A stretch of DNA of 64,000 nucleotides, taken from assembly GCA_015039365.1 (NCBI GenBank), contig WION01000223.1, forward strand, positions 1 through 64,000, read 5' to 3'. Positions 1 to 64,000 of the stretch are shown one piece after another. How positions within the stretch are numbered: the first letter of the stretch is position 1; each line of letters opens with the position of its first letter. Source of the DNA: Amanita rubescens. Lineage: Eukaryota; Basidiomycota; Agaricomycetes; Agaricales; Amanitaceae. Made by a program: the position numbers and the translations under genes. Under the pieces are notes generated by a model. The model did no database searches and was not told where the DNA came from. It was given only the letters and a program-made list of their open reading frames with translations.

Positions 1-2363
1 CAGATTCGTATAGCGTCTTCAGGGATCGCACGTCCAGATCTGCAATAGATTTCGCCCCGGACGAGACATTTCCAATAGGCGATCCCGTACGGAACCCCCG
101 CTGGCTATTAGCAAACTTGGCAGCCCGAACCTCTGGAGAAGGAAGGATATTCCACAGAGGCAAGAGGATGGATGTAACTTTAGCAACGTTCACATCAAGA
201 GGAACGTTGATCTCTACCGGAGGTAGAGGAGCAGGTGGCTGCGCAGGAGATTCAGTAAGACGCCTGTTGAGTTCAAGCGCCGTCATATCCCGAGCTCTCC
301 TAGCCTCCTCTAGTTCCATCTGTAAGGCTTCCCGCTTGTCTAAACCGCTTCGGATGTCGTTTTCCAGTCGTCGTCGCAGTAACGTCCACTCTTCTTCGGT
401 TTGTGCATGCATTTCCAGCTTGCTATGGACCTTTTGCAGATGGGAACCAATAGCTTGCACTAGTCCCGGCAGCGACGAATCCCTGGAGAAGAACGCAATC
501 TCATGTGCCTGCATGAGCTCATCCACGGCAGCGAGCCCATCCTCCAGCTCCTGGCCTGCTGCCCGCAAAATCTCCAAATCTTCTTCCTTCTGCCTCTCCA
601 GCTCTTCCTGTAGCCTAGCCAGGTCCTCCATCTTTTCATCCTGCACTGCAGCTCGCTCTCTTTCCCACTGTTCTCGTTCGTCTGACCAAGAATCCATGAG
701 TTTCTTGATCTCCTGCTCTTTCTGTTCCAGTTCGCTCTGCCTTTTTTCTATCTCTTCCGACAAAGCTTCTTCTAGTTGTATTGTCTCTTCCTTTTTTTCC
801 TCCAGTTCCCTCCGACTTTTCTCCTTCTCCTCAGACAAAGCATTCACCAGTTGTTTTATCTCCTCTTCTTTCTGCCCCATTTCGCTCCGACTCCTGCCCT
901 TCTCCTGCGCCAGTGCTTTCTCAATAAGAGCGGCTTCTCCATTCCGAGATTTCACCTCACTGAGTAGCGCCTCCAACTCCTCCACACGCACGCATCGCTC
1001 CTCCAGTCGTATTCGTTCCTCTTCCCATTGATTCCTGTCGTCAAGATGCTGCTGCTCGAGACTCTCCAACTTGGGCAACTCCCGCTCCAAAGCAGAAATA
1101 GTTTCCTCGGCACTTTGCAACTCCAACGTCATCGTCGTCTCTACCTCTTGCTTTTCCAAACGCAAGACGGACAACTCTCGTTGTAGCTCGGCTTGCTTCT
1201 TGCCCGCAGCCGTCAAAGCCTCGGTTGCCGCCTTTAGCTTCTCCTCTAGAGTAGTTATCTCTGATGCAGCAGCATCTGGCGTCCTCGCTCGTTTCGGAAT
1301 GATCGCATCGACATGTCCTGCAAACAAGTGTGCTCCGTCGAAACGAGTAGAGGTCGAAGCGGCCGACATCACTGATCTCGACGGGGATAGGGATGGTGTA
1401 CCGTTTTGGATGGGAGAGTTGTAGCCAGAGTCGCGAACGCTCTGTTTTGGCGCCAACTTTTTCTCCATGTTCCGCACTGAGAGGCTGAGGACGCTCGCAC
1501 GGTGCTCCATCAAGCGTCTATGCACCTCGTTGGCTCTGTGCGAGACACGCAGGAGTTCGGCTTGAGCAGTATCAACCCGCTTGTTCGCCGCTTCTAGTTG
1601 GTCCTCGGATCGCTTAGATACACTGTTGGACGAGTTCATCTTGACCAGTGACTTTGCAGCATCCCGTATTTTGGTCTCTAGAGCAAGCTTTTTGGTTGTT
1701 GCACTAAGGCGGGATTGCAGAACATGATGCTCCTGTAATAACCTAACTGTTAAATATAACACGGAGATGGAATGATTATAAATCCCTACGAGCCTTTTTA
1801 AGTTCTTCCACCTCTTCCGAGGTAAGAATATCGTATTCCCGGCTATCGACCATAGCCTCGCTAGCGAGCAGACTGATAATCAACTCATCGCGAGTATTGA
1901 GTAACGTCGATGATCGTTTCCAATCTGGCCTCAAGTCTACCTCGGTATCAACCTTGGGCACAGACTTTCTCGACAATAAACGGCTTAGGCCTATATGAGG
2001 TGACGATGATGGCGTTAGGGCGGGTGAACTAGTCCGAGTGCCATTCTGCTTTCCAGAGGTTGAAGAAATAGACGACGTCAAACTCCTCGTACGAGAATTA
2101 ACCTGGCTTTCGTTCGAGCTCTGTGGAGGTGCTTTCGGCTGTGGTTTTTGCTTCTTTACCAGTACCAGAGCGGGGGTTACTGAGGCGGGAGGACTGCCTT
2201 CAGGCAACGCATTGGTAGGTGGCCATGACGGGCCAGAATTTGGAGAGAATAAGCCTGGGCTTATCAGAGGCGGGTATCCGGAGTTGTCAGATAAATTGAG
2301 AGGGGTAGGTTGAGAGGAAGACGAGCCAGTCGCAGCGCTCAGGAACTTGCGGACACCATTCAT
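1..2363 (-). CDS. Uds1-domain long coiled-coil protein (partial, runs off the left edge)
   Basis: The ATG at 2363 opens a Ser/Pro-rich N-terminus of about 150 residues. An Uds1-like ('up-regulated during septation') segment follows, recognisable by DELIISLLASEAMVDSREYD and then SEEVEELKK. From about 1500 down to 1 the frame is open and almost pure Glu/Lys/Leu/Gln heptad coiled coil. There is at least one intron. The canonical choice is a GT donor at 1789 and AG at 1747 (43 nt, frame kept). A non-canonical GC donor at 1793 with AG at 1733 also keeps the frame. The 3' part lies outside the window. Uds1 proteins are linked to septation in fission yeast; a scaffold role is inferred from the coiled coil. 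It shares an 86-bp divergent promoter with MDM34. No frame breaks were seen in the part present. Confidence 0.85.
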
Positions 2364-2449
2364 GTGCAAGCTTTGAATGACCCTAACCCTAATGTATGGC
2401 CACAAATGGGCATGCGCTAGGGTTAGGATTAGGTAATGAAGATCTTCTC
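2364..2449. promoter_or_regulatory. Divergent promoter with inverted telomere-like boxes
   Basis: These 86 bp separate the start codons of the Uds1 gene (minus) and MDM34 (plus). They contain CCCTAACCCTAA at 2381-2392 and, in the opposite orientation, TAGGGTTAGG followed by ATTAGG at 2418-2433. TTAGGG-type boxes are known targets of fungal Myb telobox factors (Tbf1, Teb1, Tay1) at telomeres and in promoters. Co-regulation of the two genes is inferred. Confidence 0.55.
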
Positions 2450-4593
2450 ATGTCGTTCTCATTCAGTTGGCCTCACTTTTCAGACCAGTTCCATCATGAT
2501 GCCATTCAGATGCTCAATAACGCCCTTAACAAGGGAAGCAAACCCCCAGTTATCGCGGACAAGATTGAGGTAGTCGAGCTGCACATGGGCACTCAGGTAT
2601 GCACATGATTTCTGTCCAATACCAACCCGGTCTTGAATTCACCAGCCGCCCGAGTTGGAAATCAGAGATATCGGTGACCTTGCAGTGGACCACTTCCGTG
2701 GAATATTCCGTTTGACTTACGCTGGAGATGCTCACCTAGTGCTCAAGACTAAAGTTCAGGTACATTTTTCCTGCTCTCGTGCTATCTGGCCTCATGCGTA
2801 CTTTAGGCTAATCCACTCAATCATAAACAACCAGATATTCATCTTATGACCGGATCGCGTGGAATTCTCGCCGCAAAGCAGCCTCTGGTTGTTCCAATGC
2901 TGCTCCGCCTTTCACATTTCCGGTTGAGCTCATATGTTGTCCTTGTTGTTTCGAAGCAGAAAGGGATTACACTTGTATTCAAGACGGATCCACTCCAGAA
3001 CGTCGACATCAACAGCACCTTTGACTCCATCGGCGTCATACAAAAATTTATACAACGCGAAATTGAAGGCCAACTACGGCAAATGTTTCGCGAAGATCTT
3101 CCCGGGATCATCCATCGTCTAAGTCAGCAGTGGGTCAAGTCCAAAGTCGAAGCACCCTACTTGACGAAACGTCCTCCTTTATCAATGAGGCAACCGCAGG
3201 ACGCTGCATCTATGCCCGACTTATCGCATCGCTCCGGAATGTCGAACCTGAGTGTGCGGCAGGCTCAGAGGCCTGAATCGGTTGGGGTACCGCGGCCACG
3301 GTCCATATCAGGAATGTCCTCCAGAAGTGCAAACAACCGAACGCCCAAGCCCGAGTTTTCCGCGGTATCCACCAGCAAGGCCAGCCCAACCACCGCCCAG
3401 CTAGACCCTTTTTCCGATATTGAAAACTATGATCCCACTTATGGCCTACGACCTGAAGGGCTCCCCATCAAGAGTGGCTTTCGGCACTTTAGCAGTTTGT
3501 TCACGCCAAATAATGGTCTTGCCGGACTTCAGGAGGAACCATCAGATGCGGATGCAGACGATGACGACGAGGTGACTTCGTTTGATATGGTCGATTGGGA
3601 TGACACGGCGCCCGAGATGAGTCCGCCACCGAGCGTGGAGGAAGATCGAGAGACGGAATACGAGACTACTCCCGCTGTCGGCGGCGGAACATTACGCGGC
3701 CGCGGATCATACATGCGCAGTCCAGGTCATCCCCACCTTCGTTATCACCACAAGCATCCAGCTTGGGGCCTTTGAGTGCGGGCCCATCTATGACCTCGCG
3801 GCACTCGAGTCCCCTCTACAACCCGTATTTCTCCGAAGCACCATATTCAGCACCGCCTTTCCGCTCTAGCCATAATGATCCAGCTCACGACGAGCTTACA
3901 AGTCAAGTACCACCAGGCCCATTCTCGACGACATCTGAAGAAGTTTCTGTTTCTTCCCAATCCCGTTCTCGCCGACTGTCTGTTTCATCCATGACTTCTC
4001 AAGCTCCTTATACTTTCTCACCAGGGACATCCCCACCTAGCGAGTTTCCTTCTGCCACTTTATCAACTTCTCCTCCCAACAACCCCAAAATTGTCTTGCG
4101 CCCTTCACTTATGACTAATAGCATTCGTCATCTATCCACTCTCAGCCATTCAAATCATACTCTCTCCCCTTACACCCGGTCTCTTGCCCACTTTACGGTT
4201 CGCAGCGTTCCTCCACGTCCGTTGACGACTTCGCTCTCTTCGGAACGACAGCCGGTAAAGGCGAAACGGAAGCGGACATATCGATTAGGCGGTACCAACA
4301 ACATGCAACAGGCACAAAAAGATGGAAGGCTACCCGGGCCAACAACCACAACCGACCATGACGTGCCCACAACGCGTCCGTCATCACCGCCACCTCCCTC
4401 TGAATTTGACGCTTCGGACATGGACCTTTATTTCCGTTCTCACGACGACTCGCACCTTCGAACCGCCAGACACCATCTGCTGTCCATCGTTTACGCCAGC
4501 GACACCCATCTTCTGTTTTTACCCCGCCACGTACTCCTAGAAGCTAGCCGTTTATTCATAGAGGACTGTTGTACACGTATTCATTCTATCTAA
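2450..4593 (+). CDS. MDM34: Mdm34, ERMES complex outer-membrane subunit (one frame break)
   Basis: Mdm34 is the mitochondrial outer-membrane SMP-domain subunit of ERMES, the ER-mitochondria tether that transfers lipid. The start [11 protein letters not shown] and the blocks [28 protein letters not shown] and [12 protein letters not shown] are family signatures. Exons: 2450-2596, 2646-2759, and 2807 onward, with phase-0 introns of about 48 nt. The C-terminal part ([36 protein letters not shown]) is in the next frame. Coding quality switches frame at about 3690, where one base appears missing: the shifted frame then reads [11 protein letters not shown]. No credible GT-AG intron bridges the switch (the only option is 29 nt). 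The last ~40 residues look unlike the family and may be mis-framed. Confidence 0.9.
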
Positions 4594-4824
4594 ATTACCC
4601 CCTCCTCATCATCTCGTATACTATATACCAATATTGCATTGGTTAGAAAGGAGTTCATCTATTTGTACAAATCCAATCAAAGCGTTAATCGAGTCCAACC
4701 CAGTTTACATGTTGAGCTTCATATCAGGCATAGCTGAAGGCATCAATGCGGGTGAAGAAGTACTAGCAGTGACTTCAAACTCATCGACTAAAAAACGTTC
4801 GTTACTCAGCGCATGACGAAAGAG

Positions 4825-7800
4825 CTACACAAAACGACCATGCATACTTGGCAATCTACTCGTATTCAACCTCGTAGCCGGAGCCTGACGCAACTGCCTA
4901 AAATCATTAGCAACATACGTCTTGGTCAAACCTGTCGCAGCCGGAGACCTCAAAATTGCCGTTGGAGGTGAAATCACTACGCCAAGCAGATCGGGGGTTT
5001 TGACACCCTTTGGCGTGGATGGCGTAGCTGCACCGCCCTCCTCCTTCGTCTCGCTTTCCTGCTCTGCACCCCCGCGGTGATGGTGGTGGTGGTGGTGGTG
5101 CCGTTTCAACAAATCTTCCACCTCTGCAAGAGACATTGAAAGTGTTTCGGGCAGCACGATCAGAGGAGGCACCTTGTCCGCTTCCTCTGACAAGTCTTTG
5201 ACGACAATCTTCTCTCGAACGGTAGCCAATAACTTGGACTGTGGCTCGTGTGATGGGTTGCTTGATTTAACAACAGAGCGCTTTCTATCGCGTAGCATAG
5301 CTGTGAGAAGGCTTTAGGCCAGGCCGTATAATAGAGTAGCTCGATCTTCATCGTCAACGCCTTTTTGATCCTCCTTGGTAAGCCATTCGAGTATCGCCAA
5401 CACTTCCCCTGCTAACGTTGCATCTATGCTTGAATGTAGATCCGCCAGGGACGACAAGAAGCGGGCCAACTCAAACCTCAAAGGATCCGAAGTATAGGAC
5501 GGGGATCTGCTCTTCAACATGGTGAGGATCTTCTGCATCGCATCAGAAGATAGAGTCCCTCCAGTGCACACCCTTAGGTATTCAAGCAACACGGATCGTT
5601 TCAGTCCTTCCCCGAACACGCCTACATTCTCCGCCAAAACTTTGACAATGTTCATCAACGGTTGACAAGTCACGTTGGCATCTAACAACGCCCCGAAACA
5701 TTGCGTCAACGTCCTTGATAGATCATCTGTGGACGCGATTGCATCGATGCACCAAGCAGCTACGTCCGACCGAGGCGTTATCAACTCGTGTAGCACACAA
5801 AGTGCCAGATAAACCTCGTGTTGCAAGACGATCCGTTGATCAGTCGACGACGACGACAAGTGCCCCGTTAGACGCTCCAACATCGTCAACGCATGCTTCA
5901 ATTCTTCCGCCAGCAACCATTCTCCTATCCCAATCGTCCCTCGGTCCAACTTGATCAAACGTTTTAAGAGATGAACACGGTTCTCGACATCGAGAAGACG
6001 AGTGAATTCCTTGAGCTCCATCAACACGTTGGTAGTACGAGAGTCACCCAATGAGATGGTTCTTCTGTCTCTGTTTCCGGGAGAGGCAGAAGAAATTCTA
6101 TCATAGCATGAATTTGCAAGACATGATGAACTGGGTCCCTTCCACTGCTCCTCTCGCATGCTTCAGCAGCGTCCCTAGAATAACTTCCGCGCCGAGCTTA
6201 TCTGGCTCAGCCTAACCTCCGGCTCCGACAACGCACGCAAGAATTCTATGCAAGCTGTCTAGCCTCTTGTGCAGCCACACACGCCGTATTACTTTGCGAA
6301 TATTGCGAGTCCGCCGTACCCGCACAAGCAAACACGTCGGCAATCCAAATTGTCGCCGTCCCCAGAGACCTAACATTAAGAGGAAACGCTACCGTCAACT
6401 TTCCCAACACCCGCAACAAGTCCTCGGAAGTTCGGAATAACTGTTCCGTTAAAGCCTGGTTCACAGGCCCCGGGATAGAGGTAACTGAGAAACGAGCGTT
6501 GAGATCTTGCGAAATCCCCATCACTATTTCGATTAGCCTGATATTCAAGTCTTGTTTTTGTTCAGACCAGAACAAGTCGACTGCGTGCCATTCCCCTTCA
6601 TCTTCCGCGTCTAGACTGTTCAGTAGGATGACAAGTGATACCCGCAGAGTCCTCAGTCGTCGTAGAGAAAGGGGATTATCGCTCTTGAACGCAATCTCTT
6701 CCAACGCGGCGGACAGTCCATCTTCTGCTACAGAGCCACCTTGCGCAGCGTGAGACGCTCTCCATCCGCAATAAATGACAATGGAGGCTTCAGGATAATA
6801 TAGTTGATACCAGGTCATCGTGCAAAATTGAATGAGGTTCTTGCGCGAGGTTGACTAGGACACGCTCCGCCAGGGTACCGGAGTTCCGCGGAATCGCATT
6901 GTCTGATGTGATCCATCCCAAACGGCGCGTGAGTTGTCGCAACAATAAAAGATGGTTAACGATCTAGCCATCATCGTCAGCGCCAGTGATTCAAAAAAAA
7001 AAAAAAAAAAAACTTACCTCTCGATAACCACTCACGTTTTGCCACAAGTGCAAAATAGCAAGAGATGTTCCCGACACGCATCATGCCCTATGCTATCTGA
7101 CCACGCCCAAACCGCCAAAACGCTGGAAACGCCCACAAAGGCTCTCACGAATGCTATAAATTCATCATGCCTGACGGAACCTGTTTTCTCACTGAGAAGT
7201 AAGGGTGGCGTAATTTGGGAGGGTGGTACGGCAATTTCGGCAAGTTTTGCCGGAAGTACGTCGTGTATGGTCATCGACTCGAGCCAGATGCCAAGAGATT
7301 GTTCACCAGTCCCAATATCTTTTAACAATCGGGCGGAATCGTAAAAGTTGCCGTGAGAATTGGAGATGGCGTCTTCAAACAGTTCCCAACCATGTATTCG
7401 AGATGTCAAGCGGTTAATGGCATATTGAGTGTCCCTGTCAGTTCTGGGACCGTCCCTGGCTTCCCCCAATAGTTCGAGGAAGGCTGGGTCATTGAAGCGC
7501 CGTGCAATGTCTACATTGGCCGCAGCATCAAGTAGCCGATCGGTGTTTGCCTCGTCCAACACGTTTGCATCAAATACCATGTCAAGATCTAGGCTTTGCT
7601 GCTGTACCAGTCAGTTTATCCTCCATAATAGTTTCTAATCTTACAGACCAAGAGGATCCTGGCCATTTCTGGAAATTGAGACGCAGATATGCTGAGCAAT
7701 TTTGCAATATAGTAAGCTTGGTCACTGTCCTGGTAGATGATTTAGACTGTGTGGCACATAAACATTGATTCGATGACCTTGGGTCCAATCAAATCGGCGA

Positions 7801-8680
7801 CCCTTGCAGCAAACGCCTCTAGAGCCTCAATCGTAGTATCTTCCGGTAGGGGCCTAGATAGGTTCTGCACAACACTCTCAAGATCAAAGGCTGTATCATC
7901 TCGGTCGATGTATGCGTGTAGATAAGGGAAATCTGGGTGGTCCCAATCATCATTCGATGGTTTTAGACAAAACATGAGGCGAATGACTAGCGATAGAGAT
8001 GGTGATTCCGGCATAAGCAGCAATAGTGTTCTTGCAAGTGCCAAAGGGTCCGAAGAATTGGCAGGATCCACTGCTTTCGTCAGTGGCACAGGTTCGGGCA
8101 ATTGTAATGGCTTGGCGTCATACACGGGGGCGGGAGTGATGTCCGAAATGACATTGCCATATACCGCCAAGGACAGTTTCTGAAAGTCACCCTTGATAAT
8201 CATGAGCCGAGTAGCATACTAGACTCGGTTATGAGGACGTGTTCCTGAGATATAAAATGAACGTACCTCGGTGCCCATGTCAACCGAGAACTCGACGAGG
8301 CCGCCTGAGTAAGCGATGACAGAGGGGATTAGCTCATTAACGGGACGTTGTTTATCCTTGTTCGACTGGGGATGGATTGGCTGTGCATTGAAAAAGACCT
8401 GGAGGTAGAATGCGGTTGGTTCGGTGGACCTGTTGAAATAATATATGAGATTAATAAACGAAATTAAATTGAGCGCTTACGCGATAATATCGGGAACATG
8501 TGCAAAAGGGTGTGCACCGGAAGGGAATATGCGAATTTCGGAGACGTGAACTGGAGCAGCAAACCTGACTGCAGCAAGTTTAGACGGAGGTGAGGCTGAA
8601 GCGTTGACCAATGCAATAAAGGCATGACGAAAGGTGTTTACGTGATAAATATTTAATTCTGCCTGCCCTATTTCTACCAT
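4825..8680 (-). CDS. Virilizer-like m6A methyltransferase complex scaffold (frame broken in several places)
   Basis: The N-terminus matches the VIR_N domain of virilizer (VIRMA/KIAA1429), the scaffold of the nuclear mRNA m6A writer complex: VRFAAPVHVSEIRIFPSGAH, then TAFYLQVFFN and RLMIIKGDFQKLSLAVYGN. Exon 1 is 8481-8680, exon 2 8267-8429, exon 3 7778-8218, then a long helical region. A His8 run lies near the C-terminus (GTG repeats around 5080-5101). Polyhistidine runs are known to favour nuclear-speckle localisation. Downstream of 7.6 kb the coding frame jumps at about 7068, 6790, 6245, 6200, 6110 and 6040, and an in-frame TAA falls near 5310. The flanking peptides join sensibly only if single bases are restored. 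A 20-base poly-T sits in the intron at 6993-7012. Assembly error is more likely than decay, but loss of function is not excluded. Confidence 0.8.
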
Positions 8681-8698
8681 CCGAAATACCTCCCTGCG

Positions 8699-9347
8699 TC
8701 ATAATAGTGCTGCGGCCATTTCTTTGACATCACTGATGACCGCCATGAATCTCTGATACCCATCCTCTGTTGTAATGTCCGTATCCCACCTCTCTACTGG
8801 GACTGTGTCAGTATTGGAAGATGGCGCAATGTAGCTGGGAGTTAAACGGCTGGTTGCCTTGTCCAGGTGATAAAATGCAAGCCTTTGTCCCATGGCACTG
8901 ACGCCATGAAGCCTAGTGTCGAGATGTCCTCGTAAAGGGCAAGAAATCTGGCCCTCATCTCCGCGTCTGTGTCGACTCTGGTAGAAATGAGGTCGATGTG
9001 GAGAGGGGATTTAATTTCAAGGAAGAAGACGGGCAGATCGTTCACTTCGACGACGTAGGTAAAGACGGAGTCCACCACACCAAGATCGGGAAAAGGGTAC
9101 CGTGGCTCGACGTCAAAGTGATGTTCGGGGAAGCACACTGTATGGAGGATCTGGTAGAACACCCCGTAGTACTTGTTGTCGATGGGGGTGTCGTTGGGGA
9201 TGCGAGCGAATTGGTCCAGCATGTATTGAGGCAACATGGTCGGTCTGAATGTCTCAGACTCCACGAAACACGGAGTCTTGAGTGATTGTATGCCGAGCGA
9301 TATGACGCTGCTCTCTCTTCGTTGCTCTCATCTGGCCACAAATCCAT
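8699..9347 (-). CDS. Basidiomycete-type PD-(D/E)XK nuclease-like protein (frame broken)
   Basis: The protein is about 210 residues, with the order PDLGVVDSVF ... PVFFLEIKSP ... RARFLALYEDI ... HGVSAMGQRLAFYHLDK ... VERWDTDITTEDGYQRFMAV. The D-(x)n-ExK pattern with hydrophobic flanks fits the PD-(D/E)XK fold core. I know similar sequences as an expanded, uncharacterised basidiomycete family. The catalytic role is inferred. The likely start is ATG 9347 (MDLWPDESNEER). Frames change near 9285 and 8910, consistent with one missing base at each place. The stop is only 18 bp before the virilizer start on the same strand. Confidence 0.6.
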
Positions 9348-9511
9348 GGTTTGCCTCCGAGGATGAAGATGTAGCAGCAACCCGTATGGAATTCCTTGTG
9401 GTCCTGGAAGATCAGGTTAATTCAATGGGTTCTCTCTCCGATCATAGTGTCATTGTCATGCTATTTTCCCAAAAAACCTGATTCATTTCCTAGGCCGTTT
9501 TTATGTTATTC

Positions 9512-9915
9512 GGTCAATGGGTTCGCGTCGTCAGACAAGGGATCAACGCCAAAAAGAATGAACCAAAAGGGCCCGGGCAAACCAGCTTTACAACCAGGCG
9601 GAAGAACAGTTACTCCGAGTCGACTCATTGCTGTCGAGCATTGATCAACACCTTATAGCAAGAGCGGCCTTCCAGTGCAAGGCGTATGCCAGATCGCTCA
9701 TGAATTGTGAGAGTCAAATATTGACAACCCAACAGCAGTCGCCGCAGAACGAGGATCTTCCGAACTACTACTACGCACACCTGGAGAATCGAGATGGAAA
9801 GCTTATATACTGGACCGTCTCTAGAGCATCAGACGCAGACGAGAGCACTGGACGTTGGACTTCTGCGCAAAGTTGCTGGGAATTACGATTACCCAAGGCT
9901 TGTTGCGCTTGTTGA
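9512..9915 (+). pseudogene. Relic of ATR/Mec1 (UVSB) checkpoint kinase, FAT-region fragment
   Basis: An isolated island reads as the FAT region of the ATR/Mec1 PI3K-like kinase. GQWVRVVRQGINAKK lies at about 9512, EEQLLRVDSLLSSIDQ and FQCKAYARSLMNCESQ at 9599-9720, then MES..GPSLEHQ, and DESTGRWTSAQSCWELRL up to about 9900. The pieces fall in different frames. Sequence on both sides shows no ATR homology, and the >2,000-residue body of the kinase is absent. It is therefore a decayed partial copy, not the functional gene. Neighbouring genes are unrelated. Confidence 0.7.
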
Positions 9916-10249
9916 GCCTTCGAGCTTTAACCCATCTAAATGTTTGGACTAGAACCACCTCTGATGACGGAAACCACATTTTGGAAAGGCCCTGACATCG
10001 TAAAATGGAGTTACTATCGTAGATGTTTGAAATTTATAAAGTTTGCCGAGTTACCGGTTCCAACAGATCCGGGTCTCCCCAGGGTTGAGAATATGTTATA
10101 CAATTATTAACAGTATGGACAAGTGAGAAATCACGGCTAATAGTATAGTATTAGTAATAGGCGGGACGCGCATCATTCGGAAGTTTCCGCCCGCAGCTGT
10201 CACGTTCCTCCCCAAAAGAGAGAGGCCACAAATCCCGTTCGCCTCGAAA
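9916..10249. other. Intergenic, nothing recognised
   Basis: There is no supported coding sequence. The stretch probably contains the ORM1 promoter. Base composition is slightly AT-rich around 10080-10160. Confidence 0.5.
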
Positions 10250-11159
10250 ATGAGCCGTCCAACCACCATCAAGCTCCCTCCTCCTATCGACATTGCAGCC
10301 GCCGCTGCAGCTGCAGCTGCTTCCCCATCTCTTAAACTATCTTCGCGCTCACGTCCTCGTAGTGCTAGCATTGTCAAGGTAGAAGAAGTAGGCGACCATT
10401 CCGTAGAAGAGGTTCTGGATCGCAGTGCTTACGCAAATATCAATGCCGACTGGGTCAATGCAAAAGGTACTCCTATCCCTCACTTTTCCCAGATGCGCAT
10501 TGCTCATTCGACTCCTAGGCGCTTGGCTAATGCATCGTTCTCATCACCGGCGGGAAGATCATTATCGATACTCTGCCGGGAATGACGCAGCAAATCAGTT
10601 GGACGCTCGTCAACTTGATATATCTTGCAGTCTGTGTTTCATACTCGCCATTTATAACTATTCACACACATTTTACAGCTGTCATATCTCATGTTCCACT
10701 GGGTCACCGGTATACCCTTCGAACGTGGTGTACATGCCGGCGCATATGATGATGACGCTCTGGGAACAAATAGATGACGGTGCCCAGCATACGCCCGCAA
10801 AGAAGTGGTTATTCTCCGTTCCTATTGTTCTGTATACTTTTAGCAACCCTATTCTTGACCCCTCTGACGCACTCCAGTTTCCTCGCCTCGACTCACTACA
10901 CCAATTATAACCCCTGGCTCTTTGCTATAATCTCTCAGCTCTCGTATTTGTGCTGATACCGAAACTTCCTCAGGTACGTCGTGGTTCCTTACGCCAACGT
11001 TGTTCTCATTTATCTCTTTCTTAGCTCCACCGCCAGCGACTGCGTTTCCTGCCAAAGGAACCATCTGGAATAGCAACCCCCGTTACTCCAAGCTTCCCGT
11101 CATCCAGAGCATCGACCCCTGGCGAATTAGCGGATTTGTCCGAGTCACGTTTCCGCTGA
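10250..11159 (+). CDS. ORM1: ORM1/ORMDL sphingolipid homeostasis protein
   Basis: Orm proteins are ER membrane proteins that inhibit serine palmitoyltransferase. The family core is visible: NINADWVNAKG, AWLMH..VLITGGKIIIDTLP, GMTQQISWTLVNLIYLA, LSYLMFHWVTGIPFE, TLWEQIDDGAQHTPAKKWL, HYTNYNPWLFAI, RQRLRFLPKEPSG. The start MSRPTTIKLPPP is followed by an Ala-rich stretch. Exon 1 is 10250-10466. Introns follow after LIYLA, inside VLFLASTHYT, and after KLPQ (donor GTACGT). The N-terminal Ser cluster (SRSRPRSAS) resembles the phosphoregulated region of yeast Orm. Frame slips at about 10533 and 10758 (two bases each) and 10930 (one base) interrupt invariant membrane segments, which fits assembly error. 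Stop TGA at 11157. Confidence 0.93.
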
Positions 11160-11472
11160 CCGTGTGGTCACCTGGGTCCCTTCCCCCTTTATGTTGATGA
11201 CGGACTCCCTGCCCTGCCTATTACCCAACTCACACCGGAACATGGAACCCCTCGAAAATAATATTGACCCCGAGCACCTTTCTCCCTCGAATGCTGTCTA
11301 TGATGATTCCCTTCTTTGTATTTTACGTTTTCTGGGTACATGGACTGCCAACTTGGCCCCTAAACTTGCTCATCTAGCAGTCCCTGACAAATTACTCTAT
11401 ACCCTATTATTGGGGGGAAGCCGTGGACGTGTGTTTATAGCCTTGCAGACGTAGCCTATGGAATAAAACACG
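11160..11472. other. Tail-to-tail intergenic, UTR sequence
   Basis: This lies between the ORM1 stop and the MTD1 stop on the opposite strand. It probably holds both 3' UTRs. An open frame on the plus strand (11164-11454) has no family signature and no coding-like features. Confidence 0.5.
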
Positions 11473-12850
11473 TTATTGAATACGAATGATCACGAGTTTG
11501 AAGTCATACAGGTTCCGCAAGAGCATCAGTATGGTCACCTTGCCGACGGCAGGAATGTATATTGAAGCCTAACCATCAACCTCGTGTCAACTCTTTTTGT
11601 CCTTGGCGCGCACACACCTTATCGCGGACGTCTTTGTCAAAGTTCTTGTCCGCAGCAACGTTCACACAAATACATCCATCCTTGAGCCATTCCGTCTTGA
11701 CTTTGTACGTCCCACTAGGCACAGCAGAAATAACAACGTCGAAATCGCAAGACACTCTTGCAGCGTCAGCGTACTAGGGTGTGCGACGTGACGCCTGTAA
11801 TACTTTCGTTTGGGCTCTGACGTTTCAGTTATGACGCGCGGACGCTTCGTGTATTCCTACATATGGACAGTTTAGTAACGGAGTTTGTGCATTTCATTCA
11901 AATACTAACCTGGATCGATTCGATATCTACGGACAACACGCGGGCGCCGTCATTAGCCAACAGAGCTGCCAGAGGTCTACCCACAACCTCCGATCTATCG
12001 ATTTTCCATAAATACAAGAGCGAGTTTTTTTTTTCCCCGCACAATGACTCACCGGTTAATGACCGTTATTGTCTTTCCATATGCTCTATCGCCATAGGGT
12101 AAGAGTTTGTTGTACACCCCAATGTGTTCCAAACATTTCACGATCGCGAGCGGCGTGCAGGTATAATAGACTTGACCATTCCCAGCGGGGGTTGTTCCTC
12201 ATCTGCAGCCGTCGTCGTCGGCAATACAGATTCCAACAACGCTTTCGGCTCCAAGTACCGAATACTTAAAACAACTGTCAATCACCCACAATGGAAGAAA
12301 CTGAAGAAAAACGAAACTTGTGGTATAAATTGTAATGAAACTTGAAATGCAACCCTTCTACATCTTTGAAAGGAGAAACGAGCTATTTTTTTGTTTTTTT
12401 TCTTTCAAAAAAGACAATCGGTATGACACCACTGACCTGTTGTAAATAATGGTCCTGTTGACCGCCAAAGATGGGATAGTACACCTACTCGCGATCGGAA
12501 CAAAACATCACAAATACGAATAACGGCATAGCACGTACCATGATCCCGTCAACCAAATTATCATCGTTAGCCTCGATAATAGCTTCCTCAGCACCTTCTC
12601 CTTCCTGAAGATCCGACGAAAACGCCGCACCCGTTTTCTTGAGTACAAACTCGATCCCAAGCTCTTCACATTGTTTTTTCGTAAAATCCGCATACGATTT
12701 GCTAGGCGCACTCGAAGTGGAGAGGATCCCGACCAACTTGGGTGCTCGCGTGCGTTGAGAGATGGATTGCTTCACTTCGTTTAAGAACGCCGCCGCGATG
12801 GGGTCAGCTTTGAGAAGAATCCCCTTTCCAATCGGGTCTGCAGGTGTCAT
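11473..12850 (-). CDS. MTD1: NAD-dependent 5,10-methylenetetrahydrofolate dehydrogenase (MTD1)
   Basis: This is a cytosolic one-carbon enzyme converting 5,10-methylene-THF to 5,10-methenyl-THF with NAD+. It starts at 12850 with MTPADPIGKGILLKADPIAA, then PKLVGILSTSSAPSKSYADF (substrate-binding), VYYPIFGGQQDHYLQQ, KLLPYGDRAYGKTITVINRS, EVVGRPLAALLANDGARVLS (Rossmann NAD site) and AVPSGTYKVKTEWLKDGC. The last exon gives ASIYIPAVGKVTILMLLRNL, stop at 11473. There are at least six exons with short introns, and T-rich introns near 12390 and 12900. One base seems missing near 11740 before DVVISAVPSG. Confidence 0.93.
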
Positions 12851-12938
12851 CGCGCGAAAATCGAAATGTGTTTCGGGTCAATCATAAGAAGAGAGATTTT
12901 TTTAAAGTGATCGTACATATCTTATCTTATCTGTGCAA

Positions 12939-13849
12939 CTAATTATTATATTCCGTTTGGCACCAGCCCGCCGAGTCGTCCACGGGCCCAGGTTCCTCTT
13001 CATTCTCTCTATCACCAACCATCTTATCATCCTCTTCCTCTTCCTTATCCAACAATTGTTTCGCCCGTTTCATAGCCTCAGCTTCACCAGAATAATGTCT
13101 TCCCCGTGCCCTCACAAACGCAGCATGTTTCTCCGCAGCTGTCCCAACCATCAGCACAACCCTTCTACTCGAAGAACCTGACAACTCACCCTCTGGATCC
13201 ATCTCCTCCCCTTCCTCAACTTCATCCCCAGCACCTTCCCTAGGCCCTCCTTCCCTCATCTCCCTCTGTCGATTCCCTCGGTAAACTAAAACTCGTGCTC
13301 CGACTCGAACTCGCACTACCCGACCTACCCGATGCCGGCCTTCCACCGCTGCTAGAAATCGAAGTCCGGCGCGAAGACGGACCAGAGGTATCAGCGCCCG
13401 TTGACGAAACAGGCGACGAAGGTGGCGGAGATTCGGTTATATACTTGTTACCTAGATGTAGGTCCGGAATATCTAATTAAAAAATTAGGAGTTAATTGTG
13501 ATGGGGAGAGAGAAAAGACTGGTACCTCCTTCCACTTCATCCGTCTCGGCGTTGTATCTAACATAAGGTGTCTTGGGTTCCGTTATCTTCATCAGACTGT
13601 CTTTCTGTATCTCCGTTAAAGCTAGATTCTCTTACATCCCATTGTAAACTGCTATAATAATATAAAACGAATCCATCAGAAACACCCATCGGAAAGAGAG
13701 GGGTAAACGAACTGAGATTGTTGAGAGTTTTGCGTGTGCGGCACGTTCTTGAGAATACCTTTTGGCTTTGGGTGTGAAGTCGATCTGTGTAACGGAATAC
13801 CCGTCGGAGAGGAAGGAGAATGCGGACGATGGTCTTCAGTCGTAGACAT
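12939..13849 (-). CDS. Protein phosphatase inhibitor 2 (IPP-2/Glc8 family)
   Basis: Inhibitor-2 proteins bind type-1 phosphatase (PP1/Glc7). The order of motifs fits: KPKGILKN (the inhibitory KGILKN block) near the N-terminus from ATG 13849, then WDE(E)[32 protein letters not shown], a Ser-rich linker, and [14 protein letters not shown] followed by [12 protein letters not shown], which corresponds to the PP1 active-site helix. An intron follows VEG (donor GTACCAG near 13530). Inserted or missing bases around 13640 and 13230 break the frame. The acidic C-terminus ends at 12939. Located 121 bp downstream of SEC18 on the same strand. Confidence 0.88.
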
Positions 13850-13970
13850 GTCGGTAGATGATAGAAGTCTTAAAACTAAAAGTTTGGCAGCTCGAGTTCG
13901 GAAGTGATTGCTTTGCACTGCACCGTCCTATTATGGTAACAACAACAAGGTCCTAATACATACTAGTACT

Positions 13971-16845
<2,875 letters not shown>

Positions 16846-16910
16846 GTCGTAGATTTCCTTTTCCGGAGTCAGTCGTATGTATCACGCTCAGTTTCCTTTT
16901 TTGTCGCGGC

Positions 16911-18321
16911 ATGTCTTCTGCTCTCCCCTCACTCTTAGACTCCCCTTCATGTCATTTACTCGGAAAAAACAGCTCTGGTTCGTATTAACTGATATGGCGC
17001 GCTCATATATTCATCTTGGTTCTTAGGTTGTTCAGGCCCTCTTGGGAATTCTGGTCTTGGCGTCTCTGCTTTACAAGAGACAAAGAGAGAGACCTATGCG
17101 ACCATGGGATATATGGTATGCAGGAATCTTTCATATGTATCCATTTCACTGACACCGCCAAGGTTCTTTGATGTCTCAAAACAAGTCGTCGGCCAGCTGT
17201 TCGTTCACGGCCTCAACCTGCTCATATCCGATGCCGTCTCCCAGCACACCTCAGGCAATGCTTGTGTTTTTTACTTTTTGAATATCTTGTTCGATACAAC
17301 GTTCGGCCAGTCTCCCCAATTTTGTACTAATCATCATCGATACTGACTCATCAAACAGGCGTCGCGTTTATATATCTCACACTCCACGCGATCCATAACA
17401 TGCTCTCGGATCATTTCCATCTCAAAGGGGTTCGAGTCCGGCGTTTATGGAGATCCTCCTTCGTTTTTGTACTGGGCGCGGCAAGCCACCGTTTACGTTG
17501 TAGCCTTGACGACTATGAAACTTCTCGTCCTCTTGATTCTGATATGGTTCCCCGGTTTGCTCCCAATTGGAGAATGGTTACTTAGTTGGACCCATATTGG
17601 CAGAGGTGACTCCATCCAGGTTATCTTGTATGCTATTTCTCTTTTCTCGCCCATGTCTCTGATCATCAATTCTAGTGTCATGGGCATATCCCGATTATGA
17701 TGAATATCATACAGTTTTGGATCATTGACTCCATAGTCAAGGCGCATGATAGCCATGTTATGCTTGAAGCAACCACGGATTCTCAACGAGCGGATCACGA
17801 ACCGTTATTCGCTTCCCCGTCAGATGACGAAGACGATGGCGGCCATGTCCCCTATGACATTGAAAATCCTCGATCTCCCTCCCCTCCGCGATCTTTTCCC
17901 ACCAACAGAAGTAGCCATTCGCTCGGCAAATCAGATGAATTAGAGATATTACCGGGTGACGATGTAAAGTCCACCCATGGCCCTACAGACCACCATTCTT
18001 ATCCTCCAAGTTTAGCAAGCAGTTTTGCCTCGACGTCAACAAGGGCAACGTCCCCAAGCCTGCAAAAAATCTTATAAGGCTGCCAATCGACGGCGAAATG
18101 CAACTACCCCGCGTAGCGCCCACACTCCTTCAGATTCCCACTCTATTCTTCAACCACAGCCTCGAATACCCCAAATAGCATCTGCAGCAAAGAGCCTAGA
18201 ACTTGAAATCCGCGATCCTACTGCCGATGTTTGGTCGGACTCGTGGGATGATTCCGGCGATTGGACAGATGGAAAAGTTGAAACATTAAATAGTTCCACG
18301 ACTGTCCGCTCGGCAACGTGA
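16911..18321 (+). CDS. STIMATE/TMEM110-family (vacuolar/ER) membrane protein
   Basis: The family is multi-pass. In animals it is an ER protein that activates STIM1; in fungi it is annotated as a vacuolar membrane protein of unknown role. Signature blocks: VVQALLGILVLASLLYKRQ, RPMRPWDIW, FDVSKQVVGQLFVHGLNLLI, SGNACVFYFLNILFDTT, GVYGDPPSFLYWARQ, and MMNIIQFWIIDSIVKAH, with an acidic Ser-rich cytosolic tail to 18321. Exons: 16911-16977, 17027-17115, 17163 onward. The third intron appears to start with GC (GCCAGT near 17304). Single-base slips occur at poly-A 16965, poly-G 17427 and 17691. The start at 16911 is preferred because its frame gives the CHLLG lead-in before the first membrane segment. 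Confidence 0.88.
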
Positions 18322-18442
18322 TTGATCTACCTATAAACATTGTACATTATCACCATTGTGGAATAATACTAGCATCCAATTAATAATACTGCAGGCGCCT
18401 TACACGTGCCATTAATTTTACCGGGTGACGCGCAGTCCGCTC

Positions 18443-20741
18443 ATGCAGCAGCCATCATCAACAGACGTCTCTCCCACCAAAACAAACCCGCCCGGGCGTG
18501 ATTTCTCACTAGAAAACATCCTTGGTGAAAACCCCGAGGATGTCCAACACCCCAACGGCACGCAGGGTGAAGCTACGGGTTGGGACGAAGAATCTACAGA
18601 GCGGCCACTAGCAGAGGGTTTCTGTATAGAATGTGAAGGTAAAGCCCCTCCCTCCGTCCAATCTCCGGTAGTACAGGTAATGTATACTAAATGCTTAATT
18701 CTATTTCTGGCAGACCAACCTGCACAGATCTTGTGTGAAAACGTGTTCCGAAGACGTGTACTGCGAAGTGTGCTTTGCGGCTCAACACAGGAAAGGATCG
18801 AGAAAACTTCATACGACTAGACCTGTCGTAGTTGGGAAACCGGAAAAAAAGGGAGGCGACTCGTCGGGTGCTCCCACCACCAGCGATTCGGACGCGGATG
18901 CGGTGAGTCTTGTGACCGAGTGATTGGGTTGAAGGTTGAATACGATAACTTTTTTTTTAGATGGATGTTGAAATGGAGAAGGACGGGGATGAGAAGAAGG
19001 GCGAAGAAGTCGACGCTGAGGAAGATTCAGACGAAGATTGGGAACGAGTGACTCCCGCCGCTGCTAGTACGACATCTTCGGTCGAACTTTCGCTCCCGGG
19101 AGCGCTACCCGTCGTCGGGAGCAGCGTGGGCGACTGGTTCTTCGAACGATCAAGATACATACCAATGCGTCTTACTTTCGGCGAGCGCAAGTACCTCCGA
19201 CTTTTAGAAGCGGCGCTCACCGTATCAGAATATACCGACAAAATTGATACCATCGGGTTTGGCCTATCCAAAGCGAAACGTATCGTGCAACAGATCCGGG
19301 AGCTCTGCGCTATCATGTCTGGCCTGCCTTCTTTCCGCGGATTATAAACAAGGACAGGAATTATTCCAACATCGAGATTTTCAGGCGAATGCCGACTTTT
19401 ACCAGACCGTTTTCGAGCTTGGAAGGCGGCATAAGATTATGAATCCCGAAAAAATGCGGACTACGTATGGCAAACTCATTTATCTATTGCAGGTAGGAGT
19501 TGTGTCCTGCCGTCTTATTCTTATCTTATTTTCAACGACAGGATAGCCAAACTCCAGAAGTCAAGACCTCCTAGGTTTCAGCTGCGTCAAACCGATTAAA
19601 ACGGTGTATTCCGTGCTTGAGGAGCACGATGCTCTAGACGTTCTACGGGACGACCTAATCACGGTAGCGACAAAAGAGATCTACTCAGAAGGTCGCACTC
19701 GGCGGGAAATCCAACGCGATATAAGAAGCAAAGAACTCGCAATTGAAAAACTGTCGGCCAAGTACCAGCGAGGCGAGCTTTCGCAAGAACAGGTCCGGCA
19801 GTGCTTATACTCCATTGGAGATAATCACGCGTTTCTGCGCGCCAACCGCGATCCGTGCGAGCGCATGATCGAGTATCTAAAGGAATACTTCCACCCGACT
19901 CAAGCGAGGGATCAAAAATGCAGTTTGGCAATTCGGAGCGGGAGGAGCGGTGCGAGGCTTACGCATGATCATAGCAAGCAGTACGCGTACGTTCTTCAGA
20001 GTCTGACCCTCTGGCGAGAAAATCCTACATGGTGAGTTTTATAACGGAAACAATCCAATCGACGACGACTCGTCTCTAATCTCTTCCCCGCAGATATGTT
20101 CCGTTTGTGGTCATTAGCGGAACAAGACCTGTTATCTGAAAACATCCCCTACCGACTCCGCGATACAGGCCAAGGACTTAACCGCGTCCAAGCGGCTCCC
20201 AAAACGTCTAGAATGATGCAGACTATACTCCAAAAATCGCAACGAAGCGTGGGGTCGTGGATAGGCTCCAGCGTTATACACATGGGCGATCACAACGTTC
20301 CCAACGCGCTCATGTTCATCGACAAGTACACCCAGATTTATCGTATTTTGCTACCCATTTGCAATACGCTGTCGCAAATTCCGAAACTCGCTACGGTACC
20401 GGCGTTGAGGTCCTACATCGAAGACGAGTTTGGGCCAACGGAGAATCTCTATAGGGAGATCCTTGGAGATTTTTTCCGTCATGGGTTTGATGGATCGGGT
20501 GCCGATAATTTCTTTGATGCGGGTAGTTGTATTGATGGGAGGTTGACGAGTGCATGGAATTGGTGTAGTTCTTTGGAGAAGAAGAGGTATTTCCATGTTT
20601 TCTTGTTGACAGGTGAGTGCTTTGCCAGACTATCTTTTGTTTTATTTGCTCAAATAATGGATTTATATAGGATTCATGGGTTTTGATGAGCTTGTAGAGG
20701 GTTTGACTCTGGTGTACAGTGTATTTGGCAAATGTTGTTGA
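18443..20741 (+). CDS. UPF0652 (DUF2009) protein with B-box zinc finger
   Basis: From ATG 18443 an acidic N-terminus leads to a B-box-like finger (GFCIEC...CSEDVYCEVCFAAQHRKG). The conserved DUF2009 body follows: RLTFGERKYLRLLEAAL, ADYKQGQELFQHRDFQANAD, YGKLIYLLQ, FSCVKPIKTVYSVLEE, ASLRANRDPCERM-like sequence, VPNALMFIDKYTQIYRILLP, and FGPTENLYREILGDFFRHGF, GSGADNFFDAGSCIDGRLTS, AWNWCSSLEKKRYFHVFLLT. Function is unknown in fungi. Frame slips near 18740, 19327 and 19574. The last exon reads GFMGFDE and then an unfamiliar tail to a stop at 20739, exactly where the AT-rich island begins. The native C-terminus may therefore have been replaced. Confidence 0.85.
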
Positions 20742-22136
20742 AATTGCACTACTCCAGTGTTGGGATTTGGCAAAGGGGTGTTTGAATTCATGACTTTGTT
20801 GTCAACATTAGCAGATTTAGGAAGGATTGTGCCCACTGCCCAAGTCATTTCAGGTCCCAAGCAAGTCCCAAGCAGTCATGGGACACTCTTTGTGAAGCAT
20901 TATGTGCATGTCACAATCAATGTCAGGCCAGTATTGGGGGCCCCCGGGCACCTGTACAAAACTCTAATTAGAGGTGGAAGTGATGCACCAGCTAGTAGCC
21001 AGATTTAGGGCTTCTTTCAAATAGCATTTTTTTTTCAGGAGATTTGTGACAGGGGTGTGTTCCCACACTTGTTTGGCAGTGTTTTTGATGGGAAAATGAT
21101 ATGGGTATCATTGAACAGCATTTTTTCACAGATTTTGACAAGAAGCTTGGTTTTGATGGGAAAGTGATATGGATATCATCAGGCAGCATTTTTTTCACAG
21201 ATTTTGTGTTACATTCATTTGAAGACTGTTAACTCAAGGCTAACAGGTACTGTGGGTTCCTCAAGGGAGTTCTGGCACTTAATTGCAAACAAAGATATAG
21301 AGGTGTTCTTGGGGAACAGGAGGGGTTACCCCAGGGTTTTTCAATGGAGTGGTACCCCTACCCCTACCCCCCAAAACCCCAGCCCCTTATGAGGGGTCAG
21401 TGAAGGGTTTACTGAGGGGTCAAGGGTCAAAATAATCCAGGGGTTTACCCCCCTGGAATGGTATGTACTATACATAGGTTTATATTATGTACATATGTTG
21501 AACAGTGTCCCACCCCTCTGCAATGTCATTTTCATTTTCATTTTCATTTTCCACATCCAATGCCCCCCAAGTTGACCATGACTGCAGTTACGGTTGCACT
21601 TTGTTGAACAAAGTTGTGGTTGTGGTCATACAAAATTGGTCTATCTCCATGACCAGTCATAACCCAGTCATTTCAGGGTCCAGATGACTTTGATACATCC
21701 ACCCCACCAAATGCCTGTAACCCTTAGAATATAGTGTAATAACCCTTAGAATAATTGTAATAACCCTATCATTGCCAGGACATAAAAATACTCCACTGAT
21801 CACAGCATCAGGATTGGCGGAAGTGACACATTGTAACCAGTCATGACCGGTCGCACATAACTGGTTGTAACCAGTCACAACTGCCACCCCCAGCTCATGA
21901 CTGAATATGACCGGTCATGTCGGTTGCGGTCACGGTTGTGGCAAATTAAAGAAATTCTGTGACCAGTTCAGTCATGGTCATGGCCATTAGGGCTGCACAA
22001 CTTAACTTAACCTAACTTGGAAAGACTAGCTCCACATCAGGAAAATGGGTCCCTTTTTTTTTGCTTATTTAGTTATGTAAAAATATGAGGTCATCATCCT
22101 TCACATCATCCAATTTAACAATATCCTCATTCTTCA
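20742..22136. repeat. Non-coding AT-rich stretch with simple and palindromic repeats
   Basis: No gene was recognised. It contains a (TTTTCA)-type microsatellite at about 21522-21550, C-rich tracts near 21350-21370, repeated TTTTTTTTCAGGAGATT-like segments (21025-21200), and a cluster of TGACCRGTCA palindromes: 21650 (TGACCAGTCA), 21845 (TGACCGGTCG) and 21908 (TGACCGGTCA, a perfect palindrome). The near-palindrome ACTGGTTGTAACCAGT lies at 21860. Confidence 0.5.
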
Positions 22137-22355
22137 CTAGTTTCTGGATATTCCATGCCCCCAAACACAGCACTGCACAAGTTCTTTACATAGATAAGTG
22201 CAAGGCCCTGTGGGAGGCATGAATTTCTTCCTCTCCCTCAACATCCTGTAAACAAGTTTGGGACTCCCACCACTTGGACCAAAGAGGCTGGCATAGTAAA
22301 AGTTGGCTTCAATCTCAGGACCCCAGTACTTTACCCTCATGGATGCCATTTTCAA
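22137..22355 (-). CDS. Unrecognised exon-like ORF
   Basis: The frame starts MKMASMRVKYWGPEIEANFY and continues through ASLFGPSGGSPKLVY to a stop at 22137. Its balanced amino-acid composition stands out from the surrounding sequence and looks like real coding. I do not recognise the family. It may be a short gene, a gene fragment, or a late exon of the minus-strand GTPase gene upstream. Confidence 0.35.
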   Translation of the reverse strand: MKMASMRVKYWGPEIEANFYYASLFGPSGGSPKLVYRMLRERKKFMPPTGPCTYLCKELVQCCVWGHGISRN

Positions 22356-22997
22356 AGTGTTTTTTCCCAGTTTAATGCAACATAAAAATGATCACACACA
22401 AAGACTGGGTTCTGGAATTTCTACCAACTAGAATTTTATCTTGTCAAAAGTTCATGAAAATTGAATGCAAATTACATAGACAAAGAGCATGTACATTAGT
22501 TGTTTATTCTCTCCAGCTGGATACTGGTACTGATGTAAATTTGACTTAACTGTGAGTGAACAAACGTAACAACATCAATGGTTGTACATTTGTTTTATTT
22601 TTACACTGTAACTTATTGACATCAAGTAACAGTCTTTATTTATTTATTGGTCGCCTTCCTTGTGCTGTTTGTTAAAATCCATGAGTTCCCAATTGGCTGC
22701 AAGGTGATCCTTTCCACCAGAAACCAACCACTGTGACTGTTGTGCCAATAACCAAATATGATATGTATGTCTACATCAAAAAGAAAGTTCGAGACAGATC
22801 ATGTATCAACAACCAAGGGGAAGTGCATATAAGAAGCAATCTATGTATGTATGCACAAATATACATATGTGAGCTCAATGCAAACACATGCAGCCAATAA
22901 TCACCTGAATATCATGCTTTATATTTCACCCTGGCATGAATTGTTCATAAGTAGTGGATGACTAGACAACTGAGTACATACCATCAATGTCAGTTAC

Positions 22998-25900
22998 CTG
23001 CCTATAGAGTAATGCCACAAGATGTTCATCACCAAACTTCAAGACTTGGAGGACATCAGGAGTAATGTCAATCTGCAGCTTCTGGTGCACATAGCCTTTT
23101 TGCTTGTATTGATCCAAGGCTTCTGTAACTGATGGAAGAAATGGTTTATTGATCCAAAAGGATAGCTTGGCAATGATAATCATTGCTTGAAGGTTTAAGC
23201 ATAAATACTGTAAATGAAAAGGAATAATTTACAAACTAAGACTTGGCAATCAACAGCCTTGTTCCAACTGCATCAATTGTGTATGCCAAAAAAAAAGAAC
23301 AAAATACCCTGATTTTAAAATTGCTTTGTTTGTCTCCAAACAGGGCAAAAAGTTCATGCTAGTTACTATCAGATAGAGTAAAACATGCAATGTATCATCA
23401 TACTTACCCACTAGCATTGAAATCTATATGAAGATCAATACCTCATGAACTGGCACCACTCACCTGGGAATCAAGGAAAGTGATATAAGTGAGAAGAATA
23501 ATCACATAGGTAGAGGGGGTGAGCTAAAATTCAAAAATCTTACAATCTATTATCATGTAAAAGGAAGACATGGAAAAGATATGACAACATGCTCACTTTC
23601 TGATATACATAGAATGTAATATATATATCAAACATTTTTAAGTTGAGGGATGCTAAGAATGTAGGTCAGAAATGTACACTGTCACTCACATGCTTTTGAA
23701 AATTGAGGAAAAGATGTGATGAGACTGCCATTTAGAACAATATGCAATGTCACTCACAAGCTGTTGGTCATAAGAAAAGATGTGATGAAACTACCTGTCA
23801 CAAAAATGTGTGATGTCACTTACTTGCTGTTGGTCATAGCAAAGATGTACATTTCAACACAAAATTGAATGTGTAATACTTACTCGCTGTTGGTGATAGG
23901 AAAAGATGTGATGTGACTGTCTTTCACAAAAATGAGCAATATCACTCACTCCCTGTTGGCCATAGGAAAAGTGTGATGACTTTCACAAAAATGAGCAATA
24001 TCACTCACTCGCTGTTGGTCATATGGAAAGATGTGATGAGAAGGCCTTCACAAAAAGGTACAATATTGCTCACTCCCTGTTGGTCATACAAAAAGATGTG
24101 ATGACTGCTAGGAGACTCCCCTTCACAAAAATGTGCAATCTCACTCACAAGCTGTTTGTCATACATAGGAAAAGATGTGATAACTCAACTGCCTTACACA
24201 AAAATGTGCAATGCCACTCACAGCCTGTTGGTGATAGGGAAAGATGTGATAAGGCTGACTGTCTTTCACAGGATGTGCATTGAATTTCACTCACTCTCTG
24301 TTGGTCATAGGAAAGGATGTGGTGTTTGAACTGCCTGCCATCATGAAAATATGCAATGTCACTCACAACCTGTTGGTCATATGGAAAGATGTGATGAGAC
24401 TGCCATTCACAAAAATGTGCAACTGTCACTCACAGCCTGTTGTTCATGCAAAAGATGCAATGAGACCATTGCCTTTCAAAAAAATGTGCAATGTCACACA
24501 CCCGCTGTGAAAAGATGTGATGAGGCTGCCTTTGACAAAAATGCACATTCACTCACTCCCTGTTGATCAGAGGAAGAGATGTGATGAGGCTGTCTTTCAC
24601 AAAAATGTGCAATGTCACTCACTGCCTGTTGGTCATAGGAAAAGAAGTGACAAAACTGTTGCCTTTTACAACAATGCAGAATGTCATGATGACTCACCCC
24701 CTGTTGGTCAGAGGAAAAGATGTGATGAGACTGCCTTTCACAAAAGTTTGCAATGTCACTTACTTGCTGTTGGTCAGAGGAAAAGATGTGATGAGGCTAC
24801 CTTTCACAAAAATGTGCAAAGTGCTACCCACAAGCTATTAGTGATGGGAAAAGAAGTGATGAGACTGCCTTTCATAAACATGTGCAGTCTCACTCACAAA
24901 CTGTTGGTCATAGAAAAGGGTGTGATGAGACTGCTTTTCACAAAAACTTTGTGCAATGTCACTCACTGGCTGTTGGTCATAAGAAAACATGTGATGAGAT
25001 TGCCTTTCACAAAAATGTTCAATGTCACTCACTTGCTGTTGGTCATAGGAAAAGAAGTGATGAAACTACCTTTCACAAAAATGGCAATGTCACTCACAAG
25101 CTGTTGGTCATAGGAAAAGATGTGATGAGACTGCCTTCTGCCTTTCACAAAATGTGCAATGTCACTCACTCCCTGTTGGTCATAAGAAAACATGTGATGA
25201 GATTGCCTTTCACAAAAATGTTCAATGTCACTCACAAGCTGTTGATCATAGGAAAAGAAGTGATGAGACTGTCATTCACAAAATTGGGCATGTCACTCAC
25301 TCCCTGTTGGTCATAGGAAAAGATGTGATGAAACTGGCTGTCACAAAAATTGCAATGTCACTCACTTCCTGTTGGTCATAGAAAGATGTGTGGATGAGAC
25401 TGCCTTCTGCCTTTCACAAAATGTGCAATGTCACTCACTTGCTGTTGGTCATAGGAAAGGATGTGATGAGACTGCCTTCTGCCTTTCACAAAATGTGCAA
25501 TGTCACTCACTTGCTGTTGGTCATAGGAAAAGATGAGACTGCCTTCCATAAAATGTGAAATGTGAGGCACTGACTTGCTGTTGGTCATAAGATGTGATGA
25601 CACTGTCTTTGACAAAAATGTGCAATGTTACTCACAGCCTGTTGGTCATAAGAGAATTGCTATTACAAAAAGGGGGAACATCACCCACAAGCTGTTGGTC
25701 ATAGGAAAAGATGTGATGAGACTGCCTTTCACAAAAATGTGCAATGTTGCTCACTTCCTGTTGGTTGTAATAGTAAGACATGTGATGCAACTGGCTATTG
25801 CAAAATCAGACAATGTCACCCACAAGCTGTTAGTCATAGGAAAAGATGTGATGAGACTGCCTTTCACAAAATATGCAATGTCACTCACTGGCTGTTGGTC

Positions 25901-28900
25901 ATTAAAAGATGTGATGAGACTATCTGTCACAAAATTGGGCAATGTCACTCACTTCCTGTTGGTTATAGGAAAAGATGTGATCTGACTGGCTATCACAAAA
26001 AGATGCAACTTTGTCACCCACAACCTATTGGTCATAGAAAAAGATGTTATCTGACTGCCTTTCACAAAAATTTGCAATGTCACCCACAAGCTGTTGGTCA
26101 TGGGAAAAGAAGTGATGAGACTGCCTTTCACAAAAAAGGGTAATATCACTCACTCCCTGTTAGTCACAGATAAAGATGTCATGAAACTGCCTTTCAACAC
26201 AAATGTGTGCAATACAACTCACAGGCTGTTGGTCATAGGAAAAGAGATGATGGCCTTTCACAAAAATGTGTATTGACACTCACTGACTGTTAGTCATAAG
26301 AAAAGATGTGATGAGACTGTGCATGCCTTTCACAAACATAGGTAATGTCACTCACAAGCTGTTGATCACAAGAAAAGATGTGATGAGACCACCTTTCACA
26401 GAATTGTGCAATATCACTGACATACTGTTGGTTATAGGAAATGATGTGGTGAGACTGCCTTTCACAAAAATGTCCAATGGCACTCACTCCCTGTTGGTCA
26501 TAAGAATGGGTGTGATGAGATTGCCTGTAACAAAATGCGCCATGTCACTCACTCCCTGCCATTGGTCATAAGAAAACATTTGATGAGAGTCCCATTCACA
26601 ACAATATGCAATGTTACTCACTCCCTGTTCATCATAGGAAAAGATGTGATGAGAGTGCCTTTCACAAAAATGTGCAATGTCACTCACTCCCTGATTATCA
26701 TAGGAAAAGATGTGATGGGAAGACTGGCTTTCACAAAACTTTGTGATGTCACTCACATGCTGTTGGTCATAGGAAAAGATGTCACTGTGAGACTGTCTTT
26801 CACAAAAATGTGCAATGTCACCCACAACCTGTTGGTCATAGGAAACATGTGATAAAACTGCCTTTAACTAAAATGTGCAATGCCACTCACAAACTGTTGG
26901 TCATAGGGAAAGATGTGGTGAGACTGCTTTTCACAAAAATGTGTAATGTCCACCCACTCCCTGTCAGTCATAGGAAAAGATGTGATAGACTGCTTTAAAA
27001 ATGTGCAAGATCACTGACATTCTGTTGGTCATAGGAAAAGATGTGATAAGACTATATTTCACCAAAATGTGCAATGTTGCTCACAAACTGTTGGTCACAG
27101 GAAAGGATGTGATGAGACTGCCTTCCCTAAAAATCTGCAATGTCACTCACAAGCTGTTGGTCACAGGAAAAGATGTGATGAGACTGCCTCATTCAAAAAA
27201 AGTGTGCAACTTGAATATCACTCACTCTCTGTTGGTCATAGAAAATATGTAATGAAACTGCGTTCACAAAAATATGGAATGTAATTTACCAACTTTCAGT
27301 TGTAGGGAAAGGTGTGATGAGACTGCCTTTCAAAAAATGCAGTGTCACTCACAATCTGTGGGTCATAGGAAAAGGTGTGATGAGACTGCCTTTCACAAAA
27401 ATGTGTACTGTCACTCACAACCTGTTGTCACAGGACAAGATGTGATGAGACTACCTTTCACAAAAAGGTGCAATGTCTCTCACTTGCTGTTGGTTATAGG
27501 AAAAGAAGTGATGAGACTGCCTTTCACAAAAATGTGCAGTATCACTCACTCCAGCCTGTTGGTCATAGGTGTGATGAGAATTCCTTTCACAAAATGTGCA
27601 TTGTCACTCACTCTAGGCTGTTGGTTATAGGAAAAGATGTGATGAGACTGCCTTTCTCAAGAATGTGCAATGTCACTTGCTGTCTGCTGGTCATAAGAAA
27701 ATATGTGCTCAGACTACCTTCCACAAAAATGTGCAATGTCTCTCACTGGCTGTTTGTCATAAGAAAGGATGTGATGAGACTACCTTTCTCAAGAATGTGC
27801 AATGTCACTCACGCTCTGTAGGTCCTAAGAAAAGATGTGCTCAGACTACCTTCCACAAAAATGTGCAATGTCTCTCACTCGCTGTTTGTCATATGTAAGA
27901 AAGGATGTGATGAGACTACCTTTGATACAAATGTACAATGTCACTCACTTCCTGTTGGACATTAAGGCAAGATATGACGAGAATGCCTTTCACAACATGT
28001 GCAATCACTCACAAGCTGTTGGTTATAAGACTGCCTTTCACAAATATGTGCAATGTCACTCACTCCCTTTTGGTCATAGGAAAATATGTAATGAGACTGC
28101 CTTTTGATGTCACTCACCCCCTGTTGATCATAGGACAAGATGAGATGATACTGCATTCCACAAAAATGTCCAATGTCACTCACTCCCTGTTGGTCAGAGG
28201 AAAACATGTGTGAGATTGCCTTCACCCAAATCTTTAATTTCACTTACACGCTGTCAGTCATGGGGAAAAATCCATAAGACAGCTTTTGAGACAAATTGTG
28301 ATGTTACTCACAAACTATTGGCCACAAGCAAACAATTGATAAGGTCACCTTCTGAATGGCTCAACCAACATGACATGCTGCTAACCTCCTATATTTATAG
28401 GAAACCATGTGATGTCACTGCTTTTCACAAAGGCTTCAATATCACTTACAATCTGTAGAATACATAATGTGTCCAAATTGCCTTGCAGCAGAGTGGCCAA
28501 TATCACTCACTTCCTTTTGAAATAAAATTAGTACATTGCATCAGGAAACAGGAATCAATGCCACTGACTCTCTTTTGCCATAGCATTTCATATGATGGAT
28601 TAACACCTCACAAAAAGTATCACATACATTCTGTTGGTTTTGCAGTTCCATGTGAAGAGGCTTTGAAAAGGAGAAATATTTACTGTCTGTTGTTTTGGGA
28701 CAAGATGCAATCTTTATAAGCAGACATGAAGGAAGTGTCACTTACCTCCTGTTATTACACAAATGACATTTTGTGAGGCTCTCCTTTGGATAAAAGCATG
28801 TTACAGACTTTCTGTTGTTCATTGAATTATATCTGATGAACTGCACAAACATCATCAATGTTACTTACTTTCTTTAACTGGGTCAGATGTGGTGTGAGAT

Positions 28901-30709
28901 ACTGTTGTATTACTCACTCCCTGTCCATGAGAAACTGCATTGACAAGCCTGCTTGTAACCATAGATTTACTCACTTTCTGTTGGTCATATGATGCACCAT
29001 GGGATAATTTACCAAAAATCAAATTGAGTGATGTCACCCACTGCCTGTGGATCATGAGACAAGACCACTGATCACAAAAGGAAGCATTACTCACAAACTG
29101 TTGTCATGAGACAATATATCAGATCTATGTTAGTTCACCCTTACCCACTGTTATTGATATCATTAAATCCTGCCACCAAACATATGGTGACAACTAACCT
29201 GTGTTTCACTCAGTTGTTTATTGGCCACCTGAAGCATGACTAATCTTGTTTTAATGTGAAGGAATTTGAGTGTTACTCACCTCCTGATGAATGTTTTGCA
29301 AAGTATTACCATTCCATACGAAGGCCACCTACCTTCCTGTCCACCTATCACCATTTAATTTTCCTATGCTGATGAGCAGCTTGACAAAAATGCATACCCA
29401 GAAATGTGGAAATTTTGTAAATACTATGACAGTGACATCATTCCATGACAAAGTTGGTTGGAATAAGGCCTGGTACAGAACATGTCTGAACAATGTCAAT
29501 GTTAGTAAGTGACATTTTTGAGTGTGACCCTCACTGAAGTGCAGATTTAACACAAAGGTCCAGATTATTCATCTGTGTTGAAACAAACAGCTCATGCATG
29601 ATGTCATCATCTATTGCATCAGCAGTTTTCTGAGTTAATTCAGCACAATTCTTCTCTGGTAAATCCATGTCTATGAAACAACATCACTCCCATTTTCAGG
29701 AAGAAATCCTCATCATTCTCACCTTCCAATTGCACATATGCCCTAGGAGGGTATTTGGCATTCAAAAATTTAGGAAGATAAACTTTCTGAAAAGTGATAT
29801 CAGCATTTTCCCTGGCTGTCTCCCACTTATCTTCATCCTTTGCATCAGTCAAGTTGATAAATTCACTGGCTATTTGACCATCAAACTTAGTAAATATAAC
29901 CACCAAAGGAACTGTAAAGGAAATATTGACTAGTCAGTTCACTGTAGATTAGTACTTAAGTAGATTTTGGCCAATGGAAATGTGGTAAAACAATTCCTCC
30001 AACATGAACAAGATGAGATGTAAATTCATTAGGACCAACCTCTGCCTGTCCCTTTATTGAAAAATTCAAGTTCTGCCTGTAAAATGGGACGAGGGCTGTC
30101 CATGGGTATGCAGTACCTACAGGGATCTACATATGTCAACCAGTCATGTAAAGGAATAAATCAGATATGTACCAAATTGCATGCAACTGATTTTTCAGCT
30201 CAGTTTCTGCAGACTTCTTTTCAATGAAATTCCAAGCAACCTCCAATTCATCAGCAGAACCAGATTCAAATCCCTGAGAGTCATGGAAAATAAAGTTACT
30301 CTCAGGGTATGTAATTTGATGTTCAATATCATGTAGGCCTCTCTGTTATTAATGCATGTAAGTGGGCACATGATACATCCATACATTATCATTAAATGCA
30401 CCTCAATTGATGGCATCAGATGTGTTGCAGATGCTTCCAGTTCTTTGCCTACAGGAAACTCAATATGCAGAAGAAGCACAATGTTCAGCCTGACTTACCA
30501 TCCTCATCATATATTGTGGGCTTTGTTCCCTTTGCTACACCACAAATCTTCTCAAGGATGGTTGTCTTGCCTGCATTAGCCCTCCCTATGACAAGGATAC
30601 GAAAATGTGGGCATAGGTATTGTTCCCTGAGTATTTTAACATGTGTCTCATCTGTACCTGATGTATACCAGTCAGATAATGGGAATACCAAGACATCATA
30701 TTGGATCAC
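22998..30709 (-). CDS. GTPase gene running into a single-codon microexon array (proposed model)
   Basis: The 5' part is an intact GTPase. CPHFRILVIGRANAGKTTIL contains the G1 P-loop, FHDSQGFESGSADELE has G3 (DxxG), and VPLVVIFTKFDG has G4 (TKxD). Exons run from about 30709 to 29531 with normal introns and a clean frame. FVSTQMNNLDLCVKSALQ then splices (branch TACTAAC, AG at about 29505) to HVLYQALFQ ... TKFPHFW, and a donor GTATGC follows. Downstream, between 29340 and 23400, the strand carries about 85 units of the form AG, three bases, GTRAGT. A normal exon (22998-23128, EALDQYKQKGYVHQKLQ... ending before GTAACTGACATTG) lies beyond. The GTPase resembles uncharacterised P-loop G-domain proteins expanded in agaricomycetes. 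The start codon is uncertain (GTG at 30709, or ATG a few bases on in another frame), and the 3' end is unknown. The 29195 and 29333 units do not fit simply (the latter gives 4 nt). Confidence 0.5.
23400..29340 (-). repeat. ~66-bp tandem array: intron-like units bracketing one codon
   Basis: The core (23650-28250) holds about 70 tandem units of roughly 65-66 bp; degenerate units extend to 29340 and to 23400. Read on the minus strand, a unit is: GTGAGTGACATTG, a T-rich and A-rich middle, CATCTTTTCC, TATGACCAACAG, then three variable bases before the next GTGAGT. The intron-like part is about 63 nt, the usual intron size in this window. Triplets by position include CTT 23758, GGA 23950, GTT 24367, TTT 24898, CCA 24967, GAA 25366, TCA 26284, TAT 26422, AAT 27019, AGC 27822, CGT 28248, AAA 28975 and TGG 29145. 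Two slots are 6 bases (27551 GCTGGA, 27612 CCTAGA). No slot is TAA, TAG or TGA. Confidence 0.95.
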
Positions 30710-33639
30710 TCAATGAAAGTTCACTGGTGGTGTCTGTCATTACTAGCAATGGACTGTTTGATGATGGAGTGGTGCAAGAGTGATTCTGAGCTCAGGAGAA
30801 AGTAGAGAAAGGAGTATTAAGTGTTTGGCTTGAGAATCAACTTGAAGGTGTGTGTGCCAAAGCAAGAATTGTGTGGCTGGCTCAACAAAGAGGCAATGTA
30901 TGGTTATCCGGACTCAATAGGTCAATGACAGCTTGTATGGCTTCAACATACCAGTATGTGGAGCAATAGATGGTGCGTTGGGCTCGAGATTGTCGAGATT
31001 GATTGGTCCTTCCTTGAAGCACGGGTGTCACGTATGACAGTAATTCGAGTCAAGTTATGGTGTGTTTGGTCGATCTGAGTTGAGAGCGCGGAGTCCCGGT
31101 CAGTTCAGGTGAGTTCAGCGTGCAGGATGAAATGGTGGGTGTTGAGAGCGCTATATGTTCACGAGGTAGCAGTGTGACCCCCGAAACTGCTCACTTCTCC
31201 ATTAGGCAACCTGGGCTCTTCTCACACAGTCATGCCAACACGCCACTCCGATCATCACCGTGATCTGAAGATGAAGGATCCAGACTGTGCAATGGTGAGA
31301 CCTGGTGAGACGCGGATGGTCAGATGGGCGCTACGCTTACGAAGGTGTGGCTGCCATCTTTCCTGCCAGCAGTGGTAGACTGACTCCTACTTCAATGACA
31401 GGCCGCAAATCATCCATCCACGCTACACAATCGCCGCCCAATCGATCTCCATAAAAACGCAGCAAGGCAAGGCAGGATAAGGTTCGGAAGGTTGGCAAAC
31501 GAAGCGCTCTCTGCCTTCCGTCGCCTCACGAGTGGGAAAGTGTCCACCTCGCCGTAACCTGCGCAGACTACAGGCTACGACGCGCAGAGCTCAACGGATT
31601 CATGCTCATATTCTTGTCGGCCTGGCTGTCTAATCTGAAACCCTGGTGTAATAAATACTCTCCCACATCGGGGATTGCAGTCCATAGCTTTAAGTCTATG
31701 TGAGAAAACTCACAGCAATAGATTCAGTCTATCAGTGAGAAAAAGGCTTGAAAATTCTAAACTTGTAAAACAAAAGTCTATTATTGTATGCTGAGTGGAA
31801 ATCTGTGTGACTCAATAATTCTACTTCAAAGTCTATACTGACTACAAATGATCTAGCAAAGACTGCTGTTGTTTGACGAAAATCCATGGTAGGTGCCAGT
31901 AGGTCATCAATATCATCCTGACTTGTCGTTGTCGGGTGCGAGTAAGAGAAAGATAGGGTACGGGAGTGCTATTAAGGTCGTTAAGTTTGTTGTCATCGGG
32001 TGCGAGAGGGGGTGAGAGTTGGTTGTTTGACGAAAATCCATGGTCGTCAATGTCGTCGTTGGGTGCGAGTTGAGAGGAAGACGGGTTCACGCTGGGTCTT
32101 CGTTAGCCTCACAGGGGGTGGGACGGGTGCTGTACGCACCTGGATGAGTTGGGGTGGGCAGTTTGGGGCTTTGTTCGGCACAGAGGGCTGTTGGGGGCAC
32201 CTGGGGCTTTCAAGGTGGGCTAGGGTGAGAGAGAGAGGGTCAACCCATGTTTCAAATACCCGTCGCCCACCTCGCTGGGTCGTCTCTGAACGGCTAATCC
32301 CTTCTCCCCTCCAAAGCATGTTATGTGGGGAGAAACCCGCCCATTAACCGGGGACCAGTGCATACGGTCCCCACTTCCTATCTGTGACGATCTGTGGTTG
32401 GCCAGCGTTGAAGTTCCATCGCGCTGTAACCCAACGATCAAGTTAGCGAACCGAACAGGACGAAAAGAAGAAAAGAAAAGATTAAAAGGGACACTGCACC
32501 TCCCTCATGCCCTAGTCACCTGTCTCGCGTTCCTCCTCTCATTCTTCCCGCCATGAATGGATAGTACATGGTCAAAAGATGGTTGTGGGGCCCTACCGTT
32601 GGAAAAACCTATCGTCAATTGCATGCAGCAGTCAGAGCGCCGTAACCCATGCAATAGGTGATTGAGTCGATGTATGGCATAACCGTAGAGTCTGGTGCAG
32701 GGCAATATCACGGGTGCTGGTGCGGATTGGTAAATGAGACGGCAACCCTGATCCTGACCCTGACCCGCACCCGTAGCTCAGTTCCGCCAATATACTTCGA
32801 TATCATTTTCTCCGATCCGCACAGCTCTGAGCCATCGTGAAGCAGAGGGGGACGAAGTAGTAAGCGAAGCCGCTACTTTGCCTGTTCCGGTCATCTTGAG
32901 CTATAAATACTCCTTTATTCCGACTACTATACTACACCCTAATGCTCTCGACTTATTCAGGATGGAATGACCACATTGTTGGAGCGGTGACACGAGACGA
33001 AGGTGAGTATACCACCGGAAGTTTACGTTAAGTGGCAAGCCGTAATACTAATTGTTCTCGTTGGTGGCATAGTACTGCAATCAGAAATTATGTGTTGTCG
33101 AGGCGTTTGAGCGGATTCTACAACGTGAGACGAGAGACAATGACGGACTCCATCCCCACGCCTAACTTGTTATAACTTAGCAGCTTCTCCTGTTCAAACG
33201 TTCACTGATACCACGTTTTGTTGCTATGGATTATGCCAATGGCGTGATGAGAGCCCGTTCGGGCCAACATTGTTACCATTACGTCCTCTCTGGAGAATTC
33301 TACGTTGAAGACGAACGGCGTACCCTACTACCCATACCCGAGCGCTCGGTGCCATGGTCACACGATTGGCATAATAACATGTAATTCATGTGGTCTGTAG
33401 TTCGCGCTGTGTTTATATATTCATCACACTGACACTAACATTTCACGTTCAAACGCGGTGCCATGACAGCGAAGAAGCATTACGGGTCTAGTATGATTAT
33501 TACTAGATTTAATCTTAATATAGCCACCAGTGCACCAAGTATCCACTCGATGTACAGGAACGGATCGCGGCAGGGTCCCTTTATTTAAACCTGGCAGGCA
33601 ACTCGGAGTAGCCGTGTCCTCTTCCCATCCTATCTCAGG
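30710..33639. other. Long intergenic stretch, no gene recognised
   Basis: The AT-rich island ends near 30980. Beyond it no ORF carries a family signature. A ~22-bp direct repeat containing TGTTTGACGAAAATCCATGG occurs at about 31870 and 32027, each followed by TCGTTGTCGGGTGCGAG-like sequence (also near 31990), suggesting a decayed short tandem duplication. Just before the sedolisin gene, a TATA-like TTTATTTAAA sits at about 33579. Confidence 0.5.
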
Positions 33640-36146
33640 ATGAGGCTCTTCTTCTTTGTTCGCAGTGTGCTTATTCTCTCGGCTGCTGCGTTGGTGTACG
33701 CTGCGCCCCGCAGTACGGTTCATGTGCTCAAGGAGAGGGTTGATATACCCCGAGGATGGGTAGAACACAGCGTTCCTTCACCTGGTCACATCATCTCCCT
33801 TCATATCGGTTTGCCTCAGCCGAACTTCCCCACGTTGGAGCGCCACCTGTATGAAGTCAGTGACCCCAATCACCACCGTTATGGAAAGCATCTTTCTAAA
33901 GAAGAGGTAGAGGAGCTAGTCGCGCCTCATCCAACCTCTCTTGACGCCATAAACGAATGGTTGGGAACTTATGGGCTTAGCGAAGATGACATCGACCGAT
34001 CCCCTGCTAAAGACTGGATTAACATTAACATTCCTGTTTCTCTGGTCGAAGAGATGCTGAACACCGTACGTTGCTATTTTTCGTATTCATGCTCATCCAT
34101 TCAATCTCATATTATCAGAAATATAGTATCTACAAGCACGAGGAAAGCGGAGATTACCTTGTGAGGACCACCGGCTACAGCCTACCACAACATTTGCACG
34201 AGCATGTCGATGTCATTCAACCCACGACGTCATTTGGGCGTTTCAAGAAGCAGGTTTCGACTCTTTCTATCGTAGAGGATGATACGCCAGAGATCCAGTC
34301 TTCTCAAGGTCAGATCGTTGACCCAGTGACCGGCATTGCCGTGGATGCCAGCTGTAATACAACGATCACGATTAAATGCCTGCAACAGCTGTACAATGCT
34401 GTTGGATACCAGCCCTTGGAAAATGGTGGAAACAGTTTTGGAATCACCGCGTATTTGGAACAGTATGCAAATATCCAGGATCTTCAGGATTTCTACCGCG
34501 AGCAACGGCCCGATGCCTTGGGTACCAATTTCACTTTCGTGTCCATTAAGGGTGCGTTTCTTCCTTCATGAGCTAATGGATTACCGATTTTTGACAACCT
34601 ATCAGGTGGTATCAACCCTCAGAATCCGTCTGACGCTGGTCTAGAGGCAAACCTCGATACCCAGTTCGGATATGGACTTTCTTTCCCAACCCCGGTATAT
34701 CCCTCTTCGCTCCTCGGTCAACAAAAGCTCAACTAACGTTGCAGAGGACATTCTGGTCCACCGGCGGTCGCCCACCATTTTATCCGGACCCTCTTACTGT
34801 AAACAATACGAACGAGTTGAGTTTTCATTATTACTATCATTGGTTAGCATGTTGATAATCCCCTTAGGCCCTATGTCAATTGGTTGGGTTACGTGCTGAA
34901 GCAGGAATCTATACCCCTGGTTATTTCGAGTAGCTACGACGATGACGAGCAAACACGTAAGAGCCTTTCGCTCTTTTCTTCTCATATCAACTCACTTTCC
35001 TTTCAACAGTTCCTCGTGGTTATGCAAGGAGGGTGTGCAAAGAGTTTGCCAAGCTAGGTAGGCTCGAACTTTTTTGGCCTTGTGCTCGCATTCTAATCAT
35101 TACTAGGTGTTCGAGGTGTCTCTTTGATGTTCTCCTCCGGTGATTTTGGCGTTGGAGATGGAGACCCGAATCCTGCGACGCAGAAGTGCTTTACAAATAC
35201 ATATAGTGGTTTTGGCAACGTGACTAAATTCATACCCCTCTTCCCATCGACGTGCGTATTGCATAAAGCATTTATCGGTCCATCATCTAACGCTTAGCCG
35301 CAGCTGCCCATAGTCAGTTATCCGCACCTGTAGTTATTAAACGCTTCCTCTAACCTTGATATCTCATTAGTGTCACTTCTGTCGGAGGTACTCAAGATTT
35401 CCCTGAAATTGCCGTAACACGTTTTTACTCTGGTGGCGGTTTCAGTAACTACGTGAGTGCGGTGTTATTCGCATATCAGTGGCAAGTGACAGATCGTGGT
35501 ATCTTAGTTTCCACGCCCGGCGTATCAGGACTCGCATGTGCAGGGATATCTAGGCAAATTGCCGGAGGGTCTCTATCAAGGGCTCTATAACCCGTAAGTT
35601 TATATTACTCTACTCAACAGGCAAGTTTGAACCAAATGTTTATTAGGAATGGACGTGTAAGTCAGCCACGTAGTCTTTCCTCTATCGTAAATATTAACTC
35701 CTGTAAAGGCAATCCCCGATGTAGCGGCGCAGGGTGACCATTACCGTATCTGGGTAGCAGGTAAGCCCGTGAAAATTGGAGGAACGTCGGCTTCCTCCCC
35801 AACATTCGCTGGCATCGTGGCTCTCCTAAACGACGCCAGGCTCCGCGCCAAGCAACCTCCCCTGGGCTTTTTGAACCCGATGCTGTACTCTAAATTATAC
35901 ATGGGCTTAAATGATATCACCGTCGGACACAACGCTGGTTGTGGCACGCAGGGTTTCAATGTAAGTCATCCGACTTTGTAGCAGGTGGGCATATCTGATG
36001 CGAGTTACTCTCTTAGGCAACTGTCGGATGGGATGCCGGTAAGCTTGCCAGTCTCTTCATTGTCCCTGCCTCACGATAGCCTTGTTCTAGTCACCGGCCT
36101 TGGAACGCCCAACTTTGGCAAGTTGAGAGAACTGTTGGGTGTTTGA
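33640..36146 (+). CDS. Secreted sedolisin / tripeptidyl-peptidase (S53)
   Basis: This is an extracellular acid serine peptidase releasing tripeptides. The signal peptide MRLFFFVRSVLILSAAALVY is followed by the pro-kumamolisin domain (HIGLPQPNFPTLERHLYEVS, HHRYGKHLSKEEVEELVAP). Catalytic residues: Glu and Asp in DAGLEANLDTQFGYG, the oxyanion Asp in SSGDFGVGDGDP, and Ser in GGTSASSPTFAGI. The C-terminal GWDAVTGLGTPNFGKL forms the calcium site. About 12 exons with a consistent frame: 33640-34065, 34119-34551, 34606-34694 and so on. Three exons are tiny: 9 nt (35304-35312), 10 nt (35647-35656) and 22 nt (36017-36038). No frame breaks. It likely works in nitrogen acquisition on external protein. 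Confidence 0.96.
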
Positions 36147-36236
36147 TAACACAACATCATCGATATCCAATGAGACTTACAATGGTAATACAAAAGAACT
36201 CTATACATATGAGTAAAATGTTATTACTTGTTAACA

Positions 36237-37446
36237 TTATTTTCGCATTCGCTTCTTGAAGCGTTCCATAACCTGTGACACTCTCGTTTATACCTGACGT
36301 TCCTTCGTTGATAGAATTGAATTGAAGCTAGCTTACCAATTCATCCGTAGCCATCTGTGGCTTCTCATAGTGCGATTTCTTTGGCATGTCGTCCTGCGGT
36401 GGTAGCCCCATAGCTTCAAGCTTCGCATCTCGTAGAATGTCCGCGTCCGATTTAGCCTTCAAATTCGGTCTATAAACTAAATAGCAATTATCAATTACAC
36501 CCAGTACAACAGAAAAAGATGATCGTCACTCACATCGAGTAGCCACCAAATGCTCCTCGTCGTTAGCTACTGCCTTTCTACGTTCTTGTCGTTCCTCGGC
36601 CACTATTCGTTTCGCCTTCTCCGTCTCCTCTATATTCTTCAAACGCGCGCTAGCCAAGCAAAATTCAGTCAACCATCCCATCACGAACACGAGTAGGTCT
36701 ACTTACTCCATTCCAAGATCTACCTCGGGTATCGCAGTCAGCATACTCATGCTAGTTGTCACGCTGCCTTCTTGAAGAGGCTTTGAATGTTCAAGTCTCC
36801 ACTTTTCCGACAGCTTGTACAGTTCTTCTTGAGGGTCATCCGGTCCCCCGTTTCCACCATCATCTTCACGGGGTCTACTCCGTATCTTGAGATTCTCTTC
36901 GATATACGCCATCCTGGCAAAACATCGTAAAGCCCATGACGAAGAAGAAGAAGAAAAAAGACAAGACCAACGTACATGTGTTTATCAACGTCCAAAGCAT
37001 TCGTCTGCTGCGTAAAATTGTTGGACCGTATCACTCGTCTCGTTTTTATCGTCAAGTCTTCCATCTCACTGCAAACGAAGATTGGGAGACTGAGAATGCA
37101 AGCATGGCATTGTACACATACTCTTCATCGTTATCCCGTACTCCTTTTTGCAAACCACCAAGTTCCCCTTCCTCCCTAGCCCGCTTCTTCTTTTTCTTCT
37201 TCTTAACATCTCCTTTCTGAAGTTTAGTTACATCGATACCTTCCCTCGCTCTTCTTAGCTTTCTCAATTCAATTAGTTCTGCCAAACTAAAGACGTGGAT
37301 CAGGATCCGTAAAACATGGCTTAAGGAACAACGTACGGAAGCTTCTCCTCCTCCTCATTCTCCGGGACAGCGTCGTCTTTGTCTGCTTCCGGCGAAGACT
37401 CTCGCTCTCGAACGCGAGGCTGAGGACGGGTTCGTTTTTTGATCAT
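36237..37446 (-). CDS. C9orf78/Tls1-family spliceosome-associated protein
   Basis: Homologues (human C9orf78/HCA59, fission yeast Tls1) bind spliceosomal factors and affect splice-site choice. The start MIKKRTRPQPRVRERES (37446) leads to LAELIELRKLRRAREGIDVT, a Lys run, the hallmark NNFTQQTNALDVDKHMMAYI, EENLKIRSRPR, and GSVTTSMSMLTAIPEVDLGM. The last exon is ERFKKRMRK with stop at 36237. Introns have clean donors (GTACGT, GTATGT at about 37100, GTACGTTGG at about 36980, GTAAGC at about 36340). The frame is intact. Confidence 0.9.
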
Positions 37447-37707
37447 TCGTTTCTGAACAAGGGTACAGGATGGTTACGTAAGGTAGTAGTAGAGAAAGTC
37501 CAAGAAATTAAATACGCTAGCATATGCATAGAACAAGTGATCAGAACATGCATGCGCCGATTTGGACTAATAGCCAGTTGGGAAGAGAGGTATATATAAT
37601 AACTCTACTCGTACACTCCCCGGTTGTCCTTGTTTATTTTGTTATATGTCGTTCGTTATATCCAAGAGGAGGCAACGGTTTTTTCTAGAAGGAAATTCGG
37701 AGCGTTT

Positions 37708-38921
37708 TCATGAAGATTCGTTCTCGGTTGAACCGGGCGTAGGATATGCAATGAGTTCCGCACTCCTCGCCCTGTGCTCCAGTAGAGGCTCGTTCGTAGG
37801 GGATCCGCCAGACACAGGATGCTCCAAGCGCGTTTGCGTATCGTAGCGCGTAAACAAAGATTCCGGCGCCCGAACGGTACCCCGACGTAGCCGAGGAATC
37901 GGTTGACGTACACGTTCCCCGCTCATGTCTGCGCTATATCGTGTAGTTTCGTGATGATCGGGAGATGCGCTTCTTGCAGCAGATGTTAGGGGAACCCAAG
38001 TAGAACCCGACACGCTCGGTTCAAAGATGTACGTGAATCCCTCATCCGCACCATCACCATTCTGTGCATCACTGTCTTGCGAGCCCGCACTACCCGCAGA
38101 TTCGTGCGGACGATTCCGCCCGAATGGGAAGAACCGCCTAGTTGACGGACGCGGACCCCTCCCCACCTCTCTCTCTCGTGACTCTAGGGATCCTTCGATT
38201 CCTTCAGGCCGTGTACTTAATGCTTCACGAATACTCGTCCGTCGCCGCGAAGTAAAATCGTTAAAGTCTACCGTCCTCGAGCGGGACGAGAGGCGTATGG
38301 ATGGCTGCCTCCTCAAACCCCCAGGATTGGATGACCACGAATGACGGCCGGCCGCAGCAGGGCGAGTCATAGCATCTTCTGCGGGAGGCGACGGGCTACT
38401 TGTGAATACCCTCCTGGTGGGCCAGAATCCATAAGCGTCAAGCAAATCTTGGTTCAAACGTGCTCCATCCCCGTACGAGTCCAGAACCGTGTCAAGATCT
38501 TCCTCGTCATCTTCAACATCCATTTCATTCGGTGGTGCGGACAAGTAATCAGAAAGGTTAACCGTCCTTCTCGCCGGAAAAGCTCGGCCAGGTCGCTCTC
38601 TGTATATCCGCAGTGGGGTAGCCAGGAGTCGCAGACTCTTAGCCGTTCGGTCCGAAATCAACATCCGATCATTCGTAGTGGTTCTCGTACGACGTTCTGC
38701 CATTTCCTGCAACCGTAAGAACCCGTGCGTTATGCATATCAACTGCAATGGCTCACTTTAATGAGGATATCTATGAAGGTAGTCGTAAACGAGTCGCCCG
38801 TATCCAGGTCTTTTACAAAGTTCTCATACGTGATACTTGGCTCAGATTCGGACTTGTCCAACGCGGCACGCTGGATCGCACCAGTTCTGAAAAAAGTGGT
38901 GTCATTCTTATGGTCCTTCAT
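37708..38921 (-). CDS. Disordered protein of unknown function
   Basis: Two exons: 38757-38921 (start MKDHKNDTTFF; includes ITYENFVKDLDTGDSFTTTF) and 37708-38706 (EMAERRTRTTTNDRM onward). The intron is 50 nt with GTGAGC donor and TTGCAG acceptor. The N-terminal ~60 residues look folded. The remainder is Arg/Ser/Pro-rich and acidic (VEDDEEDLDTVLDSYGDG), probably disordered. The short helical N-terminus could be an interaction module. I do not recognise the family. An upstream ATG in another frame leaves the true start open. Confidence 0.7.
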
Positions 38922-39234
38922 AAAGCACACAAAGCATAGCGTACACTAGAGTTGTCATTTTGGCATGAAGAACGCTGTCGAGGTAATTGGGAGTCCTGTA
39001 GAACCGTGTGAGCGGATTAGAACCGAATCCGGCCCTGCAAAACACACCATCGGCCCATTTTTTCTGTACACTACAGGTTGTTGGGAGAATAAATACTTGG
39101 ACTGAAGTCGAATAAGGGTAGGAGGGCAGGTGAGGTAGCAGAGCTGGTTGAGGGTACGCTGAAGGCGGTGAAGGTCAGAGACAAGCCAGCGTCTGCCCAC
39201 GGGTCAAAACACACGTCAACAAAGCTGTGGCTAA

Positions 39235-41081
39235 CTACGATGCTGTTCCGTCTTCCTGACTAGCTCCATTGGCCTTTGCCGCAGCTGCTCGCGTTCCTGC
39301 GCTCGCTGCAGCTCGGTCCTTATTCGTAAGAAGACTTTGGAAGAAATTCTGTAGTACTTCATGCTGAGACTGTCCAGTCGGGCTGGGTGATGCAATTGGC
39401 GATGTTGCTGTGGCTGGTCTCGAAATAGATGCGCCAAGACCAGCTGGGCGAGGCCCCGCGTTCGATGAACGCGGCCCAAGTCGGCGCCCATCTGCGTTCG
39501 TTGTACTAGAAGCCACAGGTGCCCCTATTCCTGTCTCCATGTCGGACAATGCACGGTCGACATTTGGCAAGCTGAAGCTAATGCTCTGCAAAGGCCCAAC
39601 AACACCTGCAAGATCTGCTGGGTTTCCAGAAGACGTTCGAGAGTCAGGCTTCTTTGCGTTCTCATCATAGTGCTTGGCTAGGAAAGCTTGTTCTGGCATC
39701 GGGTTGTTGAAGGGGGGTAGAGGGTGGGGCTATCGGAGGTTGAAATTATGTTCACGAAGGCAGAAATTATGTCTACGTACCTTTGGCCCTTGATCAGGAA
39801 CGAGTATGGAATACAGCTTTTTCGCACCCGGTTCCTCGTCTGCTTGACTGACATCCAGATCACGCTCCCATGCTTCACCCCAACTCTTGGCGTCAAATCC
39901 GTCTCTCAGCACGGATATCTTTCCCCAGCTGTCCCATCCGGCGGGTACGACGATGTGATCACGGTCAAGTGTATTAGGCTTACGGTGGAAGGGGAAAATG
40001 TTGCGGGCGGGAGCTTGAGCATCAGTACCAGCAATGCCTGGCGACGGTGCAGGAGGCATGAATAATGAATGAAGCGCGTATTGACGCAACACCTGCAATG
40101 TCGCAGGCAGGGGCGTCGTGTAGAATAGGGAAGCACCGTCTGCAGCCCTTCAACAAGTGTTTAAGTGGGAATAAACTCCACTTACACTTCAGACATATCA
40201 TCCTCAAAACTTGCATTATACCATCCGTACGTTCTTCCCATGCTCCTCCTTTTCCCTTGACCATTCCTCCTATACCTGAAGCACCAGCGGCAATGTCATG
40301 GCCTTCGTCTATCAGGTCAGCCTTGGCGCATACAACTATGATCGGTACCCCAGCTGAATTGTGGGTAAGAGTCCCTGATCCGAGGGGTAATAAAGTATTT
40401 GACAGCGCGGTATTGGTTGCCGGCAATGGGTCGGCAGAGGGTTCCGTGTAATGTTGCCAATATGATTGCACTTGACATTCTTCGCATCAATAGCCTGCAG
40501 ACGTGACATTGGCGATAATACTTACATCTCTCGCAATTCTCTTCCCGTACGATCTGTAATTCACGCGCTCCGTCGCCCTTTGCCCACTTCTCTACCCATT
40601 GCAACCATGTTTGGAGTTCTTCCACAAATGACCAAGGACGCGTCCAATCTAGAACAATCATAACCAGCGTGTGTGGGAGAGAAGAACGAGGAGGAAGGAA
40701 GTGAGGTAACAAGGAAGTATATGCAGGCGCTGACGAAGGAATGGTATACACGGACAGTCGCGCCAGGGTATCTACAAAATACAAAGGTCATTACCACCTC
40801 CCAAGTAATTCATACAGATTGCACTCACCTTCATCACCTTCATCTCTTACATCCGCAAAGTCATATCCGATAGCAAAATCAGATTTCTCGTCATCTTTAC
40901 TCTGATCAATCGCAGATTTATGCAGAAGGGCAGCAGCAAGAGTAGATTTTCCAGACTTTGGCTGACCAAGGAGGAGAATCTGCTTTGAGGGGATTGCGCG
41001 AGTAGATGAGACGGAATCAAGGATAGAGGACCAAAGGTCGTGAGGTAGCGGTTCAGGTGAGGTTGTTCGAGAGTCGTTCAT
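39235..41081 (-). CDS. Cytoplasmic dynein light intermediate chain
   Basis: DLIC binds the dynein heavy chain and links the motor to cargo adaptors. It has a Ras-like G-domain: P-loop QPKSGKSTLAAALLH near residue 37, then TLVMIVLDWTRPWSFVEELQ, VPIIVVCAKADLIDEG and YGASLFYTTPLPATL, followed by FMPPAPSP and VPAGWDSWGKISVLRDGFDA. The C-terminal adaptor-binding region is Ser/Ala-rich, with LQNFFQSLLTN as the probable adaptor-contact helix. Five exons join in frame (donors GTGAGTGC near 40830, GTAAGTATT near 40525, GTAAGTGG near 40180, GTACGT near 39780). Its start is 99 bp from the divergent TIP41 start. Confidence 0.93.
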
Positions 41082-41180
41082 GAGGACATGAATGCCGAGC
41101 GGAGTTCTATTTCCAAAGCCAGATAGTCCAAGCGGAGCTTAAATAAAGCTCAACGGGCTCGGCACGGGATCGCAACCTGC

Positions 41181-42227
41181 ATGGCTCAGTATCACCTCTT
41201 TGAATCGCCCAACTCGCGCGAGATCCACGTCGGGGACTGGCTAATATCCGCTTCCACAAACCCAATATCAAGTGCTCAAGAATGCGATGAGCTGCAGGCT
41301 CATCTCGGCATTCCTCTTCCAGAGATGACGTTTGGTAGCAACTATCTCACTCTTCATCACCGTCCAACCTCATGGAAGTACACTTTCGATGCAAAGGGCG
41401 CGTTGGGTGCTGTAAAAAAGGGCGAGCTAGGACCGGGAGATGGAGGCGTTAAAGTCGGCTATGCAGATAAATGGCTCCAGAGCCGGTGAGATAATCCTTC
41501 TCTGAGCGAGTTGCGGATTGATTTGACTGAGGAACAAGATAGGACGGACCCTTCTTCTTTGTTACCTATGCCAAAGACTGTAGTCACTAAACCGTACGAT
41601 TGGACGTATACAAGCACGTACCCTGGTCATGACTCGGAAAACGAGTCCCCCGCCATCAGATGGCGCGTTGCCGATCCAGAGGACGCGTCGCACGAGATCC
41701 CAATATCTGAACTTACCCGTCAAGATCCTATCCTCTTTTACGCCGAAATTCCTCTATACGAAGACGAACTTCACGACAATGGCTCATCCGCCCTAATCGT
41801 CCGAATCGTATGTTTCATTTCTTTTTTACTCATAAAGATGACCAAACTTTTCTAGCGGGTAATGCCATCGTGTATATTCATCTTGTCGCGATTTACGTTG
41901 CGAGTGGATAATGTCCTTTTTCGCACCTTTGACACCCGTATCTACCACTCTTTCAAGTCGAGCCCGCCATTGATCATAAGAGAAACGCGTGGCTGGGAAG
42001 CAACATACGAACGCGTTCGCACAGTATGCGCTCATCTTTTTTTTTATACTACGCCTTTTCTTATCGCGCCATAGCTATTACCGAAACGCGATGATCTGAC
42101 GCCTTTGACCGACCCAACATGGATAGCAAAGATCCTCAGTGAGATGCCACGTCGTGACGACAATACAGGTTGGAGAGGCCTCGGTGATCGAACTGAAATC
42201 ATAGAGTTGAAAGAAGAGAAACGATAA
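41181..42227 (+). CDS. TIP41: TIP41-like TOR signalling regulator
   Basis: Tip41 binds Tap42/PP2A and modulates TORC1 signalling. Four exons: 41181-41485, 41543-41807, 41856-42023, 42075-42227. The first intron (GTGAGA to GATAG, 57 nt) removes an in-frame TGA at 41487. Motifs: LGIPLPEMTFGSNYLTLHH, VVTKPYDWTYTSTYPGH, DPILFYAEIPLYEDELHDNG, LSRFTLRVDNVLFRTFDTRI, YHSFKSSPPLIIRETRGWEA. The C-terminal DPTWIAKILSEMPRRDDNTG precedes TEIIELKEEKR. The length fits the family and the frame is intact. Confidence 0.95.
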
Positions 42228-42325
42228 TCCGTTTGTATCATTATATGACATTCTAAATCCTGTAGAATACATGCAACAACGATGCGAGATGACTGACGGG
42301 AAGGAAAAGTATAGGTTCTTTTTTT

Positions 42326-43523
42326 TTACATTAGCTTTGCTTCTCTTTTTGTATGCTGAACTTGAGCCAGGCGTTGACTCCTGAGAGTCATATGTGTACC
42401 CGGCGCGGTTTTTTTGGTTGTAGTTGCCGGAGGTGGTGCAACAGAAGTTTGAGAAATAGATATTCTGGTTTCGTCTGACGCAAATCCAGGTATCCTAATA
42501 TTATGATTGCGCTCTATAAAAGAATGAACAGCAATAAAATTCGGATGACTTTAGCACTCACCAAGATGAAGCTGAAGATCCTTGACTTCCAGCGTGTCAC
42601 CACCTCGATGCCTCGCCAATCGACATGAAAAGTTCGTAACCGAATCAATGAACTCATCAGCGATGGACAGCAAAAGCTAGCACCGTGTCACATTCAGCAC
42701 AAGATAAACGACACACGCAGCATATACTCACATCTTCCACCTCTGGCTCAATTTTCACATTCGGATCCACACTAGCCACCAAATCCTGAATAGTCCTCCG
42801 CATACTTTGGTGCCCAGGCGTATTCTTATTCCGTGACCTCGTATCATCCGACGCCAACGCACTTCCATCGTCCGAACGCGCAATCTGCGACGGCGTCCCT
42901 GACATCCTACCACTCGAAATACCACCAGACAGCGTAGGCCTCGGCTGCGGCCAAGTCGTAGGTCCAGGATTCGTCGTAGACAGCGTCTGACTTATAGCAG
43001 GCCAGAACTCTGCTGTTTTAGCAGACGTAAGCATGGGATCTGCCGGCGTTGTTTCCACGTTGGACTTGTATGGCGTGGTTGGCGTGCCAGTGGCACTTGC
43101 TGTAGGCTATGTAGGTACAGTAGTAGTTGAGTAGGAGCAGTGGGTAGCAGTAACTCACCTTGGCACTCGTACTACTGGCAGTTGTTGTTGATGCAGCATT
43201 CTGCGCCGGAAGTTTGTGTCGGTCGGCAAACTGCTTAATCTGCGACGCCATAGCGCGTCGATTCAGCTCCTACGAGCGATGCTGGTATATCTCCACGGTA
43301 CCTGAAGTATTTGCTGCTGTGTCAGCTTTCCTTGCTTTATGAGAGTCGCCATATTGGTGAGGAGCAGCTGTGCGACCCGGTCATTTGATACATTCTCTCC
43401 TGTTTGGTTCTTCAACAGGGCTCCCAGTACCCCGATCACATCTGAGGTGCCTGATGCATCAGTCGTAGTCGCTGGATTAGTTGGCGTCGCAGATGTCGAA
43501 GCTGTTGTAGAGCTTTCAGCCAT
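42326..43523 (-). CDS. TAF12: TAF12, histone-fold subunit of TFIID/SAGA
   Basis: TAF12 pairs with TAF4/Ada1 through a histone fold in TFIID and SAGA. The start [20 protein letters not shown] (43523) leads to [20 protein letters not shown], then [11 protein letters not shown] and a Pro/Ser linker, and the fold near the C-terminus: [20 protein letters not shown], then an exon with [48 protein letters not shown]. Stop at 42326. At least five exons. It is separated from divergent RRS1 by 91 bp. Confidence 0.9.
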
Positions 43524-43614
43524 GATGAATGTTGTATGACTGAGAGCTGTGTTTGCCAAAATCCACGGATACAAACAACTCCATCTCTGCTCGTTGCTTC
43601 AAATTCTTGCTGTC

Positions 43615-44775
43615 ATGGATGTATCCGACATCATAGCATCGCATGTGGCAAAATAGTGCGTATTTTGGGTTACAGTTTGCATGCGCTGAATGTACCACAG
43701 CCAGGCAACAAACGTTGAAAAAGATGTACCACTTGATGTTGACCCTGGCTGTCTAGCCGTGACAGACTTGAATCCTATCGACGAAGAGAGCTACAAGTAA
43801 GTAGGAGAGGGCACACTTCAACCATTAGCCTATTTTGACTCCAAAAAAAGCTCTAATCTTGAGGACCATCTCAAAACACTGGCCCGCGACGGTACACAAG
43901 CCCTCATCAATGCTCTATACTCACTCCCAACTACATCATCCCCTGATGGATCATTAGCCAAACTTCCCCCACCTGTATACCAACTTCCACGTGCAAAACC
44001 TCTACCTAAACCCAAACCACCAACAAAATGGGAGCGTTTCGCCAAAGCCAAGGGCATCCAAAAGAAAAGGACAGAAAAGAAGATGTGGGATGAAGAAAAA
44101 CAAGATTGGGTCAATACATGGGGCAAAGGCGCCAAAAACAAGGAGACAGAAGACCAGTGGCTTACCGAGGTTCCCCGCAACGCCGGTGCGTTCACCGTTC
44201 TAAGAAAAAAAACTAGGGCATACTCCTGAATTGATTTGCGCAGATATCGATCACGATCCAAGAAAAGATGCTCGCGAAGAGCGCAAATCAAGAATTGCCA
44301 AAAACGAAAAACAGAAACAGCAGAACCTCGCAAAAGCTGCTACTGTACAGACCAACTCGAACTCGAACCTGCACCCGCGCGATGCACGCAAGCGTGAAAT
44401 CGAACGGGGGCTCGCTCAGACTCGTATTAGTACCGCTAGTATGGGCAGGTTCGATAGACAACTCGATGGTGAAAAGAAACCTCGTGGTATTAAACGAAAG
44501 GCAAGTACTATCCGTCCTTGTGCTGTTTTCTACAATGCTGAATGGATGCCTAGTTTAATCCTGCTGAGGAATCTGCAGATGCAGAAAAGAAATCTTCCTT
44601 GGCGCTACTATCCAGAATGGAAAGTGACGGGAGGAAGATGCGGAGAGAGCCTCAGCAAGACGATGTGGTTAACGTCCGCAAAGCTGTCAGGTCCGCGAGT
44701 AAAGGACAAGGTTCACTGGCTCTTGCAAGGAAAACAGATGGACGGGAAAGTAAAAAGCGGAAAGGAAAACGGTAA
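43615..44775 (+). CDS. RRS1: RRS1 ribosome biogenesis regulator
   Basis: Rrs1 works with Rpf2 to load the 5S RNP (5S rRNA, uL18, uL5) onto pre-60S particles in the nucleolus. The start MDVSDIIASHVAK splices early to DVDPGCLAVTDLNPIDEESY. The core LARDGTQALINALYSLPT is followed by PPTKWERFAKAKGIQKKRT and WVNTWGKGAKNKETEDQWL, then the basic tail DHDPRKDAREERKSRIAKNE. The last intron starts AAG then GCAAGT (about 44501) and ends CCTAG (about 44560), a good GC-AG intron that keeps the frame into FNPAEESADAEKKSSLALLS. Stop at 44773. Tail-to-tail with TFIIB at 88 bp. Confidence 0.93.
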
Positions 44776-44863
44776 TGCTGAGAACATGTCTCTATTGGTC
44801 AATAATTACATGATCAGGCGAGAACCCGTAGTGTAAGGAGTCCAACCCAAGTCCCATGCATAC

Positions 44864-45961
44864 TTACTTGTTCGAGTCGAACGGAAGCCTATCTAGCTTG
44901 GCTTTACCCTCATCAATCCACTCCTGCTTAACCAACTTTTCCCTATCCGCATAATATAGCCTGTACACCAGCTTGATAGTGCCTTCGCTGACACCCGCCA
45001 CGGCACTGATGTCCCGCACCGACTTTTGCTTTCCCAACAAGTGACAGGTGAAATAGATGGCGCCACCAGCGATGGACACAGGACTCCTCCCATCAGCAAT
45101 CCCATGCTCGCGGGCGGCAACAATGATATCGTAACAGATGGATTGCACATTTGCTGGCAAATCCAAATGGTTGCAGTACCGAACGAGGAGATTTTCTGGA
45201 CCACTTGTAGTCGACGACGTATTGTTGGTCGTCGAAGAGCCAGGGCTCAAATTAAAAGCCTGCTCCAGTGCCTTATAGCACTGCCCAAGTACTTTTTTAG
45301 AGACGTTAGTGAGATTGCATATCTCACGAAATGTTCTCGGAACGTGAGCTTGACGACACGCAATGAAAATGCACGCTGCGATGACCGCGTCCAGCGGTTT
45401 TCCGCGCAGCAACTTTTCCTCGTCTGAGCGCTTGTACAGCTGCTTTGCGATGTCGCTTATCGTCTTTGGAAGTGAGAACTGGTCGCACCAGCTCGAAATG
45501 TCGCGGAAGGCAGTGAGCAGGTTACGTTCGGAACGTGAACTTTGCGAACGCGATGCCGCCCGCTGAAGTTCTTTTGCAATCCCAGAACCACCGTCACGAA
45601 AGCTGATGACGGTGTCCAGTTGCTCCATTCCCTCCATTAAAGGGTCTGTCGCAGCACCAACACGAGAAGGATCGTCTCCTTCGTCATTTGCAAACGTCTA
45701 ACAAACCAAGAAGTTCTAATGACGCCCACCAAATGAGACAAAACTTACCCTCCATTCACTCCGCGTATCAACAATACGGTCTCCCAGAACCAATCCGCAG
45801 GTTCCACACACGAGGTCCCCACTACCAAACTCTTCAATGATGTTAGGGTTCGGGTCCCTACATTCCGGACAAATGAGTCGAACGGCAAGGTCGGGCCCAT
45901 AAGTCGGCTGAATGCTTTTCACAGGAGGCGCGGCTAGGGGGAAAGGTTGGGAGTAGGCCAT
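44864..45961 (-). CDS. SUA7: Transcription initiation factor TFIIB
   Basis: TFIIB bridges TBP and RNA polymerase II and sets the start site. Two exons: 45749-45961 and 44864-45697 (51-nt intron, GTAAGT to TTAG). The N-terminal zinc ribbon has [10 protein letters not shown] and [15 protein letters not shown]. The B-reader/linker includes [20 protein letters not shown]. Two cyclin folds follow: [20 protein letters not shown] with [20 protein letters not shown], then [20 protein letters not shown] with [19 protein letters not shown]. Length and motifs match the family. The frame is intact. Confidence 0.97.
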
Positions 45962-46332
45962 TTCCACACACGAAAAAAGCAAGGTAGTAGTAGTAGTTCT
46001 GCGAGACTTTTGCGGAAGCAGACTAAACTGCTGTCCTTTGGGTCAAAAAGCACTGCAGAATTATACAATATTATCTGTGGCCAGAGTATGTCATTCGTAT
46101 GTACATACCAAATGACCGATCAGTATCTCAGCACACGAGTGGAACTGGGCTGGAAGCCACCGACAACAACAACGAGGAGTTGGCGGTTGCAGTGAGAGGC
46201 GCAACTGCACCTGCCCGTTGCGGACAAACACCAGTGACTAATGCGCTGAGTCAGCTGTGGCTGTGTTGCTTCTATTCTTTTTCCGTTTGAATAACGTAGT
46301 ACAGTAGTAGAAAAGTAGAAGTGCTGTATATC

Positions 46333-47761
46333 TTAGTCACCTCCGAATCCGCTATACTCTCCATCGCTGTAGTCATCGTAGTGTCTATACCCCGTATATG
46401 ACGCACTGTCGCTATATTCATGTTCAGACCCGGCACCGTTATGCCAGCTATCGTCCGAATCATAGTCATCGTTACGATAGGAAGGGTCCCCATAGCCTCC
46501 GAGTCCAGCTGGATAACGACCGGGAAAGCTAAAATTCCAATCCCCGTACCTCCTCTCTCCAGATCGATAGTCATTGCGGTCACCAAAAGAATTGGGATTG
46601 TAACCGTAATCCGGGGAGTCAGAACGATAATTCTCGCCGGGATAACCTACTCCGGGCCAATCATCATCGACATCCCGAGCAGAAGGAAAGTGCGCCATCC
46701 GCGGTGAATAGTACGAGCTGCGCGGGATCGGATAAGCCTCCCTTTGGTACCTCGTAGCACCCCGGGCCTCCCTTGCACCACCAAATTCATCCGCCGAAGT
46801 CCAGTCCCTCCTATTATTATGAGTCGCCGTTGGATACCGATGTGCGTAGCAAGTTGTACAATTGCACAAGATGGGGACCCCCCTATCCCGGTCAAAAGTG
46901 TTGGCGGTAGCATAAGCAGTCTGACGTATCCTCATATCAACATACGGGTCTTCGCTGCGATAAAAGCGATATTCTCGCGAGAACGAATGATGATGACGGG
47001 GCCGAGTCACCGGACTGGCGCTACCAGAAGAAGAACCAGGCCATTGCGTTCGGGCCCATTGATATCGATGATCTCTGGAATAATCACCGCCGAATCCGCC
47101 ATATCGGCCATGGCTGGGAGAGGGTAACCCAAATGTAAACGGCATTGCATTCATTGCGGGAGTAGGCGGCCCGTGTCGATATAACCCAAGGTCTCTAGGC
47201 GTCGCGGGGCCGATAGCGTGTGGATGGGACTGATTGGAGGGGTAGGAAAAATCTCGCAGCCTTTGTTGTGAATCAATGGATTCCCAGGGTCCTCCTATAC
47301 CTTGCCTTAGAGGAGATGCGCCAGAATCTCCTAACTCGCTGACGGTGTGTACACGTCTGCCGGGGCTTTCGTGGATGCTGCGGCTGCGAGCAGGTGATGG
47401 TGGAAATCGTGGGTCGCGCGTGCCATTCAAGTCACCTATACCTTGCCATGCGCCAGAATCTCCTAACTCGCTGACGGTGTGTACACGTCTGCCGGGGCTT
47501 TCGTGGATGCTGCGGCTGCGAGCAGGTGATGGCGGAAATCGTGTGTCGCGCGTCCCATTCAAGTCGAGACCGTCAAAAGCAGAAGTTAAAGATAGAGGCT
47601 CCTGTTCATGGTCGCGATGTGGTCTAAGCGAAGAAGACCTGTGGAAGTCTGTGGGTCTAGAGAATTTTTTATGAAAATGAGTGACGTGCACAAAAATAGA
47701 AATTGTATACGTAGTACCTGTTCGCTTGATCGTAGTCGGATCGATAGTACGGTGCTGACAT
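46333..47761 (-). CDS. Disordered Arg/Ser/Gly/Tyr-rich protein with internal duplication
   Basis: Two exons: 47718-47761 (MSAPYYRSDYDQANR) and 46333-47656. The ~457-residue product is low in hydrophobics and rich in R, S, G, Y and D. A ~45-residue segment is duplicated in tandem, NGTRDTRFPPSPARSRSIHE next to NGTRDPRFPPSPARSRSIHE (DNA about 47299-47438 and 47441-47580). It has a CNCTTC-like cysteine patch and a C-terminal acidic YDDYSDGEYSGFGGD. I do not recognise the family. The composition resembles RNA-granule or SR-type scaffold proteins, which is only suggestive. Confidence 0.75.
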
Positions 47762-48232
47762 GAAATGATAGGTCCAGTATAGTCAAAATCTGGTCACCAG
47801 TGATTGTGGTGGTCTTAGAGTGGCATTCAAACTAAAAACCTGACGCTTTCAACGAGGCAAGTGTTATATTTGTCTAGGGTGCGAAAGAAAATATTTTGCT
47901 TTAACGGAGAGGAGAGATAGAGATGAATAATGCATACTACAAGGCGAAAAAAAGGCTAATAAAATGTATTTAGTAGTGCTATTGTATCAATATGCAAGTA
48001 AAAGTGACACAGAGCAAACGGATAGCCTACAGCAAGTTCTGCAACAGCAGTCATGAACCAGATGAAAAATGAAAAACGACTCGTGTGTGGGCAAAAAGTC
48101 ATGATAATCGTGAAGGGAGATGCGCATGTTATGTAGAATGTCTGATCAACGAGACAACCAAAGTACGACATGCAAGAAAAAAAGAAGTGGTGGAACCAAA
48201 GAAAACCCGAATCAGCAAGAAAAGCGATTGAA
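47762..48232. other. Intergenic between orphan and CASC3-like gene
   Basis: No coding sequence is supported. It should hold the promoter of the gene at 46.3-47.8 kb and the 3' UTR of the gene starting at 50626. Confidence 0.45.
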
Positions 48233-50626
48233 CTAGTAATAGACTGAGCCCTGCGCGCCGCGAGGGTCAGACGAATACATGTCATATTGTCCGACTTGCG
48301 ACATGTCCATATATGGGTAGTAACCGTACGAACCGGGATAGTAGTACGGCTGGTATGGCGGATAGGACAACATGTGTGGGTCCTGATGTTGTTGGTTGTT
48401 GATATCACCATTGACAACCTGCCCCTCCCTGGATCCAGCGCCATTGTAGGGAGGAGAGGCTGCTGTCGTCAGTGATGGGAAAGAAGGTTGGCTTGATGAA
48501 TCGCCGGATTGAAGAGGACTAGAGACGCTCGGCGTCCTCGTAGCTGCCCCTGGTTGACGTTGGCCTTTCCTCGATCCTTTGAGATCAGGTTCATCGGATG
48601 GAGCACGGATTGAGATCCGTGTTTGACGTGGAAGAGAGAACAAGGGTGTTTCTGTCGTTGGTTCGATGAAACCGTTCATTGGTGGGGTATGGGAGGATGC
48701 TTGCGACATGAAATCGGGGGATATGGAAGAATGATGCAGATGCGAGGGAATGAAGGGAACAGCACCCGGTGTCAGATGCGAAGGCACCATGGGACGTGGT
48801 GTATACATGGGAGTCGGGGCAAGGTAGACAGGGCGGCCTGTAGCAAGTTCGTAAGGTACTCCATGAGCATTGAGAGCCACGCCGGGCGGCAGTGAAGGAT
48901 AAGGATAGGTAGTTCCATATGCAGGAGACGGATGAGCGACTGGAGGCGGTGTGAAGACGGTTTGGAGAGGAGGGAGTGTTGGGCGCTGATCGCTCGAAGT
49001 GGAGGGCTGTTTGGTCGAAGAAGGCTCTGACGATGGCTTCTTCTGAGCGGTTTCCCCATTCTTTGCCTGATCAGCGACCTGAGACTCGATCTGCTCGGAC
49101 GAGACATTCCCCTGTCCTTGATCGACAGCGGATGTCTTCTCCGATATAGTCGCCGGAATACTTGGTCCAGGTATGGGGATGGGAATGGGCGTGACAAGAT
49201 TAGGCCGCACAGTGAAAATCTCCTCTAGAGATGCTTCCTCGACCGTTGTCAAAGACTCGATTACCTTCTCCGTTAGCGAGGCCTTTGGAATGCGAACGAT
49301 GTGTGCCATCATCTCCTGCGCCTTGGCCTTTGACTGTGGCCACTTCCATTCAGTACCGGCTTGCCTGGCTCGTGGTAGAGCCTGAATGGTGTGAGCTTCG
49401 GAGCCTGCGAGCTTAACCTTGTATGAGGGCCCTTGACCCTTTCGTGGCTTTGTGGAAGCATCGAAGAAGAGGAAAGCTTCGTGTTGCTTCGTCCACATGA
49501 GCTCTGGCTTCATTGCATACCAGACTCTACCCTGAGAAAGGGTTATGTTGGAACGAGCTGGAGATGAAACAAGTCCACCACGAGTTGGGCCAACCCTACC
49601 ACCTCTGCCTGCTGCAAACCCGCCTCTGGCACCACGCACACCGCGTGTCTGATTTGCTTGCGGCTGTTGTTGCAAAGAAGCACGCCGTTGCTCCTCTCTC
49701 CGCTTCATGTCTTCATAACCATCGTGGGTCCATGTGCGCTCAATTGGAGGTAACTCTGGTGCATGGCCGTTGACATCGGCGTCATGAGGCGATGGGCTCT
49801 GACTGTGCCCTCCACGCACACGGAGACCAAAGCCGCGGCCTCGGCCTCGGCTCTGCCATTTGCCCCTCCACCAGCCGCTCAGACTCCTCAGATCTTTATC
49901 TAGCAGGCGTTCGTCATGCCCCCAGAAACCTCCTACAGTCGGAACAAATGACGGATCATTGTCGAGGCGTTGCTGATATGCCTGACGCGCCGATTGCCCT
50001 AACGGCCTTTTCGAGGTTAAGGAGCGAGATCGGCGTGCAGTCGGTCGACTTTGATCAACGGCGTTTTTGCCATCTTCATAAGTCTCTGACTGGGGAGAGC
50101 GATCACGAGATCCATCCAGCCGCTTTTTCGATTTGCGAGAAAGTGGCCGAGGTGCATGACTACTGGTGATGGCATCGCTATGAAAGTCGGCGAAATCGAT
50201 GACAGGCAGGTCAGCGGGACCATGATCGTTTTCCTCCATTACCATATCACCCCATGTAGTCGGTTGTGTGAAGAATGGCTGAGCATTGTCGTCGATACGA
50301 GTGGGTAAGTCCTTGTTGTGAGAACGAGGGCTATGACTGGTGGATGGGGTCAGAGGCCTTGAACGACCATCAACGACTGCTCCTTCTGACACGGGCTCTG
50401 TGTCTGAGTCGGAATCCGAGTCGATGGAAGAGAGGTCATCTTCCGTTTCTGAGTCCGTGCCAACCTCCCTAACAATCTCATCATCGCTCTCTATCCCGGC
50501 CTGGCCCCTTCCTCGTCGTCTGGCAATCCTGGTCTTCCTGGGAGAGTTAGCATGACTGCGGCATTTACGAGCGGGAGGCTTGTCGGTTGTGCGGGAAGAT
50601 GAAGGTGAAGTGACTAGCGAAGACAT
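48233..50626 (-). CDS. CASC3/Barentsz (Btz) domain protein, exon junction complex core
   Basis: This is a single-exon 797-residue protein. An acidic Ser-rich N-terminus (SETEDDLSSIDSDSDSDTEP) is followed by the Btz/SELOR-type segment DPSFVPTVGGFWGHDERL, then SLSGWWRGKWQSRGRGRGFG and WTHDGYEDMKRREEQRR. That matches the eIF4A3-binding region of CASC3/MLN51, the cytoplasmic core of the exon junction complex. The rest is Pro/Gln/Tyr-rich and probably disordered, ending in a YYPGSYGYYPYMDM stretch. In this intron-rich genome an exon junction factor is expected. The intronless form is notable. Frame intact. Confidence 0.82.
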   Translation of the reverse strand: MSSLVTSPSSSRTTDKPPARKCRSHANSPRKTRIARRRGRGQAGIESDDEIVREVGTDSETEDDLSSIDSDSDSDTEPVSEGAVVDGRSRPLTPSTSHSPRSHNKDLPTRIDDNAQPFFTQPTTWGDMVMEENDHGPADLPVIDFADFHSDAITSSHAPRPLSRKSKKRLDGSRDRSPQSETYEDGKNAVDQSRPTARRSRSLTSKRPLGQSARQAYQQRLDNDPSFVPTVGGFWGHDERLLDKDLRSLSGWWRGKWQSRGRGRGFGLRVRGGHSQSPSPHDADVNGHAPELPPIERTWTHDGYEDMKRREEQRRASLQQQPQANQTRGVRGARGGFAAGRGGRVGPTRGGLVSSPARSNITLSQGRVWYAMKPELMWTKQHEAFLFFDASTKPRKGQGPSYKVKLAGSEAHTIQALPRARQAGTEWKWPQSKAKAQEMMAHIVRIPKASLTEKVIESLTTVEEASLEEIFTVRPNLVTPIPIPIPGPSIPATISEKTSAVDQGQGNVSSEQIESQVADQAKNGETAQKKPSSEPSSTKQPSTSSDQRPTLPPLQTVFTPPPVAHPSPAYGTTYPYPSLPPGVALNAHGVPYELATGRPVYLAPTPMYTPRPMVPSHLTPGAVPFIPSHLHHSSISPDFMSQASSHTPPMNGFIEPTTETPLFSLPRQTRISIRAPSDEPDLKGSRKGQRQPGAATRTPSVSSPLQSGDSSSQPSFPSLTTAASPPYNGAGSREGQVVNGDINNQQHQDPHMLSYPPYQPYYYPGSYGYYPYMDMSQVGQYDMYSSDPRGAQGSVYY

Positions 50627-50971
50627 GTCTTTGCTATATAAGCGCCGTCAGAGACGATGAAAAAAAGGGGAAAAAAGGAAGATAAACCTTTGATTCTGTG
50701 AGATGGATGTATTCGGCGGCGAGCAAGGAGGCTTTGTGAGCAAGGAGGCAAAGAAAGGGTCTTTATCACGACTGCGACTGTGGTTGGGCGCGGCACCGAA
50801 CTTGCAGCGGCAAATTTTCATTCTCCGACGGATGACACAGCCAACCGGCATTCGGCACTCCGCCTCCCGCGACTCGACATTAGATCGTCATGTTTTGCCC
50901 TATGCTCAATTTCAGTCCAGAATGGGACGACGGCCACATGTTAAACAAGTACCTCGCTTCTGGCGCCAGTG

Positions 50972-51080
50972 AGTACTGTAAATGCAGACAACAATGCGCG
51001 AACGAGGCACACCTCATGCGGCTGTAATTACCGTGTCTAGATTACTCGAGTAATAAATTGCACGTTTTTGCATCCGACGA
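50972..51080 (+). pseudogene. Relic copy of the THOC3 3' end
   Basis: The frame MRERGTPHAAVITVSRLLE then stop (about 50996-51056) closely matches the last codons of THOC3 at about 54180-54239 (MREGGPPPVAVISMFGLLE then stop). Similarity continues about 40 bp past the stop, and a KYLASG fragment (about 50948) echoes RYLASGGH of THOC3. It is a decayed partial duplicate. It lies upstream of the epoxide hydrolase gene, 3 kb from the intact copy. Confidence 0.65.
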
Positions 51081-51363
51081 CCGGTAACTATCTTATTCCC
51101 TGCGGCGAATTTCGTCTCGGCCACGTACCATTAGAATTTGTAAACTTAAAAACGTTACTTTTCGATGGCATTGCCGCACGACAAATACTGCGACTTCAAA
51201 ACTGCAAACATAATTTCCACACCTGCACTTCCGTTCTATCGGCCAAAAGCTCTGCTTTCGTAATTCCTCGTATCATGATCCCTTAAGTACGGGGAGCCTC
51301 AGGAGGAAGCTGTCCAGCCCCGCTGATCCGCTTAAGTAATGTTCCGTCCTTCTCCACCACGCG

Positions 51364-52703
51364 ATGGACCCGTTGACTCCAGACAGCTTCAACCATTTCA
51401 CGCAGCGCCTCTCTACAGGGAGAATCTATCACTTTGTGCACATTTATATTGCCTGAATTGTTTTAGTCAGCTTACGCTTTGTTTCAAGGTCGACCAGAAA
51501 CCCGATTCTTTTCATCCAAACCGAACCCACTCATTGCTATGCCTTCACGGCATGCCTGACTCCTGGTAATACAGCCTCAAGTTCATTGAGTCATTTTTGA
51601 GAAATCACCGCTAGGTACGGATGGCGGTACCAAATCGGCCCCTGGGTTCGCAATGGAGCGCGGGTCATCGTTCCAGACATGCTTGGCTACGGTGGCACCG
51701 ACAAGCCAAAGGACCCTGCCGAATATACTCCAAAGAAACTATGCGATGATCTTGTAGCTCTTCTGGATTTACTAGAAGTCAAAAATGCCGTTCGTGTTTC
51801 TGAAATCATCCAAACTCAACCTCTCTGAACCTACAGGAAGGTTGTTATTGGACACGATTGGGGTGCCTTCACGGCTGGTCGTTTTGCTCTATGGTATCCT
51901 CATCGGATTTTGGCCTTGGTGATGTAAGTCAATTTCAAAACGCTTATTTTCATTGCCTTCAGCTTGCGTCAAGGATGAGTCTTCCTTACACACCTCCTTC
52001 TCCTTCCTATATCCCAGTTCAAGAAATCGCTAAACGCGCTCCAAATCTTGGCTATCAAATGTATCTTGCTGACGCACGGTCTACAGCTGGCATCGAAGCT
52101 AACGCATGCTTCTTTCTAATTATAAGAACGACGTTGACTGACGAAAGGTAGCTTGAACGATTCGTCGATATTGTATTCAAGCCTCCTGCATCCGGAGTCG
52201 ACTTCACTCCTCAAGGGGCATTTGAGAAAGCATTGAAAAGCGACGTAGACAGTTCATCCGTTCTGAATGCGAAGGTCTGATTGGAAATTTCCCGTCTGCT
52301 ACTACTTACACCTGAGCAGGAACGGTCATTCTATCTTGGTCACCTCGCGAAGGGCATGGAAGGACCACTCAACTATACTCGTACCTACAAGGCTCGTTAC
52401 AACGAAGAAAAGGGTATTATCGTGTCACCCATCACGTTCGATTCGCAAACTGATATTGTTTTCTTAGATCTTCCAGCTAATCTCAACCCGGACCTACCAG
52501 TTCTTTTCATATGGGGCACTCAAGACCTCACCACAACATCGTTTTTGATCACAAAGTCACACAAGTTCATACCCAGATTGCAGGACGTTGCGCTGGAAGG
52601 CATAGGTCACTGGGTAATGGTGGAAGCCAAAGATGAAGTAACGGAGATTGTTGATAGCTGGCTGAAACGCCTAACGTCCAGCTTCCCTCTCGGAAAGCTT
52701 TGA
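51364..52703 (+). CDS. Soluble epoxide hydrolase (alpha/beta hydrolase)
   Basis: The enzyme hydrolyses epoxides to diols. The start MDPLTPDSFNHFTQRLSTGR is followed by LLCLHGMPDSW (HGxP oxyanion), VIVPDMLGYGGTDKPKDP, the nucleophile Asp in VVIGHDWGAFTAGRFALW, the cap domain (SLPYTPPSPSYIPVQEIAK), DLPVLFIWGTQDLTTTS with a candidate acid, and the base His in LEGIGHWVMVEAKDEV. At least seven exons. The one after GIEAN seems to begin with GC (GCATGC near 52110) or has lost its GT. Stop at 52701. The substrate is unknown. Confidence 0.9.
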
Positions 52704-52772
52704 ATTGTGATACCAGATGTAATACTAGTACTTGTACCAATTGTTTGTTCATGCTTCTTTCTAAAACCCAGC

Positions 52773-54239
52773 ATGTCCAGTACGCCAATCCCACCAAAAG
52801 ATGAGATAGAAGAAATTCCTCCGCCAGAACGTCCGCCGTCGCCCCCGGCACACATGACTTTCGCAGCAAGGGGCGTCCATGTAGGAGACCCATTCCTCCG
52901 ACCACCTCAAATTTACTCATGGACGTGGCGTCGGCCAAATTCTGGGGATTCTCTACATAGCCGCCAACTTTCTCTGCGTTCAAACCACGGGATTATCGAC
53001 TGCCTAGTCAGCAAGCAATGACACATGTAGCTTGGAGTTGTGACGGGAAGAAACTCGCCGCTGTTGGTATTGATAAAATCACTCGAGTTTGGTCGCCAGA
53101 AAAGAGCGTAAGCCTGTTCTATTTTCTCCGCGCGTACGTTGGACTCATGGATCCTTAGATGGAATTCCGCTCTGCGACTTCTTTCTCAGGTGGACATTCC
53201 GACGATGTTGATTACGTGTCCTGGAATCCGACCCATCCTGAACTCTTTTGTACTTCAAGTCAGAAAGATAGACGGATAATATTCTGGGACGCAAGACGTG
53301 AGCGTTGTTTCAACTGCGTCCATATGCTAGCTCACCCAAGTACCGGTTCCATAGAGAGCCGCTACGTCCAACAGTGCTCACTCAAAGTGTCGCCGGTTCA
53401 AACATGTTATTCGCCGGACGGTAGATCTCTATTGTATACTTCCGCTGGAAACCAACTATTTTATATGACGTTGTGCAAGGATGGTGAGGACACGAAGGAG
53501 CAGTGGCGATTAATAGAGAGAGAACCTGTTCGTACCTTCTGACATGGCGACTGACATGCAAAGTTTCTAACAGATTCGTTAGGTTTTTGGCTCGGCCGCT
53601 ATTTTCAACCATGCCGGAGATGGCATTTTGCTGACGCACAATTCTGAACACGCTATCCGTGTTATGGACTTTCCTACTCTCACTGTATCCGAGAGTCCAG
53701 CAGCTCATGTGGGAGGTACTGTGGCTCTTGCGTTAGATCCGCGGGGAAGGTATGGAATCGTCTTCTAAGAGACGATACAAATGATCGAATTGGCATATAG
53801 GTACCTCGCGTCTGGTGGCCATGACTCGATCGTGAACCTGTTCGACCTATCAGACTGGATATGCTCCAGGACTATTACTTCTTGCGAGTGAGTACCCAAG
53901 TACTCTTTCCTGTACATAGTAATGACGCCACCCATCTAGATACAGCATAAATGCTCTGAGCTTTTCTTATGATGGTGAATATTTAGCGATTGCCAACGCG
54001 GGAACGTATATCGATATCGTAAGTGATTACAAATTCCTGAGTTTTCGCGTTCTGTAACGCTATTGCAGTCTGCCACAGAAACTGGCATGCCATTGCACCG
54101 TGTACCTGCGCTTGCTCCTTCACCGACTGTGACATGGCACCCGTCAAAATACGTGATTGCATATTGCGGACAAACCAAAATGCGCGAAGGAGGGCCGCCT
54201 CCTGTGGCTGTAATTAGTATGTTTGGGTTACTCGAATAA
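52773..54239 (+). CDS. TEX1: THO complex subunit THOC3/Tex1 (WD40)
   Basis: THOC3/Tex1 is a WD40 beta-propeller in THO/TREX, which couples transcription to mRNA export. Seen in order: RDYRLPSQQAMTHVAWSCDG, KLAAVGIDKITRVWSPEKS, HSDDVDYVSWNPTHPELFCT, FWDAR then a 57-nt intron to QSRYVQQCSLKVSPVQTCYS, HAGDGILLTHNSEHAIRVMD, RYLASGGHDSIVNLFDLSDW, SINALSFSYDGEYLAIANAG and PSPTVTWHPSKYVIAYCGQT. Stop at 54237. The N-terminal exon (MSSTPIPPKDEIEEIPPPER) reaches the WD part only through a GTAGGA donor near 52880 and ATAG near 52962, so the true start is less certain. Confidence 0.9.
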
Positions 54240-54936
54240 CTGCATGTTTTACATCCTGCGATTGGTGACTCTTGTTCGAAGCTTTATGCTATGTCACCGT
54301 CATGTGAACGTGCGCAGCACTATTATCCTACTCGAGCCGTAATCGGAGAAGCTATATTTCACATGAGACGCCAGTACTATGCCGTAGCCCATCATGCAGC
54401 CAAGACCGGAGACAGCTATTCCCTGTCCGATCGCAGGGTTGTGCCAATGCCGAGAATGCGATCAGTTCGAGGATCCAATTTGAAGGCGCTCAGACTGGGT
54501 GATAGTTAGCTACGTAGTCCAGGACTCAGTACTCAATGGTCACTACTACATATAGCAAACCGATCTTCTACGGAAACGTCATGACTCCAATTATGCCGAA
54601 AGCTTCGTTCCCTGTTTTTCCTGTAAGGAAAATACCTCGACATGAGGCCAATATTGGACCATATGCTCCGGTTCTAACTGACCAAAACCGAACTTGGAGA
54701 AACGTGTTTGCAACGATGACAACGTACTCGGCATTGAAGGTATGAGGCATTGTCTACTATACACTTACCCATATAGTTTGTCTTGGTGCCTGATTTTATG
54801 TCGCGTATCGCGTATCATATCGTGAGTTTCTCGTTCCGAACTCAACGAGCCATACATGATTATGTCCAACCCAGCTACATCACATTGGACCACTCTATGT
54901 CATTTAACCACTTCAGCTCCGAGATTTCCCAAGTTG
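54240..54936. other. Intergenic, nothing recognised
   Basis: Only short open frames without family signatures are present. It holds the THOC3 3' UTR and downstream sequence partly duplicated at about 51060. Confidence 0.5.
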
Positions 54937-55319
54937 CTAGCAAGCGGTATCAACTCCATTGTCACAAGTTGTTCTGTCGGTATTACAGGTGTAGTAGTGG
55001 TTGCTCGAACAATTAGCGTCGTTATTGTGGTTGCCGCAGAATGAGTCCCCTGGATTCAATCCGGCAGGACATCCGCAACTGGACTGTTGGCAATCCTACG
55101 AGAGAGTTAGAAACCCAAACCATAAGCATAGATGTCAATCCTTACACTTTGAGAAGAGCCAGCGATGGCGGGAGCCGCGCGGGCCACGACGTTCGCAACC
55201 TGAGCAGCCATAGCGGCACCGACGAGGGTGAGGGCAATGATGCTAGTGAATGCAGTGAACTGCGCAAACAGGTGAGTTGACCATGATCGTAAAGCTTAGA
55301 GCAGGAACTGTACCTTCAT
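54937..55319 (-). CDS. Small secreted cysteine-rich protein (92 residues)
   Basis: Three exons: 55314-55319 (ATGAAG, two codons), 55146-55259 and 54937-55095, with GT-AG introns of 54 and 50 nt. The product starts MKFTAFTSIIALTLVGAAMA, a clear signal peptide, then a short pro-like segment (ARAAPAIAGSSQS). A compact domain with eight cysteines follows (CQQSSCGCPAGLNPGDSFCG and onward, ending VDTAC). No homologous family is recognised. Size, export signal and even cysteine count fit candidate effector-type or antimicrobial-type secreted proteins; this is inference. The two-codon first exon made it easy to miss. Promoter sequence lies in the gene-poor stretch to its right. Confidence 0.75.
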
Positions 55320-57797
55320 TGTTATAGAGCGAGCGATGGTTCGAGTTCAAAATTGGGGAAAGATGCTTGCCTGAGGAACGAAGGCAAAATTCAAGCCTCT
55401 TTATCTTTTCAACAACGCCGTTGACTCCGGGGACGTGGGCGGCGACTCCTGGCCCTCTCGTTTGAGAAATAAGTATCCGCAGTCGCAAGGAGGGACTATG
55501 TATTACACTCACTGTGGCATCGGAGGAGCCTATATTCGCAACAAGAGGATGTTACACTGCCGTCATGAAATAAAGTTTAGTTATATGACTACAGCGCCAT
55601 GCCATTGAACAATGTGCGCGTACTAAGGTCGACCGGGCAAGGTTCAATGTATAGTAACCTTGGTATAGTAGCAGGCCAATACTTCCGGTCAGCCGTTCTC
55701 CGAGTATTAGACTGGATCCTTTTTCAACAATTTGTTCCGCGACTACAGGAGCATAAACAAAAAATATCTTTCAGTTCGGAAATGACTGTTGTTACAAGTC
55801 CACCTCTTACTCGAGAAGGAAGTGTTTTATTCCGTTAGTATTTCGGCTCTTTTCAGCGATCCGAAAACCTCCCGGCCTGCAATGGGAATAAGCATTGAAC
55901 ATTCCTATTCATGGTTGCGGTAGGCTACACGGTGTCGGCCCATGCAGGTGTTGGCTCGTCGAGTCATTCTCTGTAGTTCGGCATGCCCATGATGAACCAT
56001 CTGCGGGCGTGGATCAAATCCAAATAGCACGCGTTCATCGGGATGGCCTCTGCCAGAGCAGCGTTAGGCAAACTTGTACCTGGACTGCGGGTTTGGGCAT
56101 GCTGGGAGAGTCGAAAAAGCATCGGAGTTGCGACCGCTGACGACTACGAGGTGACAAATCGCGCGCAGCCTAGGCATCGTGGGACCGGCGGGGAAGGGAG
56201 ACATGAACTCAGAACGAGGCAGTTCCGGCAGACTAGAAGAGATTTGAGATCTGAGAGGCAGAGTCGTTCCGTAGTCGGGGCAAATGTTCGACGATCGGAT
56301 GCGATTCCGCTGATGACAAAATACCATTACAAGGATGGAAGAGCAGAAGACCCATATCAAGGATTTAGTCTTGTCGCGGAGCGAACGTCGGAAAGAGGCA
56401 TGATGAATCTATGATGTTTGGTGCACACGCCGCGTATCAAACCTCATAAGCCCGCCAAAGTCGTTTCCACCGCTCTCTATCCTTCGTCCCCCTGAAAACG
56501 CGGGCAGCCGGGTATTTCGACAAACGTGAAGGGTACCTCCTCGTATCACCTACTCGTGAACCTTGAATTTGAAGCTATGCCTGTGTGGTGGAGTCATATG
56601 GGTGACTATTACTGTACGACTCTGTATGTGGTAACAACGTCATTTCATGATTGCATGCAAGGTCGCGGCCCTGAGACATCGCCCTCTACACACGCGGAAG
56701 CAAATGAACGCCGCGAAGCCCTTTCTATTCAACCTGATGATCTTTGAATTTCAATAGGATTCCGATGGTAGCATTTCGCGTGACTTGCTAGAAGATAACC
56801 GGTGTTGCACTATGAGAGGCTACGAAACTTTTACGTCGCCACAGGAAAAGATGGGCACTATGGTTATAACTCGGAGGGAGCCATCCACATACATACCCTT
56901 ACGACTACCCAACCACATCCTGGCATACATCGCCTTCTCAGCCATGCAGCGCGGCGAATGCGACGAGGGTAGAAGTTGCGGATTGCCCTCTTGAGGCCAC
57001 AGCCGAGTCCGGCCTCAAGTTCTCTTCCTTCCCTTCGCGAGTAAATGTCCCTTCGAGCGGACCGAAATGCTGTTCTTATTCTCTACATGACTCGTTGGTC
57101 GACTCCGCAGATCTTGATTCCCATGTTGAACACGCGTCTGCATAGCGCCACTCTGAGACAAGGATCACGTTGACACCAATGACGACGAGGAGACGAAGGA
57201 GAATGGTAGTGGTAGTTTTCACGTTAGTGCAATTTTTCTTCGGGGGCACACTGCAGCAGTGGGTGACGTGGACATGTTGTTACCAGTTAGTGGGAGGAAA
57301 GCCACCTTGCTACGACTGGCCGCGGAGGCAAATAGCGATGCACGGTGACCGGTTGGACCAACTAAGTGTTAAAGTAAATGAGGAGTAAGACGGACGCGTT
57401 TTGGTTTTCTGTATGTATTATCACCGAGATCCTTGTCACCATTTCCGTCATAGGCTTCACGACCATTCGCGGCATTGCTTAACAATCTCTTCCTCGTTCC
57501 TTCGCTGGCAGCGTCAACGAGCGTCGTGGCAGCGAATACCACGACAAGCTTCTGCATTTTCAGCACAGCAGTCCGAACGTTGTTCCGAATCCAGACGTGG
57601 CTCCAGAGCCCGCAGAACGTTAGGTGCATCAGACAAACAAACGTCTCTGAGGATCGTCTGTTTGTTCTCGCTCCTCTTCCTCCTCCCGCCAACATCCATG
57701 AACGATAAGATCCACGTGGCTTTGTGTTGCAGCAGATGCCACAACGACAAACAACTCTCTCTCCGAACCGAAACACACCAATCCTCATAACCATACC
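55320..57797. other. Gene-poor stretch, no gene supported
   Basis: Several open frames of 60-140 codons occur (for example 56043-56414 plus and 57369-57794 minus), but none has recognised domains or a sensible intron structure. The right end should include the promoter of the gene at 57798. Confidence 0.5.
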
Positions 57798-58472
57798 ATG
57801 GGCCAGTACTTCCAGCTTATCAACGTTGATCGCCGCGAAGCTCGCTCCATGGGCAAGCTTGGCGAAGCTATCTACAACTACGCAAATCTTCCCATACTGC
57901 AGTTGTTACTACGTCAAGAATCGCAAGATCCCACCATCGGTGCTTGGGCTGGCCATCGCATCATCACAGCTGGAGACCATATAGGGGAGTGTCCCGAAGG
58001 GATGCTTTCCGAGGCAGAACAAACCGAAGTCAATCACTTTGCAGATACTACTGGTCGTGGCGACGGGGCATTTTACTATTTTGCCTATAGAACATTCAAG
58101 GACGTTCCAGTCAGTCCCTCTGGAGGAAAACTGCCGAGCGAGCCGAACTTTGTTTTGCGTAACTTATCTATGCATGTCTATGTCCGGATCAACGATTTCG
58201 AGCGTATCTTGGGTGAGAAAATAAGCAACAAAGGGTTGAACCCCGATTGGGAATATACCATGAACACGTTAATCCTGGTCAACACGTCTTGGTCGGACGA
58301 CCCGAGTTGTAGCATCCATTGTTCTTCGGAGATAGTTCCCGGTCCGTGGGCGGGAAATCGGTTTGATGTAACACCGATCACGGAATTGGAGTCAGAGGGC
58401 GAGTTGTGGAAGGATGTTACCGAAGAGCAAGTTGAAAAAGTTTTCGAAATCGTAGAGGGGGAGTGTTGGTAA
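57798..58472 (+). CDS. Fungal lineage-expanded hypothetical protein (MGQYF family)
   Basis: This is an intronless 224-residue protein starting MGQYFQLINVDRREARSMGK, with a G-A-W-A-G-H-R-I-I block (residues 49-57) and PEGMLSEAEQTEV. I recognise the MGQYW/F..NVDKRE start as that of a large uncharacterised agaricomycete family with a WAGxRII motif. The composition suggests a soluble globular protein. No catalytic motif is evident. The frame is complete and undisturbed. Confidence 0.8.
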   Translation: MGQYFQLINVDRREARSMGKLGEAIYNYANLPILQLLLRQESQDPTIGAWAGHRIITAGDHIGECPEGMLSEAEQTEVNHFADTTGRGDGAFYYFAYRTFKDVPVSPSGGKLPSEPNFVLRNLSMHVYVRINDFERILGEKISNKGLNPDWEYTMNTLILVNTSWSDDPSCSIHCSSEIVPGPWAGNRFDVTPITELESEGELWKDVTEEQVEKVFEIVEGECW

Positions 58473-60726
58473 GTCAATGATGCTATGCCTTATATTTGAT
58501 TTACCCCCAAGTTCAGCATGAATTTACGTCTGTGAAGAGGTGTTTTCAGTAACTTGAACGTTTTCCATCTCCAAAGTTATTGTGTACGAATAGCATGGGT
58601 TTATCTTGTCGGTTGTTCAGAGTTTTTGATCACTTTAAATGAAATGTTGTTGAGTTCAAAAAAACAGCTTGAGATGGTATAATTGTACGCCGAAATTGGA
58701 ATCAGTAAAAAGCATCGATGCCCACATGTCTCGTAATCCGTAATCCCCATAATCCATAGGACTCCAAGTGGGCTGAAATAACTCCCTCAAAACCCGTACT
58801 CCCTTCCGACTCCCGGGTGTCAGCACTCAGCAACACACACGATGGTAACATTAACAAGCTGCTGGCGGCGATCACGCCGATCAAAATAATCCTTCTCCGA
58901 ATCGTGATCACATCCTCGATTTTCGGATCATGCAGAGAAAAACAGCCTTGGATCTGTCAACGAGACTTAAGCTTGTCACTTGCGCACCGAATACTAATGT
59001 AGGCTAGCCTTTACTTGGAAAAGTTTATATCTGAATCCTTAGCGGTTTTCGCTTTCGCTGGATGTATAACAATTCTCCATTCAAGAAGTTTCAAGCAGCA
59101 TGAACCTCTGCGGCGGCCCATCGACCGCTTAAAGGGGAAATTCGCTATTCTGGATGACGAACGGAAGATACGGTGAAACTCACTTAGTGGCAACATCAGA
59201 CGTACGCGGCATAGCCACAAATTGAATTGAGAATTACTTGGCGGGAAAATCAAACGCACAGCGACACCTCAGACTGGTGGTTGTTCCCTGTAAATGCGAC
59301 CCGGGGGCACCTCCATTTGGAATAGGCTCGGATAAGGACTGTCAACAACTTTAACAGTACGAATCGCACGCGGATATACGCTAGTCTTTAGTTGGAAATG
59401 CTTGCCGGAATCCGATCTGAGTTAGATTCTTTCGGCGTTCCTCCTATCCCGAGAGAACCATATCTTTCGTAAAACTCTAGTGTCCAAGTCCATAGATTGC
59501 CCCGATCCAAAATTAGAAAACGGAGAAGACATAGAGAGGAGACTTACGCACCTTTGCCAGCACCAGCTACGCCAACCTGAAGTTACGCCTCAAAAACGAC
59601 TCTCTCCCACCTCTCCTTGCTCGTGTTGACAACAGATGGTGCTGAGCGTTGGCCGTACAACACCCCGGTCCCATTAAAGCGGACGTTGGATACAGTTCTG
59701 CTTGGACGCGTTGATCCTGCATGTAGGAGCGCCGAACGGTAAGCGGACTGATGGCTTTACCTAGTTGGAATTGTGCGGCAGCTGAAAGTTGCACGGGTGT
59801 TGTGGTATTGAGGGCTGAGGGAGATTTGAAGCGTTCAGAGCGTTCACTTTGTCGTTTGAAGTGCCAGTGGGTTTGGGGTCATCCAATGAGCTGCAGAAAC
59901 GGCGTGGGCTACGGATATTGAGCCATCTTCGCAAACGTCGTTGATCGGGCTGATAGTGCAGTGACTTGATTTGGCGCTGAGTACGTTACGAGGTGAAGGT
60001 CGTCGATCTTCAAAAGATGACCGATGCGATCTTTCACCATGCGATTTTCACGTTCTTGGAGTACTTTTATGGGAGACAAAGGGCTCTGGGTCGCTTTTAT
60101 CGATTTTTGCTGTTATATATAGGCTCGCGTGACAAGATCATCTCTACGTACAGCTTTGGGCCTCTCGTCGACCATGGAAATCGGTTGCTACACCTCAATT
60201 AAGATATTCTACGCTCTACACGAACATGGTTTGGCGAGTAAAGGAGCTATTTCTTGAAGAACATTTTACTCGTCGAGATATTCAAGATCTTTGTTATTCT
60301 TTTGGTTGACCGAATGCGGTGAATACAACAATGGTGGCGTTGGACGAGAAAAAGCGAGTAATTTGTGAGCTAGTGAACGGCGTGATAGAGAGGTCGCAAG
60401 ACGCAGGTCTCGGGCCTGAGCAAACCAACATGTTGAAATGCGTAAAGGGAAAGGAAAAGAAAAACTGCAAGTTGCGGTCGAGGAAAAGGAGCCACAAGAC
60501 ATGTGTAGTATGTACATGACCGAAGAAAAGTATTGATGAATTTACGTTTGTTTCTAGTCTTCTCTGGTCTGCAAGCAACTTTTGTTAAAAACGTAGCGGG
60601 ACTTGCGGCACCAGTGCCGCTCTCGGCGATTATTGATAAAGTGTGTGTTTGGGACCTGCACCATTAACGTTGTGCTATCTAGCGTCCTCGTCATTCTTCA
60701 ATCGCACTCTTCGATCGTCGAAACCC
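58473..60726. other. Gene-poor stretch, no gene supported
   Basis: No coding sequence could be defended. Short frames near 58702-58911 (minus, one hydrophobic segment) and 60319-60519 (plus) lack supporting features. The latter part should include the promoter of the kinase-like gene. Confidence 0.5.
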
Positions 60727-61818
60727 ATGTCAAACTCATCCGCTGATCAGTTCTTTGCGCCTGGTGGCATTCTCACCTTATTCTTGACAGTCGACCAAGC
60801 AGTCTTCGAGTGCAACGCCTACATTCTCAAGGCATTCGTTCCTTTCACAAAAAGCCAGGTCTTACTTGTTGAGTTGCAGCCTCGTATATGCGAAATACCA
60901 TCCCCCATCATCATCAAGGTATACGACCCCCGCTTTATCAACGATCGTGAGCGACCATCACCCTCCTCCGAGATTCCCGACCGTCCTTGGTCGTTATCCC
61001 TTGAAATCGCAGCAGCTGAGCGCCGTAAAGCAATTGCCCTCAATGAGCGTCTCGATGATTACGACGAGCTGTGTTATGATGACTTTGACGAGTTGCTCTG
61101 GGAGGAATTCTTTTACAGGACCACTGAAGATGCGTTCAACTCGGAGCTAGCCGCATACTCGCGCTTACAAGACCTCCAGGGTGTAGGCATCCCTCGTTAC
61201 TATGCCTCAGGAAATCTCGTTGTCGATGCGCGTCGTCCCATATCTCCTCATGTCCTCGCCATCGAGTATATCCCTGGTGAAAGTCTCAGCACAATCAATC
61301 CCAGCTCTGTTCCTCGCTCCTTGGCACGCTCCTTGATTACAACTGTGTGCTCATTCCCGTCTTACGGCATCATTCACTGCGATCTCCATACAGACAATAT
61401 TCTCTTCTCTCAGCAACTCTCGCGGGTTGTCGTCATTGACTTTGGACAATCAATCCTGCGCGAAGACGAATCGGACTCTGAGTGGGAATTTGCAGTGCAA
61501 ACGGAGAGAAATGAAGTCCTAGTGAAGTTGTTATTGCACAAAGCCGGGATCAGATATTTCGATCCATGTCTCCCGAAGATATTTCCCAATCCCCTCGGCG
61601 CGGATTACTGGAACTCGATGGTCAACACGCAAGGCCAGCGTTGGTGCATTCCCACAGAGGATTGGACGGGTCCTGGTGGGATCAGACTTGACGAACCCAT
61701 AAGATGGAAGCTCAGGGACGATGTCGCTTCTTGGCTTGCTGCAAAGCAGGCAGGCTTGTTGACCGGCGTAGATCCCCCAAGACCTGGCTCACCTGACTAT
61801 GTGCCAGTGATCCTATAA
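60727..61818 (+). CDS. Protein-kinase-like fold protein (APH/fungal type), intronless
   Basis: The start MSNSSADQFFAPGG (60727) is the first ATG in the frame. The N-lobe has ILLKAF-like and IIIKVYDPRFINDRE (candidate Lys), then ELAAYSRLQDL and LAIEYIPGESLS (hinge). The C-lobe has GIIHCDLHTDNILFS, equivalent to the HxDLxxxN catalytic loop, and VVVIDFGQS, the DFG-like metal site. This layout is nearer to aminoglycoside/choline-type and fungal orphan kinases than to canonical Ser/Thr kinases. The substrate is unknown. It stands alone with no clear partner gene. Confidence 0.8.
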   Translation: MSNSSADQFFAPGGILTLFLTVDQAVFECNAYILKAFVPFTKSQVLLVELQPRICEIPSPIIIKVYDPRFINDRERPSPSSEIPDRPWSLSLEIAAAERRKAIALNERLDDYDELCYDDFDELLWEEFFYRTTEDAFNSELAAYSRLQDLQGVGIPRYYASGNLVVDARRPISPHVLAIEYIPGESLSTINPSSVPRSLARSLITTVCSFPSYGIIHCDLHTDNILFSQQLSRVVVIDFGQSILREDESDSEWEFAVQTERNEVLVKLLLHKAGIRYFDPCLPKIFPNPLGADYWNSMVNTQGQRWCIPTEDWTGPGGIRLDEPIRWKLRDDVASWLAAKQAGLLTGVDPPRPGSPDYVPVIL

Positions 61819-62047
61819 TGCTCATGTCGAACTCAGTTTTCCACCCTCCTTTCTTATCTCGTAGCATGTAGCAAGTGTCGAAAGGGGGTAATTAATTAAT
61901 TAAGGCAGTCAGCAGGTCCCTTGTACAACTTCTGTTAGCAGAATATGACTGTTGTTGCTACTTTCTGACGGCTGAAAGAATTGCAAAAGGCCGGATGCGA
62001 TAGCTTTATTCCGTAATTCGACTTTTCTAGTCCACCAACGGTACAGA

Positions 62048-64000
62048 TCACTTTTGTTTTAACGCTGGCGCAAAACGAGGAGGGAGTCCCAGTGGACATG
62101 AACCAGCAGTCTCTACAAGACTATGGCTACTATTGGGACAGGGACTCGCGCGCGCGACGATCCCTTGCTCCGCCTTCTCTGCCCGAGCTTTGAGCGTCTC
62201 CTCCCTACGTCCTCTCAACGCCCGCTCATACGCCTTACACACCCACTTGATATAGCCGATTTTCTCTCTTGCGCCTTCACTTTCGGAGGCTATCAATCGA
62301 TGGTGCAGCATTTCGATATCCGCAAAAGTAAAAAACGGAGGGACGTTGGGCCGTCATCTTGACGTCAAACGGATCAACGCTCTTGGCGCGGTGAGGGTCG
62401 TTCGCGTGCTCCGCATTGCTGGTTTTACCGAGGGCTGGCGGACAGCTTGGTGCGGATATTTGCTGACAAACTCGCGCAGGCGCGCCAGCCTGTTCTGCTC
62501 CGGCCGATAGCCGACGCCCTGTGTCCCCGATAAAATATCAACACACAGCCAATGTTCGTATCGGTGCCGTATGCGCTCTCTCAACGAGTCGCGGGCTCAA
62601 TGGCCGATCGCCATCTTGCTTCGACTCTTCTATGGCTCTCATTTCTCCCAAAGCTCCTCGGTAAACCGAGCCGCGATTTGTCGTCCTCGACCCTTCCTCG
62701 TATGGCTGCACCTTTCAAGTGTTTCCACGTATATCCTTGCACTCCTTTCTACGCCAAGCTCATCGTAAAGTTTCCAAAACATGTCGCGAGATTCCTCCAA
62801 TGACGAGTGTCGGTAAAAGACAGAAATATATGAATTGAGAATCTGGCCGTAAGAGTGACGTGCCGAAACTTGTATTCGATAGGTAACATTTCGTTCTACT
62901 CGTTGTCTTGCCCTCCCACAACAGCAAGTATGCGCTGAAACAAGGTACAAACTTCATGAATCACTTCTTGCCTGCTCTGCGGAGGAATATGAGTGAAGCT
63001 CGGATACACGTCTTCTGATGCCGGAGGACCAGAAGTCATTGCCTCCGGCGCGTCAGGCGAGCTTTCAGGTATCGCTGATGTGTTTTCAACTTCATCGGAC
63101 GCATCTTTCTCAGGAGGCGAAATGGACCGAACGAAGGGTGGATTATATGCCGCATATGCATGGAATACGTGTATCATCACCTCTTCATTGATGCTTGCGT
63201 CGACTGCCCTGGCTAAACTGCACCCATCTGGGCCTGCCACTCGCAGCATCTCAGCCAAAATCCACCTCGCCCTCGCTAGATCTCCGATGCACTTTCGCGC
63301 CCTCCAATAAAGCGCAAAACGTCTTCCTATCGGGGCAGAACGCACCTCTACCATCAGCGACACAGTGAGAATCTAACATCTCCTAAACGCTTCGGAAACG
63401 TAACGCTGGAGTTCAGACTTGGCGCATGCAAGGATAACAGCGTTGTATGCTGTTGGCATGATTCGGCGATCGACAGTCATTTCCGTCCACAGATCTAACG
63501 CGCGTTCTGGCTCAGAGGAACGACCAGATGAAATATGTGACGCGCAAGCACGGATCATGAGAGTATAGAGAAGAACGTCTGGCTGGGGATGAGCTACGTA
63601 GCGCATATATGGAAGAACAAATCCCAAGCTTGGGCGCGACCCAAAGACGAATGGCGCCCTCAGGGGTTGCCAACGAGTGAGTCTTGACGTGAAGATGTCG
63701 TTGCTGTTCATCTGGAACGTCTACCTGAACGTTACTATCTTGCTCTATCTTATGTTTAGAGACATACCTGTCAGATAAGTCATCATGACCCGCTCAACAG
63801 CCTCGACGTTCCCAGCGCTGGCATACAAGTCCATGACTTCATGAATCGCGTTCCCCAAGGGGATAGCGAGTCTCTGCGCTCGCTGTTAGCCCTTGCGAAA
63901 TAACTTAGACGACGTGTGCTGACTTTGATGAGATCCAACATTTCCTCCGCAGCCAGTTGATCCTTCTCCTGTAGCTGTGGCCACTTCTGGATTGGGTTCA
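62048..64000 (-). CDS. Pentatricopeptide-repeat-like (mitochondrial) protein, partial
   Basis: The gene enters from the right edge and ends at 62048. Helical pair repeats are visible: HEVMDLYASAGNVEAVERVM, YMRYVAHPQPDVLLYTLMIR, ERALDLWTEMTVDRRIMPTA, CIGDLARARWILAEMLRVAG and RDMFWKLYDELGVERSARIY. These match PPR spacing typical of fungal organelle RNA-binding proteins. The C-terminal part reads FTFADIEMLHHRLIAS and WVCKAYERALRGRREETL. An intron is seen near 63715-63770. Frame jumps at about 63365 and 63290 and again near 62950 and 62590 imply missing bases or unrecognised introns. The N-terminus, with any mitochondrial presequence, lies outside the window. Confidence 0.7.

Follow-up and report, generated by a model that had tools for sequence, protein, structure and literature searches.

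The locus on contig WION01000223.1 of the Amanita rubescens assembly GCA_015039365.1 raises the question of whether a GTPase gene can be interrupted by dozens of exons of a single codon each, or whether its repeats of about 66 bp are untranslated DNA inside one large intron. The window analyzed comprises 64,000 nucleotides of this contig. We favor, with a probability of about 0.9, a GTPase gene with an internal array of single-codon exons that is spliced to one residue per unit and whose codons change fast in the core.

The final read of the window placed 87 three-nt exons and two 6-nt exons on the minus strand at 29283-23408, close to the approximately 85 single-codon microexons of the original prediction. 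The 6-nt exons (CCTAGA, 27617-27612; GCTGGA, 27555-27550) are the two length exceptions it had listed. The 87 three-nt exons contain 26 distinct triplets, somewhat fewer than the 30 or so first counted, and encode 17 amino acids, as first counted; the lack of TAA, TAG and TGA noted at the outset was borne out, with 0 stops where 3.3 were expected from position frequencies. A search of the minus strand from 22.8 to 31.2 kb for AG-N(k)-GTRAG found the pattern 68 times with k = 3, whereas each other k from 0 to 15 yielded between 0 and 4 matches. The core (23.4-28.3 kb) accounted for 58 of the k = 3 matches (mean 0.63, maximum 4, in 300 dinucleotide shuffles), and the degenerate part (28.3-29.39 kb), where the pattern had been said to persist, for 10 (0.18, maximum 3, in shuffles). 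Further 3-nt exons with weaker donors (28811, gtctgt; 28571, gtcagt; 28388, gttagc) were absent from the original list. Array introns, in a parse that favors 3-nt exons, had a median of 63 nt (range 46-90), which is the length proposed. It had also been suggested that the triplet be compared with the other columns of the aligned units; in 69 units (28314-23690), per-column diversity was 0.65/0.74/0.57 for the triplet and averaged 0.21 over 63 intron columns, none of which reached 0.5.

The GTPase part of the gene was read on the minus strand as exons at 30499..30657 (P-loop GRANAGKTT; placed by open frame and splice sites, the 5' start of the gene not being fixed), 30402..30448, 30173..30342 (HDSQG), 30040..30116, 29723..29911 (TKFD motif, with at least 150 relatives in the genome) and 29535..29670, followed by the final long exon preceding the array (29398..29485), which ends in phase 0 with FPHFW. 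The units at 29195 and 29333, originally regarded as misfits, are indeed not 3-nt units but longer exons that keep the frame: a 30-nt exon VANKQLSETQ (29199..29228; compare TNEQLSETK in transcript P0002) and a 12-nt exon VDRK (29333..29344) that is similar in most paralogues read. Between them is a 3-nt exon E (29281..29283). Fifteen single-codon exons (W F A K G K K E T N R E I E F; 28312..29147) come next; their introns are unlike the core unit, and the encoded residues are conserved across paralogues. The core tandem array of units of about 66 bp (23690..28250) holds 68 single-codon exons and the two 6-nt exons, and is followed by 3-nt exons K (23597..23599), I (23544..23546) and W (23408..23410). 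A 60-nt alternative to exon I, chosen by the DP, was rejected since it is not common to other genes.

Beyond the array lie a 51-nt exon in phase 0/0 (HELFALFGDKQSNFKIR, 23308..23358), which matches PELFSVFGEHSTFFSAT of transcript P0041; a hand-read 25-nt exon encoding AVDCQVLV plus 1 nt (23233..23257), which matches ATACQVLA of P0041; and a C-terminal exon (MIIIAKLSFWINKPFLPSVTEALDQ..., 22998..23185) with an approximate 3' boundary. A 3-nt alternative at 23235, chosen by the window DP, breaks the frame, and a boundary of the C-terminal exon with an acceptor at 23207 was dropped on comparison of nine paralogues. The array thus sits inside the GTPase gene, between the exon ending FPHFW and three C-terminal exons. 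The original view of an array downstream of a GTPase that forms the C-terminus has to be revised, since conserved C-terminal exons come after it; a C-terminal tail is ruled out, as the arrays are followed at their distal end by the C-terminal exon. Open frames of up to 200 aa that cross the array on the plus strand were likewise set aside, because variable unit lengths break the frame and the transcripts correspond to the minus strand.

The tandem repeat sits between coding exons of compatible phase, and of six public A. rubescens gene models examined, five end where the array starts or shortly beyond, which leaves the array-encoded proteome largely missing from databases. Both facts would also suit a single 6-kb intron or intronic satellite with untranslated triplets, against which stand the lengths of the GTPase-part introns of the gene (six were read, 49-128 nt), stop avoidance, exon lengths in multiples of three and codon choice. 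Genome-wide counts were made in the 75.7-Mb A. rubescens assembly with the exact unit CAACAG-N(k)-GTGAGTGACAT, a single consensus flank from which further units deviate by mismatches. Array units were found at GTPase loci. The exact unit occurred 1426 times at k = 3 and 39 times at all other k from 0 to 12 together (k = 0, 1; k = 1, 3; k = 2, 13; k = 4, 6; k = 6, 12; k = 9, 4; none at k = 5, 7, 8 and 10-12). Exon length was a multiple of three in 1443 of these 1465 units, and 16 of the 22 exceptions sit in a single gene, C749. TRA made up 1 of 204 T-first units and VRA 769 of 1222 other units; TAA or TGA was seen once genome-wide among k = 3 units where about 128 were expected, and TAG in 0 of 862 (a subset count, not a separate genome-wide tally).

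A DP that allowed exons of up to 60 nt and favored no length or frame, but misread array ends, could parse 13 of 15 genes, and 785 of their 910 exons measured exactly 3 nt. These 13 genes had 35-85 three-nt exons each. In one parsed gene, 77 consecutive 3-nt exons were read. A second DP, which prefers 3-nt exons and multiples of three, served for reading residues and was kept out of the exon-length count; its parse was wrong in parts of C8, C13, C254, C46 and others, C79 yielded no output, and stops in its output are partly mis-parses (e.g., CTAG/TGA/GTGACA beside CTA units). The array of C13 includes 2- and 4-nt exons and may be broken.

Codon choice in the single-codon exons departed from that in long exons of the same family, with NGA:NGT at 178:7 vs. 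59:136 and NAA:NAG at 262:11 vs. 804:932. The contrast was weak for NTA (119:16 vs. 476:114; p = 0.046), and the avoidance of NCA predicted from the CAG acceptor was not found (35:30 vs. 730:635). Third positions of the triplets were A or T at 0.579 and 0.371 (C, 0.015; G, 0.035) and synonymous variety was low (e.g., GAT 34, GAC 2). This synonymous codon choice points to faithful splicing.

Intron-less contigs, judged by their size to be spliced transcripts, were compared through the proteins they encode. They come from relatives rather than from this gene or strain; three of them have their closest exon in the A. rubescens genome at 76-90% identity. P0019, P0041 and P0045, on contigs of 1486-1506 nt that are too short for unspliced genes, have the order G domain, array residues, C-terminus. 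Single-codon residues agreed at 13 of 15 positions between P0029 and locus L056 and at 10 of 13 between P0019 and locus L058, as read by a parser that favors 3-nt exons and misread the preceding W in the latter case; for P0002, 16 of 18 positions matched the genomic consensus, a value reached by 0 of 20000 shuffles. An intron-less contig encodes TSSNEIKWFAEAKKQADGEREY, the counterpart of the residues TSSNEIK.W.F.A.D.A.K.K.Q.A.D.L.E.R.E.Y that had been read from the genome without its help, and this contig terminates in an unspliced array intron. P0029 ends in EVCDIAQFSECQSH, similar to what results when an array intron is read through (compare DVSDIAHFAERQSH in C254; E 0.033). Two further protein searches for array-covering transcripts returned the query with one relative and the query alone. 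Because contigs of relatives carry the genomic residue strings, one of them ending in an unspliced array intron, mature mRNA of relatives, as judged from sequence, contains the single-codon residues, and the microexons are spliced in. This agrees with the proposed stack of introns split by phase-0, one-codon exons. Removal of the array as one large intron, named originally as an outcome that would refute the idea, is contradicted in relatives by P0019, P0029, P0041 and P0045, and transcripts, stops and frame together rule the single intron out as a candidate, making it extremely improbable.

Under the array reading, introns of about 62 nt between the G domain and the C-terminal helices, parted by phase-0 exons of exactly one codon, would presumably be recognized by intron definition and excised one at a time, so that each unit contributes one residue; the transcripts of relatives cover the first 13-18 exons, from which we infer the rest. 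Skipping of subsets was raised originally as a way to many protein variants. Such combinatorial skipping as the main source of diversity, as reported for the truffle NACHT-ANK genes and schistosome micro-exon genes, would be allowed by 3-nt exons that are all phase 0 at both sides, and intron retention in P0029 is a sign of imperfect splicing. However, skipped exons numbered 0 in 15 (P0029), 13 (P0019) and 18 (P0002) comparable positions, all of them outside the core array, and codon choice looks selected for fidelity; we consider skipping in this role rather doubtful.

The other possible source of diversity is change of the codons themselves. In C79, 39 copies of one 62-nt intron are identical yet come with nine codons, and pairs of identical introns enclosed different triplets in 627 of 757 cases in C79, 432 of 598 in C13, 235 of 276 in C254 and 71 of 88 in C8. 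Intron diversity was 1.7% in C79 and 0.4% in C13, with far higher values for triplets, and the contrast was smaller in four other arrays with looser introns (0.10-0.21). C13 and C254 are 97.5% identical over 5.4 kb and have near-identical introns but different codon strings. In the repeated core of such arrays, by comparison of these sequences, introns can be identical while codons differ strongly, which is a new finding. The non-repeat first part behaves differently: in 13 of 16 near-identical gene pairs (the pairs are not independent), 4 of 583 triplet sites and 124 of 13349 intron sites had changed, i.e., single-codon exons appear no faster than introns in these 13 pairs together. The remaining three pairs, all with L029 (C13), had 3-4 changes per 42-45 sites. 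Between C139 and C120, 8 of 261 triplet sites and 56 of 5765 intron sites differed, with three of the eight triplet changes in one codon, possibly an alignment shift.

Identical 62-nt introns around many different codons, and variation in C13 mainly at the middle base (0.10/0.67/0.22), could mean that a local mutator acts on the triplet, with selection not the chief force. The first-part rates, the nearly exclusive A or T at third positions and the low synonymous variety, the latter two in line with selection on both residue and splicing, make this distinctly unlikely. Introner-like spread of one intron into the codon boundaries of an older coding segment, with homogenized introns and old codons, would also yield identical introns around different codons, and in the first part, where each codon has its own intron, residues are indeed conserved (consensus WFEQGKKETDREIEYDGG). 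Phase-0 insertion exactly after every codon is hard to obtain, however, units are not equally long in all genes (C8, 56 bp; C79, 65 bp), and the codon strings of C13 and C254 differ between near-identical introns; such an origin is very unlikely. We instead suggest that core units multiply and vanish as near-identical repeats, by which single residues would be gained or lost in frame, and that the core codon evolves much more rapidly than the intron, most likely through selection for new residues combined with a repeat turnover that keeps introns alike. The high-internal-conservation repeats of fungal NLRs offer a parallel; mutation and selection are not separated by this comparison. A dedicated system that keeps identical intron copies and renews the codon, by a triplet-targeted mutator or by extreme selection with intron homogenization, is an unlikely extension; if it were real, hypervariable GTPases would form a separate repertoire in each nucleus.

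Pfam searches (E up to 0.1) gave weak, below-cut-off matches to GTPase families including Arf and MMR_HSR1, other P-loop families and one DUF, and found neither NACHT nor ankyrin, as expected of a protein outside the NACHT-ANK (NLR) class; NCBIfam gave a weak small_GTP match. In a comparison aimed at the fold of immunity-related GTPases (IRG), the best Foldseek matches were GM4951, BDLP and IIGP1/Irga6 (TM about 0.30; model mean pLDDT 67), and segment 295-358 of the P0041 model had a pLDDT below 50. The product is probably a GTPase of a recognition type, in which an internal segment of about 40-95 residues is hypervariable and probably lacks a fixed structure.

The PRDM9 zinc-finger minisatellite likewise combines near-identical repeats with hypervariable codons, without introns to split them. 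The claim that the array has no described equivalent does not hold, since NACHT-ANK (nank) genes of Tuber melanosporum are described as having dozens of codon-sized or 3-bp mini-exons (Iotti et al., 2012, as summarized in PMC9815663, PMC10197012, PMC3689799, and PMC4986451). The truffle genes of these summaries and the present array (87 in the window) both have dozens of codon-sized exons in an expanded fungal NTP-binding family, and diversification of a recognition segment is proposed for both. Very small symmetrical exons form most of the coding region in Schistosoma micro-exon genes as well, but these genes fall into 25 MEG protein families of an animal parasite, apparently distinct from the GTPases, and the available account describes no tandem single-codon units (PMC4350168). 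The single-nucleotide exon of Arabidopsis APC11 is an extremely small constitutive exon for which intron definition combined with recursive splicing is proposed, but it is isolated, as described, and not part of an array (PMC4674806). High-internal-conservation repeats of fungal NLRs (Podospora HNWD, ANK, TPR), as outlined in PMC4986451, share near-identical DNA repeats with few hypervariable codons, change in repeat number and an expanded family. At the DNA level, the repeats of C79 and C13 are more than 85% alike, as in that class, and the window array (0.21) is looser and falls below this value. In the NLR repeats the whole unit is protein (WD, ANK, TPR), whereas the A. rubescens unit is spliced to one translated codon and forms no such fold. 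Among the papers listed in literature searches, as judged by titles and abstract openings, none presented a basidiomycete microexon array. Tuber nank genes, in the same summaries, encode an ascomycete NLR with ankyrin repeats, a C-terminal recognition domain and reported alternative splicing; the A. rubescens array differs in phylum, protein, internal position and tandem organization, being the internal segment of a basidiomycete GTPase, in tandem units with identical introns and with inclusion, not skipping, seen. The 1426 exact units of this genome amount to large-scale use of single-codon exons, which extends them to a second fungal phylum and to a further protein family. They offer research on splicing a natural case in which intron definition is put under stress, and research on fungal recognition a large hypervariable family. 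The comparison suggests that both lineages hit on one trick: with the repeat placed in the intron, turnover of the DNA changes the protein by single residues and keeps the frame.

The gene carrying the array lies on the minus strand and begins with seven GTPase exons (30657-29398; P-loop GRANAGKTT, HDSQG and TKFD) that end in FPHFW at phase 0. Next come a 12-nt exon (VDRK), one 3-nt exon and a 30-nt exon (VANKQLSETQ). Between 29147 and 28312 lie fifteen single-codon exons whose introns differ from the core unit; they lead to the 66-bp core array (28250-23690), which comprises 68 single-codon and two 6-nt exons. Past the core are three more single-codon exons (K, I and W), then an exon of 51 nt (HELFALFGDKQSNFKIR), one of 25 nt and the C-terminal exon, which starts at 23185. 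Manual comparison of aligned paralogues and the transcripts fixed the positions of I, of the 25-nt exon and of the C-terminal boundary. Because the 51-nt, 25-nt and C-terminal exons come after K, I and W, the array is internal to the protein, rather than building a C-terminal segment downstream of the GTPase as the original prediction had it. In ten of 15 genes, the window gene (minus strand, 23465-23460) and nine other parsed ones, an AG/GTRAGT site lies between microexon I and microexon W or C, and a sequence like a branch site, cttgat or a variant, stands just upstream of it. This site is a candidate recursive splice site, an exon of zero nucleotides, and transcripts fit 0 nt there at REI-L-PELF in the database protein P0041. 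Elsewhere in the window, a 132-bp tandem repeat (47316-47565; 1.9 copies, 97% matches) lies within a long minus-strand open frame.

The predicted arrangement, about 85 minus-strand units of 66 bp between 23.4 and 29.3 kb in which AG and GTRAGT enclose exactly three variable bases, proposed to be single-codon exons, was confirmed: the final read of the window contains 87 three-nt exons plus two 6-nt exons. The triplets encode 17 amino acids and include no stops, as predicted, and number 26 rather than the claimed 30 or so. On the minus strand from 22.8 to 31.2 kb, AG-N(k)-GTRAG had 68 matches at k=3 and zero to four at each other k up to 15. Matches to AG-NNN-GTRAG numbered 58 in the core and 10 in the degenerate part (means of 0.63 and 0.18, respectively, in dinucleotide shuffles), and Tandem Repeats Finder reported a period of 66 with 65 copies at 23706-28027. 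Across 69 units (28314-23690) the triplet columns were the most diverse (0.65, 0.74 and 0.57); the 63 intron columns had a mean diversity of 0.21 and none reached 0.5.

Exon lengths and the near-absence of stops fit a reading frame of single-codon exons. A window-trained profile applied to 38 merged stretches (239.6 kb) detected exons of 3 nt (862), 6 nt (12), 9 nt (five), 2 nt (three) and 4 nt (three), together with 126 acceptors without a donor and 18 longer spans of 23-27 nt, of which the thirteen 23-nt spans were interpreted as 3-nt exons with an additional AG upstream. None of the 862 triplets was a stop, versus 49 expected from position frequencies. A splice-parsing program without length or frame preference made 785 of 910 exons exactly 3 nt in the 13 genes, of 15 tried, that gave a parse; the window contig has a near-identical copy, C120, in the set. 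Units matching one consensus flank exactly occurred genome-wide 1426 times at k=3, 1, 3, 13, 6, 12 and 4 times at k=0, 1, 2, 4, 6 and 9, and never at k=5, 7, 8 or 10-12. Only 22 had lengths not divisible by three, 16 of them (1, 2 and 4 nt) in one array on contig C749 (2070-4150), which also has one 0-nt exon; it is either a decaying gene or affected by assembly indels. Among the 204 T-first triplets in exact units there was a single TRA, a TGA in C537; NRA made up 769 of the 1222 other triplets, a proportion that predicts 128. The array codons are translated in frame under strong constraint.

Codon choice differed between the 862 microexon triplets and 7983 codons from 151 long-exon matches of the same family. 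The ratios in microexons versus long exons were 178:7 versus 59:136 for NGA:NGT, 262:11 versus 804:932 for NAA:NAG and 88:3 versus 990:381 for NAT:NAC, and Thr plus Cys accounted for 1 of 862 versus 648 of 7983 codons. Since an NGT codon would introduce an internal GT, and NAG an extra acceptor, the bias is read as selection for clean splicing. A predicted avoidance of NTA was weak (p 0.046), and that of NCA failed against the family's long exons.

Codons were hypervariable between like introns on other contigs as well. Intron diversity was 0.017 in C79 (66 units; triplet columns 0.69/0.68/0.59), 0.004 in C13 (40 units; 0.10/0.67/0.22) and 0.10-0.21 in C46, C61, C3 and C33 (triplets 0.47-0.77). 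One 62-nt intron of C79 occurs in 39 identical copies with nine different codons between them. C13 and C254 are 97.5% identical over 5.4 kb, yet their codon strings differ; the triplet difference of 30% is inflated by unit gains without a possible alignment. A general mutator of codons might be invoked for such differences, but triplets of the non-repeat first part barely changed between near-identical genes (pairs with 90% or more identity ahead of the array and introns differing by no more than 12%): 13 of 16 pairs had zero or one changed site each (4/583 in total versus 124/13349 in introns), and the remaining three, all with C13, had three to four.

Spliced sequences from relatives carry array residues. 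JGI contigs of 1.4-1.5 kb encode proteins that cover an intron-free G domain and continue into array residues, and P0019, P0041 and P0045 run on to the C-terminus. The corresponding genes would be several kb, so these contigs must be spliced, judging from protein and contig size. A residue parser that took no transcript input, favours 3-nt exons and was written with the transcripts already known read TSSNEIK.W.F.A.D.A.K.K.Q.A.D.L.E.R.E.Y at locus L056 (P0029 counterpart, TSSNEIKWFAEAKKQADGEREY) and, at L058, KHNEVD followed, after a 7-nt misread at W, by F.E.S.A.D.N.A.A.A.K.E.R.Q (P0019 counterpart, KHNEIDWFESADDAAGKERE). Of 18 positions in a consensus built from 14 genomic genes, P0002 shared 16, which none of 20000 shuffles equalled; P0023 shared 12, P0029 8, P0019 6, P0045 5 and P0041 4, and the last four apparently belong to other subfamilies. 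The P0029 end, EVCDIAQFSECQSH, resembles the translation of core introns (C254, DVSDIAHFAERQSH; E 0.033) and by this likeness is taken as an array intron that was retained just after spliced microexons. The single-codon exon array is real and is spliced in relatives.

The phenomenon extends far beyond the window. In the 75.7-Mb assembly (786 contigs), the TKFD and C-terminal exons each had at least 150 matches, many in near-identical contig pairs. Among the 150 TKFD matches listed, 117 could be paired with a same-strand C-terminal exon 1.8-17.2 kb downstream (median 4.1 kb), and 33 were unpaired. At each of the 30 GTPase-exon loci L009-L038, AG-NNN-GTRAG occurred 8-13 times in the orientation of the gene, and a 32-mer of the unit with up to three mismatches occurred 2377 times (reversed control, 0). 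Locus L041 (C8:74000-83999) has 56-bp units whose codons give a coiled-coil-like string, QLLQKLQKLQKYLEREQYLERYKEYQRERDRRGYQQQRRYEEQLERLQRDL, with a repeated three-unit motif CTT-CAA-AAA. The arrays are unannotated in the six public A. rubescens models checked: five of P0001, P0004, P0007, P0017, P0070 and P0077 end before the array or within about 40 residues of its start, and P0077 skips over it. In the more distant homologues P0103 and P0086 the FP..W motif lies much closer to the C-terminal helices, so the length of the array segment may reflect an expansion in Amanita.

An AlphaFold2 model of P0041 (13 sequences) had a mean pLDDT of 67, with values below 50 for residues 295-358, which contain most of the array-coded part, and 79-94 by blocks of ten in the C-terminal helices. 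No PDB relative was found by sequence up to E 0.01. The best Foldseek PDB matches to the model were IRG-type immune GTPases and bacterial dynamins (TM about 0.30), a likeness that is only a lead.

Among the papers listed in literature searches, none was seen to report a microexon array in a basidiomycete. The original view that such an array is without described equivalent does not hold, as codon-sized microexons are already reported in NACHT-ANK genes of Tuber melanosporum. Passages crediting Iotti et al. (2012) describe them as dozens of 3 bp mini-exons (PMC9815663), microexons 3-bp long (PMC10197012) and tens (PMC3689799) or multiple (PMC4986451) codon-sized microexons. As far as these passages describe them, the truffle genes and the A. 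rubescens GTPase arrays have codon-sized exons in common.
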